From Methanomassiliicoccales archaeon (GTDB taxonomy: Archaea > Thermoplasmatota > Thermoplasmata > Methanomassiliicoccales > UBA472), in NCBI GenBank assembly GCA_026394375.1, contig JAPKYJ010000013.1, positions 66,089 to 130,088 of the forward strand: a DNA stretch of 64,000 nt, in the 5' to 3' direction. The notes beneath the pieces are model-generated. The model was given only the letters and a program-made list of their open reading frames with translations. It was not told where the DNA came from and searched no databases. Within the stretch, counting starts at the first letter, position 1; the number at the start of each line of letters is the position of its first letter. The translations under genes and the position numbers were made by a program. Shown in pieces: positions 1 to 64,000 of the stretch.

Positions 1-1
1 G

Positions 2-1057
2 TATGGCATCGAGCTCTCCATCAGACACACGATCGCCGACCCCAGGCTTTGCGAGAAGGGCTTAAGGCCGAAGATGGACAAGGTCCACAACTACCCGGAG
101 AAGGTCATCGAGTCCGCTGAGGTCGCTGCGGAGAACGGCGCCGATATGCTCTCGATCGAGTCGATGGGTGGCAAGGAGGTCTCGGACTATGCCATCATGA
201 ACGGCGACATCAAGGCCTGGCTGTTCGGTATCGGCTACCTTGGCTCGCTGGACATGGAGTGGCTATGGCCCCAGCTGGTCGACATCTGCAAGAAGAACAA
301 GGTCATCGCTGGCGGCGACACGAACTGTGCCGGGGCGAACACCTCGATGTTCATGGCCGGCGGCTACCTGGACAAGGATGTTGCCAGGACGTTCGCGGCC
401 GTGACCAGGGCGATCGCTTCCGCAAGGACCCTGATCGCATATGAGGCTGGCGCTACCGGACCGGGCAAGGACTGCGGCTATGAGGGCCCGATCCTGAAGG
501 CCATCTCCGGAAGGCCTGAGGCCCAGGAAGGCAAGGGTGCCCAGTGCGCTCACGCCGACCTGATGGGTAACCTGATGGCGCACACCTGCGACCTGTGGTC
601 GAACGAGTCCGTCGAGTACCACCCTGAGTTCGGTGGGTCATCCGTAGCCTGCTGGCTGGGCGTCATCGGCTACGAGTGCGCGCTGATGACGACCGCGAAG
701 CAGCTCGGCAAGGACAAGGTCCTCAGGGACCTGTATATGGCCGCGGACCGCTTCAAGAGCCCCGAGGGATTCATCCTCTGTTACGACAACGCCTACCAAA
801 TCGGAGAGGCCATCGTCGGCGAGGGGAACGACATCTACCTGAGGTCAAAGGCGGCCGGTATGAAGGCTGCGGAGCTGATCGACGCATCTGCCAACTCCAA
901 GGGCGGCATCCGCCTGAACAAGATGGAGAAGGACACTCTGGCCAAGATCATCGTGGACCTCAAGTCCCTACCGGACGACCAGGACAAGTTCGTCGACTGG
1001 GCGCTCAAGACCTACAAGGACATCCCGATGTTCAACCCGAGGAACTACGGGCTGTAA
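2..1057 (+). CDS. mtaB: Methanol:corrinoid methyltransferase MtaB (5' end outside window)
   Basis: This is the C-terminal part of the zinc enzyme that cleaves methanol and transfers its methyl group to the Co(I) corrinoid of MtaC. The reading frame is open from base 2, so the start lies upstream. The Glu-Cys-Cys zinc ligand set known from Methanosarcina MtaB is visible as LSIESMGG, GGDTNCAGAN and GAQCAHAD. About 351 of the roughly 460 residues usual for the family are present. A T-rich tract follows the stop. Its corrinoid partner mtaC would be expected just outside the window. The convergent minus-strand block downstream carries the probable corrinoid-activation genes. Confidence 0.95.
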   Translation, partial: YGIELSIRHTIADPRLCEKGLRPKMDKVHNYPEKVIESAEVAAENGADMLSIESMGGKEVSDYAIMNGDIKAWLFGIGYLGSLDMEWLWPQLVDICKKNKVIAGGDTNCAGANTSMFMAGGYLDKDVARTFAAVTRAIASARTLIAYEAGATGPGKDCGYEGPILKAISGRPEAQEGKGAQCAHADLMGNLMAHTCDLWSNESVEYHPEFGGSSVACWLGVIGYECALMTTAKQLGKDKVLRDLYMAADRFKSPEGFILCYDNAYQIGEAIVGEGNDIYLRSKAAGMKAAELIDASANSKGGIRLNKMEKDTLAKIIVDLKSLPDDQDKFVDWALKTYKDIPMFNPRNYGL

Positions 1058-1081
1058 AGCGTCTGAAGAACTCCATGAAAC

Positions 1082-1114
1082 CTTTTCCAAAACCCTTTCT
1101 TTATCCCCTTTTTT
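1082..1114 (+). terminator. T-rich terminator after mtaB
   Basis: Pyrimidine-rich stretch with several T runs, ending in six T (1109-1114), about 25 bases after the mtaB stop. Archaeal transcription usually ends at such T tracts. No hairpin is evident. Confidence 0.5.
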
Positions 1115-1168
1115 ATGACACTGGTCGAGGTGCTGCCCTGCGATATTGCCGTTGATGCGTGCATTCGC

Positions 1169-1720
1169 TCAGAGGCCAAGCTGGTCCGAGACACCCTTCA
1201 TGCCGCTGAGCGCCAGCCCGAGGAACTCGTCCAGGCTTAGTCCCAATTCCGCGCAACGCAATATCCGGTCCCTTGAAACGCCCTTGGCGAAATCCTTGGA
1301 TCTGTGCTTCTTGACAAGTGATTCCAGTTTCACATCGACGATCTTCTTCGATGGCATGACCAGGGCGCATGCGAGCACCAGGCCGGAGACGGCATCGCAC
1401 GCCACCAATCCGATCTTCAAGCGGGAATCGACCGGGACCTTGGTGTTCTCGAAGTTGTGTGCCATTATTGCCTCGATGACATCGACGTCGACGGTGTCCT
1501 TGAGTAGATCTTTGGCCTTGATGGTATGGTCGGCAGGACCGGTGCAGACCTCGAAGTCGATGTCGTGCAAGATGCCCACTAACTCCCATCTATTTGCGTC
1601 CTCGCCCAATCTGGAGGCGACGGAGCGCATTACCGCCCCGACGGCGATCATGTGCTTGATGTTGTTTTCCTTCTTGACATAGGTCCTGACCAGATCGAGA
1701 GCCGCTTCCCTTGTGAGCAT
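1169..1720 (-). CDS. HD-domain hydrolase
   Basis: A soluble HD-superfamily protein of 183 residues, probably a metal-dependent phosphohydrolase of unknown substrate. An early His (NNIKHMIAVG), the HD doublet in ILHDIDFE and a later His in IMAHNFEN fit the HD metal site. I chose the ATG at 1720 because a ribosome-binding site (AGGTGGTG on the minus strand) lies just upstream; an in-frame GTG at 1729 overlaps that site. It follows the CFeSP-like gene by about 50 bases on the same strand and may be cotranscribed with it. A link to methyl metabolism would be inference from position only. Confidence 0.8.
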   Translation of the reverse strand: MLTREAALDLVRTYVKKENNIKHMIAVGAVMRSVASRLGEDANRWELVGILHDIDFEVCTGPADHTIKAKDLLKDTVDVDVIEAIMAHNFENTKVPVDSRLKIGLVACDAVSGLVLACALVMPSKKIVDVKLESLVKKHRSKDFAKGVSRDRILRCAELGLSLDEFLGLALSGMKGVSDQLGL

Positions 1721-1773
1721 CAACACCACCTGTCCGGTTCGAGTTCAAGCCAGCCTTCTCAGCTCGACCTGCC

Positions 1774-2400
1774 TCAGCGGTTCTCCATACTGTTGATGAT
1801 GAAGGCTGGAAGCTCGAAGCCGCTGATCGGGCCAACCTCCACGGTCCACCTGGTTATCTGCTCAAGCTGCTTCTCGATCCCCGCGCACAATCCGGGTATG
1901 ATCAGCTTATGGTGGTTGACCTTCATGGCCACTGCGCTGTTGGTCAATCCCCGCATTACGGTCATGGGCGTTACCAGCTTCATCCCGGCCGCGTGATCGA
2001 TGGTGAACCCCTTCGTTTCCGTAGGAACCAGATACGCGCTCGCTCCAGGCGTCTTTGAGAAAATGAGCTTGAGCACCTCGATCGTCACCCCGGAGTTGCC
2101 GGTGATGAGCACCGGCGAATCCTCACTCGGGAAATTGAGCTCTATCATCTTCTCCGAGACCGTGCTCATCGTGGCATCGGCCTCGTGCACCTCCAGCTTT
2201 ATCGACAGTGCCCCGGCCAGGGATTCGCTCATCCTCATGGCCATCTCCGGGCAGTCCTTCACCGAAGTCTTACCCTCGCTGAGAGGCTTGGCGAACTCCG
2301 GGCAAGATGCATACCCACAATTGCCGCAATCCTTCCCCGGCAGATACTTGACGATGATCTCCGGGGAGAGGTTATAGAAGTCGACCTCTTCCACGACCAC
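1774..2400 (-). CDS. Stand-alone corrinoid iron-sulfur protein-like (CdhD/AcsC-type Fe-S) protein
   Basis: The N-terminus carries a four-cysteine motif, CGNCGYASC followed by KDCP, of the kind that binds the [4Fe-4S] cluster in the large subunit of the corrinoid Fe-S protein of CO dehydrogenase/acetyl-CoA synthase. The rest (about 170 residues) resembles no domain I can name with certainty. An ATG exists at 2430, but a TATA-like box at 2434-2446 would place transcription start near 2415. I therefore prefer the GTG at 2400 (or 2394). It lies next to the RamA operon on the same strand, so a role in low-potential electron delivery to corrinoid proteins is plausible but not shown. No other CODH/ACS gene is in the window. 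Confidence 0.65.
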   Translation of the reverse strand: MVVEEVDFYNLSPEIIVKYLPGKDCGNCGYASCPEFAKPLSEGKTSVKDCPEMAMRMSESLAGALSIKLEVHEADATMSTVSEKMIELNFPSEDSPVLITGNSGVTIEVLKLIFSKTPGASAYLVPTETKGFTIDHAAGMKLVTPMTVMRGLTNSAVAMKVNHHKLIIPGLCAGIEKQLEQITRWTVEVGPISGFELPAFIINSMENR

Positions 2401-2433
2401 GCGACATACCCCAATGGAATTCAATAACATGTT

Positions 2434-2446
2434 TTACATATAATTG
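2434..2446 (-). promoter_or_regulatory. TATA-like box of the CFeSP-like gene
   Basis: On the minus strand the segment reads AATTATATGTAAA, AT-rich within GC-rich surroundings. Its distance to 2415 fits an archaeal TATA box for the gene ending at 1774. Confidence 0.4.
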
Positions 2447-2501
2447 TTGTCATCGAGCATTCTCCGCAAAGGCGCCACCATTGGAATATCGGGGCCGCAA
2501 C

Positions 2502-4154
2502 TCAGGCCTTGGCGGCCTTCTCCACCTTGCCTATCTTGAGATTGCGGAACTTGAAGACCTTCTCGGGACAGCCCTGCTCGCACCTCAAGCACGCCGTGCC
2601 TCCGCATAGGTCCGACGCCACGCAGATGTGGTAGCCGCTGGGCGTGGAGTCAATGGCTATTGCGCTCTCGGGGCACGCCTCCTTGCACTTCTCGCATCCG
2701 ATGCAGCCCTCGAAGCTGCCCTCTATCTTGACCCCGATGTCCCTCAGTATCCTCAGCCCCAGGTCGCCGAGGATCGGTATGTCACGCTGGACGAGCTTCA
2801 CGACCTTGCACTTCTTGATCTTCTTGGGCAGCTCCTGGATGCCCTCCATGCGCAGCATCATGTTGTACGCGTCCAAGGGCATCCCCTCTTGCCAGTAGGC
2901 CAGCTCCTGGATGAAGATGGTCTCGAAGACCTTGTCGGTGGCGAACATCACATGGTTGGAGCGAATGGAGTTGGCCACGGTCTGCAAACGGTCGATGATC
3001 TCCGGGTCCTTGACGATGTCCGTGGCCAAGGCCAGCGAGGTGTTGCCTACCTGGTACACGGTGTTGAAGGAGGGAGGGATCAGACCGACCCTCTGCGCTT
3101 TGAGGGCATCGACATAGGTTCCGGATGCGCCAGACATGTACATGCTATCCAGCTCCGCGAACTTGATGCCCGCGTGCTCCAGCAGGGTGAAGTGCCCGGC
3201 TCGCATGGCACCGAAGGTCTTGGCAGCCTCCAGGAAGTCGTGGGTGTCGATGGAGATGCCCTCTTGGAGGTGCATTTTGCCATCCTTCGTCAGTATCTTC
3301 GGTGGCTTGATGAGGTATGTCTCCATGCCCGCCGCGATGACGGCGATGACGCCAGTGCCGGTGACCCCTATGGCCTTGCCATGCATCCCACCTTCCTCGA
3401 TGATGTTGCCGGTGGTGATGTCCATTAGGTCCCCGTCTTGGGGGAGCAGGTTCTCATCCAGTACCTTCATCCTCCAGTTGAACTCGTATTCCAGGTCGCA
3501 TATGGCGCCAGGAGATGCCAGCATGCCATGCTTGATGTGCTGTCCCTCGATCGCCGGTCCGGCCGCGGCCGAGCCCGTATAGATCTCATCGCCGACCTTA
3601 AGGGCCATCTCAGCGTTGGTCCCGTAATCGGTGACCAGGCAGGTCTCCTTCCGTTCCAGCAGCCCGGTCTTCAGCATCATCGCCAGCGCGTCGGCTCCGA
3701 TCTCGTGCTTGATGGCCGGAGGCACGTACAAGTCCGCCTCGGGGTTCACCGCCAGCCCGAGCGAGCCGGCCTTGATCACCTTGGCGTCCCTCTTCTGGTG
3801 CTCCACCCCTCTGACCTTCAGGGCGCGTTCTCCAGCGAAGGCCAGGTCGCGGATCTCCATGTTCTGGAAGATCGAGAGCTGGATAGGATTGCCGCAGATG
3901 GCCATCGTCCTCACCTTCATAAGGTCGATGCCCAGCAGCGCCAGCAAGCGATTGGTGGAATCGATCAGGAGCTTGTTGGCGATATCCGTCGACGCCTCGA
4001 TGCAGAATGTCAGATGGTCCATGACGTTCATTCCTGGAACAGGGTGTCTGACGGTGATCGCGGTGGAGATGATGTCCTTGGTCTTCAGGTCGATCGCGTG
4101 CGCGCGTGTCCCGCTCGTTCCCACATCGATGGAGATGCCGAATTCCTCGCTCAA
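2502..4154 (-). CDS. ramA: RamA-type corrinoid activation protein (ASKHA ATPase with two C-terminal 4Fe-4S clusters)
   Basis: RamA proteins use ATP to reduce corrinoid methyltransferase proteins that have been inactivated to Co(II). The 550-residue length matches the family. The N-terminus has the ASKHA phosphate-binding signature (SIDVGTSGTRAHAID), and a second nucleotide loop VTDYGTNAEMAL is near the middle. Two ferredoxin-like cysteine motifs sit at the C-terminus: CIGCEKCKEACP from about residue 484, and a second from about residue 517 ending CLRCEQGCP. Translation probably starts at TTG 4154 behind GGGGTGAAAGG. It is the last gene of a tight operon with a G3E GTPase and a 146-residue unknown protein. 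Together with mtaB this indicates methylotrophic methanogenesis. Confidence 0.9.
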   Translation of the reverse strand: MSEEFGISIDVGTSGTRAHAIDLKTKDIISTAITVRHPVPGMNVMDHLTFCIEASTDIANKLLIDSTNRLLALLGIDLMKVRTMAICGNPIQLSIFQNMEIRDLAFAGERALKVRGVEHQKRDAKVIKAGSLGLAVNPEADLYVPPAIKHEIGADALAMMLKTGLLERKETCLVTDYGTNAEMALKVGDEIYTGSAAAGPAIEGQHIKHGMLASPGAICDLEYEFNWRMKVLDENLLPQDGDLMDITTGNIIEEGGMHGKAIGVTGTGVIAVIAAGMETYLIKPPKILTKDGKMHLQEGISIDTHDFLEAAKTFGAMRAGHFTLLEHAGIKFAELDSMYMSGASGTYVDALKAQRVGLIPPSFNTVYQVGNTSLALATDIVKDPEIIDRLQTVANSIRSNHVMFATDKVFETIFIQELAYWQEGMPLDAYNMMLRMEGIQELPKKIKKCKVVKLVQRDIPILGDLGLRILRDIGVKIEGSFEGCIGCEKCKEACPESAIAIDSTPSGYHICVASDLCGGTACLRCEQGCPEKVFKFRNLKIGKVEKAAKA

Positions 4155-4160
4155 GTCCTT

Positions 4161-4601
4161 TCACCCCAATGATATCAACTTGTCCAGGTTCCGAGTCTGA
4201 TCGTGATCGCGCTCATGAATGGTTATCTTCAACTTCAAGGCCACTGGTTCCAAGGCTTTGCGCATCGCTTCCTCTATCTTCCTGTCCTCGGTCCCTACGA
4301 TGGCGGCCATCAGGTTCATGCTTCCCGAGGTTATCGCCCCGTCTCCTATGGTCTGGACGGTCTCCAGCCCCAGCTCGGTGTCTACCAGGTTGAGCTGGAT
4401 ATGTCCAAGGGGGGTCTTGATGAACGCCTTCACATGGCCGATCAATGGTTGCTTGCCCGTTATCCGGTTCGCCACCTCCAGCAGGAGGTTGCCCATCATC
4501 TTCGTCAGGTCCTGTGCCCTGAGGTCCCCTCGTGACTCGAAGTCCACCTTGAGGCCAAAGGAGCCCGCCTCTGCCAGTTCCTTTGTGTCCTCATCGCCCA
4601 T
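4161..4601 (-). CDS. Unknown conserved-looking protein in the ramA operon
   Basis: A 146-residue soluble protein with no motif I recognise. It has alternating beta/alpha character, a stretch GHVKAFIKTPLGHIQLN, and a charged C-terminus (ERDHDQTRNLD). There are no cysteines, signal peptide or membrane segment. The ATG at 4601 follows a GGTGA site that overlaps the stop of the G3E GTPase gene, and RamA begins seven bases after its stop. This suggests translational coupling of all three. An accessory role in cofactor delivery or corrinoid activation is inferred from the operon alone. Confidence 0.75.
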   Translation of the reverse strand: MGDEDTKELAEAGSFGLKVDFESRGDLRAQDLTKMMGNLLLEVANRITGKQPLIGHVKAFIKTPLGHIQLNLVDTELGLETVQTIGDGAITSGSMNLMAAIVGTEDRKIEEAMRKALEPVALKLKITIHERDHDQTRNLDKLISLG

Positions 4602-4604
4602 CGC

Positions 4605-5198
4605 TCAGGTCACCCCCAATGCCGTCATCAGCTCCCTCACTCCCTCCCCTTCCTTGGCGGATATGTGCACCAGAGGGGGTTTCGGGTTGAGCTCCCTGAT
4701 CATGCCTTCGATCTCCTTGATCCTCTCTGGAGGAACGAGGTCCACCTTATTGATGGCGATGATGTCCACGCCCGAGATCTGCCTGCTGAAGAATTGCCTC
4801 ATCTCGTTGAAAAGCCTCTCCGCCCTGAACGCATCGACCAAAGCCACCGAGATGTTGCGATCGAACTCCACCATGGAGGTGCGGATGATGGTATTGATCT
4901 TCGAAGGAAGTGCTAGTCCGGTCGGCTCGATGAGGATGATGTCCGGCTTGTACTCCTTGGAAATTATCCTCAAGGTGTTCTGCAGACTCCCGGACAATGA
5001 GCAACAGATGCATCCTTCCGTGAGCTCGACCGACCTCAGCCCGAAGGACTCGATGACCGCCCCGTCCACCCCCACCTCGCCCACTTCGTTGACGATGATT
5101 GCGACCTTCTTGCCCGCTCCTCCCAATTCCTTGCCCAAGCGGATCATGAGAGTGGTCTTGCCGCTCCCTAGGAACCCGGCCAGTTGACAGATCATCAT
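4605..5198 (-). CDS. G3E-family (CobW/HypB/UreG-like) GTPase
   Basis: G3E GTPases load metals or cofactors into target enzymes (Ni for HypB/UreG, Zn for many CobW members, corrinoid for MeaB-type chaperones). The Walker A loop is GFLGSGKTT near residues 9-17, the CxCC metal motif is GCICCS near residue 63, and the guanine motif is INKVD near residue 150. At about 197 residues it lacks the C-terminal domain of full CobW proteins. The start is one of two adjacent ATG codons (5198 or 5195) behind a TTG. Being first in an operon with RamA, it is a candidate chaperone for the zinc of MtaB or for the corrinoid. The substrate is unknown. Confidence 0.88.
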   Translation of the reverse strand: MMICQLAGFLGSGKTTLMIRLGKELGGAGKKVAIIVNEVGEVGVDGAVIESFGLRSVELTEGCICCSLSGSLQNTLRIISKEYKPDIILIEPTGLALPSKINTIIRTSMVEFDRNISVALVDAFRAERLFNEMRQFFSRQISGVDIIAINKVDLVPPERIKEIEGMIRELNPKPPLVHISAKEGEGVRELMTALGVT

Positions 5199-5304
5199 CA
5201 ATCGTTATGAATTGGCTGCAGCGTTAAGAAGCTTGTGTCCAGACGCTTCGCCTGGAGAACTTGGAAACCGGCTCTTGATCACGACGGGCCTTTGGACGGC
5301 GACT

Positions 5305-6096
5305 TCAAGTCCTTGTCCGCGCCCTAATCGCCTTCCCAACGGTCAAGCGCATGAAGTCACGAGCGGCGATGGTCCTCACCCCGGTCCGATCCTGGACATA
5401 CCTGGCCTGCTTCTCCGCCCCTTCTTGCACCAACTTGGAGCCGAAATGCGTCAGAACCGCCACCTCGGGACGAATGGCCTCGGTCATCTCCGCCGCGTCC
5501 TCGGTGGCGAGATGATACTTGACCCTTGATCCTAGTGGGCGGGTCACGCACATGATGAGCACCCTCGCCCCTTGGTGAGCGGACACGACGTCATCGTCCA
5601 GCTCGCTGTCGCTGACGTAGGAGATCACTCCGCTGGAAGTGGAGATGCGAAAGCCGATCCCATCCGGGTCGGAGTGTTTTGTCGGCGTTGCGCGTATCAT
5701 CAGTCCACCTGCCACCATTTCCTCACCAACCGACAATGCTCGGACCTCGCCTGCGATCCGTCTGTGGTAGGCGGACAGCACGGGACCGAAATCGCCTCGG
5801 CCTTCGATCGCGCTCACCGCCCCGGCCACCAATCCACGGTGGGAGAAGTTGCATCTGGTCATCCCTTCCACCAGCACCTCCGCGTCCACGTAGTGGTCTG
5901 GGTGAGCATGAGAGATAAGGATGGCGTCGGTGGCCGCTGGATCGAGATGGGCTTCGCGCAGAGCCACCACCGCCCCCGGGCCGGGGTCGATATGCAAGTT
6001 CCCGCCGTCCTTGATGTAGATGCCGCCGGTGCGACGCACCTGGTACACCATGGAGAACCGACCTCCGCCCGAACCCAGGAAGATGATGGTGACCAT
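5305..6096 (-). CDS. Metallo-beta-lactamase-fold hydrolase
   Basis: The 263-residue protein has the MBL metal motif HAHPDH (SHAHPDHYVDAE), a later His in TPTKHSD, an Asp in SYVSDSELDD and a terminal His in VLTHFGSK. These define a binuclear metal site. The overall pattern resembles the RNase Z / lipoate-protein-ligase-like MBL group, but the substrate cannot be read from sequence. The frame extends to 6144; I chose the ATG at 6096 because MVTIIFLGSGGG is the usual first strand of the fold. It is divergent from the amidohydrolase gene at 6206. Confidence 0.85.
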   Translation of the reverse strand: MVTIIFLGSGGGRFSMVYQVRRTGGIYIKDGGNLHIDPGPGAVVALREAHLDPAATDAILISHAHPDHYVDAEVLVEGMTRCNFSHRGLVAGAVSAIEGRGDFGPVLSAYHRRIAGEVRALSVGEEMVAGGLMIRATPTKHSDPDGIGFRISTSSGVISYVSDSELDDDVVSAHQGARVLIMCVTRPLGSRVKYHLATEDAAEMTEAIRPEVAVLTHFGSKLVQEGAEKQARYVQDRTGVRTIAARDFMRLTVGKAIRARTRT

Positions 6097-6205
6097 TCCG
6101 TGACCCCGCTGCAGCCGAGGCATCGAGTAGTCGCCCCCACGCAATTAATGCTTTGCACCCTCTACCCAAAGCTGGCCTTCCAAAACTTGAATAGCGGGGA
6201 ATGGC

Positions 6206-7516
6206 ATGCGAAGCGCGGTTGTCATGTCCGACCTGCTGGTGAAGGATGCCCTGGTCCTGACGCAGAACTCGACCCGCGAAGTGCTGAGAGGCGACGTGTT
6301 GGTGCGGGACGGGAAGATTGCCCAGGTGGGCAAGGTGAAAGCCTCCGCGGACAGAGTGATCGATGCCAAGGGAGACATCCTCTTGCCCGGATTCGTCAAC
6401 GCCCATACCCACGTCGCCATGAGCATCATGCGGGGAGTGGCGGACGACGTTCCATTCGGCAAGTTCCTGGACAGGATGTTCGCCCTGGACGCAAAGCGCA
6501 CGGACGATGACATCCTGGCTGGCGCAAGGTTGGGATGTCTGGAGATGCTCCGGGGCGGCACGACCACCTTCGTGGACATGTACTATTCGGAGGACATCAT
6601 CGCCAAAGCGGTGGAGGAGGCCGGTCTGCGAGGCGTACTATGCTGGGCCGTCCTCGACCAGGAGTTCACGACGCAGAAGGGAGTGCCGCTGGACAACTGC
6701 AAGCGCTTCCAGGCGCGCTTTCGGGATTCGGAGAGAATCATCCCCGGGATCGGGTTGCAAGGCGTCTACGTCTGCTCGAAAGAGACCTTCCTCGCCTCTA
6801 AGGAGTTCGCGGAGAGCAACGACCTCTTGCTGCATTTTCATCTCTCCGAAACCAGGGGAGAGGTGTACGAGCACAAGCGCAAGCACGGCGCTCGGCCGGC
6901 CGAGTGGCTGGAGAAGATAGGTTTCCTGAGCGGGCGATGCCTGGCAGCCCATTCCGCCTGGCTGACCATCAATGAGGTCAAGGCCCTGGCCAAGGCCGGG
7001 ACGTCGGTAGCCACTTGCCCCGTTTCCAACATGAAGCTCGCCACGGGCGGCGTCGCTCCCATCCCCGAGATGCTGCAGGCCGGGATGAACGTCTCCATCG
7101 GCACGGATGGTGCTTCGACCAACAACAGCCTGGACATGTTCGGGGAGATGAAGACGCTGGCATTGCTGCAGAAATCGAACCGTTGGGACGCCACGGTAGT
7201 GAGCGCGCAACAGGCCTTGGACTTCGCCACTTTAGGTGGGGCGAGGGCCATCGGCCTGCAGTCGGAGATAGGCTCCATCGAGGTGGGCAAGCGCGCCGAC
7301 CTGGTCCTTCTACGATCCCAAGCACCGAACCTATGCCCTGTGACCCCCGAGAACGTCGTCTCCGGAGTGGTGTATTCCGCGCACGCGGGGAACGTGCGAA
7401 CGGTCATCTGTGACGGCAAGATCCTCATGCTCGACCGCCAGGTCCTCACGCTTCCCGAAGCTCAGGTAGCGTTAGAAGCAGAAAAAGCGGCCAGCGGTCT
7501 TCTTGGCCGGGCATAA
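6206..7516 (+). CDS. Amidohydrolase, SAH/5'-methylthioadenosine deaminase type
   Basis: Members of this TIM-barrel amidohydrolase family deaminate S-adenosylhomocysteine, methylthioadenosine or 5'-deoxyadenosine to inosine derivatives. In methanogens (DadD/MtaD type) this recycles the products of SAM enzymes. Metal ligands appear in NAHTHVAM (HxH), LHFHLSET, AAHSAWL and GTDGASTNNS. The length (436 residues) is usual. A GGGGA site precedes the ATG at 6206; ATG 6224 is an alternative. The exact substrate among the adenosine derivatives cannot be settled from sequence. Confidence 0.88.
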   Translation: MRSAVVMSDLLVKDALVLTQNSTREVLRGDVLVRDGKIAQVGKVKASADRVIDAKGDILLPGFVNAHTHVAMSIMRGVADDVPFGKFLDRMFALDAKRTDDDILAGARLGCLEMLRGGTTTFVDMYYSEDIIAKAVEEAGLRGVLCWAVLDQEFTTQKGVPLDNCKRFQARFRDSERIIPGIGLQGVYVCSKETFLASKEFAESNDLLLHFHLSETRGEVYEHKRKHGARPAEWLEKIGFLSGRCLAAHSAWLTINEVKALAKAGTSVATCPVSNMKLATGGVAPIPEMLQAGMNVSIGTDGASTNNSLDMFGEMKTLALLQKSNRWDATVVSAQQALDFATLGGARAIGLQSEIGSIEVGKRADLVLLRSQAPNLCPVTPENVVSGVVYSAHAGNVRTVICDGKILMLDRQVLTLPEAQVALEAEKAASGLLGRA

Positions 7517-7635
7517 TGCTGGCTCAGCTCTCGACAGCACTCCTGGCCGGTGCGTCCGCGGAGGGAAACCTGATACACAATGTGTCATGGAGATAAGCCT
7601 CTTCCCCATTGACTATCATCGCTGGAACTTGAGGA

Positions 7636-8652
7636 TCAAATGGCCAGGCGCATGCGCAGCACGAAAACCACTCCCTTCGGATGGTTGTCTTCTACAGTGA
7701 CGGTTCCTTCGTAGCGCTCGATGACCTTCTTGACTATGTAGAGGCCCAGGCCGGATTGTCCCCCTTTGCCATACTTGAAGCCTTCTTGCCATATCTTCGA
7801 CATCACCTCAGCGGGGATGCCGACCCCTTCGTCCGCGATCCGGATCTCCCCCTCATTCTCAGGCAGCTTCCGCATGGTTATTCTCACTACCTGGCTGCCC
7901 GAATGCACGATGGCGTTGTTGACAAGGTTCTCCAGGACCGAGGAGAGCGCATCATCGCCGATTACGGTCACGTCCCCCTCCACCTCAAAACGGATGCCCT
8001 GGCCAACGTGGCGGCTCAATACCTCCTCCAAGACCACCCTCACGTGTATTGGTTTAAGTTCCTTTGGTGAGACGACCGACTCCACCTCTTTCATCTTCTT
8101 GATTAGGTCGACCGACTTCTCCACCGCGTTCGCCGCAGAGTCGAGGAATTTCTCGTCTTTCTTCATGCGGTATATGTCGATCCCGCCGCCGATGACCGTA
8201 AGGTTGTTCATCACATCATGCCGAAGGATGCTGTTGACCACCTTAAGCGTCTTGTTCACGTCCTCCAGGTCTCGCTTCGCCGTCGCCTCAGCCAGAGCCG
8301 CGCTGAGGTTGACATCGTCGAAGTGCCCCCATACCAGGACCGAATGCGCCCCCGCCGCCAAGGTCTCGCGGATGCGCCTTCGATCTCCGTGATTGGTGAT
8401 AGCCACGAGGGGAGTGCGAGGCAGCCTCTCCGCCATCTTCCTGAGCGGCTCGAATCCATTTCCTCCCGGGAGCCCGAGGTCGATGATCACCAGGTCCGGA
8501 ACGCTATTGGTCGCCGCCTCTAGGGCTGAGGCAAGACTGCCCTCCGGTCTCATTTCCGTATCGTCGCCGAGGGTCTTGGCAAGCATCTCCATGAGCGAGT
8601 TCATTGCATCTGGTCTTGCCGCCACTAGCACCTTCGACCCCTTTTTTCGCAT
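7636..8652 (-). CDS. Histidine kinase with N-terminal degenerate receiver domain
   Basis: A soluble 338-residue protein. Residues 1-120 form a receiver-like domain with a candidate phospho-acceptor Asp in VIIDLGLPGGNG. The acidic pair normally after strand 1 is replaced (VLVAARPDA) and the conserved Lys region reads VLVWGHFDD. Then come an H-box (ILRHDVMNNL), an N-box (LENLVNNAIVHS), and G boxes (DEGVGIPAE, GQSGLGLYIVKK). No membrane segment or separate sensor domain is seen, so the receiver-like part may act as the input. The start at 8652 is supported by GAGGTGG just upstream on the minus strand. No partner response regulator is adjacent. Confidence 0.88.
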   Translation of the reverse strand: MRKKGSKVLVAARPDAMNSLMEMLAKTLGDDTEMRPEGSLASALEAATNSVPDLVIIDLGLPGGNGFEPLRKMAERLPRTPLVAITNHGDRRRIRETLAAGAHSVLVWGHFDDVNLSAALAEATAKRDLEDVNKTLKVVNSILRHDVMNNLTVIGGGIDIYRMKKDEKFLDSAANAVEKSVDLIKKMKEVESVVSPKELKPIHVRVVLEEVLSRHVGQGIRFEVEGDVTVIGDDALSSVLENLVNNAIVHSGSQVVRITMRKLPENEGEIRIADEGVGIPAEVMSKIWQEGFKYGKGGQSGLGLYIVKKVIERYEGTVTVEDNHPKGVVFVLRMRLAI

Positions 8653-8950
8653 CCTCAGCCACCTCAGGCAGGAGTGAATCCCTTTCATTCTATGGTCACG
8701 ATACCTAAAATAATCTTCTGGCCCGGCTACGATTTTGAGTCTCCAGTACGCAACGGTGGGCCAATGGAATTCACTCACGCGTTGGCGCCACGTTCTTGTC
8801 TAGCTGCAGGATGAGACGGGGTCGTCGAAGCCTGAACTGGATGACGCATCCTATGCCAGAATCACCCGACGGGCAGTTTCAGGACAGGTTCATCTCTGCC
8901 AGCATGATCTGGGCATTAGCGCACGGTCTAGATCTGAAGAAATGAAGGAG

Positions 8951-9056
8951 TCCCGACTCCCGGATTTGAACCGGGCGCCTGCTGATAACGGCTGGATACC
9001 GGAATACCGGCAACCTACTACAGTCAGCCGCTCTAACCAGACTGAGCTAAGTCGGG
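8951..9056 (-). tRNA. tRNA-Tyr (GTA) with a 31-nt intron
   Basis: On the minus strand the 5' exon (9056-9018) gives acceptor CCCGACT, D arm GCTC/GAGC, and anticodon arm GCTGA plus CTGTAG. The 3' exon (8986-8951) gives TCAGC, a 5-base variable loop, T arm CCCGG-TTCAAAT-CCGGG, acceptor AGTCGGG and discriminator A. The anticodon is GTA. The C1-G72 pair is the known archaeal tRNA-Tyr identity feature. The intron at 8987-9017 lies between positions 37 and 38, the canonical archaeal site. Confidence 0.95.
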
Positions 9057-9165
9057 GGTTCAGAACCCTATTACAAGAACCCTATTACAAGTTCCGTATT
9101 TGAAATTTTGTTCGAGCTCTTTTGCCATTCCAGCCTCTCAGCGGATTTTAATCAAGGGGGCAATC

Positions 9166-9173
9166 TTTAAATA
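9166..9173 (+). promoter_or_regulatory. TATA box of the RHH regulator gene
   Basis: TTTAAATA in a GC-rich background, about 25-30 bases before the structured leader that starts near 9198. Confidence 0.5.
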
Positions 9174-9207
9174 TGCTCCAGAACATATCATCGAAACGTC
9201 GGACAGA

Positions 9208-9232
9208 AGAGGTCTATCCGACCTCTTAGGTC
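9208..9232 (+). promoter_or_regulatory. Overlapping inverted repeats in the leader of the RHH gene (candidate operator)
   Basis: AGAGGTC (9208-9214) pairs with GACCTCT (9220-9226) across five bases. GACCT (9220-9224) also pairs with AGGTC (9228-9232) across three bases. A further pair GTCGGA/TCCGAC spans 9198-9222. Three AGGTC half-sites near the predicted transcription start suit binding by the RHH protein encoded 14 bases downstream. Confidence 0.45.
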
Positions 9233-9245
9233 TTCAGGTGCGAGG

Positions 9246-9485
9246 ATGGAAGACAACGAGCTGGAGAAGGTAACGCTGCGCCTTCCCGCACGCTACATAC
9301 GAGCCCTCGACTTCCTGGTGAAACTAGACGACTTTCCCTCGAGGTCCGAGGCGGTCCGAGCCGCCGTCCGCGATTTCGTCTATGACCGGGTCGATCTGGT
9401 CATGGACAAGGTCAAGAAGATGGAGGAAGCGGAACGCACCCTGGCAGAAATGGAGACCTTCGAAGAGCAGTACTTGAACAAGTAG
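9246..9485 (+). CDS. Ribbon-helix-helix (CopG/NikR N-domain type) regulator
   Basis: A 79-residue protein. The N-terminal beta strand KVTLRLPARYIRAL and the following helices with SRSEAVRAAVRDFV are the typical RHH DNA-binding fold, which works as a dimer. A C-terminal charged helix (MDKVKKMEEAERTL) may be a short coiled coil. There is no metal-binding ACT domain, so it is not full NikR. The ATG at 9246 follows GCGAGG. Inverted repeats in its own leader suggest autoregulation. The gene is single; a T8 tract follows. Confidence 0.88.
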   Translation: MEDNELEKVTLRLPARYIRALDFLVKLDDFPSRSEAVRAAVRDFVYDRVDLVMDKVKKMEEAERTLAEMETFEEQYLNK

Positions 9486-9546
9486 CCTGAGAGGATGGGA
9501 TGGGATGCACATTCTCTGACCGTGAGGTTCACGATTACCTCCCCCC

Positions 9547-9554
9547 TTTTTTTT
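9547..9554 (+). terminator. T8 terminator tract
   Basis: A run of eight T about 60 bases after the RHH stop, in the interval where this gene converges with the PAC2 operon. Confidence 0.5.
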
Positions 9555-9629
9555 CTCCATTGTTGAGCGGCAGCCCTAGCTAGCTCTAGGCAGAAATGTG
9601 ATTAAAGGGGTTTTGCGGCCGAGGCTTGT

Positions 9630-10388
9630 CTAGCCAATGTAGCCGAGGTCCTCGCGCTTCGGTTCCTGGGGGGACTCCAGGTCCTTGATCTTGGAAGCGA
9701 TCATATCGATCTGCTGTGCCTTGTTCTCCAGCTCGCTGAAGTCCACCTCCACGTTGAGGATGCTCGCTAGGACTCGCAGAACGGCCTCTGCGCCCTTCGG
9801 ATCCACGAAGTAGCCGGAGGTCTCACCCATCAGGCAGACCGCGCGCATGCCTTCGATGCGGCCCAGACCGAGCAGAAGGCCGCTTGCGCCCACGATACCG
9901 CTTCCCGGTTCGCCCTTGGAGAAGATCACTCCCTTCTGCTTCATCTCCTCCACCAGCTCCAGGTCCGTTGCCGCTCCCAGTACTCGGGGGTTCTCCACTA
10001 TGCGGCCGATGCCATAGCCGCCCAGGGTGAATATGGTCTGCACCTTGAGCTTCTTGGCCAACTGCAAGACGTGGTCCGAGAGTTCATACTGCCCTTCTGG
10101 TGTCAATCCTTGGTAGTCTCCGACCAGGAGGACCAGGTCTGGGCGTTTTCCTTCTCCTTTGGAGTAGTAGAGAGCGTTGTTCACAAGGCGGATGACGCCG
10201 TTGTCATCCAGGAGCACCTGGGGAGGGAAGAACTTGGAATAGATGTCAGCGAACTTCTTGGCCTTGAGCTGTTCCAGCAGGTGCTCAGCGGCGAGCTTGC
10301 CTACGTTCCCGACACCAGGCAACCCCTCCACCATAATGGGGGATTCCAGCTCCGGCCACTCTATCACTACGGTCTTGATGTCATCCAT
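9630..10388 (-). CDS. PAC2-family proteasome assembly chaperone homologue
   Basis: The 252-residue protein has the PAC2 fold signatures: PIMVEGLPGVGNVGKLAAEHL near the N-terminus, LLVGDYQ in the middle, and GGYGIGR and GASGLLLGLG loops. Archaeal members (PbaA/PbaB type) are thought to help assembly of the 20S proteasome or related ATPases. A charged C-terminal helix ends in a short tail (DLGYIG) that could act as a docking motif, as in proteasome activators. It overlaps nop10 by eight bases and is the last gene of the L44e-S27e-aIF2a-Nop10 operon, a common archaeal order. Confidence 0.88.
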   Translation of the reverse strand: MDDIKTVVIEWPELESPIMVEGLPGVGNVGKLAAEHLLEQLKAKKFADIYSKFFPPQVLLDDNGVIRLVNNALYYSKGEGKRPDLVLLVGDYQGLTPEGQYELSDHVLQLAKKLKVQTIFTLGGYGIGRIVENPRVLGAATDLELVEEMKQKGVIFSKGEPGSGIVGASGLLLGLGRIEGMRAVCLMGETSGYFVDPKGAEAVLRVLASILNVEVDFSELENKAQQIDMIASKIKDLESPQEPKREDLGYIG

Positions 10389-10554
10389 TGTAATCGCCTC
10401 TTTCCTTCTTCAGTCTCCTTCTGTACTCACCGTAGCGGTCATCGGGCGAGTACCTAGGGGGCAAAGGGACCTCGACCTGCGCTCCGCAGCGCGGGCACTT
10501 GGCTCCCAGCGTATATTCCTGACAGCTCGGGCACCTTCTTAGCAGGGTCCTCAT
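10381..10554 (-). CDS. nop10: Nop10, H/ACA ribonucleoprotein subunit
   Basis: Nop10 (57 residues here) joins Cbf5 in the H/ACA RNP that makes pseudouridine in rRNA. The archaeal zinc ribbon is visible as CPSCQEYTL followed by CPRCGAQV, then the proline-rich PLPPRYSPDD segment and a basic C-terminus. The frame extends upstream to 10629 without family similarity, so I use the ATG at 10554 (MRTLLRRCPSC). It sits between aIF2-alpha and PAC2. Confidence 0.93.
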   Translation of the reverse strand: MRTLLRRCPSCQEYTLGAKCPRCGAQVEVPLPPRYSPDDRYGEYRRRLKKERGDYNG

Positions 10555-10618
10555 TATTAACCTTTCCTTAATTGTGATGCGAGTAGAAGTAATTGCGCCA
10601 GTCCGGCATGTTCTTGGC

Positions 10619-11401
10619 TCACTTGCCATCCCGGTGGAACTCGCCCTCGCCGCCCAGATTCCTGACGGTGGCGATCATCTCGTTCGTGACGGTCTTGAGG
10701 TCCTCTTCCGCGGTCTTATAGTCCGGCGCCGACACGACCACGCGGTAACGAGGGGCTCCCACGTATTGAACGCTAACGTTGTCTCCGCCCGTCTCGATGC
10801 CTGATATCAAGGCCTTCTTGATGCAGTCCACTCCCTCGGAACCGGGGCACTTCAGCTCGATGATGCCGGAGATCTGCACGAACGGTGGGGCGACATTCTC
10901 CCTGGCCACCTGGATGAAAGCTTCGGTCCAATCACCCTGGAGCTCGTTCTCCTCCAGCGCTTCTCCGTTGGCGGTGCACTGCTCGAAGGCCGCGTAGAGA
11001 GAACCGAACTTGTCCACCAGCAGGTGTCCGAAGCGGTCGTGGGCCTCTTGCGCGGTTATGCTTAGCCTGTCCGCCACGATCTCCATCAGCTTGTCCGCCT
11101 TGGTCTCGTTCTTCCATTGCTGGATCTTCTCTCGGCGTTGGTGTTCGTTGACGGACTTCAGCGAGAGGTCGATGTGCCCTTTGGACGTGTCCACGCCCAC
11201 GACCTTGCACACCACTTTCTGTCCTTCTCTGATGTAGTCCCGGATGTACTTTACCCAGCCGGTGGCTACGTCCCTAACATGGACGAAGCCCTCCTTATTG
11301 CCGTACTCATCTAAAGTGACGAAGGCGCCGAAGCTCTTCACGCTCTGCACGGTGCTGACAACGAGCTCCCCTTCCTCGGGGAACTCGCTGGTCCTCGACA
11401 T
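10619..11401 (-). CDS. eif2a: Translation initiation factor aIF2 subunit alpha
   Basis: aIF2-alpha is part of the trimer that brings initiator Met-tRNA to the ribosome. An N-terminal S1 domain (EEGELVVSTVQSV, KEGFVHVRDV, KGHIDLSLK), a central helical domain and a C-terminal alpha/beta domain are all present in 260 residues, the usual length. I chose the ATG at 11401 (MSRTSEFPEEG), which directly abuts the S27e stop. Located in the classic ribosomal operon. Confidence 0.95.
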   Translation of the reverse strand: MSRTSEFPEEGELVVSTVQSVKSFGAFVTLDEYGNKEGFVHVRDVATGWVKYIRDYIREGQKVVCKVVGVDTSKGHIDLSLKSVNEHQRREKIQQWKNETKADKLMEIVADRLSITAQEAHDRFGHLLVDKFGSLYAAFEQCTANGEALEENELQGDWTEAFIQVARENVAPPFVQISGIIELKCPGSEGVDCIKKALISGIETGGDNVSVQYVGAPRYRVVVSAPDYKTAEEDLKTVTNEMIATVRNLGGEGEFHRDGK

Positions 11402-11402
11402 C

Positions 11403-11576
11403 CTAATCGACCACCTCAAGCAGCTGCCCTTTCATTTGACCGGTCCCTCCGGTCGGCTTGATGAGGGTGGAGCCACAGACGTGGCAGACCACCGATGTGG
11501 CAGGCCGTTTGAACGCGATCTGTTCGTTGCTGCAGTCCGGGCACTTGATCTTGATGAAATTACCGCTGTGAACCAT
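11403..11576 (-). CDS. rps27e: Ribosomal protein S27e
   Basis: A small-subunit zinc-ribbon protein of 57 residues. The four cysteines are IKCPDCSNEQ and VVCHVCGSTL. The ATG at 11576 gives MVHSGNFIKIKC; MAMVHS from 11582 is also possible and would overlap the L44e stop. It is cotranscribed with L44e upstream and aIF2-alpha downstream. Confidence 0.95.
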   Translation of the reverse strand: MVHSGNFIKIKCPDCSNEQIAFKRPATSVVCHVCGSTLIKPTGGTGQMKGQLLEVVD

Positions 11577-11581
11577 TGCCA

Positions 11582-11860
11582 TCACTCCGATAGCTCGAAC
11601 TTCTTCGACCGGAAGCACTGCTTCTGGTGGGCCTTCTTGCAGGTTTTGCAGCGGTACCTTAGTGGCACGCGCTTCGTCGGCTTCTCTCGGCCCTCAGGCT
11701 TCGCCCTGGGGAAACCGCCGTAACCAGACGTGGCACGCCTGAATCGCCTCTGCCCCCACTTGAGTTCGCTGGCCTTCTTCTTCTTGACCCTTTCTACTTC
11801 GTGCTGCTTGTGGACCTTGCAGAAAGGGCAGTAAGTGCTAATTGTCCTGGGCATCTTCAT
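11582..11860 (-). CDS. rpl44e: Ribosomal protein L44e
   Basis: A large-subunit zinc-ribbon protein of 92 residues. The N-terminal [19 protein letters not shown] and C-terminal [11 protein letters not shown] supply the four zinc cysteines, with the basic central region and GGFPRAKP typical of L44e. First gene of the operon; a TATA box lies about 45 bases upstream. Confidence 0.96.
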
Positions 11861-11900
11861 GGATTGTCACCTTCGGACGTAAGTTGCCCTAATATGCAAT

Positions 11901-11911
11901 TGATATATAAA
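11901..11911 (-). promoter_or_regulatory. TATA box of the L44e operon
   Basis: On the minus strand TTTATATATCA, a near-consensus archaeal TATA box. It would start transcription near 11878, leaving a short leader before the ATG at 11860. Confidence 0.6.
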
Positions 11912-12098
11912 TCCTTAGCAGAGACATGTCGGAGCTTTGAGCATCTGGCTCGTTATGAGCGCTATCCGGAGGGATCAAGCGGACAGGACCGAACGAATCA
12001 GGCGCTTGGATTATGTGGTCACAGAGCCTCTTTTTGACCTCTCAGGATAGACCACCTCTGCGAATCGTTGTATGGCGGACAATAATAGAACTATGATA

Positions 12099-12106
12099 TT
12101 TTTATA
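12099..12106 (+). promoter_or_regulatory. TATA-like box in the 11861-12265 interval
   Basis: TTTTTATA lies about 30 bases before the small frame at 12136. The interval between L44e and the wHTH gene otherwise shows only AT-rich sequence, including a second TATA-like stretch (GGATATATATG, 12225-12235) before the wHTH gene. Confidence 0.4.
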
Positions 12107-12135
12107 GCGGTTGATGTTTGCGTTTTCCTCAGAAG

Positions 12136-12273
12136 ATGATTGATATCCAGAAGAAGAATTGGCTATTCTGGAGGCCTCATCCAGTCACTAGCCAGACATT
12201 TGAATCTAGTAATGAAATAGAAAAGGATATATATGTTCTGAATAATATTTGGGAGAGTGAAAAATATGGGTGA
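12136..12273 (+). CDS. Possible 45-residue small protein
   Basis: An ATG frame starting MIDIQKKNWLFWRPHP and ending WESEKYG. It overlaps the start of the wHTH gene by eight bases. A TATA-like box at 12099-12106 would give a leader of about ten bases. Its base composition is much more AT-rich than its neighbours. I recognise no family, and it may be chance. Confidence 0.25.
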   Translation: MIDIQKKNWLFWRPHPVTSQTFESSNEIEKDIYVLNNIWESEKYG

Positions 12274-12634
12274 GCGGGGCTTCAGCAAGAAGGACGAAAC
12301 GCTGGTGGAGCTTCTCGTGAACACCGGCCTGCCGAAGAACGTGGCGAAGACCCTCACCTTCCTGCGCAAGAAGGAGGAGACCACGTCCGTTGAGATCGAG
12401 GTCTCCACCGCCCTGCGACAGCCAGAGGTCTCCATCGCCATGCAAGAACTGCGACGGAGGAAGTGGGTCAACAAGCGGGACATCAAGAAGGAGGGAAAGG
12501 GTCGTCCGGTGCACGCCTACCGCCTGTCCATCCCGTTCGAGAAGATACTGGAGGCACTGGAAAAGGATGAGCGCAAGCGCATCGAGCGCATCGTGAGCAA
12601 CATCGAGCTGCTCAAGCAAACGGTCCAACCCTAA
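12266..12634 (+). CDS. Winged helix-turn-helix transcriptional regulator
   Basis: A 122-residue protein. Residues 10-85 form a winged helix: LVELLVNTGLPKN, then a recognition-helix region (STALRQPEVSIAMQELRRRKWV) and a wing with basic residues (KKEGKGRP). A C-terminal helix rich in Glu/Lys/Arg (KILEALEKDERKRIERI) probably dimerises. The ATG at 12266 has GGGAG upstream; an in-frame GTG lies at 12257. Its target is unknown. It ends four bases into the convergent rpiA. Confidence 0.8.
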   Translation: MGERGFSKKDETLVELLVNTGLPKNVAKTLTFLRKKEETTSVEIEVSTALRQPEVSIAMQELRRRKWVNKRDIKKEGKGRPVHAYRLSIPFEKILEALEKDERKRIERIVSNIELLKQTVQP

Positions 12635-13299
12635 TTCTTCTTCCTCGTTTCCACGCCGCCATCCGTGCCGATGATCACCTTTGTGACCAGGTCGACGAAC
12701 AGGCCACTCTCCACCACGCCCGGTATGAGGTGCAGCTCCGCTTCCAGGAGCTCAGGGTCATCGATGCGAGCGAATCTGCATTCGTAGACATAGTTGCCGT
12801 TGTCGGTGACGAACGGTCTTCCTTCGCCTTTCAAGTTCGCCGTGCATCCTAGGCTCTCCATGGCGCTCTTGGTCTTCCGGTGACCGAACTGAGCCACTTC
12901 CACCGGCAGCGGCGACTTTGTGCCTAGAACCCGCACCAGCTTGGAGTCGTCCACGACGATGACCTCCTCGACTGAGGCGAACGCCACCACCTTCTCCCGC
13001 AGAAGCGCACCGCCCATGCCCTTGATCAGGTTCATGAACGGATCCACCTCGTCCGCGCCATCGATGGTCATGTCTATGATCTCCACCTCGTTCAGGTCGA
13101 CCAAGGGAATGCCTTGCTTTCTGGCCAGCGCCTCCGTGCTCTTTGAGGTGGCCACGCCCTTGATCCTCAATCCCCCGGCCACCCTCCGGCCGATGGCTTC
13201 GATGGCGTAGTTGGCCGTGGATCCCGTGCCCAGACCCACGGTCATGCCATCCTCTATGAGCTTCACTGCCTCCTCCGCCGCCGCTCTCTTCTTGTCCAC
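12631..13299 (-). CDS. rpiA: Ribose-5-phosphate isomerase A
   Basis: RpiA interconverts ribose 5-phosphate and ribulose 5-phosphate, supplying nucleotide precursors in archaea that lack the oxidative pentose pathway. Signatures seen in the 222 residues are GLGTGSTANYAI (phosphate loop), TIDGADEVD (catalytic Asp), IKGMGGALLREK (catalytic Lys/Glu region) and DDSKLV. Translation starts at GTG 13299 behind GGAGTGAT, five bases after the creatininase-family stop, so the two are coupled. Confidence 0.95.
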   Translation of the reverse strand: MDKKRAAAEEAVKLIEDGMTVGLGTGSTANYAIEAIGRRVAGGLRIKGVATSKSTEALARKQGIPLVDLNEVEIIDMTIDGADEVDPFMNLIKGMGGALLREKVVAFASVEEVIVVDDSKLVRVLGTKSPLPVEVAQFGHRKTKSAMESLGCTANLKGEGRPFVTDNGNYVYECRFARIDDPELLEAELHLIPGVVESGLFVDLVTKVIIGTDGGVETRKKN

Positions 13300-13303
13300 G
13301 CCA

Positions 13304-14014
13304 TCACTCCTTGAAATTGTCCTTGATCAGCGAGCACATGCGATCGAAGATGAACTGATTGATGTCCTCGCCTAGCTCAGCCGTCGCCTTGTTCGGATCG
13401 CCCACCATGCCCGCCGGGTAGCAGCGTTCCGGGTCGGCGATGACCATGAAATCCTGGCTCAAGAACTTCCCTCTCTTCCGCTTGCTCTTCACCAGTTCTG
13501 GTCTCAATGCCAGCACCCTGGAAGTCTCCACCAGGCCCCCGTGCCCGTCCGGACAATCGGGGTCGCTCTTGATCGGGTACTTGTAGGCGATGTCGTAGTC
13601 CGAGAGAACCATGAGCTTCATCCCTGTATCGCGGACGACCTCTTCGGCAGCATCGCGGATGGCCGCCAGATGGATGGTCCCAGCGTGCCCGCTCACCAAT
13701 ACCACCTTGTGGATGCCTTGGCGGTGCATCGAGGTAAGGATGTCCATGACCAGCGCCTTCAATGTCTCAGACTCGATGCCGATGGTGCCGGGCATATTGC
13801 GGGTGGACGAGTGGTGTCCGTAGCGAACGGAGGGTGCCAGGAGGCCGTCGAACTCCTTCGTCAGGTCAGCGCACAGCGCCTCTGGTTGATAGCAGTCCGT
13901 GGCCAGGGGTAGATGTATGCCATGGGCCTCGGTGGCCCCCATGGGCAGGAAGACAATAGGTTCGCGCTTCATCGCCTCAGCGAATTCCTTCGAGGTCATC
14001 TCTCCGATCTTCAT
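13304..14014 (-). CDS. Creatininase-family amidohydrolase (possible ArfB-type deformylase)
   Basis: The 236-residue protein has the creatininase metal ligands: TEAHGIHLPLATD, VSGHAGT and GHGGLVETS. Archaeal members include ArfB, which removes the formyl group in riboflavin and F420 precursor synthesis. Coupling to rpiA would suit a role near ribose-phosphate or flavin metabolism, but the assignment to ArfB is inference. I start at the ATG at 14014 (MKIGEMTSKEF); the longer frame upstream overlaps other genes and lacks family similarity. A zinc-ribbon gene ends five bases upstream. Confidence 0.85.
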   Translation of the reverse strand: MKIGEMTSKEFAEAMKREPIVFLPMGATEAHGIHLPLATDCYQPEALCADLTKEFDGLLAPSVRYGHHSSTRNMPGTIGIESETLKALVMDILTSMHRQGIHKVVLVSGHAGTIHLAAIRDAAEEVVRDTGMKLMVLSDYDIAYKYPIKSDPDCPDGHGGLVETSRVLALRPELVKSKRKRGKFLSQDFMVIADPERCYPAGMVGDPNKATAELGEDINQFIFDRMCSLIKDNFKE

Positions 14015-14018
14015 TTTA

Positions 14019-14174
14019 TCACTTCCGGACCTTCTCCAGGTCGATAAGGCCGGTGCCGCACACCGGGCACAGCCCCCTTTCCAGGGAGTCCTTCTTGTAG
14101 CGTTCCTTGAGCTCCTGGTTGATCTGGGCCAGGCGCTCTTTCTTGATGGTCCTGTCGCACTTTGGACAGTACAT
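14019..14174 (-). CDS. Small zinc-ribbon protein
   Basis: A 51-residue protein with CPKCDR at the N-terminus and CPVCGTG near the C-terminus, separated by a charged helix (ERLAQINQELKERYKKDS). The four cysteines could bind one zinc. The ATG at 14174 gives MYCPKCD; the frame runs up to 14201. It is the first gene of an operon with the creatininase-family protein and rpiA. Function unknown. Confidence 0.7.
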   Translation of the reverse strand: MYCPKCDRTIKKERLAQINQELKERYKKDSLERGLCPVCGTGLIDLEKVRK

Positions 14175-14269
14175 GAGAGGAAGAACGCATCGTCCATACA
14201 AAAACCCGCGCGGTCCCTCAGAACGGAGGCAGCGAGGTCAGAAATACCCGGAACGACGTTGAAGCGAAC

Positions 14270-14935
14270 ATGAGGCTGGCGGTGCTCTTCTCCGGCGGCA
14301 AGGACTCCACCTATGCCGCGTTCCTCATGCACCAGCTGGGTCACGAGGTGCGAACCATGGTAAGCATCCTTCCCAAGGAGGAGGATTCGTGGCTCTTCCA
14401 TACCCCCAACCTTCACCTGTTGCCGCAGATGGCGCGTGCGATGGGCCTGGATCTCCTGACCGTGGAGAGCGAGGGAGGCGAAGAGGGGGACCTGGCCGCG
14501 CTCCGATCTGCGCTCAAGGATCTGGATGTGGAGGGGGTCGTCACCGGTGCCATCGTCTCAGACTATCAATGGGACCGGATCAACGGCGTGTGCGAGGAGC
14601 TCGGCCTGCGAGTCTTCTCCCCCCTCTGGAGAAAGGACCAAGAGATGCTCTTGCGGGACATGGTGCAGGCCGGTGTGCGAGCGGTCTTCGTCCGTGTTTC
14701 GGCGGAGGGTCTGGCCCCATCCTGGCTAGGGAGGGAGATCGATCCTCCGGTGGTGGATGAGCTCGTCTCCCTTTCGCGGCGTTGGGGCATGAACGTATCC
14801 GGCGAGGGAGGAGAGTACGAGACATTGGTGCTCGATTCCCCTCTCCATCGGCATCCTCTCAAGGCTGTAGGGAAAGAGGTGGTCACGAGGCGGGACGGCG
14901 GAAGCCTGCGCGTTCTCGCTCTCGAGGAAGGGTGA
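14270..14935 (+). CDS. dph6: Diphthine-ammonia ligase (Dph6-type ATP pyrophosphatase)
   Basis: Dph6 performs the last amidation of diphthamide on elongation factor 2. The PP-loop is LFSGGKDSTYAAF at the N-terminus, followed by the family's GEGGEYETLVLD near residue 182. At 221 residues it has the single-domain archaeal length. It is divergent from the creatininase operon and is followed within eight bases by a methyltransferase gene. Confidence 0.88.
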   Translation: MRLAVLFSGGKDSTYAAFLMHQLGHEVRTMVSILPKEEDSWLFHTPNLHLLPQMARAMGLDLLTVESEGGEEGDLAALRSALKDLDVEGVVTGAIVSDYQWDRINGVCEELGLRVFSPLWRKDQEMLLRDMVQAGVRAVFVRVSAEGLAPSWLGREIDPPVVDELVSLSRRWGMNVSGEGGEYETLVLDSPLHRHPLKAVGKEVVTRRDGGSLRVLALEEG

Positions 14936-14942
14936 GCAAGGC

Positions 14943-15503
14943 ATGAGCCCACATCAGTTCGACGCCAAGGACAAGGCGCATCTCAAGAACGAGAACCGGA
15001 TGAAAGTCCAGCCTGCGGAAGGCATCCTGGAAAGGGCCGAGGTGCGACGGGACGAGGTCTGCGCCGATTTAGGGTGCGGCATCGGCTATCTGAGCGTGCC
15101 GTTAGCACTTCGTTGCCAGGCGGTGGTGGCCGTGGATTCGCAGAAAGAGATGCTTACTACGCTCTGGAGCTCGCTCTCTGAGTTCGCGCGCTCCAACGTA
15201 TATCTGGTGCAGGCACAGGTGGACCGCCTGCCCTTCTCTGCGCCCTCCTTCGATCATGTCTTCCTGGTCAATGTGCTGCATGAGGTGGAGGATCGCGATC
15301 GACTGGCGGAGGAGGTGGAACGCGTGCTCCGCCCCGGGGGCCGGATGACAGTGGTGGATTTCCAAAAGAAACCGACGTCCTTCGGTCCGCCCGTAGAGGA
15401 GAGGCTGACCGCGGAGGAAGCGGAGGCCTGCTTCAACAGCGTGAGGTTGGAGAAGAGGCACTCACTGGACGAGTTCTATCAGCTGGAGATGATCCGCCTC
15501 TGA
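14943..15503 (+). CDS. Class I SAM-dependent methyltransferase
   Basis: The 186-residue protein has SAM-binding motif I (ADLGCGIGYLSVPLA), the acidic end of strand 2 (VVAVDSQKEML), motif IV (FDHVFLVNVLHEV) and a post-motif (RVLRPGGRMTVVDF). It is a small UbiE/Methyltransf_11-like enzyme of unknown substrate. The gene follows dph6 by seven bases. A role in the diphthamide pathway is not supported by sequence, since Dph5 belongs to another family. Confidence 0.88.
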   Translation: MSPHQFDAKDKAHLKNENRMKVQPAEGILERAEVRRDEVCADLGCGIGYLSVPLALRCQAVVAVDSQKEMLTTLWSSLSEFARSNVYLVQAQVDRLPFSAPSFDHVFLVNVLHEVEDRDRLAEEVERVLRPGGRMTVVDFQKKPTSFGPPVEERLTAEEAEACFNSVRLEKRHSLDEFYQLEMIRL

Positions 15504-15506
15504 GCC

Positions 15507-15998
15507 TCAGCCTTCCTTGGCGGCCTCGGTCAGCAGTTTGAGCACCAGATCGTAGTCCGGTTCATAGGAAGGGTCATCGGCCACCCAGACGTATTTGAGC
15601 CTCAAGTCCCGCTCCACAATATAAACGGCCCGATTGGACCTTCCGGCCAGGTAGCCCTCCTCCCCGCATAGAATGCCGTACTGCCCCGAGACCCGGCCGT
15701 CGAAATCGCTCAGGATCTGGTACGGCAGGCGCATGTGCTCTCGGTAGGGAGCGTTGGACATGGGAGAGTTGGTGGTTATCGCTATCAGCTGGCCTCCAGT
15801 TGCCTGAAACTCCCCGAACATGTCCCGGAAGGTGCCCATCTCCACATTGCACATCATCCCCCAGACGGAAGGGAAGAAGAGCAAGGCCACCGGCCCTTTC
15901 CTCGTCAGCTCTCGCAGCGACACTGGCTCGTTCATCTCGTCCGGGATCTGGAACTCCGGAGCAGGATCACCGGCCTTAAGGGTCGAAGAACGGTCCAT
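15507..15998 (-). CDS. Peroxiredoxin-like protein (AhpC/TSA family)
   Basis: A 163-residue thioredoxin-fold protein. The peroxidatic Cys region reads FFPSVWGMMCNVEM. The usual PxxxT/SxxC motif is altered because Gly replaces Thr/Ser. N-terminal LKAGDPAPEFQIPDE and later ITTNSP and YGILCGEEGYLAGRS fit the family, and a second Cys in ILCGEE might resolve the disulfide. The frame extends to 16217; the ATG at 15998 (MDRSSTLKAGDPAPEF) is the natural start. Divergent from the M29 peptidase gene. Confidence 0.82.
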   Translation of the reverse strand: MDRSSTLKAGDPAPEFQIPDEMNEPVSLRELTRKGPVALLFFPSVWGMMCNVEMGTFRDMFGEFQATGGQLIAITTNSPMSNAPYREHMRLPYQILSDFDGRVSGQYGILCGEEGYLAGRSNRAVYIVERDLRLKYVWVADDPSYEPDYDLVLKLLTEAAKEG

Positions 15999-16101
15999 CG
16001 TCCACCGGAAGAGCATACTGCATATTCTGCGTTTGCATGGCGAAGCGGAACGCGGAAATAGCTCGAAGGTGAATGGCGAGTCGCTCCGAAGGAGGCATCC
16101 T

Positions 16102-17157
16102 ATGGCATCATTGAAGAAGGCGGCCAAGGTGGCCATGGAAAAAGTGCTCGCTCTCACGCCCGGCGAAGAAGTGCTCATCATCACCAATTTCGAAGGTGAG
16201 GTGTTCCAGATAGCCAAGGCGATCTACGAAGAAACACGCGCTCTCGGTGGAAAGCCAGTGATGATGGTCCAACCTGAGAAGACGACCTACGATTACGCTG
16301 AGAGGGTGGTGCTGGAGGCGATGGAATCCGCCCCGGACATCTGCCTCTGCCTGAACAGCAAGAAGACCGGCAAGGACCCGTTCGGAATGAGCGTTGGCTA
16401 CATTGGCCGGGATGGCAAGAAGTACGAACACGTATACATGAGATCGATATTCGGTGACAGGCGCGTACGAGGCTTCTGGTCTCCGACGGTCACGCTGGAC
16501 ATGTTCCAGCGCTGCGTGGACCTGGATTACGATGAGATGCGCTCCAGCGCCGCCAAACTGGTGGAGGCGATGAAGGGCAAGAAGGAGGTGCACGTGACCG
16601 CTCCCGCGGGGACGGACGTCACCATTTCCGTCGCAGGGCGACCTGGAAGGGCGGACGACGGCGATTTCCGTTCGCCTGGTAAGGGAGGGAACCTACCGGC
16701 AGGGGAGGTGTACATCTCGCCCGTGGTCGCCAGTACGAAGGGCGTCATAGTCTTCGACGGCACGGTGGATCTGGTGCCGCACGCGGTCCTAGCCAAGACC
16801 CCAGTCAAAGTGGAGTTCAAGGACGGTTACGTGAGCAAGGTGACCGGAGGAGAGGAGGCCAAAGGTCTCCTGGCCGTGATCCAGAAAGGCGAGCAGATGG
16901 CTCGGGAGAAAGGGTTGAAGACCGAAGAGAGGAACGCTCGCCATTTGGGCGAGCTGGGCATCGGGCTGAATCACAAGGCCACCATGACCGGCAACATGCT
17001 GGAAGATGAGAAGGTGGGAGGCACGGTGCACTTCGCCATCGGGGCGAACTACGACAACGACGGTCCGGCGCTCATCCATCAAGACTGTCTGGTGAAGAAG
17101 CCCAGCATCTGGGCCGACGGCGAGCAAATCATGAAGGGCGGCAAGTTGCTGCTCTGA
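16102..17157 (+). CDS. M29-type metallo-aminopeptidase (thermophilic aminopeptidase / AmpS-like)
   Basis: A 351-residue protein related to aminopeptidase T/S. Candidate metal ligands are Glu in LPAGEVYISP and residues in HLGELGIGLN, EDEKVGGTVHFAIG and HQDCL near the C-terminus. The family also includes dihydroxypyridine dioxygenase-like enzymes, so peptidase activity is likely but not certain. The ATG at 16102 has a strong GGAGG six bases upstream; the open frame runs from 15820 but overlaps the peroxiredoxin gene. Confidence 0.85.
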   Translation: MASLKKAAKVAMEKVLALTPGEEVLIITNFEGEVFQIAKAIYEETRALGGKPVMMVQPEKTTYDYAERVVLEAMESAPDICLCLNSKKTGKDPFGMSVGYIGRDGKKYEHVYMRSIFGDRRVRGFWSPTVTLDMFQRCVDLDYDEMRSSAAKLVEAMKGKKEVHVTAPAGTDVTISVAGRPGRADDGDFRSPGKGGNLPAGEVYISPVVASTKGVIVFDGTVDLVPHAVLAKTPVKVEFKDGYVSKVTGGEEAKGLLAVIQKGEQMAREKGLKTEERNARHLGELGIGLNHKATMTGNMLEDEKVGGTVHFAIGANYDNDGPALIHQDCLVKKPSIWADGEQIMKGGKLLL

Positions 17158-17331
17158 TTCCGCTCTCTGCGCAGCGTAGCCGCCTCACCTTGAGTCTGCT
17201 CGCGCTGCAGAGATTGATGGGGTCGATATTCGCCATGATCAGAGGCTCTTCACCCATTCTTACTGACCGTACGACCAGGAGCGACATAGCACGGGCCAAT
17301 TCAGCGCAAAGTCAAAAAAACGCTCATTCCT

Positions 17332-17430
17332 TAGACATTTGTCTATTGATGCATCGCTTATTGTGCAACAACACGATTCCTTGAGCCCATCAGAGCCTTA
17401 GAATTAGACAAATGCACGATACCTATAAAG
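17332..17430 (+). promoter_or_regulatory. Promoter region of the glutamate-synthase-like operon with repeated TAGACAAATG motif
   Basis: The 464-base gap 17158-17621 holds this region. TAGACA-TT-TGTCTA forms an inverted repeat at 17332-17345. Its right half is the exact complement of TAGACAAATG at 17405-17414, which lies ten bases before a TATA box (TATAAAG, 17424-17430). Transcription would start near 17452, giving a leader of about 170 bases. The repeated motif is a candidate activator or repressor site. Confidence 0.45.
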
Positions 17431-17545
17431 CTAGAATCGTTGTTGTCTGTGCCCACTGAGGGCCACGCCATCGAGGGAGTTGCGTCCGCTCCATCACCGA
17501 GAAGGGCGCGATCGTCAGCGGGCGGCGGTCGGCAGGGGGCTGCGA

Positions 17546-17641
17546 ATGGCTCAGTGCAAAACGGTCACACTGCGTGTTGGTCGCTTGAGAACGACACCGA
17601 TGAAGGAAGAGGGGTACTTCTTTGAACGCCAGCTCCTCTGA
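17546..17641 (+). CDS. Possible 31-residue leader peptide
   Basis: An ATG frame (MAQCKTVTLRVGRLR...) with AGGGGG upstream at 17535-17540. It ends 20 bases inside the next gene in another frame. Nothing is recognised in the peptide. It may be a translated leader or chance. Confidence 0.25.
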   Translation: MAQCKTVTLRVGRLRTTPMKEEGYFFERQLL

Positions 17642-19652
17642 GACCCTTCATCAGACCGAGCCAGTTCCCGTTGCCGAAACGGCCATCGATCCGCTCTCGA
17701 CCCCTCCAGCGTCAGCAGACCCGTGGACGACGCGGTTCGGCATCGATGCTCTTTTCCCAGGAAAGGATGAAGGGAAGAGAGGAGAATTGGCGAAGGCCAT
17801 CGACGACCTGAAGATCCCTGACCTCATGGTGATATCAGCCAAAGGCTGGCGCGCCCTATACTCCAGAGATCAGGCGGATGTGCCAGATTTACTCCGCAAT
17901 GTCCTCTTCCGAAGCATGCCAGGCGTCGTAGTGCAGCCCTTTTCCGTGGAAGCCGTGGTCGCGGTTCTGCGATTCGCCACCTCGAAACGCGTCCCTGTGG
18001 TGGTCAGAGGGGCAGGCTCCTCTCCGTTCGGCGGCTCGATGCCGGTCAAAGGCGGCATCGTGATGGACATGAACGCCATGGATCGGGTGCTCGATTTCGA
18101 TGCCGCCAAGAGCTTCGTCAAAGTCCAAGGGGGCATGAGATGGTCCGACCTCGACTGGTTCCTTGAGAAGCATGATCTGATGGTTCGATCTTCGCCCTCG
18201 AGCAGGTTCTCCACCGTCGCGGGCTGGGTCGCCACCGGAGGGATAGGGATCGGGAGCGTGTCCGGCGGGCACCTGAGCCGCTGGGCGAACGAGCTGGAAG
18301 TGGTCACCTCTGATGGCCAGGTCAGAACGCTTCGCCCTTCGGACAAGCGGTTCGCCTCGCTCTTCGGCAGCGAAGGGCGGCTGGCGGTCATCGTCTCCGT
18401 GACGCTTCAGGCGCGGCCCAGGCCCAAGGCGCCTCTCCCCACCCTGGTGCTCTTTAATGACCGGGCGAAAGCGCTCAGGTACGCGACTTTCCTAGCGCAG
18501 TCGCCCACGCCTCCCCTGGACCTCACCTATTACAGCCCAGCGAAGTTCGAGGCGATCAACCGCCTCCTGGGCCGCTCGCGTTTCCCCATCAAGCACGGGG
18601 TAATGGCGTGCTATGAGAGCAAGGATGCCGTTCCCTCGTCCTCGGCGGTGCCGCCGGGAGCGATGCGCGCGGAACCCTATCTCGCCAATCTGATCTGGAA
18701 CGAGCGCTTCTTCCCCATGAAGTTCCGCAAGCTCGGCCCGGGGCTGATGGGGTCGGAAGTCATGGCCCCCCGGGAACGCTTGCCGGAGATCGCCGCCCGC
18801 GCCGATGAGATGTGCCGCCATCACGGCCTCTCCCCGCTGATGGAGGTGCACTTCATGCCGGGGGGCGACGGGCTTCTTCTCACTTACTACACCACGGACC
18901 AGGCGAAAACGCTGCGGTACACCATGGACTCGTTCCGTGGGTTGCTCATCAGCAGCGCCCTCATGGAGGCGGGCGCGCGCCCGTACTCGCTAGGGGTCTG
19001 GAACAACATGTTCTCCGATCAGGCGGGAGAGGAAGAGGATCTGGCCGGGGCGAAGGCCGACCTCGATCCCGCCGGCATCATGAACCGCGGAAAATACCCG
19101 CGCCTGGGAGGGCGACTGGGAGGATTCCCCGCGGTGATGTTCGCCCCTGGGGTCCTAGGCAGCATGCTCAAGCTGGTGAACCGGATGGGACCGCTGTCCG
19201 CCGCCGGGATGAAGGTCATCTCGGCGGCCAAGGCGTTCGACCGGGTGGGCGACGATCAGCTCCTCAGGGCGGCCGACGAGTGTGCCATGTGCGGAGCGTG
19301 CGTCGGCGTCTGCCCGGCGTATATCATGACCAAAGATGAGCGGGTGACGGCGCGAGGGAAGCTGCTCGCGGCCCGCCGCATAGCCCAAGGTAAGGAGATA
19401 TCGAAGGAGCACGCGCACCGCGTCTTCCTCTGCATGCGCTGCAAGGCCTGCGAGCAGGTCTGCCAGTCGAAGCTCCACCTCATCGAGGTGTACGAGGAGA
19501 TGGAGAGAAGGCTCGAGAAGGAGCATGGCAAGGACGAGGCGGAGATCAAGCGCTTCGTATCCGTGGCTGAGAAATCGCCCGCCTACGACGCGCTGGTGGA
19601 AAGGGGCCTGGTGCTCGGCGCTCCCAGCAAGACCGTCCAGGGAGGCAAGTGA
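17622..19652 (+). CDS. FAD-linked oxidase with C-terminal 4Fe-4S dicluster (GlcD-GlcF-type) subunit
   Basis: The N-terminal half is a GlcD/D-lactate dehydrogenase-type FAD-binding module (PCMH): VVVRGAGSSPFGGSMPV, STVAGWVATGGIGIGS and FGSEGRLAVIVSVTL. The C-terminus, from about residue 553, has two cluster motifs, CAMCGACVGVCP and CMRCKACEQVC, as in GlcF/HdrD-like subunits. Such fusions oxidise 2-hydroxy acids and pass electrons to Fe-S partners. The TTG at 17622 has GAGGGGT seven bases upstream. It is the first of four genes that continue as Fe-S and glutamate-synthase-like subunits with 1-2 base spacing or overlap, so it probably serves as their electron-input module. Substrate unknown. Confidence 0.85.
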   Translation: MNASSSETLHQTEPVPVAETAIDPLSTPPASADPWTTRFGIDALFPGKDEGKRGELAKAIDDLKIPDLMVISAKGWRALYSRDQADVPDLLRNVLFRSMPGVVVQPFSVEAVVAVLRFATSKRVPVVVRGAGSSPFGGSMPVKGGIVMDMNAMDRVLDFDAAKSFVKVQGGMRWSDLDWFLEKHDLMVRSSPSSRFSTVAGWVATGGIGIGSVSGGHLSRWANELEVVTSDGQVRTLRPSDKRFASLFGSEGRLAVIVSVTLQARPRPKAPLPTLVLFNDRAKALRYATFLAQSPTPPLDLTYYSPAKFEAINRLLGRSRFPIKHGVMACYESKDAVPSSSAVPPGAMRAEPYLANLIWNERFFPMKFRKLGPGLMGSEVMAPRERLPEIAARADEMCRHHGLSPLMEVHFMPGGDGLLLTYYTTDQAKTLRYTMDSFRGLLISSALMEAGARPYSLGVWNNMFSDQAGEEEDLAGAKADLDPAGIMNRGKYPRLGGRLGGFPAVMFAPGVLGSMLKLVNRMGPLSAAGMKVISAAKAFDRVGDDQLLRAADECAMCGACVGVCPAYIMTKDERVTARGKLLAARRIAQGKEISKEHAHRVFLCMRCKACEQVCQSKLHLIEVYEEMERRLEKEHGKDEAEIKRFVSVAEKSPAYDALVERGLVLGAPSKTVQGGK

Positions 19653-19653
19653 G

Positions 19654-21009
19654 ATGTACGAGCGCTACCACGTCCCAAAGAAAGAGATGCCTCCCGCGGG
19701 AGTGCCTTTCTCAAAGTCATCGGTGATCAGGAGCGACCGCTGCATGAACTGCGGTCGGTGCAAGGACGCTTGCGTCTATGGCGTGCACGAGCGGGACGCC
19801 TCCGACCCCAGGACCATGGCCGAGCCGAAGAGCCATCTGTGCAAGAACTGCCTGCGCTGTGTCGAGGACTGCCCGCAGCGCGCGCTGTCGGTCGAGCTCT
19901 CGCCCCTCTACCTCGGACTGGGGGGAGGGCTCTGGACGCCCCAGCGGGTGTTCACCATCTGGAACGAGGCCTGGACGGGCAAGATCCCGGTGTTCGGCGC
20001 CGGCTATAGAGGCAAGTTCGTAGGCCCAGGCTACGATTCAATGTGGACGGACATGTCCGAGATCGTGCGCCCCACCAGGGACGGCATCCACGGAAGGGAG
20101 TTCATATCCACCAGCGTCGACCTGGGGAAGAGGGTCGACTACCTTGAGTTCGACGAGGCCGGGAGGCTGATGACGAAGATGCCCGGTTTCGTGGAGCTTC
20201 CCATCCCCATGGTCCTGGACCTCACGCGGATCGACCTCACGCCGCAGGCCAGAAAAGGACTGATGCAGGCGGCGAAGACCCTCGGCACCCTGTTCATCGC
20301 GCCGGCGGAGGGACCTCTGCCCAACGGCAGCAACGAATCGATGGTTCCAGTGTTCGCATCGGGCAGGACGTCCGCCAACCCGGACCTTTCCAGTCCGAGG
20401 ATGGTCGAAGTGGAGCATTCGTCCGATTGGAGGTCGGATCTGAGAGCGCTCAAGGAGCGGTTCGGCGGGGCGGCGGTCGGAATCCGGATCCAGGCCAGGA
20501 ACGGCGTCGAGAGCGAGGTCGTCGAGCTGGCATCATCCGAGGTGGACGTGGTCCATATTCTTTACGACGAGCAAGGCCAGGAGGCCGATGGCAGGCTGGC
20601 CAAGGATTCGCTCATGGCGGTGAACCGCGCGCTGGTAACAGCTTCGCTCCGGGAAAGGGTGAGCATCATAGCCGGAGGCGGTCTGGCCGCGGCGGAGCAC
20701 GTTCCCAAGAGCCTCATCTGCGGGGCGGACGCCGTCGGACTGGAGCGGGCGCTGAAAGTGGCCCTGGGCTGCCAGGCTTGCGCCGACTGCGATAAGGACC
20801 GCTGCATGGCGGACCGCGAGAACGTCACATCCGACTGGTCGAAGTGGAGGGCGGTGAACCTGATCGGCGCCTGGCGCGACCAGCTGCTGGAGGTCATGGG
20901 CGCCATGGGGATGCGGGAAGCGCGCCGGTTGAGGGGCGAGATCGGGCGGGCCATCTTCTTCGAGGAAGCGGAGAAGGACGCCTTCGCCGGCATCAAGGGA
21001 GGTGCCTGA
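19654..21009 (+). CDS. Ferredoxin-type protein with degenerate glutamate-synthase FMN-barrel
   Basis: A 451-residue protein beginning with two 4Fe-4S motifs (CMNCGRCKDAC and CKNCLRCVEDCP). The C-terminal half resembles the end of the glutamate synthase FMN barrel: an IIAGGGLAAAEHVPK phosphate-type loop followed by CQACADCDKDRC, which parallels the cluster motif of the next gene. The FMN/2-oxoglutarate part (SFGSIS, GEGGY) seen in the next protein is missing, so this looks like a paralogue reshaped for electron transfer. The ATG at 19654 starts one base after the upstream stop. Confidence 0.75.
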   Translation: MYERYHVPKKEMPPAGVPFSKSSVIRSDRCMNCGRCKDACVYGVHERDASDPRTMAEPKSHLCKNCLRCVEDCPQRALSVELSPLYLGLGGGLWTPQRVFTIWNEAWTGKIPVFGAGYRGKFVGPGYDSMWTDMSEIVRPTRDGIHGREFISTSVDLGKRVDYLEFDEAGRLMTKMPGFVELPIPMVLDLTRIDLTPQARKGLMQAAKTLGTLFIAPAEGPLPNGSNESMVPVFASGRTSANPDLSSPRMVEVEHSSDWRSDLRALKERFGGAAVGIRIQARNGVESEVVELASSEVDVVHILYDEQGQEADGRLAKDSLMAVNRALVTASLRERVSIIAGGGLAAAEHVPKSLICGADAVGLERALKVALGCQACADCDKDRCMADRENVTSDWSKWRAVNLIGAWRDQLLEVMGAMGMREARRLRGEIGRAIFFEEAEKDAFAGIKGGA

Positions 21010-21010
21010 G

Positions 21011-22516
21011 ATGGCGACCAAGTTCTTCGAATCGACGACCGAGGACGACTACAGCCAGGTGCCACCACAATTGCTGAAGCGGATGAGCCGGTACCGGGTG
21101 ACGCGGGCGGACACCTGCATCAACTGCGGAACGTGCGCATCCCTCTGCCCATACGGCGTGCACCGACGCGTCGAGGGGCACGTGAGCATCCTGCCTCCGG
21201 CGGACCCAAAATGCATCGGTCCGAGCTGCGCCTCGAACTCCTTCCACTGCGTCAAGAACTGCCCCACTGGATCGCTGTCCTTGAGCGCCAACCCGATGTT
21301 CACCAGCATGGGCGATCCCCGTTGGACGGCGGAGATGATACTTGGGACGTGGAAGATGGCGGAGAGCGGCGAACCCCTGCCCCTGGACCACCCGGCGAAC
21401 ACCGGCGCCTCGGAAGGAGGGTTCGACCGCATGTCATTCGAGCTGCCTCCATTGAAGGGCAGCTTCGATCCCGAATCGATCTCCACGGCCATCGACCTGA
21501 ACCACCGGAAGGAAGGGACGAGGGTGCGCATCCCCATCCCGGTGTACGGAGGAGGCATGTCCTTCGGCTCGATCAGCCAGAGGACCATGCTCGCCCGGGC
21601 CATGGCGGCGAAGGAGTGGGGGACCTTCACCTGCACCGGTGAGGGCGGATATCCAGAGCTGCTCATCCCTTACAAGGAGCACGTCATCACGCAGATCGCC
21701 ACCGGGCTGTTCGGGGTGCGGGAGGAGACGATAAAGCGAGCTCCGATCGTCGAGTTCAAGTACGCTCAAGGGGCGAAGCCCGGACTTGGAGGGCATCTGC
21801 TGTACGAGAAGAACACCCCGGACGTGGCGAGGATGAGAGAGGCCGTTCCATTCACCAACCTTTTCTCCCCCTTCCCGTTCCATTCCGTGTACTCGGTCGA
21901 GGACCACAAGAAGCACCTGGACTGGATCGCCTCGGTGAACCCCAGGGCGCTGCTCTCGGTAAAGGTCTCCACCCCGAACGACGTGGAGATGGTGGCGGTC
22001 GGCTCGTACTACGCCGGCGCGCACATCGTGCACCTGGACGGAGGGTACGGGGGCACCGGGGCCGCACCGGAGATCGCGAAGAAGAATATCGCCATGCCGA
22101 TCGAGTACGCCATCCCGAAGGTGCATCGCTTCCTGGAGAAGGAGGGCATCCGGGAAGAGGTGACGCTCATAGCGAGCGGCGGAATCCGCACGGCCATGGA
22201 CGTCGCCAAGGCCATCGCCTTGGGCGCGGACGGCGTGGTCATCGGGACCGCTGAGCTGGTCGCCATGGGATGCGTGCGCTGCGCCAACTGCGAGAGCGGG
22301 CGCGGCTGCCCCCGCGGGATCGCGACCACGGACAAGGAGCTGGAGCAGCTGAACCAGATACCCATCCTGGCGCGCAGGCTGAGCAACCTCTATCGCTCGT
22401 GGAGGCTGCAGTGGTGCGAACTCCTCTTCCGCCTGGACATGAACGATCTGAGACAGCTCAGGGGGCGGATGGACCTGCTCCGCTATGCCGGTACCCCAGG
22501 GAGGATGCTGCCATGA
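21011..22516 (+). CDS. Glutamate synthase FMN-domain subunit (archaeal GltB2 type) with ferredoxin motif
   Basis: A 501-residue protein with the central glutamate synthase domain. It begins with one clear 4Fe-4S motif (CINCGTCASLCP) and a cysteine-rich second site (CIGPSC...CVKNCP). The FMN/2-oxoglutarate barrel carries GGGMSFGSIS, TGEGGYPE, the GYGGTGAAPE loop and LIASGGIRTAMDVAKAIALGAD. A CVRCANCESGRGC cluster site follows. In glutamate synthases this domain aminates 2-oxoglutarate. The ATG at 21011 follows the previous stop by one base, and the stop overlaps the next ATG (ATGA at 22513). Confidence 0.9.
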   Translation: MATKFFESTTEDDYSQVPPQLLKRMSRYRVTRADTCINCGTCASLCPYGVHRRVEGHVSILPPADPKCIGPSCASNSFHCVKNCPTGSLSLSANPMFTSMGDPRWTAEMILGTWKMAESGEPLPLDHPANTGASEGGFDRMSFELPPLKGSFDPESISTAIDLNHRKEGTRVRIPIPVYGGGMSFGSISQRTMLARAMAAKEWGTFTCTGEGGYPELLIPYKEHVITQIATGLFGVREETIKRAPIVEFKYAQGAKPGLGGHLLYEKNTPDVARMREAVPFTNLFSPFPFHSVYSVEDHKKHLDWIASVNPRALLSVKVSTPNDVEMVAVGSYYAGAHIVHLDGGYGGTGAAPEIAKKNIAMPIEYAIPKVHRFLEKEGIREEVTLIASGGIRTAMDVAKAIALGADGVVIGTAELVAMGCVRCANCESGRGCPRGIATTDKELEQLNQIPILARRLSNLYRSWRLQWCELLFRLDMNDLRQLRGRMDLLRYAGTPGRMLP

Positions 22517-25107
22517 GCCATGCCAAGGCGCTATTGGAGTCGAGGAGGAAGCTGCATCAAGCACCGTTCAAGTACGTCCCGCAAGAGGCGGAGGGAGGAT
22601 GCGGCGTGGTCGGCCTGGTCGCCTCGCGTCCCATCCGAGGCTCGCACATCCTGCAGCCGCTGGAGCAGATGCACAACCGGGGGAACGGGAAGGGAGGAGG
22701 CATCTCCGCCGTCGGCCTAGTCCCCGAACAGCTGGGAGTGGACCGGAATACCCTGGAGCAGGACTACCTGGTGCAGGTCGCGTACCTGAAGGAGGATGTA
22801 AGGGAGCAGCTGGAAAAGGAGTTCATCTTCACCACCTACGACGTGCACGCGTCGCATCGAGTGGCCACCAGCGACGATCCCGCCCTGCTCGGCCGCCTGG
22901 AGGTGACCCCTCCCGTGGTGCACCGCTATTTCTGCCGGGCCAAGAAGGAGGTCCTAGACCGCTTCGTCCAGGAGAACGCGCTGCACGACGTCGACCGGAG
23001 ACGCGCGGAGGACGAGCTGGTGTACCAGACCAGCTTCCAGATCAACAAGAAATACTACGCTGGCACTTCGATGTCCGCCTTCGTCATGTCCCATGGGCGG
23101 AACATGCTCATCATGAAGATCGTGGGCTACGCCGAGGACGTCATCCACTACTACAAGCTGGAGGACTTCCAGGCGCATATGTGGATCGGGCATCAGAGGT
23201 ATCCGACAAAGGGGCGGGTCTGGCACCCGGGAGGGGCGCATCCGTTCATGGGCTTGGACGAGGCGCTGGTGCATAACGGCGACTTCGCCAACTACTACTC
23301 CATGACGGAGTACTTGGGGCAGAAGGGCATCACCCCGCTCTTCCTTACCGATACGGAGGTGTCTGTGCTGCTCTTTGACCTGCTCAATCGCGTCTATGGC
23401 TATCCGCTGGAGTACATTCTGGAGGCGCTCGCGCCCACCACCGAGAGGGACTTCCACCTCCTGTCCGAGGAGAAGCAGAAGGTGTACCGGGCGATCCAGT
23501 CGACGCACCTCCATCGTTCGCCGGACGGACCGTGGTTCTTCATCATCAGCCGCAACGACCATTACGAGGACAGGCTGCAGCTCATCGGGATCACAGACAC
23601 ATCGATGCTGCGGCCGCAGGTCTTCGCCCTGGTCGAGGGCGAGGTGCAGGTCGGATTGATAGCCTCGGAGAAGCAAGCCATCGATTCGTCGCTCCGCAGC
23701 CTGTCCACGGAGTTCCGGTCGGTGCCGCAGCAGGCGGACCTGTACTGGAACGCCAGGGGCGGGAGCCATACGGACGGCGGGGCATTCATATTCACCCTGG
23801 GTGCTGAGGTGCCCGGCAACGGACGAGAGCTGGTCTGCACGAACAAGTTCGGGGCGTGCGTTTCCGTCCCCGGCGAGAGATACGAGAGGCAGCAGGACGC
23901 CGCCATGTCCGGGCCGCTGCCTGAGGAAGCGACCTCGTCGCTCGCCGATTATATGCTCGCCTCCAGCGTGGAGGACGGTTTCCATGTTTGGAAGGAAGCC
24001 ATCGCCCGCGCCTCCGCGCAGGAAGCGATGGGCGCCATCTCCTTCCTGTCTTCGTCGGGCTCGAGCGCGAAGGATGTGGAGAAGAGGCTGGCCCTGCTCA
24101 CCCTGGCGATGGACCGGCGCTATTCCACAGGCCGGCTGCGGAGGAGCCGGGTGCTCTCCAGGCTGAACGAGGGAGTGAACGCCCTGCTCCACGCTTCATC
24201 GGGCCAGGGGTTCGTCCTGGTGGACCTGAAAGGGCATCGCCAGATCCGCGCGCCGGGGGAGGGGGAAAAGGCCCTGGTAATCGATTGCGAGGGCTTCCCG
24301 ATGGAGGGTGTGGAGGGCGTCTCCCACCTCATCTGCCGCGGGGCAGAGCTTGGATGGAAGCGCATCATCGTCATCGGAGCGCACGGCCAGCGCTTCTTCG
24401 GCTGCGGCCTCGGACCGCGGTCGAAGGGTATCGAGATCGAAGTCTATGGCAGCTCGGGCGATTACCTCGCTTCCGGTCTGGACGGAGCTTCGATCACGGT
24501 GCACGGCAACGCCCAGGACCAGCTGGGCCAGATCCTGAACTCCGGTAAGCTGGTGGTGCACGGGGACGTCGGGCAGACTTTCATGTACGGGTCCAAGGGC
24601 GGCGAGGTCTTCATCCTAGGCAACGCTGCTGGGCGACCGCTCATCAACGCCGTCGGAAAGCCGCGCGTGGTCATCAACGGCACTTGCCTGGATTATCTTG
24701 CAGAGTCGTTCATGGCCGGAGATCCGTTGAACGGAGGGGGTTTCGTGATCCTCAACGCCCTGGGCTTCGATGGCGACGGTGGAGCCTTCGACCTTCCCGA
24801 GCCATATCCCGGCGGTAACCTCTTCTCACTCGCCTCGGGGGGCGCGATCTACGTGCGCGACCCGAAGGGAAAGGTAGGCGAGGACCAGCTGAACGGAGGG
24901 AGGATAGCTTCACTCACCGAGAAGGACTGGGAGGCGGTACTTCCATACTTGAGGGAGAATGAGCGGCTTTTCGGCATCTCGGTGGAGGATGTGCTGCTGC
25001 GAAAGGATGGGGCGCAGGTGAAGCCCTGGGAGATCTACAAGAAGGTCGAGGTCGTGCCGCTCTCCGCCCTCTCCAAGAGCGAGCAGGTCGAGGATGATTC
25101 GGACTAG
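22513..25107 (+). CDS. Glutamate synthase amidotransferase + GXGXG subunit (GltB1-GltB3 fusion)
   Basis: An 864-residue protein. Residues about 33-400 are a class II glutamine amidotransferase with the nucleophilic Cys in GGCGVVGLV after a leader of about 31 residues (probably removed to expose the Cys), and MHNRGNGKGGG as the glutamine-site loop. The last 250 residues are the GXGXG beta-helix domain of glutamate synthase (CGLGPRSKGIEIEVYG, VHGDVGQTFMYGSKGG, GGGFVILNALG). Together with the FMN subunit this supplies all GltB domains, split over two genes. No GltD-type NAD(P)H subunit is adjacent. N-methylglutamate synthase has a related layout and is an alternative. Confidence 0.88.
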   Translation: MSHAKALLESRRKLHQAPFKYVPQEAEGGCGVVGLVASRPIRGSHILQPLEQMHNRGNGKGGGISAVGLVPEQLGVDRNTLEQDYLVQVAYLKEDVREQLEKEFIFTTYDVHASHRVATSDDPALLGRLEVTPPVVHRYFCRAKKEVLDRFVQENALHDVDRRRAEDELVYQTSFQINKKYYAGTSMSAFVMSHGRNMLIMKIVGYAEDVIHYYKLEDFQAHMWIGHQRYPTKGRVWHPGGAHPFMGLDEALVHNGDFANYYSMTEYLGQKGITPLFLTDTEVSVLLFDLLNRVYGYPLEYILEALAPTTERDFHLLSEEKQKVYRAIQSTHLHRSPDGPWFFIISRNDHYEDRLQLIGITDTSMLRPQVFALVEGEVQVGLIASEKQAIDSSLRSLSTEFRSVPQQADLYWNARGGSHTDGGAFIFTLGAEVPGNGRELVCTNKFGACVSVPGERYERQQDAAMSGPLPEEATSSLADYMLASSVEDGFHVWKEAIARASAQEAMGAISFLSSSGSSAKDVEKRLALLTLAMDRRYSTGRLRRSRVLSRLNEGVNALLHASSGQGFVLVDLKGHRQIRAPGEGEKALVIDCEGFPMEGVEGVSHLICRGAELGWKRIIVIGAHGQRFFGCGLGPRSKGIEIEVYGSSGDYLASGLDGASITVHGNAQDQLGQILNSGKLVVHGDVGQTFMYGSKGGEVFILGNAAGRPLINAVGKPRVVINGTCLDYLAESFMAGDPLNGGGFVILNALGFDGDGGAFDLPEPYPGGNLFSLASGGAIYVRDPKGKVGEDQLNGGRIASLTEKDWEAVLPYLRENERLFGISVEDVLLRKDGAQVKPWEIYKKVEVVPLSALSKSEQVEDDSD

Positions 25108-25310
25108 CTGCGATAGCTCGTCCACTCCCACCAAGATAAGGGCGAAGATGTTCTCTCCCGGAAGCGCGTGGTGCATCTCGCACCCAGTGCTCAGCAGAAA
25201 GCCGCTATGTGCGAGGCCAGAGCGGCGAACGATTGGAAAAGATAGGGACCGCCCCTCGCATTCAGACCCATACAAGGGAGCGATGGATCAGACTCTCCAG
25301 TGGACAAGAC

Positions 25311-26759
25311 TCAGTTCGTTTCAACCTCTACGCTCAGGTCTTCCTTTGCCTTGTCCAATCTCCGGTTCTCCCGCTGCGAGTAGGCCCACAGTGGGAAGAA
25401 GACTGCGAGCACCCCGAAGCCGACAAGCGTGGGCATTATTCCGTACGCCAGGTTGTTGATGTATATCGCCCCCACGAGCAGAAGCGGTATCTGCAGTATG
25501 CCCAGCGCCAGGGCGATCCATACCCAGCCTCTCGGGGCTTTGTACGGTCTCTCCAGCTTCATCAGGGTCGGGTCCCGGTGCGCTTTGACGTAGGCGAACA
25601 GCCCGATGGCGAACGCAAACACGTACCCGATGGCCGAGGCCGCGAGGATGGCCACCGGGTTCCCCAAGAGAATCAGGAGCATGTTGAACACCGCGATCAC
25701 ATAGATGGCGCGCATCGGCTCTCCCCGGGAGTTCGTTCGGACGAACCACCGGGGAAGATTGCCCTCCAGGGACATGGCGTGCATCGCCCTTGCGGCCGCG
25801 GAATATCCTATTTGGATGAGCAATATCATTGCGCCGATTAGCATCAAGATGACCACTGACGCCCCGATGCTGCCGAACGCCATCTCCGCAACCGGCTGCA
25901 AAGGCGAGATCGGCTGAGCCAACACCCCGTCCACGCCCAAGGCGCCGACGACCGATGTTTGGATGAGCACGTACATGACCAAGCAGAAGATGCCCACGGA
26001 GAAGAGCGCCTTCTTCACGTCGGAACTCGGCTTCTTGTACTCCGGTCCGTAGATCGCCACCACCTCCCAGCAACATGCGCTCCACTGAGCAATGACCATC
26101 AAGCCCAGGATCAGCATGATATGGTCAGCATCCCAGCTCCATTCCGCCGGAACGAGCGCATTGGTGATATTCTCCACGTGGAAGTTGCCCGTCACGAACG
26201 GAGCCAGGACGATGATGATGATTGGTATGATGGTGAAGATAGCGATCAACAGTCCCAGCCGGGCGCTGTGCTTCAACCCTCTAGAGGAAAGCAGCGCGAG
26301 GCCTCCTAGAATGACCGCGCCCAATGCTAGATTGAAGACAAGAGCATCGGTAGTCGCCAGGGCAGGGAAGAGCGCCTGCAGATAGCTGCCGATGAGAACG
26401 ATGAAGACCGCCAGGCCAGGCGCCCAAACCAGCCAGTAAGCCCAGGCGCAAAACCCGCCGATCAATCGGCCTCTATCGAATCTATTTTCTTCGATCTTCT
26501 TGCTCTTGAATATCTCCTGCGCGAAGCCCGGTATGCCCGAGACCTTGGGGAATGCGGTGGCGAGCTCGCCGAACGCCATGTTCTGCAAGAACCCCTGGAT
26601 CACGGACATGCCCCAAAGAACGATGGAAGCGGCCCAAAGAAAAGAGACCGTGAATCCGATCGTCGGGACGATGGCGAGAGGTATCCCGATCCCGATGAGG
26701 AATCCCTGCCGCCAACCGATGCTCCGGTGCAGGCCGTTGTTTGCCTTGTCCTCCGACAT
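25311..26759 (-). CDS. APC-superfamily amino acid/amine permease
   Basis: A 482-residue integral membrane protein with about twelve hydrophobic segments, beginning GWRQGFLIGIGIPLAIVPTIG, typical of the amino acid-polyamine-organocation family. Loops with YKKPSSDVKKAL and the C-terminal charged tail face the cytoplasm. Start at the ATG at 26759 (MSEDKANN). An inverted repeat lies 23 bases upstream. It converges on the glutamate-synthase-like operon, so uptake of an amino acid or amine used by that system is plausible but unproven. Confidence 0.88.
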   Translation of the reverse strand: MSEDKANNGLHRSIGWRQGFLIGIGIPLAIVPTIGFTVSFLWAASIVLWGMSVIQGFLQNMAFGELATAFPKVSGIPGFAQEIFKSKKIEENRFDRGRLIGGFCAWAYWLVWAPGLAVFIVLIGSYLQALFPALATTDALVFNLALGAVILGGLALLSSRGLKHSARLGLLIAIFTIIPIIIIVLAPFVTGNFHVENITNALVPAEWSWDADHIMLILGLMVIAQWSACCWEVVAIYGPEYKKPSSDVKKALFSVGIFCLVMYVLIQTSVVGALGVDGVLAQPISPLQPVAEMAFGSIGASVVILMLIGAMILLIQIGYSAAARAMHAMSLEGNLPRWFVRTNSRGEPMRAIYVIAVFNMLLILLGNPVAILAASAIGYVFAFAIGLFAYVKAHRDPTLMKLERPYKAPRGWVWIALALGILQIPLLLVGAIYINNLAYGIMPTLVGFGVLAVFFPLWAYSQRENRRLDKAKEDLSVEVETN

Positions 26760-26781
26760 TTTTATAGTTCCGTACCTTGAA

Positions 26782-26798
26782 TTGGATGATACATCCAA
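26782..26798 (-). promoter_or_regulatory. Perfect inverted repeat before the permease gene (candidate operator)
   Basis: TTGGATG-ATA-CATCCAA, seven bases each side, lies 23 bases before the permease ATG. Position and symmetry suit a repressor site. Confidence 0.45.
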
Positions 26799-27323
26799 CT
26801 GCCAATGAGAATCAGTCTCTAGTATTAGAATGAATCGTCCATCCAGTGCTTCGAAAACATGGTTATTCGGGCCTTACGGACAGGTCTGATTCCAATCGGG
26901 AGGCTTCGCTTGTCGGGAGCGCCCAATCGGGCGACCTCAGACCGCAGTGAGTGAGGCTTTATGTTCCCATAGGAAAAAACAACGCTAACCTGCTCAAGCA
27001 GCACAAGCTGGAAAAGGCTGTCTGGCTAAAGATGAATGGACGGTGGAGGGATTATGTATCGATTTACGCTCATGAGCCCAAGTCGGTCATCGGTGAATTG
27101 AGGGTCAACACGAGCAGGAAGGCGGTTTTCGTCCGTAATAAGGGCGCGGAATATCCATTGCGCCGCGATTCGGTTGGAGGATTGGCTGCCTGGTGGTTCC
27201 TTACGCAGGACAAACGGAGAAGGATCATCTCAAAGGCAGATTTCAACAAACCTAGGTACGCATTCAGAGCGCTAAACATTAATATTCTCTTTCAACTTAG
27301 CGCAATCAGCAAGGTGGAAGATT
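26799..27323. other. Intergenic region with a doubtful reading frame
   Basis: Between the divergent permease and surface-protein genes. An open frame (26951-27460, +) reads through the promoter and the start of the next gene and resembles nothing I know, so I do not call it. An AT-rich stretch around 27275-27290 (CATTAATATTC) probably is the promoter of the surface-protein gene. Confidence 0.4.
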
Positions 27324-29093
27324 ATGGAACTGGACAAGTGCAGGATGATCCTGGCAGCGATTATTCCGGCTCTGATGCGTTCGAGCTTAATGGTCATCGT
27401 GACCCCTGCGGCGGCAGCAGTACCGGCGAGCGTGTTCTTCGACAACTTCGATGGGGTTGACAAGGGCTGGACGCACAGCGGCTTCTGGAACAAGGTGGAG
27501 AACCCCCAGAATCTGGCGATCAGCGCTCAGATTAACCCCCGCCTGGTGCATCTGCCGGACAACGGTCACCTGCCCAGCGCGTACAGCGACGGCAAGTGCT
27601 ACTGGTATGGGGAAGCGTCGACCGGGACTTTCATCGGCAGCGACTTCAACCCCCTCCAGGATGATGAGAGCGGGGGCGAATCGATCGCACCCAACGACGG
27701 GTGGCTCGTATCCCCCAGCATCGATCTGAGCGGGCTGACATCCGCATTCCTGTCGTTCGAGACCTGGTGGGAGATCGAGGGAGTGGACGTCGACCGCTAC
27801 GACATGATGAAGGTGTTCGTGAACGTGAGCGGCGGTTCCAGCCACTACCTCGGCGCCATCAACCCCCTGAACGACGTGAACGGGAACTCATGGAAGCCCT
27901 ATAGCTCCGCTGGCCTCGGCTCACCTGGGGTCTGGGAGAACATCAAAGTCGAGCTCTCCGACTATGTGGGAGAGGTGGTCAACATCGCCTTCTTCTTCGA
28001 GACGCGGGACGACCTATACAATGGATTCCGCGGCTGGCTGATCGATGACGTCAACGTGCTCAATGGGGCACTGCCCCCGGTGACACTGTCCGCAGCATCG
28101 CCTGGAGCGGGCGGCGTCGGTAAGAAGGTGACGGTCCAGGGACTCAACTTCTGCATCGGCGCGCAGGTGGAGATTGGCGGTATCCAGGCGCTCTACGTGA
28201 GCGTCCTAAACTCTGAGAAGCTGGAGTTCCTCGTTCCCAGTGGGCTCGCGGTCGGCAATTACGCGATCAATGTCACGAATCCTGGCGGATCGAAGGTCAC
28301 GCTCCCGAATGCTTTCCAGATGACCAACGTTCAGTCGCCGGCAATCACCTCGGTCGTTCCCGTCAAGGCCGGAACGGATACCTCGTTCGTCATCAACGTG
28401 ACCGGCTCATACTTCTTGACCGGATGCACGGTGCAGGTCACCTCCACGGCCTGCGAGATCCTTGAGACGACATCCACTTACGTGATCGCCAAGGCTCCAT
28501 CCGGGCTGCCGGTGGGCTACCAGAACCTCAAGCTGACGAACCCGGACACGCAGTACGACCTGGTGCAGGGCGCAATACTTGTGCAGCCGCAAGGATACGT
28601 GCCCGGCGGTCTTACGGCCACGCCCTCCTCCGGCAAGGTCGATCTCCAGTGGACCGCGCCAGCCAACATGGGGACCATCGTATCCTATGAGGTGTACAAG
28701 GGAACCTCCCTGAAGGACATGAAGTTCCTCAAGAGCGTCACCGGGACCAGCTGCTCGGACACGGACGTGAAGGATGGCACCACTTACTACTACTCCGTGC
28801 TGGCGGTCAACTCCACAAGCACCAAGAGCGCCATGTCTGGCATCGCCTCGGTCAAGCCTGGGGGCGGTGGATTGGATCTGATGGTCATCGTTGGAGTGGT
28901 CGCGGCCGTGGCAGTGGTCGCGGTCGTCGCTCTCCTGGTGATTAGAAGTAGGGCGCATGGGCCTAAGCTCGGTACGACCCCTGGCGGAGGCAGCGGGCAG
29001 AGTCCCCCGGCCATGAGCTCATGCCCCCAATGCGGCACCCCCCTGGCCCCGGGAACGACGTTCTGCGGCAACTGCGGGAGAAAGTTAGGCTGA
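27324..29093 (+). CDS. Secreted, membrane-anchored surface protein with IPT/TIG and Fn3 domains and a cytoplasmic zinc ribbon
   Basis: The 589-residue protein starts with a signal peptide (about residues 1-32, ending in TPAAAAVPA). Residues 37-250 form a MAM/immune-inhibitor-A-like beta-sandwich (NDGWLVSPSIDLSG, GWLIDDVNV). Two IPT/TIG repeats follow (VGKKVTVQGLNF and SFVINVTGSYF regions), then an Fn3 domain (GLTATPSSGKVDLQW, TYYYSVLAVNS). Next come one membrane helix near residue 515-540 and a C-terminal ribbon CPQCGTPLAP...CGNCGRKLG. The extracellular part is likely adhesive or structural. AGGTGG precedes the ATG. The cytoplasmic ribbon is shared with two other membrane proteins in the window. 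Confidence 0.85.
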   Translation: MELDKCRMILAAIIPALMRSSLMVIVTPAAAAVPASVFFDNFDGVDKGWTHSGFWNKVENPQNLAISAQINPRLVHLPDNGHLPSAYSDGKCYWYGEASTGTFIGSDFNPLQDDESGGESIAPNDGWLVSPSIDLSGLTSAFLSFETWWEIEGVDVDRYDMMKVFVNVSGGSSHYLGAINPLNDVNGNSWKPYSSAGLGSPGVWENIKVELSDYVGEVVNIAFFFETRDDLYNGFRGWLIDDVNVLNGALPPVTLSAASPGAGGVGKKVTVQGLNFCIGAQVEIGGIQALYVSVLNSEKLEFLVPSGLAVGNYAINVTNPGGSKVTLPNAFQMTNVQSPAITSVVPVKAGTDTSFVINVTGSYFLTGCTVQVTSTACEILETTSTYVIAKAPSGLPVGYQNLKLTNPDTQYDLVQGAILVQPQGYVPGGLTATPSSGKVDLQWTAPANMGTIVSYEVYKGTSLKDMKFLKSVTGTSCSDTDVKDGTTYYYSVLAVNSTSTKSAMSGIASVKPGGGGLDLMVIVGVVAAVAVVAVVALLVIRSRAHGPKLGTTPGGGSGQSPPAMSSCPQCGTPLAPGTTFCGNCGRKLG

Positions 29094-29110
29094 TCGCTCC
29101 CTCGAAACCC

Positions 29111-29116
29111 TTTTTT
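29111..29116 (+). terminator. T6 terminator tract after the surface-protein gene
   Basis: Six T in a row 18 bases after the stop. Confidence 0.4.
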
Positions 29117-29126
29117 CTCATTCCCG

Positions 29127-29249
29127 ATGAAGAAGGCGAAGGTGGAGAAGCTATCTGGAGTGAGGTTCAAGCTGAAGGACTTCCGCTCTGCCCTGACTTC
29201 GGTCACGGTGAACGGCGACATGAGCCGGCTTCCCGAAGTTCCTAAATGA
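29127..29249 (+). pseudogene. Possible remnant of a tyrosine recombinase/integrase
   Basis: A 40-codon frame containing RFKLKDFRSAL and TVNGDMSRLPEV. From memory this resembles the segment around the first catalytic Arg of box 2 in archaeal phage-type integrases, just before the LGH motif, which is absent because a stop follows. It lies in the 486-base gap 29094-29579, where I see nothing else. If correct, it is a short fragment of a lost mobile element. Chance similarity is possible. Confidence 0.4.
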
Positions 29250-29579
29250 TAGCGTGGACCCGCATAATCTTCCTTTTACGCTCTTCCCTCGTGGATTTAG
29301 CATACCGTGCGGCTCTACCTCGAAGGACCCGGTTCGCGACCGTGTTGAACGGGCAACGATCCATTTCATTCCGCAGCTTTACGAATCGGCCATCCACCCA
29401 TTTCGGCCGTTCCTTCATGACAACGGAGTTGGCTGGACGCGGAGATTGGGAAGCCTCGGAATCTCCCTGGTCGTCTTGACCAACCCCCAAGATCGGCTGT
29501 CTGTCCCTGTCGACACATATCCTAGCCTCAGTAAGGAAATCGATCGATTGAGAAGTTGAACCATCGTCCCGTTGCACTG

Positions 29580-30137
29580 TCAAAGAAATCCGGTTTGGCG
29601 GAGAACCTGGACGACCTTATCTACAGTCCATCCAATATCCCTATCATTCTTTGCCCCCGTGATTACCATCTTCCCAGAGCCAAACAGGAGGCAGACAACA
29701 TTGGGATCTCTCAATCTGTAGACAAGGCCTGGAAATTGCTCTGGCTCATACTCTATGTCTTTAAGGCCCAATGACATTGCCAGATTTGCTAGATTCAAAG
29801 CGCAACCGATATCGTATACCGCAACCATATTTTGTACGATGATCTCGGGATCAGAATCGACAGGGATGCCTAACTTGTTCAAAATAATAGCGAATCTTCG
29901 TATTGCTCTTCGGACTTCTTCCAGACTTTTACCACCGGTGCAATTAGCCTTCCCGCTTCTGAAAAGGAGAATTGCAGTTTTTGGGTCGCTGAGCCGGTAA
30001 ATGAGGCCAGGGAATCTATCAGGGTCGTATTCTGATCCTGTGAGTTTCTCGGCGACCGTGCATAAATCAAGTTCTTTCGCAAATTGCGTCGAAGCCACAA
30101 TATTTTCTACTCGCGGTCTGGTTTCGATTGCATTCAT
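29580..30137 (-). CDS. tbp: TATA-box binding protein (TBP)
   Basis: A 185-residue saddle protein built from two repeats of about 90 residues: VENIVASTQF...FPGLIYRLSDPKTAILLF...GKANCTGGKS and VQNMVAVYDIG...FPGLVYRLRDPNVVCLLF...GKMVITGAK. TBP recruits RNA polymerase with TFB. Base composition is clearly more AT-rich than the flanking genes, and a possible integrase fragment lies nearby. It may therefore be an acquired extra TBP, not necessarily the main one. The 329-base gap upstream (30138-30466) is AT-rich and holds its promoter; nothing else is seen there. Confidence 0.95.
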   Translation of the reverse strand: MNAIETRPRVENIVASTQFAKELDLCTVAEKLTGSEYDPDRFPGLIYRLSDPKTAILLFRSGKANCTGGKSLEEVRRAIRRFAIILNKLGIPVDSDPEIIVQNMVAVYDIGCALNLANLAMSLGLKDIEYEPEQFPGLVYRLRDPNVVCLLFGSGKMVITGAKNDRDIGWTVDKVVQVLRQTGFL

Positions 30138-30466
30138 GATGTCCCAAGAGAATACCTATTGATGGTACGACGAAATAGCTATGTGAAAAGCCTTATCGTT
30201 AGGAGGCAAATCAAATCTCAATTCACGTTCGGCACTTTGGCTTTTTCTTCAATCCTAGAGGGCTTAGAGGGCGGCGCACAAACCGCTTCCCATTTCCTTT
30301 CCTCTACGAAAACGTGACTTGAGCATCCACTTAGCACTAAGACCCCTAAGTACCGTGAAACGATGATCCGCATGGCCGTAGGAGGTCTGGCGCTACCTTC
30401 TCCTTGTTGAAGAGAACCAGTATTTTCGATATTACGAAGAATGAGAGTACTGGATAAGATAAGTGG

Positions 30467-30541
30467 TGGGTCTGCCCGAATTTGAATCGGGGTCTCAGGC
30501 TCCCAAAGCCCGTAGGATGGACCAAGCTACCCCACAGACCC
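30467..30541 (-). tRNA. tRNA-Pro (TGG)
   Basis: Minus-strand cloverleaf of 75 nt: acceptor GGGTCTG/CAGACCC with discriminator A, anticodon stem CGGGC/GCCTG, loop TTTGGGA giving anticodon TGG, and T arm with TTCAAAT. No intron. CCA is not encoded. Confidence 0.93.
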
Positions 30542-30642
30542 ATCGCCCATCGGCGTTCCGAAAGACACGTTGGCGTATATTAGCGTAACCGGAAGGGGAA
30601 GCGGAAGGATTAATCTAGCATGGTGGCGTGATTGGCCCGCAG

Positions 30643-31797
30643 ATGAAGCGGCTGTACAAGTTCCTGGTGATGGCGGTCGTAGCCGTGCTCCTCGCGCTCG
30701 TGCTGTTTGTCGCCTTCTACGAGCCTACGGTCCAAGGTTTCAGCAAGGAGCAGCTGGTGGAGCCGCTGACGCCGATCGTCGAATGGCCCGCTGGTACGCC
30801 ACCTTCTCCATCCACCTCGATCACGCAGACCTACGGTTACTCCATCGAATGGCTTATGACCAAGGTGTACGAGTACTATGGCGGAGTGCTGAGGCTGAGC
30901 TTGAATAACACCGGGACCCACAGCATCTACGTCTATGGATTCGGATTGAGGTACCAAGGTTCGGACAGCACCTTCGAACGCCAAGCGGCCAGGCTGATTG
31001 AACCTGGCAACGAGGTCGAGCTGGGTCTGCTTGCGTTTCCTGGTCCTTGGCCAGAGGGCGCCTACAACTACCAGATTCGGATGGACCTGGCGGTGGCGAC
31101 CCTCGACGGATCGCACTGGTTCGATTGCGGAGATGTGGCAAGCGTCAGCCAGACCATGAACGTGAAGAACTTCACCGAAGCGCGCAGCTACTCGGTGAAG
31201 GAGAATCCCTTATACCTATACAACCAGGTGAACGGTCTAGTGAACCGGACCGTCGTCCAGCCCATCGCCGATGCCATCCGGGCCAACAACAGCGGGGATT
31301 TCAGCATCTGGCAGGCCCTCGACGCCTACGAGTGGGTGCGGACCAACGTCAACTACACCAAGGACGTGGACGGGGACCACTGGCAATCGCCCAACGAAAC
31401 ATTGCAGCTGCGGACCGGGGATTGCGAGGACTTCGCCCTCCTCATGGATTCCATCATCTGGCAACTGGGCGGCAATGCGCGCTTCAACTTGATAGACGGG
31501 CATGCCTTCGCCACCGTCTTCGTGACGGCGGACCCACTGCACCTGAACGCGGTCAGAGGCTCGGTCGAATCCTACTATCACGTGTCGACCGGCACTCTTC
31601 GCATCAGCTACATCCATGACGACTTCGGGTACTGGATGGTCGTCGATCCGGCCGGCTTCATGTACGGCGGCGGGATGCCGTCGCTCTCCCAGCCTGCGCA
31701 CCATGCCTACTATTCCGACGCCTGGGCCTTTGAGAGCTCTACCTGGCTGAAGACCGTTGACGTGACCGGTGCACAGGCGTCCTGGTATTTGTTCTAA
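30643..31797 (+). CDS. Membrane-anchored transglutaminase-like protein
   Basis: A 384-residue protein with an N-terminal signal anchor (about residues 5-25). The extracellular part ends in a transglutaminase-like cysteine-protease fold: catalytic Cys in TGDCEDFALLMDSI, His in DGHAFATVFV and Asp in WMVVDPAG. Such domains in archaea are probably proteases or cross-linking enzymes on cell-surface proteins. The ATG at 30643 is preferred; GTG 30628 would add five residues. It overlaps the convergent galE-like gene by four bases. Confidence 0.85.
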   Translation: MKRLYKFLVMAVVAVLLALVLFVAFYEPTVQGFSKEQLVEPLTPIVEWPAGTPPSPSTSITQTYGYSIEWLMTKVYEYYGGVLRLSLNNTGTHSIYVYGFGLRYQGSDSTFERQAARLIEPGNEVELGLLAFPGPWPEGAYNYQIRMDLAVATLDGSHWFDCGDVASVSQTMNVKNFTEARSYSVKENPLYLYNQVNGLVNRTVVQPIADAIRANNSGDFSIWQALDAYEWVRTNVNYTKDVDGDHWQSPNETLQLRTGDCEDFALLMDSIIWQLGGNARFNLIDGHAFATVFVTADPLHLNAVRGSVESYYHVSTGTLRISYIHDDFGYWMVVDPAGFMYGGGMPSLSQPAHHAYYSDAWAFESSTWLKTVDVTGAQASWYLF

Positions 31798-32762
31798 TTC
31801 ACTTTCTTGCCCAGAATCTCGCGCACCGCCCGGTGGATGGCCTGCTCGCTATCCAGCTTCGGCCTCCAGCCTACGCCCGCCATCTTGTCCACGGCCAGGA
31901 GCATCTCTTTGACGTCGCCGATCCAGCCCCGGCCTCCTTTGACTCCCCCGGTCCAATGGTAATCGACATCGTTCAACCCCATCTCCTCCACCACGATGTC
32001 CGCGATCTTCAGCACAGAGAGCTGATCGCGCGAGCCGATGTTGTAGATCTCCACCTGCTCTCTCGCCTTCTCTGCCCCGACCACCATGGCATCCACGCAA
32101 TCGGACACATGCACATAGGATTTGTTGGTGCCCGGCTTCTTCCCCAGTATCTCGAGGTAGTTCGGCTGCTCTCGGAGCTTGCGGATGAAGTCGTGCAGGA
32201 CATTATGAGTGCTCCTCGGCCCGACCACGTTCGCGAAACGGTAGAGGACCGAGTTCATGTCGAAGGTGTGACAGTAGCTGGAGATGAGAGCTTCGCAGGC
32301 CAGCTTGGATGCCCCATAGATCGATATCGGGACCTGAGGACCGTATTCCTCCGGTGTGGGGATGACCGTCGGCTCTCCGTACACCGTCGAAGTGGAAGGA
32401 AAGATGAAGTCCTTCACGTCGTGCTCGGCGCAGCCCTCCAGCAACCGATATGTGACCTCGATGTTCTGCTCGAAATGGATGCGGGTGTTGGAAGCGCCCA
32501 AGCGCACGTCCGGATTGGCGGCGAAGTGGCAGACCAGCTCCACCCGGTGCAATGCCGGCTTCAGGTCCATGGTCAAGAGGTCGCCCTCGATGAAGCTGAA
32601 GTCCTCGAACTCCTCGCAGCCGGCCAGGAAGGACCTTCTTCCAGCGGAGAGGTTGTCCACACCCAAGACCTCATTGTCCTTACGCAAAAGCTCTTCGGCC
32701 ATGTGGCTGCCGATGAATCCCGCGCAGCCCGTGACCATGATCTTTCTTCCTCGTAGCTTCAT
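31794..32762 (-). CDS. NAD-dependent sugar-nucleotide epimerase/dehydratase (GalE-like)
   Basis: An extended SDR enzyme of 322 residues: the NAD loop VTGCAGFIGSHMAEE at the N-terminus and the catalytic YGASKLA (YxxxK) with STSTVYG before it. UDP-glucose 4-epimerase is the closest assignment, but related sugar substrates are possible; it would feed glycosylation of surface proteins. It starts at an ATGA overlap with rdgB and is the last gene of a four-gene coupled operon. Confidence 0.9.
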   Translation of the reverse strand: MKLRGRKIMVTGCAGFIGSHMAEELLRKDNEVLGVDNLSAGRRSFLAGCEEFEDFSFIEGDLLTMDLKPALHRVELVCHFAANPDVRLGASNTRIHFEQNIEVTYRLLEGCAEHDVKDFIFPSTSTVYGEPTVIPTPEEYGPQVPISIYGASKLACEALISSYCHTFDMNSVLYRFANVVGPRSTHNVLHDFIRKLREQPNYLEILGKKPGTNKSYVHVSDCVDAMVVGAEKAREQVEIYNIGSRDQLSVLKIADIVVEEMGLNDVDYHWTGGVKGGRGWIGDVKEMLLAVDKMAGVGWRPKLDSEQAIHRAVREILGKKVN

Positions 32763-33334
32763 CTACGCATCCCTTCGGTCCTGGCCATCAGATTGGCGGC
32801 GAAGTTCTTAATCGCTTTGCCCCGGTGCGAGATGACGTTCTTCTTCTCCAAAGGCATCTCTGCAAAGGTCAAAGTGTAACCTTCTGGCACGAATATGGGA
32901 TCGAAGCCGAAGCCCCCGGTCCCGCGCTTCTCATGGATGATAGTGCCGGTCGCCTCCTCTGAAACGATGATATCGTCCATGTCCTCGATGCAACAGCCGA
33001 TGCAGCAGCGGAAGGCAGCGTTCCGATCCTTCTCATTCTCCAGCAACTTGAGGATGCCCTCGCTGCCCAGGGTCTTGAAGGCGTAGGACGAATAGACGCC
33101 CGGGAACCCGTGCAGCGCACTTACGAATAGGCCAGAATCATCCAGGATGAAGTTATGCACGCCCCTGCCCCCCAGCTCGCGCATGCAGCCTCGCACTACC
33201 TCCTCAAGCGTGTCCGCCTGGATCTCGTCCACCTCCTCGGGCAGGTGCTCGACCTTGAATCCCAAAGGTTCGAGCGCATGGCGGAACTCCTTCAGCTTGC
33301 CAGGGTTCGATGTGACCAATCTGAGCTCGTTCAT
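32759..33334 (-). CDS. rdgB: dITP/XTP pyrophosphatase (RdgB/HAM1)
   Basis: The enzyme cleans the nucleotide pool by hydrolysing ITP, dITP and XTP. The N-terminal LVTSNPGKLKEF, the DDSGLFVSAL motif, GFGFDPIFVPEG and a SHRGKA C-terminal motif are all present in 191 residues. It is coupled by ATGA overlaps to bud32 upstream and the epimerase gene downstream. Confidence 0.95.
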   Translation of the reverse strand: MNELRLVTSNPGKLKEFRHALEPLGFKVEHLPEEVDEIQADTLEEVVRGCMRELGGRGVHNFILDDSGLFVSALHGFPGVYSSYAFKTLGSEGILKLLENEKDRNAAFRCCIGCCIEDMDDIIVSEEATGTIIHEKRGTGGFGFDPIFVPEGYTLTFAEMPLEKKNVISHRGKAIKNFAANLMARTEGMRR

Positions 33335-33984
33335 GTATATCGGCCTCGCTCCTCGATCTCACGTATCTTGGCCACGACCTTCTTCGCCCGGTCGAAATGC
33401 TTGCTGTAGGAATCGAGAACCGTCTGGAACAGCTCGAAACGCTCCGAATGCGCGGACTGGAACGCCTCCTTGAGCAGGTGCAGGTCCACGCCCATCTCCT
33501 CGATCTCGGCGTTCCTCGAGCCCAGAGAGAAGTCGATGAAGTAGATCTTCTGCCCCTGCAAGATCATATTGGAGGTGGTGAGGTCGCCATGGACCATGCC
33601 CGCCTTGTGAAGCAGCGCCGTGAGCCTGCCCATCTCAGCGCAGATGTCCTCCGCCTCGTCCCTGGACGCTGTGAGGAGTGCATCTTTGACCCTAGGACCG
33701 ATGATCTCCTCCATCACGATTTCCGCCTTCTGCAGGTCGATGTCATAGATGACCGGGGTCGGTATCCCGTGCCGCCTGGCCTCCTGGATCAGTCGCGCCT
33801 CGTTCTTCGTTCGGCTGGTTCGGAGCGCAGAATCCAGCTCCACGTGTCGGTAGGCCTTGGGCACCCGGCTCTTGACCATGACTTGGCGGCCCATCCATGC
33901 CCCGCGGCTTATCTCCGCTTCCGCTCCACGCCTTACTATGTCCACGTCCAGCCCTAACATCTGCGGATTAGATAAATTCTTCAT
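33331..33984 (-). CDS. bud32: Bud32, KEOPS complex kinase
   Basis: Bud32 is the small kinase/ATPase of the KEOPS complex needed for the t6A37 modification of ANN-decoding tRNAs. The 217-residue protein has RRGAEAEI, the kinase Lys region (RVPKAYRH), catalytic HGDLTTSNMI and metal-binding IDFSLG. It is not fused to Kae1, whose gene is not in the window. The ATG at 33984 overlaps the stop of the XPD-like helicase gene (ATGA). Confidence 0.93.
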   Translation of the reverse strand: MKNLSNPQMLGLDVDIVRRGAEAEISRGAWMGRQVMVKSRVPKAYRHVELDSALRTSRTKNEARLIQEARRHGIPTPVIYDIDLQKAEIVMEEIIGPRVKDALLTASRDEAEDICAEMGRLTALLHKAGMVHGDLTTSNMILQGQKIYFIDFSLGSRNAEIEEMGVDLHLLKEAFQSAHSERFELFQTVLDSYSKHFDRAKKVVAKIREIEERGRYT

Positions 33985-35801
33985 TGCGCTGGCGCGTGCC
34001 TATTTGGGACGGAAGAAAAGAACGATTCCAAGCTCGCTCTCAGGTCCTCCGCGGGCAGAGGTCGAAAGTCATCAGGAAAGGAGCTTTTGACCGAGGGCAG
34101 GAGGTAGCGGTCGTCCAGCAGGAGGATGACGGCGCGATCCTTCTCGCTGCGGATCGCCCTCCCCGCCGCCTGGAGCACCTTCGAGACGGCAGGGTAGGTC
34201 TGAGAATAGAGCATGGCCTTCTGCAGGCCGTGCTTGGATTGCAGACGCGTCCGCAGAGCTTCGCTTTCCAGGCTGGGCGGGCCAAGCGGGAACCCGACCA
34301 CCACCACCGCCGAGAGCAGGTTGTCGCTAAAATCGATGCCTTCCGCGAACGATCCGCCCAGAGTGGCCATCAGCAAGGCGTTTCGCTCGCGCCTCAGGTC
34401 CATGACCATGGCGTCCCGCTCGTTCTTGTTCAGCTCCCTGGACTCGCTCACCATCCGCTTGGGAGATTCGAACTTGCGCATCTGGAACGCCACGCCGTTC
34501 ATGAAATCGTAGGAGGGAAAGAAGGCGGCGAGGTTGCCTGGCACCGCCTCGCTTGCCTGAACGAGCTTCCGGGCGATTTTGGCGTACATGGATTCGCCTC
34601 GCAGTCGGAAGCGAGAGCTGACATCGCCCGCCACCAGCACCAGTCTATTCTCGGTCGGGAAGGGCGAACGATAACGGCGAAGGGCGCATCTGTCCGCCAG
34701 ACCAAGGATGTCAGCGAACATCTCCGGAGGGTGCAGGGTGCCGCTCATGATGAGGGCGCTCGATACTCGGTCGAATATCGGTCCAGCGACCAGGGATGGC
34801 TCCAGCAATCTACACGTGAGCCTTGCAGGCAGAGGCTCCGAGAAGCGCACGCTGCTGCTGCCGAAGGCGCTCCAGCATTCCAGGAACTCCAGTAGGGGGC
34901 GGTGTCGTTCCACGTCCAAGGGTGAGAGGGCGAGGCGCAACTCCTCCGCCAAGGGGCCGCTCTCCGCTCCGCAGTTCTGGGCCAAGGTTTCATCCAACTC
35001 CCAGGGATCGATCCTCGCCCGTCCCTTGCCCGAGGTCAATCGATGGAACTCTCGTTCCAGGGTGATGAGGTCGTCTCGATAGCGGCGGAGCGAAGGAGAG
35101 GAGATCGAGCGCTCCAGCAAGGCCCCGGTCAGCTCCCCGCTGTTCGCGTCCACGATCCGAGCGGGAAGGTTGTGTCCTTCGTCCACGATGGCCAGTTGTT
35201 CGGTCCGGTTTGAAGAGGGACCGCTACTCTGGGACGCGCTCTGAGACAACAGTAGGTTGTAGTCGCCCACCACCACATCCGCCTGATCCGCTGCTTTCTG
35301 GGCAGCCAGATAAGGACAGGCACCCAGGCGCAAGCAGAGGCGCATGGCCTCCTGCACGTGCAGGGGATAGGCGAGCAGGCGTTCCGCCGCCTCTTCCACC
35401 TTCCGGCTCAGGAAATAGCATTTGCCCGAGGAGATGCATGAAGGCCAGCCCTTCTTTCGTGCCAGGCACATGTCGTTCCGGGAAACAAGGTCGATGGCTG
35501 AGAAACGCTTCTTCCGCCAGATCAGACGGATCGTGTCCATGGCAATGGTGTGATGGGACTGGCGAGCGGTGGTGAAGAGCAGGTGGACGCCCGTGGTCAA
35601 TGACGTTTCCAGTCCGGCTGCCAGGGAGACCGCGGTCTTGCCCAACCCGATTGGGGCGTGGGCCAGGAGGTGAGTGCCGCTGGCGAAACAAGAACGCGCA
35701 TCCTCCAAGAAGAGGTCCTGGCCCGGTCGGAGGTTGGAATGCGGGAAGAGGTCGATAGGGGTGTGTTCCATCTTCGGTGGCAAGGAAGCGCTCGATTCCA
35801 T
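33981..35801 (-). CDS. XPD/Rad3-family Fe-S DNA helicase
   Basis: A 606-residue superfamily 2 helicase. Walker A is HAPIGLGKTAVS, and motif II reads VDEGHNLP, where DEGH replaces the usual DEAH. Four cysteines for a [4Fe-4S] cluster appear between them (DMCLARKKGWPSC, GKCYF, ACPYL). C-terminal motifs include ATLGGSFAEGIDF and QAAGRAIRSEKD. XPD-type enzymes unwind DNA 5'-3' in repair. First gene of the coupled operon with bud32, rdgB and an epimerase gene. Start ATG 35801; ATG 35771 is possible. Confidence 0.9.
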   Translation of the reverse strand: MESSASLPPKMEHTPIDLFPHSNLRPGQDLFLEDARSCFASGTHLLAHAPIGLGKTAVSLAAGLETSLTTGVHLLFTTARQSHHTIAMDTIRLIWRKKRFSAIDLVSRNDMCLARKKGWPSCISSGKCYFLSRKVEEAAERLLAYPLHVQEAMRLCLRLGACPYLAAQKAADQADVVVGDYNLLLSQSASQSSGPSSNRTEQLAIVDEGHNLPARIVDANSGELTGALLERSISSPSLRRYRDDLITLEREFHRLTSGKGRARIDPWELDETLAQNCGAESGPLAEELRLALSPLDVERHRPLLEFLECWSAFGSSSVRFSEPLPARLTCRLLEPSLVAGPIFDRVSSALIMSGTLHPPEMFADILGLADRCALRRYRSPFPTENRLVLVAGDVSSRFRLRGESMYAKIARKLVQASEAVPGNLAAFFPSYDFMNGVAFQMRKFESPKRMVSESRELNKNERDAMVMDLRRERNALLMATLGGSFAEGIDFSDNLLSAVVVVGFPLGPPSLESEALRTRLQSKHGLQKAMLYSQTYPAVSKVLQAAGRAIRSEKDRAVILLLDDRYLLPSVKSSFPDDFRPLPAEDLRASLESFFSSVPNRHAPAQ

Positions 35802-35897
35802 GTCCGGAGCAAAGGGCGAAGTAAGGCAATAGATTGTCAGTAGAAGTAGGCTAACCTCTCAGGGAAAACCACTTAAGCCGAGGCTGGAATCCCCGCC

Positions 35898-37175
35898 ATG
35901 TCCATGGATCCTCCGCCATCTCCCAGCCGTCAGAGGCGCACGGCCGTGGGCATCGCCTCCATCCTCTTCCTCGTCACCCTCGCCGCCTACATCGCCCGTG
36001 TCAATGTCTCCGTAGCGCTTCCGTTCATCGGTGCGGACTACGGCTGGAGCAGCTCGGAGCGGGGCGTCTACGGAGGCCTTCTGCTGGGCATCTTCTTGGT
36101 CGGATACGGAGTCTCGAACATCTTCATCAGCCCTCTGGTGGACTACTTCGGTCCCAGACGCAGCATGTTGGTGGCGGTAGCGGTCTTCTCGCTGCTCACT
36201 TTCCTCACCGGCGTCGTAGGCATGATCTTCCTGGCCCTCATCAGTACGCGGCTGCTGCTCGGCCTGTCCCAAGGCATCCTCTACCCGAGCGCAAGCAAGG
36301 TGACCCAAGCCTGGTTCGAGCCCAAGGACCGTTCCAAGGTGAACTCCCTGCACCTGAGCTCGATGTATGTCTCCAATCTCCTGGTGCCCCTTCTCCTCAT
36401 CCCGCTCATCATGCGCACCGACTGGCAGGTAGCGTTCTACGCTGTGGCCTTCGTCTCCATTCTGACCTTGATACCGCTCTGGATCTATCTCCGGGACAAG
36501 CCTTCCGGCAACCACGAACCGACGGAGAGGAAGCCCCTGAAGGAGGTCATCGGCCAGGCCAAGGCGGATTTCAAGGAAGCGCTGCATATCAAGGGGCTTT
36601 TCGTGCTGACGGCCGCCGACGCGACCGGCAGTTTGGTCTTCTGGGGCATCTCCCTCTGGCTTCCGACCTATCTCATCCAGGCCAAGGGGTTCAGCCTGGA
36701 GACGGTGGCGCTGGCCGCCTCCTTGCCCTACCTCGGAGGTCTGGTAGGCCTCTACTTCGGTTCGCTAATCAGCGACCGTACGGGAAGGAGGGTACTGACC
36801 ACCTCGACGTTCGGGCTGGTCGCATCGGTCTTCATCCTTCTGCTCATTGGCGCCCAGGACCAGGGCCTGGTCATCTTCTACCTGGGCATGGTGTTCTTCT
36901 TCATCGGCATCCTTCCGCCCAACGCCTTCACCCTGCTGCAAGGCATCTGTCCGACCGATAAAGTAGGCACCGCCACAGGCATAATGAACGGCCTGGCGGT
37001 CGGCCTGGGAGTGCTGGGGCCGATGATCCTCGGCCTGGCGGTGGCGAGCACCGGCTCATACGATTCTGGGCTGGTGCTTCTGGCGGTCATGGAGGTGATT
37101 TCCGCCTTCATCTTGCTTTTCTTTCTGCGCTACGAGAAGTCGAGCAGCGCCGCGCCCACCGAGCAGAGCAAGTGA
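35898..37175 (+). CDS. MFS transporter
   Basis: A 425-residue protein with about twelve hydrophobic segments in two halves. The loop after helix 2 (YFGPRRSMLVAV) and the second-half equivalent SDRTGRRVLTTSTF are the major facilitator signature. The closest general type is the anion:cation symporter/sugar-phosphate group, but the substrate cannot be read. It is divergent from the helicase operon with about 95 bases between. Confidence 0.88.
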   Translation: MSMDPPPSPSRQRRTAVGIASILFLVTLAAYIARVNVSVALPFIGADYGWSSSERGVYGGLLLGIFLVGYGVSNIFISPLVDYFGPRRSMLVAVAVFSLLTFLTGVVGMIFLALISTRLLLGLSQGILYPSASKVTQAWFEPKDRSKVNSLHLSSMYVSNLLVPLLLIPLIMRTDWQVAFYAVAFVSILTLIPLWIYLRDKPSGNHEPTERKPLKEVIGQAKADFKEALHIKGLFVLTAADATGSLVFWGISLWLPTYLIQAKGFSLETVALAASLPYLGGLVGLYFGSLISDRTGRRVLTTSTFGLVASVFILLLIGAQDQGLVIFYLGMVFFFIGILPPNAFTLLQGICPTDKVGTATGIMNGLAVGLGVLGPMILGLAVASTGSYDSGLVLLAVMEVISAFILLFFLRYEKSSSAAPTEQSK

Positions 37176-37238
37176 TCTCCGCTGAGCGAGCCTCGCCAAG
37201 GAGGCAAGGATTATCCCATCCCAATCCTTTGTGGTGGC

Positions 37239-37907
37239 GTGCGGAGGCTACCCTTCGAATGCGACGCGCTGGACACGCTGCTGGATGGCGGCGTGGAGTC
37301 TAGCTGTGTTACCTTGATCTATGGCGAAGCGGGCACGGGCAAGACCAACCTCTGCCTGGTGCTGGCCCGCAATGTCGCCAAGCAAGGCAAGAAGGTGGTG
37401 TACCTGGACACTGAGGGGGTGTCCCTGGACCGCTTTCGCCAGGTGAGCGGCGAGGGCTTCGAGAAGCTGCTCAAGTCCGTGCTCTTCTTCGAGGCAAACA
37501 GCTTCGACGAGCAGGAGAAGATGGTGGACAAGGCCATCAAGCTGGCCGAGGGCAATCTGGACGTGGAGATGATCATCGTCGATTCGCTGACTATGTTCTA
37601 CCGTCTAACCGCCAGAGAGGAGGATAGGACGGAGCGGCGCTCTTTGACGTCGCAGAGCGTCAAGCTCCTCAGCATAGCCCGCAAGAGGGACATACCGGTG
37701 GTCCTCACCTCGCAGGTGTACACGGACGTGGAAAGGAAGACCATCGAGTCGCTCGGCGGCCATTCGCTGCATCACAACGCCAAGACCATCATCAGTCTGG
37801 AGAAGGTCTCTCCCGGTCGAAGGAAGGCCGTGCTGAAGAAGCACCGTCACATCGCCGAAGGCAAGTCGGCCGACTTCAGGCTGGTGGAAACGGGCATCAG
37901 CTGTTAG
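37239..37907 (+). CDS. radB: RadB recombinase paralogue
   Basis: A 222-residue RecA-fold protein lacking the N-terminal domain of RadA. Walker A is YGEAGTGKTNL, Walker B is MIIVDSLT, and there is a LTSQVYTD loop. RadB is a euryarchaeal RadA mediator that binds ssDNA. Translation probably starts at GTG 37239. It overlaps the stop of the convergent GGPP synthase gene by four bases. Confidence 0.93.
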   Translation: MRRLPFECDALDTLLDGGVESSCVTLIYGEAGTGKTNLCLVLARNVAKQGKKVVYLDTEGVSLDRFRQVSGEGFEKLLKSVLFFEANSFDEQEKMVDKAIKLAEGNLDVEMIIVDSLTMFYRLTAREEDRTERRSLTSQSVKLLSIARKRDIPVVLTSQVYTDVERKTIESLGGHSLHHNAKTIISLEKVSPGRRKAVLKKHRHIAEGKSADFRLVETGISC

Positions 37908-38896
37908 AGCTCCCGGCCCACGGAGAAGTCCACCACCGCTCGCAGGAACTCCTTCTCCTTCGAATCGCGCAAGCAGTCCAAGCGTTCCTTCGCTCCCTGG
38001 GCGTACTCGAGCGCTTTTTCCTTGGCGAAGTCCAGGCTGCCTACCTCCCGGAAGAGGTCTATGCAAGCTCTGACCTCAGCGTCCGTGGCTTTCTCGTCGC
38101 CAAGCGCCTTGAGCACCTTGGCTTTCTTTTCCTTCCCTTTGGGACCGAGGGTCTCCAGGGCATGCACCACGATGAGCGTGCGCTTGCCGTTGCGGATGTC
38201 GCTGCCCACCGGCTTCCCCAGCACTTTCTCGTTGCCCGTGAGCCCAAGAACATCGTCCCAGATCTGGAAGCCTATGCCCAACAGGCGGGCATACTCCTTC
38301 ATGTCCTTAATCTGGCGCTGGCTTCCGCCGCCGATGATCGCCCCGCCTTCGGCCGCACAGGCGAAGAGCACCGCGGTCTTCTTCTCCACCATCTCCATGT
38401 AGAGGTCGACGCTCACATCTGGATTGTTCTCGAAGTCCACGTCCATCTGCTGCCCTTCCGCGATGAGGTACACGGTCTCCGAGGTACTCTTGACCAGACG
38501 ACGGAGGCGTTCGCCATCCACGTCCGTGGAGGCGATGACCTCATAGGCGATGGCGAACAAAGCGTCGCCGGCGATGATGGCCGTGGGCACGTCGAAAAGC
38601 ACGTGCACCGCTGGCCTGCCCCGGCGCACCGGGTCCTGGTCGATGACGTCATCATGGACCAAGGTGAAATTGTGAATGATCTCCAGGGCGCAGCCGAACG
38701 GCACCGCCCTTTTCCCCTGCTTGCCCACCGCCTCCGCCACGGTGATGGCCATGAGGGGACGGAGCCGCTTCCCTCCCGCTTCGGGGTAGTGCTTCATGGC
38801 CTGGCGGAGCTTCTCGTACTTGCCGACGTCCAGATAGGGCATGAGCGCCGCGTCCACCTCCTTCGCCATTCTTACCAGGTCCTTTGTGATGTCCAT
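37904..38896 (-). CDS. Geranylgeranyl diphosphate synthase (trans-prenyltransferase)
   Basis: Makes the C20 (or longer) chains for archaeal ether lipids. The first aspartate-rich motif is HDDVIDQDPVRRG. The second reads WDDVLG, with Gly in place of the final Asp of DDxxD, a variant seen in some families. KPVGSDIRNGKRT follows. The 330-residue length is usual. The ATG at 38896 (MDITKDLVRM) follows the IDI2 stop closely; the longer frame is an overlap artefact. Third gene of the IPK-IDI2-GGPPS operon. Confidence 0.93.
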   Translation of the reverse strand: MDITKDLVRMAKEVDAALMPYLDVGKYEKLRQAMKHYPEAGGKRLRPLMAITVAEAVGKQGKRAVPFGCALEIIHNFTLVHDDVIDQDPVRRGRPAVHVLFDVPTAIIAGDALFAIAYEVIASTDVDGERLRRLVKSTSETVYLIAEGQQMDVDFENNPDVSVDLYMEMVEKKTAVLFACAAEGGAIIGGGSQRQIKDMKEYARLLGIGFQIWDDVLGLTGNEKVLGKPVGSDIRNGKRTLIVVHALETLGPKGKEKKAKVLKALGDEKATDAEVRACIDLFREVGSLDFAKEKALEYAQGAKERLDCLRDSKEKEFLRAVVDFSVGREL

Positions 38897-38901
38897 TGTG
38901 A

Positions 38902-39960
38902 TCACTCCTCGAACTGCTCGATCCAGTCCCTGACCTCTCCGGTCAGTATGAACTTTTTGCTGCCTAGCTCCTTCACCGTCCTGGAATCGGTCAGGAACAT
39001 GGCCGCTTGGAACTCCGCCTGCACGGTCCGCAAGCGCTCGACCACCGCTTCGCTGGAAACGAGGGCATCCTTGAGCACCGCTCGGGCCATGCCTCCGCAG
39101 GAAGCCCCCAGAGCGATGCCCTTGGCGACGTCCAGACCGCTGCTCACACCGCCCGATGCGATGACGGGAACGCCCACCTGAGCCCAGATGGTGGATACGG
39201 GCGCAGGGATGCCCCAGGAGCGGAAGGTGCGTCCCAAGGCCTCGAATCGTGCGTCGCCCGATCTCCCCGCCCGGTACATCTCCACGGCCGAGAAGCTCGT
39301 TCCCCCTGTACCGGAGATGTCGATGCCTCTCATCCCTATCCCCCGGAGGCGCATGGCCATCTCGTGAGAGACGCCCGCTCCCGTTTCCTTCGCCAGGAGC
39401 GGGAATTCCTTCGCCAGGGAGCGGATGGCGTCCAGGCAACCGGCGGATTTGGTGTCGCCCTCCGGCTGCGCCACTTCCTGCAGGAAGTTCATGTGCACTG
39501 CCAGTAGGTGAGCGTCCACCATCTCCATCGATCGCCCGATGCTCGTCCGATCCAAGGCTCGCTTGCCTTTTTGCTTGATTAGCTGGGGGGCTCCGATGTT
39601 GCCTATGCGCAGGGGGATGTCAAAGTCCTTCATGACCGAATAGGAATCCTCTTCGCCGTGTTCCAGTCCGGCGCGCTGGCTGCCGATGCCCATGCCGATC
39701 TGCAGCTCTGCGCACGCCTGCGCGAGGTTGCGATTTATCTTCTTCGCCTTGGGATAGCCACCGGTGATGGCGGTGACGATGAGCGGGAACGCCAGCTTCT
39801 TGCCGAAGACTTCCACCGAGGTCTCGACCTGGTTTAGGTCCACCTCCGGCAAGGAGCAATGCACCAGCTTGACCTCCTCCCAGTAGTTCTTGCCCGTGGA
39901 TACGTCCTCGTCCAGCGTGACCTCGATGTGGTCCGCCTTGCGCTTCTCGATCTGCTTCAT
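38902..39960 (-). CDS. fni: Isopentenyl-diphosphate delta-isomerase, type 2 (FMN)
   Basis: Interconverts IPP and DMAPP with reduced FMN. The 352-residue protein shows the FMN barrel: RKADHIEVTLDEDV at the N-terminus, FPLIVTAITGGYP, GMGIGSQRAGLE, ISGTGGTSFSAVE, VIASGGVSSGLDVAKGIALGAS. It starts four bases after the kinase gene stops, so it is cotranscribed with IPK and GGPPS. Confidence 0.95.
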   Translation of the reverse strand: MKQIEKRKADHIEVTLDEDVSTGKNYWEEVKLVHCSLPEVDLNQVETSVEVFGKKLAFPLIVTAITGGYPKAKKINRNLAQACAELQIGMGIGSQRAGLEHGEEDSYSVMKDFDIPLRIGNIGAPQLIKQKGKRALDRTSIGRSMEMVDAHLLAVHMNFLQEVAQPEGDTKSAGCLDAIRSLAKEFPLLAKETGAGVSHEMAMRLRGIGMRGIDISGTGGTSFSAVEMYRAGRSGDARFEALGRTFRSWGIPAPVSTIWAQVGVPVIASGGVSSGLDVAKGIALGASCGGMARAVLKDALVSSEAVVERLRTVQAEFQAAMFLTDSRTVKELGSKKFILTGEVRDWIEQFEE

Positions 39961-39964
39961 TCTC

Positions 39965-40738
39965 TCAGTCTCCGACCACTTTCGACGCGATCACTTTCTT
40001 ACCTCGGAGGGCTTGCGAAAGCCTACCTTCCGCGAACCCGTTGATGACCATGACCTCGGCGCCCATCGAGGATATCGCCAGCATGTTCTCCAGCTTCCCA
40101 TACATGCCTCCGGTGACGTCCACATAGCTCGTCCTCTTGGACAGGGTGCGCAGATAGGATCGATCGACCGTGGTCAGCAATTTCGCTTCCCTGTCCTTCT
40201 TGGGATCGGCGGAATAGACCCCGTCGACGTCCGCGCAGAACACCACGCGCTTCGGCCAGAACTCCTCGGCCAATCGCCTTATGAGCTGATCCCCAGAACA
40301 GATGCTGAACCCCATTTCCCGGTCCAGGACCACGTCCCCGAAGGTCACCGGCAGGGCGCCCATCTCCATGTACTTGCGAAACAGTTCGACGTCCAGGCGC
40401 TCGAGCTTTCCCCCTTTCATGGAGGCACAGGCGGCCGGAGGCAAGGAGACGGCCGGTAGGCGCGCATTCTCGAGCACGTCCATCACCCTCAGGTTCAGGT
40501 CTCGCACGTCCTGCATGACCCGGGAGAGGGCAGGCATCTGCTCCGTTCCGGAATAGCCTTTGTCGAGGTTGTGCTGGGCCGCTACCAAGTGGCCGAACGA
40601 ACCCGCTCCGTGCACCAGCACCACTCGCTCGCCCGAATCGGCGATCTCCTGGGCGAGACGCCGGGTGACCGCCCGACGGAAGCTGCGATAGCGGTCCTTG
40701 CGTGTGATAACGCTCCCACCCAGCTTCACTATCATCAT
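39965..40738 (-). CDS. ipk: Isopentenyl phosphate kinase
   Basis: Phosphorylates isopentenyl phosphate to IPP in the archaeal alternative mevalonate pathway. The amino-acid-kinase fold starts with MMIVKLGGSVIT, the catalytic His region is HGAGSFGHLVA, and CADVDGVYSADPKKD and VTGGMYGKLE complete the nucleotide site. The ATG at 40738 is followed by the natural first strand; the longer frame upstream is not part of the family. Confidence 0.95.
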   Translation of the reverse strand: MMIVKLGGSVITRKDRYRSFRRAVTRRLAQEIADSGERVVLVHGAGSFGHLVAAQHNLDKGYSGTEQMPALSRVMQDVRDLNLRVMDVLENARLPAVSLPPAACASMKGGKLERLDVELFRKYMEMGALPVTFGDVVLDREMGFSICSGDQLIRRLAEEFWPKRVVFCADVDGVYSADPKKDREAKLLTTVDRSYLRTLSKRTSYVDVTGGMYGKLENMLAISSMGAEVMVINGFAEGRLSQALRGKKVIASKVVGD

Positions 40739-40782
40739 GACGGTTGAGCATGCCCTGGCCCATATAAAAAGGCTTACAGCTT

Positions 40783-41718
40783 TCAGCCCAGATGCGTATG
40801 GCATTTAGGACAGCGCTCGTCCGTTTCGCCCACCTCTGTCTGGCAGACAGGGCACGAGAATAATGATCGAAGCTGCGTTCCGCACTTGCGACAGAACACG
40901 TCATCCGGCCCTACCTCATCCGCGCAACCGGGACAGCGAGGCACCTTGACCATCTTCTCACCGCAGCGGCGGCAGAAGGTGTCGCCCTCGTCCACCAAGG
41001 TATTGCAATTGCGGCAGTAATCGGTCTTGGGCTTGGGTGCCGGCTCCAGCCTGGACTCTAGCGTGGGTTTGTCAGCCTTCGCCTTCTCCTTGGTATCCCC
41101 GCCTTCCAGGGATCTCTTGGCCTTCATGGCGAAACGCAGTGCATCGGTGTATTGGCATTTCCCAAGGAAATCCTGCGCCTGGTTCAGATGATCCTCTGCC
41201 ACCGAGGTGTCCTTCCCTTGGAACTTAGCCTGTTGCAGCGAGTCTTGGACCGAGGAGATCATGAACTTGCTCTCCAGCAAGTCCTTGGGGAACTTTTTTG
41301 TCTCAACGAATGGAACCTCGCAAGCCTCCTCCCGGGTGTCTTTCTCGTCGGCCTCGGGGGTCACCGCCACGTCGAAGACCGCCGAGGCTTCATCCGTCTT
41401 CACGTGTCGGAGCGCCTCCCTTGCCTTGTCGGCGCTGGTCTTGGCTGAGAGGTAGTCGCCTCGTGAATAGGCGGCTTCAGCGTCGACCATCAGGAGGTCA
41501 GCCTCTTTCGATCGCTCTCCCCTTTGCCGGAGGGTGTTGGCCACCGCCTTGGTGCAGACGATGGCATTGAAGGCCTCGTCCTTGATCAAGACCTTGTCCA
41601 TGCCCTTGGACTTTCGAGAACGGATGAAGCGGACCTCGAAGAACACCGCTATCGCCAGGAGTATCAGCAAGATGACCATGACGGCTATCGTTCCGGGCTC
41701 ATCGAACGCCGAAGCCAT
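40783..41718 (-). CDS. Membrane-anchored protein with C-terminal zinc ribbons
   Basis: A 311-residue protein with one N-terminal membrane helix (about residues 11-31) and a large cytoplasmic part. A helical region with TPR-like features (AEAAYSRGDYLSAKTSADKA and QDFLGKCQYTDALRFAMKA) is followed by double zinc ribbons: CRNCNTLVDE...CRRCG, CPGCADEVG...CRKCG and CPVCQTEVGE...CPKCHTH. Ribbons of this DZANK-like sort mediate protein contacts. It precedes the IPK operon by 44 bases. Function unknown. Confidence 0.8.
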   Translation of the reverse strand: MASAFDEPGTIAVMVILLILLAIAVFFEVRFIRSRKSKGMDKVLIKDEAFNAIVCTKAVANTLRQRGERSKEADLLMVDAEAAYSRGDYLSAKTSADKAREALRHVKTDEASAVFDVAVTPEADEKDTREEACEVPFVETKKFPKDLLESKFMISSVQDSLQQAKFQGKDTSVAEDHLNQAQDFLGKCQYTDALRFAMKAKRSLEGGDTKEKAKADKPTLESRLEPAPKPKTDYCRNCNTLVDEGDTFCRRCGEKMVKVPRCPGCADEVGPDDVFCRKCGTQLRSLFSCPVCQTEVGETDERCPKCHTHLG

Positions 41719-41851
41719 TGGTACACCGACGTTCTCCGAACTCGATTCCTCGCGCTAAAAGCTTTGCCTTACTTTTTCGTTGATGCGAATTGAGAGATGT
41801 CCATGCAGATAGCTCCCACCGCAATGGAAGGAAAGAAGAAATAAGGAAGGT

Positions 41852-41967
41852 TGACAGCGTTCCAGGCTTCCCGTGGGCTCGCGCACCACAGTACAACGGG
41901 GAACGCGGGCGGGCTTAACTGCCGGGTTCGGATGAGACCGGGTGTGACCCCGCCGCTATGGCCGTCA
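41852..41967 (-). rRNA. rrf: 5S ribosomal RNA
   Basis: On the minus strand the sequence runs GACGGCCATAGCGGCGGG..., with GGTCTCATCCGAACCC, GGCAGTTAAGCCCGC and GTACTGTGG, and ends in GAACGCTGTC. These are universal 5S landmarks. The ends pair (GACGGC with GCTGTC). About 116 nt; ends are accurate within a few bases. No 16S or 23S gene is nearby. Confidence 0.95.
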
Positions 41968-42045
41968 TACCATCCTTGTCCTCCTCGAACATTGATGTCG
42001 TATTTATACGTTGGGGCAGGGCGAATTCATGCGTTTGGTGAGCAC

Positions 42046-42786
42046 CTATCTGATCCCTAGCCAGAGGACCACCAGGAACGCCGCTAAGGTCCCTATCGCC
42101 ATCGATGAGATGTTCGTGCCTAGCTTGTCCACATAACCCCTTCTTTCCAACGTCGCCCCGATCACGCTGTCCACGTTGCAGCCTATGAAACCGAAGATCA
42201 CGGGCACTAGCACGGTGAGGTCCAGAGGAAGGGAGTTGAGGATGACCAGCCAGCCGACGAGCGAGGCCACCAAGGCCCCTACGAAAGCCCACGCGGTGCC
42301 ATATATCGACACGCCTCCATCCGTGCCCGCCGGGACCGACTGGAAGGAGGTTATCAGCCGGGTCTTGGGACTGAGCACCCCCAGCTCGCTGGCGATGGTG
42401 TCGGAGGCGGCCACGCTGACGGCGGTGAGGTAGACCAGGGAGGCTGCCGTTCCGCCCTGAACGGAGAAGGCCCAAGCCAAGACGGCCACGCATGCCGGGA
42501 TCAGGCCGTTCGCCAGGACGTTGCGATAGGCCCGCTCTCCCTTCTTCCCTTCCTGCAGTCCCTTGCGGGTCTTGAGCTCCAAGCGGAACCTGGTGACCGC
42601 GAACCCCAGGAGAGCGAAGGCGATGAGCACGATGAGCCAGTTGATGGAGCCAAAGAGCCCTATGACCATGCCGATGACGAAGGATGCCACGCTTCCGCTC
42701 ACCGTCAGTAGTCTTAACCGGTAGGAGATGACGCTGAGGGCGGCGCACAGAACCAGCACCACTAGCAGGTTCTCCAGGAAAGACAT
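42046..42786 (-). CDS. DUF92/TMEM19-family membrane protein (possible prenyl-phosphate kinase)
   Basis: A 246-residue protein with about six to seven membrane segments and the family signatures SVAASDTIASELG, TSFQSVPAGTDGGVS and GFIGCNVDSVIGATLERRG. The plant member VTE6 is a phytyl-phosphate kinase. In archaea the family may phosphorylate or recycle prenyl groups, and an isoprenoid operon lies about 1.3 kb away, but the activity here is not shown. The start is ATG 42786. Confidence 0.85.
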   Translation of the reverse strand: MSFLENLLVVLVLCAALSVISYRLRLLTVSGSVASFVIGMVIGLFGSINWLIVLIAFALLGFAVTRFRLELKTRKGLQEGKKGERAYRNVLANGLIPACVAVLAWAFSVQGGTAASLVYLTAVSVAASDTIASELGVLSPKTRLITSFQSVPAGTDGGVSIYGTAWAFVGALVASLVGWLVILNSLPLDLTVLVPVIFGFIGCNVDSVIGATLERRGYVDKLGTNISSMAIGTLAAFLVVLWLGIR

Positions 42787-42837
42787 TCAGGCCGCATGAG
42801 GTGGGCGGCTATTTCAACCTTGGCTCCTAGGTGCCGC

Positions 42838-45800
42838 TCACTTCTTGCCTTCCTCGGAGATGTCCTTGGCCACCGCTTCCAGCGCGTCCACGTTCCCGCT
42901 CTCCAGGTCCGCGGAGCAGTTGGGGCAGGTCTTGCTCTCGGGGGCGATGCTCGCTCCGCAGGCCGGGCATTCTATGGTGGCAGGCGCTTGCATCTCCTTC
43001 TTCCTGCCCTTGACCCTGGTTCCTGCCAGCAGTGGGCTTGCCATGTCCTTGATGCCGCGCACCTTCTCCAGATCGCCGTCCCAGTTGCGAATGACCGGGC
43101 TGTACTGCTCGTCCATGGCCTGCATGACCTGCTTCATGCGCTGCGGGACCTTGCCCACCCGATCCCCGTGAAGAACGACCGCCAGGATCACCAGCTCGCC
43201 CTTCTCCACCAGGATCTTCTTCTTTCCGAAGTCCAAGCGTGCCAGGTGCGTGGCCGATTCGTCCTTGAACGAGTCCTTGACGAAGCTCTGGATGGCCACG
43301 AGCATGGAGGATAGTATCTCATCATCCATGCCTGGCTTGAGCCGGCGGGTCTGATGGGCCATGAGCCTCCCGTCCTCGTAGATGATGAAGACCTCCTCCA
43401 CCGCCGCCGCCACGCCCCGAAGATAGAACAGCGTGGCGATTATCAGCGCCGCCAAGACGACAAGCCACAGCCAGGTGCTGTCCTGCAAAGCGGCCACTTG
43501 CGGAGCCATCACCAGGATCTGGTACTGTCCGGTGGTGCGGATGTTCTGGGAGCTGTCGAAGGCCACCACCCAATAGGTGATGGTGGCGGTGTGGTTCACC
43601 CCCGGTATCTGCCCTTCGAAATGGCTGGCAGTGCCGACCGGGGTCATCTGCACCGTCACCTCGGTTCCATTGTCGATCTTGTAGTGCAGCCAGACCGAGG
43701 CCAATCCTACGTTGTCAGTCACGTTGACGGCTATCGTCATCGCCTCGTTGAGAGTGGCGTGGCCACCATTCGAATCGAAGGTGACCGTGGGCACGGTCCG
43801 ATCGAGGGTGATCTTGTGGTAAGCGATCGTCCAAGCGCCATCGTCGTCGCGCACTCTCAACGTTACATTGTACATGCCATCGATCGGGAAGGAATGGATG
43901 ACGATGCGCTGCGATGAGTAGGCGGTGAATCCTCCACCATCGTCGAAGTTCCAGCTGAACTGGAGCAAAGGTTCATCGCTGACATTATCTGAGGAATAGG
44001 AGGCGTCGAACTGCACCTGCTGCGCGCTTTCGTTGCGGAAGCTGAATTGCGCATGCGGCTGTACGTTCACGACCTCCACGTTCAGTAGCTGCAAGCTCGA
44101 GGATTGCGAGAAGGCGTCATCGTCCCACACCCGCACCGCCACCTGATATGATCCGGCCTGAGGGTAGACGTGGCCGGTGTGGTTGGTGCTCCCTCCCGCC
44201 TCCACCTGGAACGTCCCATCATAGTGGAAGTCCCATTCGTACCGAATGATGTCCTCTCGTGCCTTGATCGCGTACACGTACACCTGGAACGAATCGTCCT
44301 CGTTGAAGCTAGGCTTCGCTGGCTGGAGGCTCACGGTGACGATGGTGGGGTTCGTTTCGAGGATCACCAGCTCTACGGAATGAGAGGAGTTAGAGCCGTC
44401 GATCTCCTGCACCCATAGGGTGACATGGTAAGTTCCGTTTCGAGAGTAGGCATTGGTCGGGTTCCTGAGGCTGGAATGGCTCCCATCCCCCAGGTCCCAG
44501 TACCATTCGACCAGCTGGTTGAAGGTGGTGGATGTGTCCGTGAATGCAACAGTATCCTTCTCCGTCGGGGAGCTGGGCGAGAACGTGAACATGGCGACGG
44601 GGTTCACATCTGCCACTGACATCCACTTGCTCGTCGAGTTCGTGCTTCCGTCGTCGTCCTTGATCGTAAGCGCAACAAGGAAGCTTCCGGTGCGATTGAA
44701 GGCGTGGGTGACCTTGGCTCCCCATGCCAAATGCCCGTCCCCGAAGTTCCAGGACCAGTTGACGATCGGGTCCACTGGTGTGGTCGAGGTATCGTTGAAG
44801 AACGCTAGGACCCCTTCGATTGGATCGGTGTGGCTGAAGTACACCTGCGGCCCGAGGTCTAGGATGCTGACGGATGTGGAAGTGGAGTTGGTGCTGCCGT
44901 CCCGGTCGGTCACCAGCAGAGAGAATAGGTAGGTGCCATTGTCGCCATATGCGTGGGTGGCGTTCCTCAGGTCCGAGTGGCTCCCATCCCCGAAGTCCCA
45001 GTACCAGGATGCGATGCCATCGTAGGCGACGCTGGTGTCGTTGAACCAGACGGTCTGGCCTTCGCAGATCGTCAAGGGGGCATAGGTGAACGAGGCCGTT
45101 GGCCCGGTATCGGAGATCGTGATCGGGATAGTGATGTTGGCCTCCGTTCCATCCTGGTCGCGGATGCTCAGCTTCACCTGGTAGGTGCCGTTCTGCTGGT
45201 AGATGTGAGTGATGTTCCGCACGGTGGAGTAGGAGTTGTCGCCGAAGCTCCAGTACCAGGATGCGATGCCATCGTAGGCGACGCTGGTATCGTTGAACCA
45301 GACGGTCTGGCCTTCGCAGATCGTCAAGGGGGCATAGGTGAACGAAGCCGTGGGCGCGGTGTCAGAGATCGTGATCGGGATGGTGATGTTGGCCTCCGTT
45401 CCATCCTGGTCGCGGATGCTCAGCTTCACCTGGTAGGTGCCGTTCTGGGCGTAGACATGCGTGACATCCTTCCCGTTGGAGGAGTTGCCGTCCCCGAAGT
45501 CCCAATGCCAGTAGACGATCTCGTCATAGTCAGAGGAGTTGTCGTGGAACGTGACCTGTGTTCCTTCCACAGGCTGCAGTGGCGTGAACCAGAAGTCCGC
45601 TTGGATGGATGAATCGGAGACGTTCACGACCTTGGTCATTTCACTGGTGTTGCCGTCCGTCTCCCAGATCTTCAGCTTGACCGAGTATGACCCGTTCTGA
45701 GCGAACATGTGGGTGATGTTCCTTGAGGTCGAGCTGTTGCCATCTCCGAAATCCCAAAGCCGGGCCGTCAGACCATCGTAGCTGTAGGAGGTGTCGTTGA

Positions 45801-48800
45801 AGGTGACATTGGTTCCCTCGATGGCATCGGTGGGCGCGAACAAGAAGTTGGCCAGAGGAGCGATGTCCGTGATCTTGACCTGGTGCGAGGTGGAGTTGCT
45901 GCCGTCCGAGTCCCGGACGGTGAGCGTGACAGTGAATGTGCCATCATGCACGTAATTGTGAACGATCGAGCTTCCATATCCCACCCCACCGTCGTCGAAG
46001 TTCCAAGTCCAGTTAATAATGGGATCCCAGACATAAGTCGATTCGCTGGTGAAGTCTATCGATCCGCCTTCGTTCACCGTATAGGGCGCGAAGTCGAACG
46101 CTGCCGTGGGCACTGTATCGCTCGCGACAACGATCTTTGTTCGCTGGTTGGTGTCGCCGTCATCATCTCTTACGGTGAGCAAGACAAGATACGTTCCGTC
46201 GGAGTCGAACTGGTAGGCGATGTTCTGGGAGTAATAAGTGTGCCCATCCACGGTCCAGGTCCAGTTGTCGATTGGATCTGGTCCGGTGGTCGAAGCGTCG
46301 TTGAAAGTCACCGTCTGGCCTTCGAATGGTGAGCTGGGTGAGTAGGTGAAATCGGCGTTGGGCGCGACATCGGTAATGATCAAAGTCATGTTTGACCAAT
46401 TGCGGAAGCCATCTCGATCTGTGACCTTGAGTGAAACGAGGTAAACGCCATCGTCGCTGTAGCTGTGGGTGACACTGACACCTGTTTGCACGTCGCCAGG
46501 CGCTAACGTCCATTCGTATTGCAGTACACTCCTGTCCGAATACGAATCTTGGCTGCTGGCTCCGGAGAAAACGATGCTCTGCCCTTCAGCTTTCGAATAT
46601 GAGTTGGTGACCCCATCGGCGGTCGCAACCGCCTTCGGCATGAGGTTGTTCTGCAACCAGTAGCTCGCGCTTTGCGAGACTGAGGCTAGGGAAAGGATAT
46701 CGCAGCGTTGGTCTCCGTTCGCATCCATGGCCACTATGGATGTCGATAGGCCTCCACTTGTGAAATTGCACGAGTTTGTGAAAACCCAGCTCGTAGTTAG
46801 CACCTGTTGCATCATTAGGACGGACACTTGGGGTGAATTCGAACGGCTGACGACGATATCATCCTTCCCGTCGTCGTTGAGATCTCCTGCACCAAAACAT
46901 GATGACGAAATTCCAAGGCCCTGAGAAGTATACATTGGCGTGTCATCATAGAAGCCGTCCGTGGGTTGCTTGAAGACAAAGACCCCGGTCGACTCATTGA
47001 TGACCGCTACGTCCGAAAACCCGTTGCCATCAAAGTCACCGATTGCCATGCCATCAAGGCCTACGCCTGGGACCCTAAGCGTTGCGTCCGGAGTTGTCAG
47101 GAAATGATCGCCATGTCCCGTTTGGTCGTTGTTGATATAGAGCTCTACCTTGTCCGATTCAAGGTTGAGTGCCGCGATATCACTTCGATTCACATCGCCA
47201 TTTAGGTTCCCTACGCCCAGAGCTTGTCTCTGCCCTCCAGTGGTTGTCCCCAGACTCTCGGAGCTTGCCATCGCATAGTACGGGAAGGCTCCTGTATTGT
47301 AGAGGATCGCAATGCCCCCATCGTACGATACGGCCAGATCACCGTTGTCGACCCCATCGAGATTCGCCGGCACTAAGCCAACTGGGTTGGTCAATCCGAG
47401 ATTCACGGTCGTGTCTGGCGAGACAGCTGTAAGTGGGTCAGACGATCCCAAGAAAATTGACAGAGTTGACGAGAAATTGCTTAGGACCACAAGGTCGCCA
47501 ATTGAGTCCCCGTCGACGTCTTGAAAAGTCGTTGCGATTGGCGACCCTACGACGTTGAGATAGTGTACCACATACGGATTGAACCCCGTGATGACTACCC
47601 GATTCAGAGTGGGGATGGGAATCGCCGTTGCGTTCCTGCCTCCATACGTGCGTCCGCCACTCGGGCTTCCATAGCCCATTCCAGAACAGAAGACGTTGAG
47701 ATTTGAATTGCCTCTGATTGCTTCAGTGAACTGGAATACTTCGAGCGTCCCGTTGCCAGCGTTTCCTTGGGCAAGTATTACTGCGCTCTTCTTGCCGTTG
47801 GTCAGCTGATCGAACAGCGCACGGACCGGCTGTCCGTTGCACGGGAAAGTGACGTTCGTCATCGAGTAGAAGCTGCCGGTCGGTGTCTGGTAGAAGCAGG
47901 ACGCGTTGGCCGCTTGATTTGATAGCGTCATCAGGTCAAGTCCCGACAGTCCGGAGAATTCTCCCGGAGCAAGCGCCGAGACTCCATTCTGTGCTCTAAT
48001 GCGGTGTGAGTACAACGTATCGTAACAACTGAAGTCTTCAGTATTGTTATATATGTGGACATAGCCGCTGGTCCCGCTGGAGACGGCGAGGTCAGGTCTT
48101 CCCAGCCCTTGGAAGTCTCCAATCTCGATAGCTGAGATTGCCATGTCCATGCTGATCTTCTTCTGCGACTCCCAGAGCGGGAAGGCGGGGAACGACCAGG
48201 TACCTGGGTTCGTCAAAACGTAAAAGTCACTTGAAGACTCATTCGTGATGACAAAATCGACGTATCCATCACCGTTGAAGTCAGCCGTCTTCATCAGGTA
48301 GGACGACGTGAAATCTGGGATTCGAATAGTGATCATATCATTCAGGCTTGAAAATGGATACTTAATGACGTTGACAAAATCATCGGTATTGGTGCTTGTC
48401 AATCCGCGGCACACCACGGCAATGTCGTCCCTGGGTTGAGATCCGTTTGTGCTCCCGCTCACTCTTACTGCCGAGAGGGCTTCGGGTTGATCATATGTGG
48501 AAACGGGATTTGGCGTATGCGACGGGTCATAATTGAACTGCTCGAATAGTATCACCACGTCCGACTGAGCCCCTTTCATTCTGCTGAGGGCGATGTCAGA
48601 GTTGCCATCGCCATCAAAATCCCCGACTGCCATGTCTCTTATGTCTGTTGAATCAGTGAGTATGGTTTTCCAGGGCCTCTTCTCGAATGATCCATTTGAA
48701 TAGCCTATGAAGATCTGGACGTGATAGGTTGTCGAGTATGAAGGTGAGTAAGCAACGGCAATATCAAGGACTGAGTCTCCGTTGAAGTCGCCGAGTTCCG

Positions 48801-49026
48801 CGTCGACTGGGTGTGGTCCGATGGTCAGAAGGGTCGCGAAGTCATCGAACACGGTGCCGTTCTTGAACAGCAAGGTCGGATCGTACTGCAGCGATGGCTG
48901 GACCGAAGGCGCCGCAAGTCCGCTCTGTGGAACGAAGGCAGCGCCGGAGGGAAGGAGCATGGACACTACGACAAATACAATTACCACGAGCATTACTGCC
49001 CTGCCCCGCCTGTGCATTACGCCCAT
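42838..49026 (-). CDS. Giant surface protein: FG-GAP/VCBS repeats, about eleven PKD domains, membrane helix, cytoplasmic domain and zinc ribbon
   Basis: About 2062 residues. A signal peptide (MLVVIVFVVVSMLLPSGAAF) is followed by about 800 residues of FG-GAP/VCBS-like repeats with calcium-loop motifs (DFNGDGYVDF, DFDGDGNSDIA, DLNDDGKDDIV). Then come about eleven PKD domains (WDFGDGN, WYWDFGDGS and NGTYQVKLSIRDQDG patterns) and an Ig-like domain. One membrane helix (WLWLVVLAALIIATLFYL) precedes about 210 cytoplasmic residues, which contain VFIIYEDGRLMAHQTRR (possibly roadblock/longin-like) and a zinc ribbon (CPACGAS...CPNCSAD). The frame opens at 49101, but the TATA box at 49053-49060 favours ATG 49026 or 49017. 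Probably a cell-surface filament, adhesin or sensor. Confidence 0.9.
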   Translation of the reverse strand: MGVMHRRGRAVMLVVIVFVVVSMLLPSGAAFVPQSGLAAPSVQPSLQYDPTLLFKNGTVFDDFATLLTIGPHPVDAELGDFNGDSVLDIAVAYSPSYSTTYHVQIFIGYSNGSFEKRPWKTILTDSTDIRDMAVGDFDGDGNSDIALSRMKGAQSDVVILFEQFNYDPSHTPNPVSTYDQPEALSAVRVSGSTNGSQPRDDIAVVCRGLTSTNTDDFVNVIKYPFSSLNDMITIRIPDFTSSYLMKTADFNGDGYVDFVITNESSSDFYVLTNPGTWSFPAFPLWESQKKISMDMAISAIEIGDFQGLGRPDLAVSSGTSGYVHIYNNTEDFSCYDTLYSHRIRAQNGVSALAPGEFSGLSGLDLMTLSNQAANASCFYQTPTGSFYSMTNVTFPCNGQPVRALFDQLTNGKKSAVILAQGNAGNGTLEVFQFTEAIRGNSNLNVFCSGMGYGSPSGGRTYGGRNATAIPIPTLNRVVITGFNPYVVHYLNVVGSPIATTFQDVDGDSIGDLVVLSNFSSTLSIFLGSSDPLTAVSPDTTVNLGLTNPVGLVPANLDGVDNGDLAVSYDGGIAILYNTGAFPYYAMASSESLGTTTGGQRQALGVGNLNGDVNRSDIAALNLESDKVELYINNDQTGHGDHFLTTPDATLRVPGVGLDGMAIGDFDGNGFSDVAVINESTGVFVFKQPTDGFYDDTPMYTSQGLGISSSCFGAGDLNDDGKDDIVVSRSNSPQVSVLMMQQVLTTSWVFTNSCNFTSGGLSTSIVAMDANGDQRCDILSLASVSQSASYWLQNNLMPKAVATADGVTNSYSKAEGQSIVFSGASSQDSYSDRSVLQYEWTLAPGDVQTGVSVTHSYSDDGVYLVSLKVTDRDGFRNWSNMTLIITDVAPNADFTYSPSSPFEGQTVTFNDASTTGPDPIDNWTWTVDGHTYYSQNIAYQFDSDGTYLVLLTVRDDDGDTNQRTKIVVASDTVPTAAFDFAPYTVNEGGSIDFTSESTYVWDPIINWTWNFDDGGVGYGSSIVHNYVHDGTFTVTLTVRDSDGSNSTSHQVKITDIAPLANFLFAPTDAIEGTNVTFNDTSYSYDGLTARLWDFGDGNSSTSRNITHMFAQNGSYSVKLKIWETDGNTSEMTKVVNVSDSSIQADFWFTPLQPVEGTQVTFHDNSSDYDEIVYWHWDFGDGNSSNGKDVTHVYAQNGTYQVKLSIRDQDGTEANITIPITISDTAPTASFTYAPLTICEGQTVWFNDTSVAYDGIASWYWSFGDNSYSTVRNITHIYQQNGTYQVKLSIRDQDGTEANITIPITISDTGPTASFTYAPLTICEGQTVWFNDTSVAYDGIASWYWDFGDGSHSDLRNATHAYGDNGTYLFSLLVTDRDGSTNSTSTSVSILDLGPQVYFSHTDPIEGVLAFFNDTSTTPVDPIVNWSWNFGDGHLAWGAKVTHAFNRTGSFLVALTIKDDDGSTNSTSKWMSVADVNPVAMFTFSPSSPTEKDTVAFTDTSTTFNQLVEWYWDLGDGSHSSLRNPTNAYSRNGTYHVTLWVQEIDGSNSSHSVELVILETNPTIVTVSLQPAKPSFNEDDSFQVYVYAIKAREDIIRYEWDFHYDGTFQVEAGGSTNHTGHVYPQAGSYQVAVRVWDDDAFSQSSSLQLLNVEVVNVQPHAQFSFRNESAQQVQFDASYSSDNVSDEPLLQFSWNFDDGGGFTAYSSQRIVIHSFPIDGMYNVTLRVRDDDGAWTIAYHKITLDRTVPTVTFDSNGGHATLNEAMTIAVNVTDNVGLASVWLHYKIDNGTEVTVQMTPVGTASHFEGQIPGVNHTATITYWVVAFDSSQNIRTTGQYQILVMAPQVAALQDSTWLWLVVLAALIIATLFYLRGVAAAVEEVFIIYEDGRLMAHQTRRLKPGMDDEILSSMLVAIQSFVKDSFKDESATHLARLDFGKKKILVEKGELVILAVVLHGDRVGKVPQRMKQVMQAMDEQYSPVIRNWDGDLEKVRGIKDMASPLLAGTRVKGRKKEMQAPATIECPACGASIAPESKTCPNCSADLESGNVDALEAVAKDISEEGKK
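45001..45451 (-). repeat. Near-identical PKD-coding direct repeat, period 252 bp
   Basis: Bases 45001-45199 recur at 45253-45451 with only a few differences, both copies starting with GTACCAGGATGCG on the plus strand. The period equals 84 codons, one PKD domain. This shows recent internal duplication in the giant gene. Confidence 0.85.
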
Positions 49027-49052
49027 CCCTTGAGAGAGAATCGTCACGGGGC

Positions 49053-49060
49053 GATATAAA
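49053..49060 (-). promoter_or_regulatory. TATA box of the giant surface-protein gene
   Basis: TTTATATC on the minus strand, about 27 bases before ATG 49026. Transcription would start close to the ATG, giving a leaderless or nearly leaderless mRNA. Confidence 0.55.
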
Positions 49061-49198
49061 TGTGCGCTCGTCTGGCTGAACTCTGGCCCCCGCTCCTCCA
49101 AAAGCCTGGCCTACCTGCTGCAGAGAAGTGATATCGATCGAGAGACTCACTTGGGGTAATCAGTCTTGAGAATCACATCTCAGGGCGTAAATAGGCAC

Positions 49199-49564
49199 AT
49201 GCGGATGGAAAGGCTGATGGGAAGACCTGGACTGGAGTTCGCCATCACCCGAATGGCCTTCGACGAACAGGTGAGGATGATCCTCACTCTAACCTCCTCA
49301 AGACCTATGACGGTGAGGCTGATCGCTGAAGGGGTGAGCCTCCCCCTCGACCGGGCCTATCATCTTGTCCGAACCATGTCCTCATTGGGGATGCTGCGGA
49401 AGGTCCGGCTGCCTAATTCCCATGTCAATACCTACACAGCCAACGTCAAGACCATCGACTTCCGCATTGAGCAGGATTGCCTGGGCATCATGGTGGTGTT
49501 CGAGGATGGAGGAAGAACGAGCATGGAGATCGGCACCTCCAAGGCCCAGGTCGATGCTCTCTAG
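49199..49564 (+). CDS. Winged-helix regulator-like protein
   Basis: A 121-residue protein with a helix-turn-helix region (SRPMTVRLIAEGVSLPLDRAYHLVRTMSSLGML) followed by a short C-terminal beta domain (KTIDFRIEQDCLGIMVVFEDG). The ATG at 49199 is preferred; an in-frame TTG lies at 49166. It is divergent from the giant surface-protein gene and could regulate it, but this is only positional. It overlaps the convergent small gene by four bases. Confidence 0.7.
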   Translation: MRMERLMGRPGLEFAITRMAFDEQVRMILTLTSSRPMTVRLIAEGVSLPLDRAYHLVRTMSSLGMLRKVRLPNSHVNTYTANVKTIDFRIEQDCLGIMVVFEDGGRTSMEIGTSKAQVDAL

Positions 49565-49845
49565 GTTCGGTGACCGATGATGCTTTCCAGCGATGCATAG
49601 AATCGGCTGGCCATGTCCTTGGCCTCCTCCTTATCGGATGCGGGCTGGAGCATGAGCCTGCCGTTGGGGTAGAGGGTGTATTCCTTGCCCTTGGCGCGAG
49701 CGATCAGCATCACTCCCTGGTCCTCCACCTGGAATCCTAAGCTCTTCAGAAGCTCCGCAGCCTTTTCCAGGTCGACCCGAACGCTCTCCTGAGGCACCGC
49801 CGTCAGGGACTTCGATTCACAAAGGCGCAGGAGCTTGAAGCGCAT
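49561..49845 (-). CDS. Small unknown protein (TBP-like fold possible)
   Basis: A 94-residue protein. The pattern SLGFQVEDQGVMLIARAKGKEYTLYPNGRLML resembles one half of a TBP-like fold (strand-strand with YPNGRL), but I cannot name a family. It starts one base after the stop of the kinase gene, so both are coupled. ATG 49845 (MRFKLLRLCESK) is chosen over the longer frame to 49893. Confidence 0.65.
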   Translation of the reverse strand: MRFKLLRLCESKSLTAVPQESVRVDLEKAAELLKSLGFQVEDQGVMLIARAKGKEYTLYPNGRLMLQPASDKEEAKDMASRFYASLESIIGHRT

Positions 49846-49846
49846 C

Positions 49847-50380
49847 CTAGCCCTGCTCCTGCAGATAGCGTAAGGCGCTCGTCCGGAACTCATCCAGCGT
49901 GCCCTCGTTGATGATCATGCGGTCGGCCACGGCGATCAGCCCTCCCAGACCCCAGCTCAGCTCGCGCAGGTCCCGCTCCAAGAACTCCTCCCAGCTGCCA
50001 GGAGCGTCCGCCCTCCCCCTCCGCTGCAACCTCTGGAAACGTGTGCGGGGGGAGGAGTGAACGGCCATCAACTGCACTTCCTCTCCGAAGGCGTTCTTGA
50101 AGATTCTCAGCTCGTCCAATCCTCGGCTGCCGTCGATGATCGTCAGAGGTGATCTCACTCGCTCCACGCACCTCTTCGCCCAGATGTCGTAGCCGAGGCG
50201 CTTTCTCTCGTCGTTCGCGAACCTTCCAACTGCTTTGTCGTTGGGCTCCAGACCTTGCTTCGAGGCCCATTCGCGCACCACGTCGCCCATGCGCACGACC
50301 TCGTATCCGATGCTCAGGGCCACGGAGACGAACTCCTCTTTCCCTGCTCCAGGCATGCCGGTGATGACGATGACCTTCAC
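49847..50380 (-). CDS. Archaeal P-loop nucleotide kinase (UPF0200 / dephospho-CoA kinase-like)
   Basis: A 177-residue P-loop kinase: Walker A ITGMPGAGKEEF at the N-terminus, the lid-type segment RMGDVVREW and IIDGSRGLDEL. The archaeal UPF0200 family is usually annotated as a dephospho-CoA- or adenylate-kinase-like protein, often next to a small RNA-binding-like gene, as here. The substrate is not known. It follows the AOR gene by 13 bases. Confidence 0.85.
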   Translation of the reverse strand: MKVIVITGMPGAGKEEFVSVALSIGYEVVRMGDVVREWASKQGLEPNDKAVGRFANDERKRLGYDIWAKRCVERVRSPLTIIDGSRGLDELRIFKNAFGEEVQLMAVHSSPRTRFQRLQRRGRADAPGSWEEFLERDLRELSWGLGGLIAVADRMIINEGTLDEFRTSALRYLQEQG

Positions 50381-50393
50381 AATATTCTCCTCC

Positions 50394-51665
50394 TCACCCC
50401 AGCAGCTTCCTGGCCGCCTGCAGTAGGTCCGGGCCGCGCACTTCGAGCTCCGTGGCCGTAGCCATCAATTCCGAGTAGACGTTCGCATCCAAGCCTGCCA
50501 AGGCCGCATATCGGGGGCATATGCCGAGCAAGTAAGCAAGAGCGATATCTTCTTCCCTGCCCCCATTGGGCGCGAAGGGGCTGAATATGTCGGGCCGGAG
50601 GCATCCTTTGACATCCGCCACACCTGTTACATCTGACCTTGATCGTGCCAGCTCGTCCGCTTTTGCTTTGGCAACATCGAGGTCCAGGCCGCGCAGGCGA
50701 GAAGCTAGAGCCACAGGCTCCAATCCCAGCCGGCTGGCCTTCTCCAGCAGCTTGGCCGCACCAACCGCATCGAAACCCACAGAGATGAATGCGACGTAAC
50801 CGGAAGCATCGATGACGAGCATCCCTGGCTCCTTCAGTCCCTCTTTGAGCACGGTGGGAGGTTCATTGTACTTGACGAAGGTACGGCAAGGCCAAGGACA
50901 ACCAGAGCAAGCTGAGTCGCGGTGTCGAATATCGGCCAGGTTCTTGAAATCTTGATCGGGCAGGAGTGAGTCGATGCCGTGCCTTCCATGCACCTTTTCC
51001 CGAGCAGAATCCATCAGCCTCAGGCAAAGTTCGTAGGTTGCATCGGGATTGGCGATCTCCAGCTCGCCCATGCCCCTGGCGCCTACCGCCTTGAGGTTCA
51101 TGGCGCCCAGCCTTGCCCCGAATCCCACCTTGTCACCTTCGGACCAATAATCCACCACCGCCTGAGCCATCGTTCCCTGCCCTTCCCCGGCGGGACCGAC
51201 GGAGATGACCTGGATGCGGTCCTCTCCTTGCTCTGAGCGGACGAAGTCCACCGTCTCCCAGGTGTCCTTGCCCCAGATCTTGCCCGCAGGCAGGATGTCC
51301 GCGATCTCATCGTGAAGCCATAGGTACACAGGCGAGGACGCTTTACCATGCAGGACCAGATAGTCGAACCCGGCCAGCTTGAGCTCCGCTCCGGCGAAGT
51401 TCACCAGGGGCGAGTGCATGATGCGACCGGTGATAGGTGAACGTGCGCTCACCACCGCCAAAGCGCTGCCGGGAACGGCGGTGGCGGTGAGCAGCCCGGT
51501 CCCTACCACCACCGGATCGTTCTCCCGGAACTGCTCGTGAAGTATCAGGTTAACACCAGCCCCTCCCAGCCCAGTGCGGACCCATTCGTCCTTCAGCTCG
51601 AGCTCCTTTGTCTCGCCCTTCGCAAGGTCGACCACCAGGACGTTGCCGGTGCACAGGTAGTCCAT
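50394..51665 (-). CDS. Short aldehyde:ferredoxin oxidoreductase-family protein
   Basis: At 423 residues this is well below the usual 600 or so for tungsten aldehyde oxidoreductases. N-terminal-domain features are present (GLGGAGVNLIL, SPITGRIMHSPLVNFAGAELKLAGFD, VGFGARLGAMNLKAVGARG), as are cluster cysteines (CSGCPWPC and a later Cys in LLGICPRY). The reduction falls in the helical middle and C-terminal part. It starts right at the stop of a ferredoxin-like gene, which would be its electron partner. The aldehyde substrate is unknown, and loss of activity cannot be excluded. Confidence 0.82.
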   Translation of the reverse strand: MDYLCTGNVLVVDLAKGETKELELKDEWVRTGLGGAGVNLILHEQFRENDPVVVGTGLLTATAVPGSALAVVSARSPITGRIMHSPLVNFAGAELKLAGFDYLVLHGKASSPVYLWLHDEIADILPAGKIWGKDTWETVDFVRSEQGEDRIQVISVGPAGEGQGTMAQAVVDYWSEGDKVGFGARLGAMNLKAVGARGMGELEIANPDATYELCLRLMDSAREKVHGRHGIDSLLPDQDFKNLADIRHRDSACSGCPWPCRTFVKYNEPPTVLKEGLKEPGMLVIDASGYVAFISVGFDAVGAAKLLEKASRLGLEPVALASRLRGLDLDVAKAKADELARSRSDVTGVADVKGCLRPDIFSPFAPNGGREEDIALAYLLGICPRYAALAGLDANVYSELMATATELEVRGPDLLQAARKLLG

Positions 51666-52007
51666 TCAATCACCCTCCGAAAGGCATCTGGTGGGGCAGA
51701 TGCGGATGCAGTAGGGTTCTTCGTCCCCGCACTCGTCACAGGGCTCGCGGAGCATGATGGGCTTGGCCCCCGCGCCATCATCACCGGAGGATTGCCCGGC
51801 CCTCTGGACCTCCAACCCCTCTGGCCGCGCCAGCACCAGATCGTCGTCGGGCAGCTTGATCATCATGCCGAAGTAGTTGCGCTTGTCGTCCAGGTGCAGC
51901 ATGATGCTGGATCGCATGGCGGTGAACACCCGGTCGCGGCGGAAGCTGCAGGCCAGCTCGCACAGTCCGCATCCGGTGCACTTGAGCGTGTCGACATTGA
52001 TGGGCAT
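51666..52007 (-). CDS. Ferredoxin-like 4Fe-4S protein, partner of the AOR-family protein
   Basis: A 113-residue protein with an N-terminal motif CTGCGLCELAC and C-terminal CDECG...CIRICP, giving sites for two clusters separated by about 70 residues. This is the AOR-associated / DMSO-reductase-B-like layout. Start ATG 52007. Immediately followed by the AOR-family gene. Confidence 0.85.
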   Translation of the reverse strand: MPINVDTLKCTGCGLCELACSFRRDRVFTAMRSSIMLHLDDKRNYFGMMIKLPDDDLVLARPEGLEVQRAGQSSGDDGAGAKPIMLREPCDECGDEEPYCIRICPTRCLSEGD

Positions 52008-52238
52008 CCAGACACCCGCGTTCGAATCCCCGTTCGGGATAATAAACAGTTGCTCAGGGTGCCAGTCAGGGAATGACCGCCATTTCCGGGGCGTGGGGCG
52101 TGCTTCCGAAACCCGGCTCTCTACGAAGCATCATCTTTCCCAAAAGGATTAAGCTACAAAATGCTTACCTGCATCGTCCGGGCCCTAGGATAGCGCGGTC
52201 ATCCAGAAGGAGGGGAGCACACGCAACAGACGAAGTCC

Positions 52239-52610
52239 GTGGAAGCGATCCTTGAGGAGATACTCCAACAGGAGTTCACCGCCGACCCCGGGGTGCAGAG
52301 CGCCTCCATCGTGTCCAAGACCGGGCTGCTGATTGCTGGCAAGACTGCTTCCGTCTCTAAGCCAGAGACGTTCTCGGCCATGGCCGCCATCATGTACTCC
52401 AGCGCCGAGGCCACGCGCACCGACGTCCTGAAGGACAAGCTCGAATACATCGTTGGAACCTTCCGTTCCTCCAAGCTGATCATATCCGAGGTCTCTTCTT
52501 CCCTGCTCATAGTCGTCACCGCCGAGCGGACGGCCGACAACGAGAAGATCCTGGAGAACATGAACAAGGTGGTCACCAGGACGAAGCAGGAACTGGTCTG
52601 GCTACGCTGA
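52239..52610 (+). CDS. Roadblock/LC7-domain protein
   Basis: A 123-residue single-domain protein: LEEILQQEFTADPGVQSASIVSKTGLLIAGK, then EYIVGTFRSSKLIISEVSSSLLIVVTA, typical of roadblock dimers that modulate small GTPases or other P-loop partners. A GTG at 52239 is the only usable start. GGAGGGGA lies 22 bases upstream, further than usual. No GTPase gene is adjacent. It ends three bases before the convergent pyrI stop. Confidence 0.85.
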   Translation: MEAILEEILQQEFTADPGVQSASIVSKTGLLIAGKTASVSKPETFSAMAAIMYSSAEATRTDVLKDKLEYIVGTFRSSKLIISEVSSSLLIVVTAERTADNEKILENMNKVVTRTKQELVWLR

Positions 52611-52613
52611 AGC

Positions 52614-53072
52614 TCAGATGATGTGCTCTGCGGTGTCCTCTAGTATCCGATCGCAGTAGATGCACCTGAGCGTGGGCGGGTTCCTCGCCTCCACCATGAA
52701 CTCCGGCTCCACAGGCTCCTTGAGGTTGGTGATGCAGTTGGGGTTGCCGCAGCGGACTATGCCGCGCACCACCTCGGGCAGCTTGACGGTGTACTTCTCC
52801 GCCACGTTGAAATCGCGGATGATGTTGATGGTGGCCCGGGGCGAGATGAGGGCGATCTTGTCTACCTCCCTTGGATCTAGCTCCCGATCCTCGACCTTGA
52901 GCACGTCCTTGAACTCCGTCTTCTTGGAGGGCACATGCATGAGCACGCTGATGGGCGATTGCACGTTCGTTCCAGAGACCCCGATGATGCGCAGCACCTT
53001 CAACGCCATGCCGCATTCGATGTGATCTATCACCGTGCCGTTCCGGATGGGCGTGACCTTGAACTCCTTCAT
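52614..53072 (-). CDS. pyrI: Aspartate carbamoyltransferase regulatory chain PyrI
   Basis: The regulatory subunit of ATCase, binding nucleotide effectors. The 152-residue chain has the N-terminal allosteric domain (KVTPIRNGTVIDHI) and the C-terminal zinc domain with CGNPNCITN and CIYCD. The ATG at 53072 overlaps the pyrB stop (ATGA-type), so the two are coupled. Confidence 0.95.
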   Translation of the reverse strand: MKEFKVTPIRNGTVIDHIECGMALKVLRIIGVSGTNVQSPISVLMHVPSKKTEFKDVLKVEDRELDPREVDKIALISPRATINIIRDFNVAEKYTVKLPEVVRGIVRCGNPNCITNLKEPVEPEFMVEARNPPTLRCIYCDRILEDTAEHII

Positions 53073-54001
53073 GCCAGCTCGCCTCCCAGCACCAGTAGCA
53101 GGAGGGCCATCCTCACCGGCACCCCGTTGAACGCCTGCTCGAAGTATTTGGCATGGGGCGTGGAATCCACCTCCGGAGCGATCTCGTCCACCCGGGGCAG
53201 GGGGTGCATGATCGTGAGGTCCTTCTTCGCCTCCCGGAGCAGGACGTTGTCGATGCGGTAGCATCCCGCCACCTTCAGGTACTCGCTTGGGTCCGGGAAC
53301 CTCTCCTTCTGGATGCGAGTGATGTAGAGCACATCCGCCTCGCGGATGACGTCCTCCAGCTTGGAGGTGAGCTTGGGCTTGCCGCCCAGCTTCTCCATCT
53401 GCTTGACCGTTTCCCGAGGCATCTGCAGACTAGCTGGCGCAACGAAGGTCACCTCCGCTCCGAAGAGGGTGAGGGCCTCGGCGAGCGAGTGCGCGGTGCG
53501 TCCATACTTGAGGTCGCCGACCAAGGCCACTTTGACGTTCTCGATATGCCCCTTCTCCCGGCGGATGGTGAACAGGTCCAGGAGCGTCTGCGTGGGATGT
53601 TGCCCGGCGCCATCTCCGGCATTTATGACCGGCTTGGAGGAGAAGTGCGCTGCCAGCCTGGCCGCCCCTTCATGCGGATGTCTGAGAACGATGACGTCGG
53701 AATAGGATTCGATCATGCGCACCGTGTCCGTAAGGGTCTCGCCCTTCACCACCGACATCATGGAGGGATGGGACATCTCCAGCGTCTTGCCTCCCAGTCG
53801 GGCCATGGCGCTCTCGAAGGACATGCGCGTGCGGGTGGAAGGCTCGAAGAACAGGTTGGAGAGGATGCGCCCCTCCAGCGCCTTGCTGTGCGCCTCGCCC
53901 TTGGCATAGGGGACCATCTTCTCCGCCAGGTCCATGACCTGCTCGATCTGCTCTCGGGAAAGGTCCCTGATGGAGACGATGTCCGACCCCTTGAAGCTCA
54001 T
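53069..54001 (-). CDS. pyrB: Aspartate carbamoyltransferase catalytic chain PyrB
   Basis: Catalyses the first committed step of pyrimidine synthesis. Signatures in 310 residues: FEPSTRTRMSFESAM (carbamoyl phosphate site), the HPTQTLLDL region, and MHPLPRVDEI. Start ATG 54001 (MSFKGSDIVSI); the upstream extension is not conserved. Coupled to pyrI. Confidence 0.96.
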   Translation of the reverse strand: MSFKGSDIVSIRDLSREQIEQVMDLAEKMVPYAKGEAHSKALEGRILSNLFFEPSTRTRMSFESAMARLGGKTLEMSHPSMMSVVKGETLTDTVRMIESYSDVIVLRHPHEGAARLAAHFSSKPVINAGDGAGQHPTQTLLDLFTIRREKGHIENVKVALVGDLKYGRTAHSLAEALTLFGAEVTFVAPASLQMPRETVKQMEKLGGKPKLTSKLEDVIREADVLYITRIQKERFPDPSEYLKVAGCYRIDNVLLREAKKDLTIMHPLPRVDEIAPEVDSTPHAKYFEQAFNGVPVRMALLLLVLGGELA

Positions 54002-54064
54002 GCTACCCTCGGCTCTGAATAACACCAAATCCTATAAGTTAGCTTCGACCTGGAAGGGAGCCAG

Positions 54065-54436
54065 TCAGGCTTTGGCTTGGCCGGTCTGTTCGAACTTCTC
54101 GAGCACGTCCTGCATGCGTGCGTACCAGTCGTTGACGCAACGCTCGAGCTTCTTGCGCAGCATCTCCCGGCTGATCCCCTTGTAGATATGGTAGTAGCCG
54201 CCCCGGTCAATGCTCTTCGTCTCCCTATAGGCCATGCCACAGCTCATGAGCTTCTGCAATGCCCGGTAGACGGTCGAGCGGTCCTTGCCCATCTTCTCCG
54301 CCAGCTCGTCCGCCCGGACCGAGCCCAGCTCCGTCAACTGGTAGTAGACCTCCACCTCGAAAGCTCCCAAGGAGAAGGCGCACTGCACCAGGTCGTGGCA
54401 GGTGGACACCTCACCGATTATCTTCTCAGGCAACAT
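54065..54436 (-). CDS. TrmB-type winged-helix regulator, divergent from the sulfur-relay cluster
   Basis: A 123-residue protein. The winged helix is FEVEVYYQLTELGSVRADELAEKMGKDRSTVYRALQKLMSCGM, as in TrmB/Lrs14-like archaeal regulators, followed by a wing (RGGYYHIYKG) and a helical C-terminus. There is no sugar-binding domain. Two cysteines (C13 and one in MSCGMAY) might sense redox or sulfur. It is divergent from tusA, and the shared 106-base spacer holds three palindromes. Confidence 0.82.
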   Translation of the reverse strand: MLPEKIIGEVSTCHDLVQCAFSLGAFEVEVYYQLTELGSVRADELAEKMGKDRSTVYRALQKLMSCGMAYRETKSIDRGGYYHIYKGISREMLRKKLERCVNDWYARMQDVLEKFEQTGQAKA

Positions 54437-54495
54437 TGGAACATCATTCTCCGTGTCTAGTCAGCTCTTGTTCGAAAGACTTATAAGCGAAGAGG

Positions 54496-54542
54496 TTTTT
54501 ATAGTTGTCGCACAACCGTGCAAAACCGTTAACGGTGATCAC
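54496..54542 (+). promoter_or_regulatory. tusA promoter with three palindromes (candidate operators)
   Basis: TTTTTATA at 54496-54503 is a TATA box. GTTGT-CGC-ACAAC follows immediately (54504-54516). ACCGTTAACGGT (54525-54536) is a perfect 12-base palindrome, and GTGATCAC (54535-54542) a perfect 8-base one that includes the ribosome-binding region before the ATG at 54543. The divergent TrmB-type regulator is the likely binder. Confidence 0.55.
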
Positions 54543-54776
54543 ATGAACAAGGATGAGAGTTTGGACTGCAAGGGGCTGATGTGCCCCATGCCCATCGTCA
54601 AGCTAGCAAAGAAGATGAAGGAGATGCAGGTGGGCAAGGTATTGGAGCTGGTGGCGGATGATCCAGGCTCGAAGGAGGATGTGCCTGCATGGTGCAGTCG
54701 CACCGGGAACGAGCTCGTGGAAATGAGGCAAGAAGGCAAAGTCTTCTACTTCTACATCCGGAAGAAGGCGGCCTGA
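54543..54776 (+). CDS. tusA: TusA-family sulfur carrier protein
   Basis: A 77-residue protein with the TusA signature LDCKGLMCPMPIVKLAKKM, whose second Cys (CP) carries persulfide sulfur. A second conserved region (WCSRTGNELVEM) completes the two-layer fold. It is the first gene of a five-gene cluster with DsrE, DsrH and DsrF-like partners, so it probably passes sulfur to them. ATG 54543; GGTGATC upstream. Confidence 0.93.
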   Translation: MNKDESLDCKGLMCPMPIVKLAKKMKEMQVGKVLELVADDPGSKEDVPAWCSRTGNELVEMRQEGKVFYFYIRKKAA

Positions 54777-54815
54777 TCTGGCAGCTCAGGCGACACATAA
54801 CAGTGGTGATTGGTT

Positions 54816-55226
54816 ATGGCAGAGAAAAAGAAGGTAGTGATCGTGGTGTCCGAGAGCACTTTCGACAAGGCGATGATGTCCCTCATGATCGGGAACACCG
54901 CCGCGAGCATGGGAATGGAAGTCCATATCTTCCACACGTTCTTCGGGCTGAGCCTGATGAAGAAGGGTGCGAACCCGAAGGCGCCGGGCATGTACCGGCT
55001 CTTCACAGGCATGTTCAACAAGAGGATGTTGGCGGTGGGCGTGGAGGGTTACGAGGCGCAGAAGAAGATGGCGTTGGAGCTAGGCGTCAATATGTACGCC
55101 TGCAGCACCACCATGTCCATCATGCACGTGAAGGAAGAGGATCTGGACAAGGGGGTCAAGCTCCTGGGAGCGGCGGCCTTCCTCAATATCGCAGCGGATA
55201 GCGACATGCAGTTCTTCATCGGGTGA
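54816..55226 (+). CDS. DsrE/DsrF-like protein (DsrE2 group)
   Basis: A 136-residue protein: KKVVIVVSESTFDKAMMSLMIGNTAASMGMEVHIFHTFFGLSLM and a conserved Cys in MYACSTTMSIM, matching the DsrE2 (COG2210) type. Members accept sulfur from TusA. ATG 54816 (an in-frame TTG lies at 54810). Second gene of the cluster. Confidence 0.85.
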   Translation: MAEKKKVVIVVSESTFDKAMMSLMIGNTAASMGMEVHIFHTFFGLSLMKKGANPKAPGMYRLFTGMFNKRMLAVGVEGYEAQKKMALELGVNMYACSTTMSIMHVKEEDLDKGVKLLGAAAFLNIAADSDMQFFIG

Positions 55227-55230
55227 TCGT

Positions 55231-55533
55231 TTGTCCTCCGTCCTATTCATAATGACCAGGTCACCTCACGAGTCCACCGGCCTGGAGTTAATTCCGGATA
55301 TCGGGGGCAGCGACAAGAAAGGCGTCATGCTCTTCGAGGACGCCGTGTACTTCGCGGTGGACAAGAAGGCGGGCAAGCATCTGTCCGAGCATGCGGACGA
55401 GGTATTCGTGCTCAAGGACGATTTGGCTGCCAGAGGGTTCAAGGGCTGCGCCACCGGCAAGTTCCAGGAGATCGACTATCAACAGGCCGTGGACGTCATC
55501 ATGGAACGATACGACCGGTCGGTGACCATCTGA
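55231..55533 (+). CDS. DsrH/TusB-like protein
   Basis: A 100-residue protein reading SVLFIMTRSPHES at the N-terminus and DDLAARGFKGCATG, a DsrH/TusB-like layout with one cysteine. It starts with TTG 55231, four bases after the previous stop. In bacterial TusBCD/DsrEFH complexes this subunit is part of a hexamer with the E and F subunits. Confidence 0.72.
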   Translation: MSSVLFIMTRSPHESTGLELIPDIGGSDKKGVMLFEDAVYFAVDKKAGKHLSEHADEVFVLKDDLAARGFKGCATGKFQEIDYQQAVDVIMERYDRSVTI

Positions 55534-55534
55534 G

Positions 55535-55903
55535 GTGAGGGAGTTGCCAAAGACGCTGTTGATTCATTTGCGATCGGGCTCCATGATGAACATGGACTCG
55601 AACTGCGCGGTCAAGCTGATGTCCGCTGCCCTGGACAAAGGGTATAACGTGCGCCTCTTCGGATATGGCGAGGGAGTGACCGTCATCAAGGAGGGTCAGG
55701 ACCCGAAGCGTTTCCCCAACGTGGGGAACGAGCTGAAGAAGCTTGCGGAGAGAGGGGCGACCGTCGTGGTTTGCGAGACCTGCTGCGCCGCTCGGGGCAT
55801 CCACCGAGGCGAAGAGATCCAAGGCTCCAAGATAGGGAGCTTGACCAACCACCTGTCCAAATTCGTATCCGAGGCGGACCGCATGGTAACGTTCGCGAGG
55901 TGA
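55535..55903 (+). CDS. DsrE/TusD-like sulfurtransferase
   Basis: A 122-residue DsrE-fold protein with KTLLIHLRSGSMMN and a cysteine cluster VVVCETCCAARGI, candidate sulfur-accepting residues in the DsrE/TusD position. GTG 55535 (or TTG 55544) is the start, two bases after the previous gene. Confidence 0.82.
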   Translation: MRELPKTLLIHLRSGSMMNMDSNCAVKLMSAALDKGYNVRLFGYGEGVTVIKEGQDPKRFPNVGNELKKLAERGATVVVCETCCAARGIHRGEEIQGSKIGSLTNHLSKFVSEADRMVTFAR

Positions 55904-55908
55904 TCAAA

Positions 55909-56268
55909 ATGGCAGACAGCATTCTCATTCTGTGCACAAGGGCGCCTTACGGAACGGAAGAAGGCTTCGCGGGGCTGAGGTTGTCGCTGGCCATGCTGGC
56001 CAGCGGTCTGGTCGGCCGTTCGAGCGTCCTGCTGGTGGGAGACGGCACCCTGAACGCCGTGGCTTCGCAGGAACCGACCGCCATCGGCATGCCTTCGAAC
56101 GTGGAGGCCATCAACGACCTGGCGGACTTCGAAGGGGAGGTCTTCGTGGTCGAGGAGGACCTGAAAAGCCGGGTGGGGGACGTGCCCATCCTCGAAGGGG
56201 TGAAGAAGGTCACCTGGGACCAGGCTCGAACGATAATCAAGGACCACGCGTTGGTAACGACTTTCTGA
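55909..56268 (+). CDS. DsrF/TusC-like protein
   Basis: A 119-residue protein with SILILCTRAPYGTEEGFAGLRLSLAML, the TusC/DsrF N-terminal pattern (RAPYG...A.....LA). A single Cys near residue 9 is the only cysteine. ATG 55909, five bases after the previous stop. Last gene of the sulfur-relay cluster. Confidence 0.8.
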   Translation: MADSILILCTRAPYGTEEGFAGLRLSLAMLASGLVGRSSVLLVGDGTLNAVASQEPTAIGMPSNVEAINDLADFEGEVFVVEEDLKSRVGDVPILEGVKKVTWDQARTIIKDHALVTTF

Positions 56269-56356
56269 GAACCATTCTCTCTGGCCGGCGAAGAGCTGGC
56301 CATATCCTATCCCTTTTCTGCAAAGTTATTAATCCGGAGCGGTGATTGGCGACTAG

Positions 56357-58090
56357 ATGATCGAGAACCTTTCCCGCTCAGGTCTCGCCAGGAGAACGAC
56401 CTGGACCGTGTACGATCACCGTGTCACGACCCCCAACATGGTCTTCCTGCGGAGCGAGAGCATCAAAGCGCCCGATGGTGCGGAAATCGTGGCCTTGGCC
56501 GCGAACGGGCTCCGATGGACGCTTCCTGATGGCGAGAGCACGTTGTTCGAGTTCCCGGAACGGTTCTATGCACCCCCGGCCCTCGAAGACCGGGAGGGAG
56601 AAGAGGACGCATGTCATTCCACCCAGGACGAGACCGAGAAGGGAAATGAGGGACGAGCCCATGAGGAAGGAAAGGAGCTCGTCGTCCTCGAAGGCGCATT
56701 CGAACTGCGGCGCGATGCCCGCTCCTTCGTCAGCCAGGTGACCGCCCTAAGGCAGCAGGTCGGACCGCGACCTCTGATATTCGCTCCTGGAATGGCGGAC
56801 GTTTCGAACCTAGCCCTTCTAGTATATGCCGGGATCGATTTGGTCGATTCGTCCTTGCTCATGTATCAGGGCCTTAGAGGACACCTCTCCACGCCAGAGG
56901 GATGGTTGCCGGCGGACAAGGCCGCTTGGCTCGTCTCCAACGCCTCGCCCGATAAGCAGGTGGCCTTCAACCTGAGTTCGGCGTGGAAAGAGCTCCAGCT
57001 GGTCAAGCACATGATCGAGGCAGGCAGATTGAGGGAACTTGTGGAAACGCGCTCGAACGCATCCCCCTGGAACGTGGCAGCCCTCCGCCTTCTCGACCTG
57101 CAATGCTACGATCTGCAGGAGCGTTTCACCCCGGTGGTCGGCTCGAGGTTCTACGCCAACTCCAAGCAGTCACTGAACAGGCCGGATGTCGTCCGTTATC
57201 GAAAGCGCATCTGCGAGCGTTTCCGGCCCGCCCCGCACAAAAAGGTCCTTTTGCTCCTACCTTGTTCGGCGAAGAAGCCCTACTTCACCTCCAAGAGCCA
57301 CCGGGCCTTCCGGTCGGTCCTCACCAGCGTTGCCAACCACTACGTGGTACAGGAGCTCATCGTGACCTCGCCGCTGGGAGTGGTACCGAGGGAACTCGAG
57401 CTCTTCTACCCCGCGGCCCAGTATGACATCCCGGTCACTGGTCACTGGGACCTGGAAGAGAAGAAGATGGTGCAGGAACTGGTGAGGCACGTCTCCTCGC
57501 TCGGCTTCGAGCAGGTCATCTCCCACCTCGGTCCAGAGAGCGAGTTCGTGCGCGAGGTCGTGGACTGCACGGAGACATCCAACGGCCGGCCTACTTCGTC
57601 CACATCCCTGGCGGCGCTGGAGAGCGCGCTGCGTCAAGCCTGCGAACCTTACGAAAACGTGTCCGGAGGAGCGGAACGTGCCGCGTCCCTAGCCTCGGCG
57701 GCTCGCTGCCAGTTCGGAGAGGGCGGGGAGCGTCTGCTCGAAGGATGCTCCGTGTCAGGCAACTATCCCTACTCGAGGATCATGAGCCAGGGTGTCCAGA
57801 TGGGCATGCTGACCCAGGAGCGGGGAATGATCTCCCTCACGCTGGATGGCGGGGAACGCCTTCAGCCCATCGGCAAGCACTGGGTGGAGATGGAGGATTT
57901 CGATCTCAAGGGCAACCTCTTCTGCAAGGGAGTGCGTTCGGTCGACCCTGGCATCCGGGCGGGGGACGAGGCTTTGGTGCTTCGAAAAGGAGAGCTGGTG
58001 GCGGTGGGCGTGGCCGCGGTCTGCGCGGATGACATGCTTGCCAGCGAGCGCGGTCAGGCGGTTGCGGTCCGGCACAAGCGCAAGAGCTGA
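56357..58090 (+). CDS. arcS: Archaeosine synthase ArcS
   Basis: ArcS converts preQ0 at position 15 of archaeal tRNAs toward archaeosine. The characteristic motif LLPCSAKKPYFTSKSH is present near residue 300. The N-terminal part is a catalytically altered TGT-like domain with an acidic low-complexity insert (about residues 79-106). The C-terminus is a PUA RNA-binding domain (VRSVDPGIRAGDEALVL). At 577 residues it has the usual length. It follows the sulfur-relay cluster by 88 bases. Confidence 0.92.
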   Translation: MIENLSRSGLARRTTWTVYDHRVTTPNMVFLRSESIKAPDGAEIVALAANGLRWTLPDGESTLFEFPERFYAPPALEDREGEEDACHSTQDETEKGNEGRAHEEGKELVVLEGAFELRRDARSFVSQVTALRQQVGPRPLIFAPGMADVSNLALLVYAGIDLVDSSLLMYQGLRGHLSTPEGWLPADKAAWLVSNASPDKQVAFNLSSAWKELQLVKHMIEAGRLRELVETRSNASPWNVAALRLLDLQCYDLQERFTPVVGSRFYANSKQSLNRPDVVRYRKRICERFRPAPHKKVLLLLPCSAKKPYFTSKSHRAFRSVLTSVANHYVVQELIVTSPLGVVPRELELFYPAAQYDIPVTGHWDLEEKKMVQELVRHVSSLGFEQVISHLGPESEFVREVVDCTETSNGRPTSSTSLAALESALRQACEPYENVSGGAERAASLASAARCQFGEGGERLLEGCSVSGNYPYSRIMSQGVQMGMLTQERGMISLTLDGGERLQPIGKHWVEMEDFDLKGNLFCKGVRSVDPGIRAGDEALVLRKGELVAVGVAAVCADDMLASERGQAVAVRHKRKS

Positions 58091-58164
58091 CTCCGCGTCC
58101 GAGCACTTTCGGAAAGGCCAGCTGCTCTTTCCTCTTCGACTTTCGCTCACCTCTCCTGCTCCGC

Positions 58165-58358
58165 TATTTAAATAAGCGCCACGTTCACAAGAACAGTGAT
58201 GCGTCTTGGATACGGATGCCGAACACTACAGCTGGGAGGATGTCTATCACCTTTATGGTGTTCTCGTTCGGATGCACGATGCACAGCCATCCCACGGTGA
58301 GCCGGGGAGTAGCCCCACTCCCCCCACCGATTTTTCTGCCATGAACAGGTGGTTCTAG
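58165..58358 (+). ncRNA. Candidate small transcript between arcS and tRNA-Gly (sRNA or 50-codon gene)
   Basis: In the 330-base gap 58091-58420. A palindromic TATA box TATTTAAATA lies at 58165-58174, predicting a start near 58195. A stem GGGGAGT/ACTCCCC with a six-base loop (58304-58323) is followed by five T (58331-58335). A TTG frame (58206-58358, 50 codons, LDTDAEHYSWEDVYH...) looks protein-like but has no known relative. An alternative ATG frame (58199) is cysteine-rich and shorter. Confidence 0.35.
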
Positions 58359-58420
58359 ATCGAGAACTGGATCGAAGGATCAACGCCTTTTGAACTGCGC
58401 GAGGAGCGATGCGCGAAGAG

Positions 58421-58492
58421 TGCAGGTGCCGGGATTCGAACCCGGGTGTTTAGCTTGGAAGGCTAAAATCCTAACCGCTAGATTACACCTGC
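58421..58492 (-). tRNA. tRNA-Gly (TCC)
   Basis: Minus-strand cloverleaf of 72 nt: acceptor GCAGGTG/CACCTGC with discriminator A, anticodon stem TTAGC/GCTAA, loop CTTCCAA (anticodon TCC), T loop TTCGAAT. No intron, no encoded CCA. Confidence 0.95.
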
Positions 58493-58696
58493 GCGGGCGA
58501 CCTTATCACACTTCCTCATTTTAAAGCTTCTTCGTGCCACCTCAGGGAACGATCCAATCTGGCTTCACCCCCTTTGTATCTTCTCGCTCGCCTCCGATCC
58601 TCGAGGGCAAGCATCCCACTATTGAATCAAGGTCAAGACCGAACTCGAGAACCAATTCCTCAAGCTTAAGTCGTGGCCTGCCCATTTCCGAAAAGG

Positions 58697-60556
58697 ATGT
58701 CAGTTCCCGCCGAATCCGATTTCCAGAGGTACAAGCGTAGGGCCGTCAGCCCACGCGAGGCGGTGGACATGATCGCTCGCGGCAAGACCGTCTTCATCGG
58801 CACCGCCGCCGGGGAACCTCAGACCTTGGTGAAGGAGCTTGGGGCGAGAGCGAGCGAGATGGCGGACAACGAGATCATCCAGGCTCTGTCCCTCTTCCTC
58901 TCCCCGGTGGACCATGACCGCTCGAAGACCGGCTTCCGGCTCAACGCCCTCTTCGTCGGTCCAGAGGTTCGCGGGGCGGTTCAGGAAGGGCGGGCCGACT
59001 ACACTCCCGCCAACCTCTCTGAGATTGCTGACCTGCTGGAGAGCAACATCATCCACGTGGACTATGCGCTCATCCAGGTGGCTCCACCGGACGAGAACGG
59101 CAACTGCTCGTTGGGCGTGAGCGTGGACATCACCAAGAGCGCCGCCAAGGCGGCGGAGACGGTCATCGCTCAAGTGAACCCGAGAATGCCGGTGACCGGG
59201 GGCGATTCCATGGTCCACGTCTCCGAGATCGATGCCTTCGTGTATCAGGAGGAGCCGCTCCTGGAATGGAAGAGACCGCGGGAGGACGAGCCGGAGGTGC
59301 AGGCCATCGGCAAGCACGTGGCGGCGCTGGTGGAGGACGGCTCGACCATCCAGATCGGCTACGGCTCGATCCCGGACGCGGTGGTGCACTCCTTGATAGG
59401 AAAGAAGGATCTGGGTGTGCACACGGAGATGTTCTCCGACGGGCTGATAGAGCTCATCGAGGCCGGCGTGGTCACGGGACACAAGAAGACCTTGCACCCT
59501 GGCAAGGTGGTGGCCTCGTTCGTCCTGGGCAGTCAGAAGCTATACGACTATGTCGATCGCAACGACACCTTCGAGTTCTATCCCAGCTCCTACACGAACA
59601 GTCCATGCACCATCAGGCAGAACCGGCACATGGTCGCCATCAACTCCGCCCTTTCCATAGACCTCACGGGCCAGGTGTGCGCCGACCAGCTGGAGCATGA
59701 GTTCTACTCCGGCATAGGAGGATTGGCGGATTTCATGAGGGGAGCTTCCATGTCCAAAGGTGGCAAGTCCATCATCGCCATTCCTTCCACGGCCCAGAAT
59801 GGCAAGGTCTCGCGCATCGTTCCGGTGCTCCCGGAGGGAAGCGCGGTCGCGGTCAATCGCTGCGACGTGCACTACGTGGTCACGGAGTTCGGCATCGCGG
59901 AGCTGCGCGGAAGGACCATAGGGCAGCGAACCTTGGAACTGATAGATGTCGCGCATCCCAAGTTCCGCGCCTCTCTGCTGGAGGAGGCCAAGCGTCTTGG
60001 TTACTTGAGAAGAGAGCGTTCGGCCGCCCCCTATGCGGGAAGGCCGTATCCAGCGGAACGGCAGATCATCACCAAGGCCAAGGGCATCGGCGTGCGCATC
60101 CGCGCCCTGAAGCCATCGGACGAGGAGATCCTCAAGGAGCTCTTCTACTCGCTGTCGGAAGAGAGCGTGCACGAGCGCTTCCTCTCCTACGAGAAGATCA
60201 TGCCTTCGGAGATCCGCAACCTGCTCAATCTGGACTACGATGCGCGAATGGCCTTCGTGGCCCTTATCCGTGAGGAGGGACATTGCGAGGCCATCGGCAT
60301 CGCCGCCTACGACACGGACCCAGTGACAGGATTGGCGGAGGCCTCCTTCGCGGTGCGGGACGATTTCCAAGGACAAGGGCTGGGCACAAAGATGTTCGGC
60401 ATGCTCGTGGAATACGCAAAAGATGTGGGAATAAAGGGTTTCACGGCGGAGATCCTCCCCACCAACATCCGCATGCTGGACATATTCCACCGCTCCGGTC
60501 TCAAGGTGGAGACCAAGCTGGTGGAGGATGTCATCGACGTGCGTGCCCTCTTCTAA
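58697..60556 (+). CDS. Acetyl-CoA hydrolase/CoA-transferase family protein fused to a GNAT domain
   Basis: A 619-residue protein. Residues 1-450 are a two-domain CoA-transferase of the acetyl-CoA hydrolase/4-hydroxybutyrate CoA-transferase type (GKTVFIGTAAGEP, QIGYGSIPDAVV, catalytic Glu region TEFGIAELRG). Residues about 460-619 form a GNAT acetyltransferase with the RDDFQGQGLGTKM acetyl-CoA loop. The fusion may modify a partner or itself with acyl groups. ATG 58697 is used; GTG 58673 is possible. Convergent with the acetyl-CoA synthetase gene, one base apart. Confidence 0.88.
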   Translation: MSVPAESDFQRYKRRAVSPREAVDMIARGKTVFIGTAAGEPQTLVKELGARASEMADNEIIQALSLFLSPVDHDRSKTGFRLNALFVGPEVRGAVQEGRADYTPANLSEIADLLESNIIHVDYALIQVAPPDENGNCSLGVSVDITKSAAKAAETVIAQVNPRMPVTGGDSMVHVSEIDAFVYQEEPLLEWKRPREDEPEVQAIGKHVAALVEDGSTIQIGYGSIPDAVVHSLIGKKDLGVHTEMFSDGLIELIEAGVVTGHKKTLHPGKVVASFVLGSQKLYDYVDRNDTFEFYPSSYTNSPCTIRQNRHMVAINSALSIDLTGQVCADQLEHEFYSGIGGLADFMRGASMSKGGKSIIAIPSTAQNGKVSRIVPVLPEGSAVAVNRCDVHYVVTEFGIAELRGRTIGQRTLELIDVAHPKFRASLLEEAKRLGYLRRERSAAPYAGRPYPAERQIITKAKGIGVRIRALKPSDEEILKELFYSLSEESVHERFLSYEKIMPSEIRNLLNLDYDARMAFVALIREEGHCEAIGIAAYDTDPVTGLAEASFAVRDDFQGQGLGTKMFGMLVEYAKDVGIKGFTAEILPTNIRMLDIFHRSGLKVETKLVEDVIDVRALF

Positions 60557-62548
60557 TCACTTCTTGGGCTCGCACGTGACGCTGATGCGGTTCTCTGCCA
60601 GCCTGTCCACGACGGACGGGTCGGCGAGGGTAGTGGTATCTCCGATGTTGTCCAGGTCCCCCGTGGCTATCTTCCTGAGGATACGGCGCATGATCTTGCC
60701 GCTGCGGGTCTTCGGTAGCCCGGGAGCGAACTGGATGACCTCTGGAGAAGCGATCGGACCTATTGCCGTCCGCACATGCTTCACCAGCTCCTTCTTGAGC
60801 TCTTCTGAATCCTCCACTCCCGCCTTCAGGGTGACGAAGGCGTAGATGGCCTCGCCCTTGATCTCATGGGGCATGGGTACGACCGCCGCCTCCGCGACCT
60901 TTGGATGGGAAACGAGCGCGCTCTCCACCTCTGATGCGCCAATGCGGTGTCCGGACACCTTGATGACGTCATCCACCCTTCCCATGATCCAGACGTATCC
61001 GTCCCGGTCCTTTCGGGCTCCGTCTCCGGTAAAATAGATGCCCTTCCAGCGAGAGTAGTAGATCTCCTTGAAGCGCTCGTGCTGCCCGTAGACCGTGCGC
61101 ATGATGCCCGGCCAGGGCTTCTTGATCACCAGATAGCCGCCTTCGTTCGGCCCTGCCTCAGTTCCGTCCTCCTTGAAGATGGCCGGCTCGATGCCAAAGA
61201 ACGGCAGGGTGCAGGAACCCGGCTTGGTGGTGATGGCCCCCGGCAAGGGAGTCACGAGTATGCCCCCCGTCTCCGTTTGCCACCAGGTGTCCACGATAGG
61301 GCACTTCTCGTGGCCCACATTGTGATGGTACCACATCCAGGCCTCGGGGTTGATGGGCTCGCCCACCGTCCCCAGCAGACGCAGCGATGATAGGTCGTGC
61401 ATTTCGGGCCACTTCTCCCCTTCGCGCATGAGCGAGCGGATGGCCGTGGGCGCGGTGTAGAAGATGTTCACCTTGAACTTCTCCACGACGTGCCAGAAGC
61501 GATCTACCTGGGGGTAGGTGGGCACGCCCTCGAACATGATCGAGGTGGCGCCAGCGGAGAGAGGCCCGTAGACAATATACGAATGACCGGTGATCCAGCC
61601 TATGTCTGCGGTGCACCAGTAGGTGTCCTCGTCCCGGTAGTCGAAAATATACTTGAACGTGGCGGTGGCGAAGAGCATGTAGCCGCCGGTGGTGTGCAGC
61701 ACTCCTTTCGGCTTGCCGGTGGATCCCGAGGTGTATAGGATGAAAAGAGGGTCTTCTGCGTCCACGTGCTCCGCCTCGCAGACGGCGGACGCGTCCTTCA
61801 TCTCATCGTGCCACCAGAAATCACGTCCGGAGACCATGTTGACATCGAGACCTGAGCGTTTCACGACCACTACCTTTTCCACGGTCGTGCCCTTGTTCAA
61901 GGCCACGTCCGCATTCTGTTTCAAAGCGATGCTCTTGCCGCTGCGGTAGGAGCCGTCGGCGGTGATGAGGAGCTTGCAGTCAGAATCGTTGATGCGATCT
62001 CGCAACGAGTCGGCGCTGAAGCCACCGAAAACGATGGAATGCACGGCACCGATGCGGGCGCAGGCGAGCATGGAGACCGTCAGTTCCGGTATCATTGGCA
62101 AATAGATCGATACCCGGTCCCCTTTCCGCACACCCATCTTCTTCAGTACGTTGGCGAACTTGCACACCTCGCGATGAAGTTGCTGGTAGGTGAAGGTGCG
62201 AACGTCCTCTTCCGGCTCCCCCTGCCATATGATGGCCGCCTTGTTCTTGCTCGGCCCTTTCAGATGACGGTCCAGGCAGTTGTAGCTGGCATTGAGCTTG
62301 CCTCCTTCGAACCACTTTATGACCGTGTTCTCCTTGTCCCATGAGAACGCCGTCCTCCAGGGAGAGAACCAATGAAGCTCCTGCTTAGCCAGTTTCTCCC
62401 AGAACGCTACCGGGTCGGCGATCGATTCTCTGTACAGTTGCTCATATTCCTGCATGCTCTTGATCCTGGCCTTCTCCCTGAATGCGGGAGACGGTTCGAA
62501 CCTTCGGTCCTCATTCATCACCGACTCAATGGTCTTACCATCGTTCAT
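60557..62548 (-). CDS. acs: Acetyl-CoA synthetase (AMP-forming)
   Basis: Activates acetate to acetyl-CoA at the cost of ATP to AMP. The 663-residue length is typical. Motifs: [16 protein letters not shown] (P-loop-like A3), [10 protein letters not shown] (A5), [14 protein letters not shown] (A7) and the modifiable Lys in [10 protein letters not shown] (A10). Acetylation of that lysine by GNAT enzymes controls Acs in other organisms, and a GNAT-containing protein is encoded next door. ATG 62548. Confidence 0.95.
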
Positions 62549-62775
62549 TCTCGGTCCTCCGGCTGGCCTTCTACCTCCGCGTCCTTGCCAGGCGTCGGCA
62601 AGTCGTTCGCGGGCGTAGGGATGTATGACCGATATTCATATAACCGTTACGGAAAGAAGGGCCGACAATCAACGAAATAGATACTAATTGCAGCGATGAT
62701 TACGAAAATCGTATCCGGATAAAGGTTCGGAAGGAGGGGGCAGAGGTGGCTGACCCCCTCCTTTGATCGTGAGTT

Positions 62776-63018
62776 CTAGGTTGGGACTGGCTCAGCTGGC
62801 ATGGCCACTGCGTAGTGGCCGTGCACCTTGTGCTTGTCGAAGTCCTTCTCGATGGAGCGCAGTTCTCGGTAGAATCCCTCGAGATCCTCCGCGCCCTCTC
62901 CGTGTTCTTCAACCTCGTGCGCCAGCGCTTTTACCTCGCCGACGGTGTGCGTCTTCATCCAAGCCTCCACGCCCGGCTCGAACTCCATTCCCACGATATA
63001 CACGTCTTGCAGCTTCAT
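62776..63018 (-). CDS. Small unknown protein
   Basis: An 80-residue acidic protein: MKLQDVYIVGMEFEPGVEAWMKTH, then a helical stretch with EVEEHGEGAEDLEGFYRELRSIEKDFDKHKVHG. No cysteines, signal or known motif. ATG 63018; a direct repeat lies immediately upstream. The 227 bases downstream of it, up to acs, hold nothing recognisable. Confidence 0.6.
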   Translation of the reverse strand: MKLQDVYIVGMEFEPGVEAWMKTHTVGEVKALAHEVEEHGEGAEDLEGFYRELRSIEKDFDKHKVHGHYAVAMPAEPVPT

Positions 63019-63022
63019 CGTC

Positions 63023-63065
63023 GCATCCCATCCCTAAGGTGTTTGTGTGCATCCCATCCCTAAGG
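63023..63065. repeat. 17-bp direct repeat before the small unknown gene
   Basis: GCATCCCATCCCTAAGG occurs at 63023-63039 and 63049-63065, period 26. The 303-base gap 63019-63321 also holds an AT-rich TATA-like stretch (ACTATATAATCC, 63123-63134) and no other feature I can name. Confidence 0.7.
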
Positions 63066-63321
63066 GGTTTATTTGTGTGTTTGTCCGACTTGTGTCAGAC
63101 GCTTTGAGTAAATGTGTCATACACTATATAATCCTTTCTTCTGAACTGTCCAGCACGAGGTCTTCGCATCGGCAAGTGTCATATTCCATCAATCTGGGTC
63201 ATTCGAGAAGCGAGTCGTCCGACAATCACCTTCTATACTCCCAGAGCCAGACATATGAGGCGGGTGAGAAGTTATTTGTTGGTAATAATCAATAGGAGCC
63301 TCGTTCGATGGGGGTGCCACG

Positions 63322-64000
63322 GTGGGGTTCCTCGACTCACTTACTGACAAAGAGGCCAAGTCGCTCAAGAAAGCACAGAAGCTCATAGAAGTACCAGAGG
63401 GCAGCGTTCCCACGGTGGAGAATCTGCTCAAGGCAAAGGAAGCGCTGTTCGAGAACGCCAGCGATCCGAACCTTGCACACAAGCAGGAGTACTCCGACAC
63501 ACTAGCCAGGTTGAGCGACCTCCTTCTTCGGGCAGGTGTCCCGACAGAGGCCGCGCAGGTGGCGGACAAGGCCATCATGATCCTGCCCGAGAGCGTGCTG
63601 GCCATCTTGGCCCGGGCCCGAGCCATCGCAGCCATGGGTTCTGTGGATGATGCCATCGGCACCCTGGATTGGGCCATCAACCGCAGCCCGTCGGAGAAGG
63701 GCCTGTGGATGGAGAAGGGCTGGATCCTGGATCGCGCAGGCAGAGGGCAAGCGGCCCTGGATTGTTGGAAGAAAGCCTCCGAACTGGATCCGGCGGACAT
63801 CTACATCTATGATGTCCTGGCCAACAAGACGCGAGACAAACCCTATTGGCTGAAGCGCAAAGGAGAGGCGCTGATGGCCAAGGAGATGCACAAAGAAGCG
63901 GTGGTGGCCTTCGACGAATCGCTGGCGGTGGAACCTAACAACGTCAACGTCATGATCGAGAAGGGCAAGGGCCTCATGCTCCTCAATCAGTTCGATGAGG
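63322..64000 (+). CDS. TPR-repeat protein (3' end outside window)
   Basis: An open frame from GTG 63322, behind GATGGGGGTG at 63308-63317, runs off the right edge (at least 226 codons). The sequence is helical with tetratricopeptide spacing: AQVADKAIMILPESVLAILARARA, DDAIGTLDWAINRSPSEKGLW, AALDCWKKASELDPADIY, EAVVAFDESLAVEPNNVN. It is a soluble scaffold protein with no further domain in view. Confidence 0.85.
   Translation, partial: MGFLDSLTDKEAKSLKKAQKLIEVPEGSVPTVENLLKAKEALFENASDPNLAHKQEYSDTLARLSDLLLRAGVPTEAAQVADKAIMILPESVLAILARARAIAAMGSVDDAIGTLDWAINRSPSEKGLWMEKGWILDRAGRGQAALDCWKKASELDPADIYIYDVLANKTRDKPYWLKRKGEALMAKEMHKEAVVAFDESLAVEPNNVNVMIEKGKGLMLLNQFDE

Follow-up and report, generated by a model that had tools for sequence, protein, structure and literature searches.

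The four abutting genes at 17622-25107 of the window (the whole 64,000-nucleotide stretch analyzed) appear to encode a previously undescribed form of glutamate synthase; no description of this four-gene cluster was found in the open-access literature. The products, P0001 to P0004, probably form a hetero-oligomeric GOGAT, with glutamine and 2-oxoglutarate as substrates and glutamate as product, in which P0001 is the point of electron entry and P0002 acts in trans. An earlier sequence-only reading had described four abutting or overlapping genes in which the glutamate synthase core is complete and an unusual flavin/Fe-S module takes the place of GltD. Its coordinates were correct, and its account of the domains agreed with the open reading frames and with Pfam, NCBIfam and PDB searches. 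The features of the locus are as follows.

17332..17345, no strand assigned: palindrome TAGACATTTGTCTA / TAGACAttTGTCTA, putative operator, the sole such palindrome in the window
17423..17430, plus strand: TATA-like box CTATAAAG, promoter predicted from sequence, with ACTTTTAAGA at the aligned position in relatives
17622..19652, plus strand: P0001, TTG start; FAD_binding_4 at 17919-18332, FAD-oxidase_C-like cap, two [4Fe-4S] sites at 19272-19472
19654..21009, plus strand: P0002, ATG start after a 1-nt gap; ferredoxin domain and inactive barrel paralogue
19987..20106, plus strand: invariant P0002 segment VPVxGxGYxGxFxGxGxD...DMSEIVRPTRDGIHGREfI, holding the majority of invariant columns in 26 rows
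21011..22516, plus strand: P0003, ATG start after a 1-nt gap (alternative GTG at 21002); ferredoxin domain at 21107-21271, FMN/2-oxoglutarate barrel at 21506-22429
22271..22309, plus strand: [3Fe-4S] cysteine motif GCVRCANCESGRGCP of P0003; C421, C427 and C433 are invariant in the P0003 alignment and align with GltB
22513..25107, plus strand: P0004, 4-nt ATGA overlap with P0003; class II glutamine amidotransferase and GXGXG domain at 24391-24894
22600..22602, plus strand: predicted catalytic Cys30 of P0004 (Cys1 after propeptide removal) in EAEGGCGVVG; CGV[VTI]G is present in every complete P0004

The TTG start of P0001 is backed by relatives, in which VNASSDP or MNASSDP begins at the equivalent position. 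With one or two changes, the palindrome TAGACAttTGTCTA is retained ahead of the operon in L056 (position 5739) and L059 (position 5736), the two closest relatives. Between the promoter and the start codon, the window shares with L056 and L059 a conserved leader stretch, TGCCCnnTGAGGGCCAnGCCATCG, at about 17450-17500. The leader of the four-gene operon had no match in Rfam, and PADLOC found nothing. Just downstream of the cluster is a convergent gene for an AA_permease_2 amino-acid permease (25311-26798).

The catalytic core and its inactive barrel

Class II glutaminase, an FMN barrel with [3Fe-4S] cysteines and a GXGXG domain, the parts that define glutamate synthase (GltS), are all found in P0003 and P0004. 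P0003 matches the Pfam Glu_synthase family over its full length (2.4e-89), and QGAKPGLGGH and GGTGAAP are invariant among P0003 rows. The reading of P0003 as an intact FMN/2-oxoglutarate subunit with Fe-S sites held up. Its description of these sites as extra did not, since they are usual for archaeal GltB: the N-terminal ferredoxin domain is also found in the canonical archaeal copies L052-L054. P0004 matches GXGXG (PF01493, 1.5e-14) and, at 2.6e-5 and 24.7 bits, falls just below the 27-bit cut-off of GATase_6. Because this score is under the curated cut-off, the amidotransferase assignment is carried by the catalytic motifs, which are complete (CGVVG, HQRYPTKG, HNGDF and TDTEV).

Glutamate is the likely product. 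Methanomassiliicoccales-type archaea live on methylamines, and N-methylglutamate synthase is a relative of GltS. The host's order and this kinship would both favor another product, such as the N-methylglutamate from methylamine that had been suggested for this cluster. We consider this very improbable: the glutaminase motifs are intact in every complete P0004, the cluster also occurs in other lineages, including bacteria, and no supporting gene was seen. NrpR or Lrp-type regulators are adjacent, and the regulators and other neighbors point to nitrogen assimilation.

P0002 contains Fer4 and a Glu_synthase match (7e-15) that covers profile positions 177-368 only. Compared to P0003, it lacks GEGG, GGTGAAP and some 43 residues that include QGAKPGLGGH. 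Binding of 2-oxoglutarate by P0002 is therefore not expected. It is doubtful that P0002 binds FMN, although the beta-7 and beta-8 glycine motifs, which are still present, leave some room for this. P0002 had been described as a paralogue of the FMN barrel that has lost its substrate half. It is a paralogue and appears inactive, but what has gone is the 2-oxoglutarate and FMN loops and not half of the barrel, as eight strands remain. In an AlphaFold model (mean pLDDT 78.7), the eight strands are in barrel order. The model matches FMN barrels, including glutamate synthase, with TM-scores of about 0.4 that indicate the fold class only.

The conservation of P0002 is concentrated in one segment. Of the 51 columns that are invariant across 26 P0002 rows, 27 are within residues 115-161 (three-residue-prefix numbering), clustered around GxGYxGxFxGxGxD and DMSEIVRPTRDGIHGRE. 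By profile comparison, the segment aligns with TGSGND...QVTNPSIDPLREP of canonical archaeal GltB (E 2.5e-36). This archaeal stretch aligns in turn (E 1.5e-8) with GSMGND...QVTNPPID, where the central domain of bacterial GltB begins. In Azospirillum GltB, GKEAIGSMGDD begins at residue 472, so the equivalent stretch holds Met479. In bacterial GltB, this loop of the central domain sits between the [3Fe-4S] cluster and FMN. According to a review, Met479 may control electron transfer from the cluster to FMN (PMC8097209). The QVTNPPID-type stretch has been lost from P0003 and its counterpart is present in P0002. From this sequence homology, we infer that P0002 supplies the central-domain-type segment to P0003 in trans. 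The segment has a pLDDT of 43-51 in the isolated AlphaFold model, which would be expected of a segment ordered only in the complex and is not proof of it.

A maximum-likelihood tree of 58 barrels placed the 26 P0002 rows and the 26 P0003 rows in one clade each (100/100), apart from canonical GltB. Each clade is firm; the long branches where they join mean that their mutual order with GltB is not. These sister clades reach other Thermoplasmatota and Fibrobacterota bacteria, the two phyla sampled. P0002 was also considered as specific kin of the GltB central domain. This was rejected by hhalign, which gave E 0.004 to that domain versus 5e-41 to P0003; P0003 is closer to the central domain than P0002 is. 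With E-values of 2.5e-36 to 5e-41, the archaeal FMN barrel is the nearest match of P0002, and the central domain is matched only at E 0.004; the inactive barrel here would thus be a parallel invention. By this conservation, P0002 reads as an ancient conserved partner and not as a product of decay. Two natural fusions of P0002 and P0003, L042 (840 aa) and L094 (998 aa), have the central-FMN order of GltB and argue that the two proteins touch. When L042 was aligned with both families by MAFFT, all P0002 rows fell on its C-terminal half.

P0001 and the electron donor

P0001 matches FAD_binding_4 (3.4e-34) and Fer4_8 (4e-10) in Pfam, with the dicluster domain at its C-terminus. The CCG domains of GlcF/HdrD-type Fe-S partners gave no family match in P0001 at E<=1, and a thiol system, which had been suggested as a donor, is unlikely for lack of this cysteine domain. 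The fold is that of D-lactate dehydrogenase (8jdv, E 1e-20) and LctD, with TM-scores of 0.5-0.6 by query length. The alignment retains the carboxylate-binding Arg of the W..R motif.

The fold, this Arg and one metal His are what would be expected if P0001 oxidized glycolate, lactate or D-2-hydroxyglutarate and passed the electrons to FMN, the GlcD-type donor proposed earlier. However, the metal site is incomplete. The ligands in Pseudomonas D2HGDH (PaD2HGDH) are His374, His381 and Glu420 (PMC10025160). The first His is kept in 11 of 11 P0001 rows, while the equivalents of H381 and E420 are absent from all 11 and from the bacterial-bin copy L099. P0001 thus has the VAO/GlcD fold of FAD metallo-2-hydroxy-acid dehydrogenases without their His-x6-His and Glu ligands. 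The genome's own stand-alone GlcD (L035), unlike P0001, has DGNLH and EHGVG and so both of these ligands. Since two of the three ligands are missing in all members, a classic 2-hydroxy-acid reaction is unlikely, and we give a hydroxy acid as the donor only a slim chance. P0001 may still have a substrate site. Two flavin-site motifs, RxFPMKxRxxGPG and PYSxGxWN, are invariant in its 11 rows, which suggests that a site for a substrate or a partner has been kept.

The closest P0001 paralogue in the genome is L036 (E 1e-65, versus 1e-39), a stand-alone FAD_binding_4 protein (G000:C24:164954-166450) that also lacks the GlcD metal motifs. Its neighbors are an Lrp-type regulator and a copper ATPase.

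Another possible explanation is that reduced ferredoxin feeds the [4Fe-4S] clusters directly, and that the FAD of P0001 is a store, a gate or a vestigial cofactor. Ferredoxin-dependent GltS is an established class (PMC8097209), the predicted complex has three ferredoxin-type domains, the host genome lacks an NAD(P)H subunit and the GlcD-type active site of P0001 is incomplete. Yet an FAD would be superfluous to a ferredoxin enzyme, and the flavin-site motifs of P0001 are invariant. We hold this explanation to be possible but rather unlikely. Our preferred donor is a two-electron compound whose oxidation at the FAD of P0001 does not involve the metal chemistry that D-2-hydroxy-acid dehydrogenases use; reduced ferredoxin is our second choice.

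In the reaction with P0001 as electron entry, Cys30 of P0004 would free ammonia from glutamine, and the GXGXG helix of P0004 would be structural. P0003 would hold 2-oxoglutarate, FMN and the [3Fe-4S] cluster and reduce 2-iminoglutarate. P0002, a non-catalytic sister, would dock on P0003, place its segment between the [3Fe-4S] cluster and FMN, and contribute two [4Fe-4S] clusters as wiring. P0001, in place of GltD, would pass electrons from its FAD through its two [4Fe-4S] clusters to the ferredoxin domains of P0002 and P0003, and then through the [3Fe-4S] cluster to FMN. FAD proteins of the P0001 fold oxidize small molecules, and the direction of flow given here is assumed.

Distribution and variation of the electron input

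The window and ten other genomes or contigs (L038-L041, L056 and L058-L062) share the order P0001-P0004, with neighboring genes separated or overlapping by only a few bases. P0001 was found in all nine of the four-gene genomes searched. Full-length P0002 is present in 23 of 293 Thermoplasmatota genomes: five with the four-gene cluster, including that of the window, 16 of family f33, and G042 and G003. A copy outside the archaea may exist on a 7.1-kb contig (L099, G332:C372), where P0001 and P0002 are followed by the beginning of P0003, in a metagenome bin of the same bacterial phylum as G293. This partial copy could represent the archaeal variant in a bacterial genome or, alternatively, contamination of the bin. 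The contig has 42% GC and an adjacent GlmS gene.

Genomes in which the core lacks both P0001 and other donor genes have lost or decayed ferredoxin domains. In the 16 f33 genomes and G003, P0001 is absent genome-wide at E 1e-15, P0003 has no N-terminal ferredoxin domain and that of P0002 is a remnant. The ferredoxin domains are missing from G042 too, whose sole counterpart of P0001, encoded elsewhere in the genome, is a distant relative of 909 aa. The Fibrobacterota-type core of P0002, P0003 and P0004 keeps the ferredoxin domains and has other redox genes adjacent in place of P0001. In L095 (6338-19499), Pfam confirmed NrpR, FlpD and MTHFR (MetF) upstream of the core, and an HdrA-fragment/NuoE fusion, NuoF and a NuoG-like gene downstream. 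By sequence, parts of this arrangement are present in L096, L097, L098, L094 and L063. Bacteria with the core mostly have an ordinary GltB too.

Two neighboring features are recorded as observations. One is the gene for MTHFR, a methylenetetrahydrofolate reductase, which in Fibrobacterota-type bacteria lies beside the core together with NrpR, a nitrogen repressor of archaeal type. The other is in the archaea. Directly downstream of the four-gene cluster in a member of the Thermoplasmata (L060, 10445-12739) is an NfnA/NfnB-like pair, a DHODB Fe-S domain protein and a Fer4_20 and Pyr_redox protein, which is not found in the window genome.

The bacterial neighbors raise the question of bifurcation or confurcation, in which P0001 or the NuoEFG/FlpD module would link the formation of glutamate to a pair of donors or acceptors. 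FlpD, MetF, the HdrA-fragment/NuoE fusion, NuoF and the NuoG-like protein are parts known from bifurcating complexes, and two barrels with many clusters could allow two electron paths. Gene adjacency is not complex formation, however, no known bifurcating flavin site was recognized in P0001, and electron transfer in known GltS is linear (PMC8097209). We consider such coupling possible but unlikely.

More broadly, we tentatively propose an ancient three-subunit core, shared by archaea and Fibrobacterota, that accepts exchangeable electron-input modules and may be bifurcating or confurcating in some lineages. The module would be P0001 in Thermoplasmatota and NuoEFG/FlpD/MetF in bacteria, with none where the ferredoxin domains have decayed. 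Behind this pattern are gene neighborhood and a small number of independent lineages (a single bacterial group, a single loss clade and G042).

Nitrogen metabolism of the host and relation to known glutamate synthases

The host is a soil or fen methanogen-like archaeon with a 1.73-Mb genome that is 99.84% complete; among named genomes, its nearest relatives are metagenome-assembled genomes of the Methanomassiliicoccaceae. No member of the GltD/NfnB family (PF14691) was found in the whole genome, in agreement with the claim that a pyridine-nucleotide subunit has been replaced. The genome has two glutamine synthetases and one GDH-type gene. P0003 is its only true GltB barrel; a 549-aa C24 protein was rejected as a second one, since it scored only 23 bits and belongs to a different family. 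L051 (G000:C24, 6572-8191) holds a distant glutamate-synthase-like FMN protein of 540 aa, with only a weak PF01645 match, an N-terminal Cys-rich stretch, MCPLCIEECQVMC, and an adjacent homoserine-dehydrogenase-like gene.

Since the host has a pair of glutamine synthetases and neither GltD/NfnB nor a further true GltB, the four-gene cluster would be its GOGAT, although the GDH-type gene may supply glutamate independently. The cluster is not simply a replacement everywhere, since G296 (L077) and G298 (L076) have both it and a canonical three-gene archaeal glutamate synthase; its roles there may differ. Lrp-type regulators, as read from sequence, are divergent from L042 and L046, and bacterial copies of the core adjoin NrpR, a 2-oxoglutarate-sensing nitrogen repressor (PMC9765008). 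These regulators and the intact glutaminase and synthase motifs make nitrogen assimilation the best reading of the cluster's function.

The canonical archaeal split GltS of the same phylum (L052-L054, L076 and L077) shares the ferredoxin-FMN barrel with its [3Fe-4S] site, the GATase and the GXGXG domain. It consists of three separate genes with a single barrel that carries the QVTNPPID segment, and P0001 is not part of it. The four-gene cluster differs in its GATase-GXGXG fusion, its additional inactive barrel and the loss of the segment from P0003. Bacterial NADPH-GltS (GltB/GltD) has the same catalytic domains, and its GltB chain includes, ahead of the FMN domain and in cis with it, a central domain that is barrel-like and inactive. 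In the present cluster, the inactive barrel is the separate P0002 and there is no GltD. Ferredoxin-dependent GltS likewise lacks a pyridine-nucleotide subunit and has an Fe-S route to FMN, but it is a single chain, whereas this unit includes an FAD flavoprotein with two [4Fe-4S] sites. P0001 shares its fold and FAD domain with GlcD/LctD/LDHD-type dehydrogenases. It differs from these in its incomplete metal site, its C-terminal dicluster without CCG and its fixed partnership with glutamate synthase.

That a duplicated FMN barrel gave rise to the central domain of GltB is an old idea (PMC8097209). This cluster is a natural test of it, since both barrel copies are still recognizable here. Glutamate synthase is a central nitrogen enzyme for which, to our knowledge, there are few accepted electron-donor classes. 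If our reading is true, a GlcD-fold electron entry with a separate inactive barrel would add a donor class to GOGAT.
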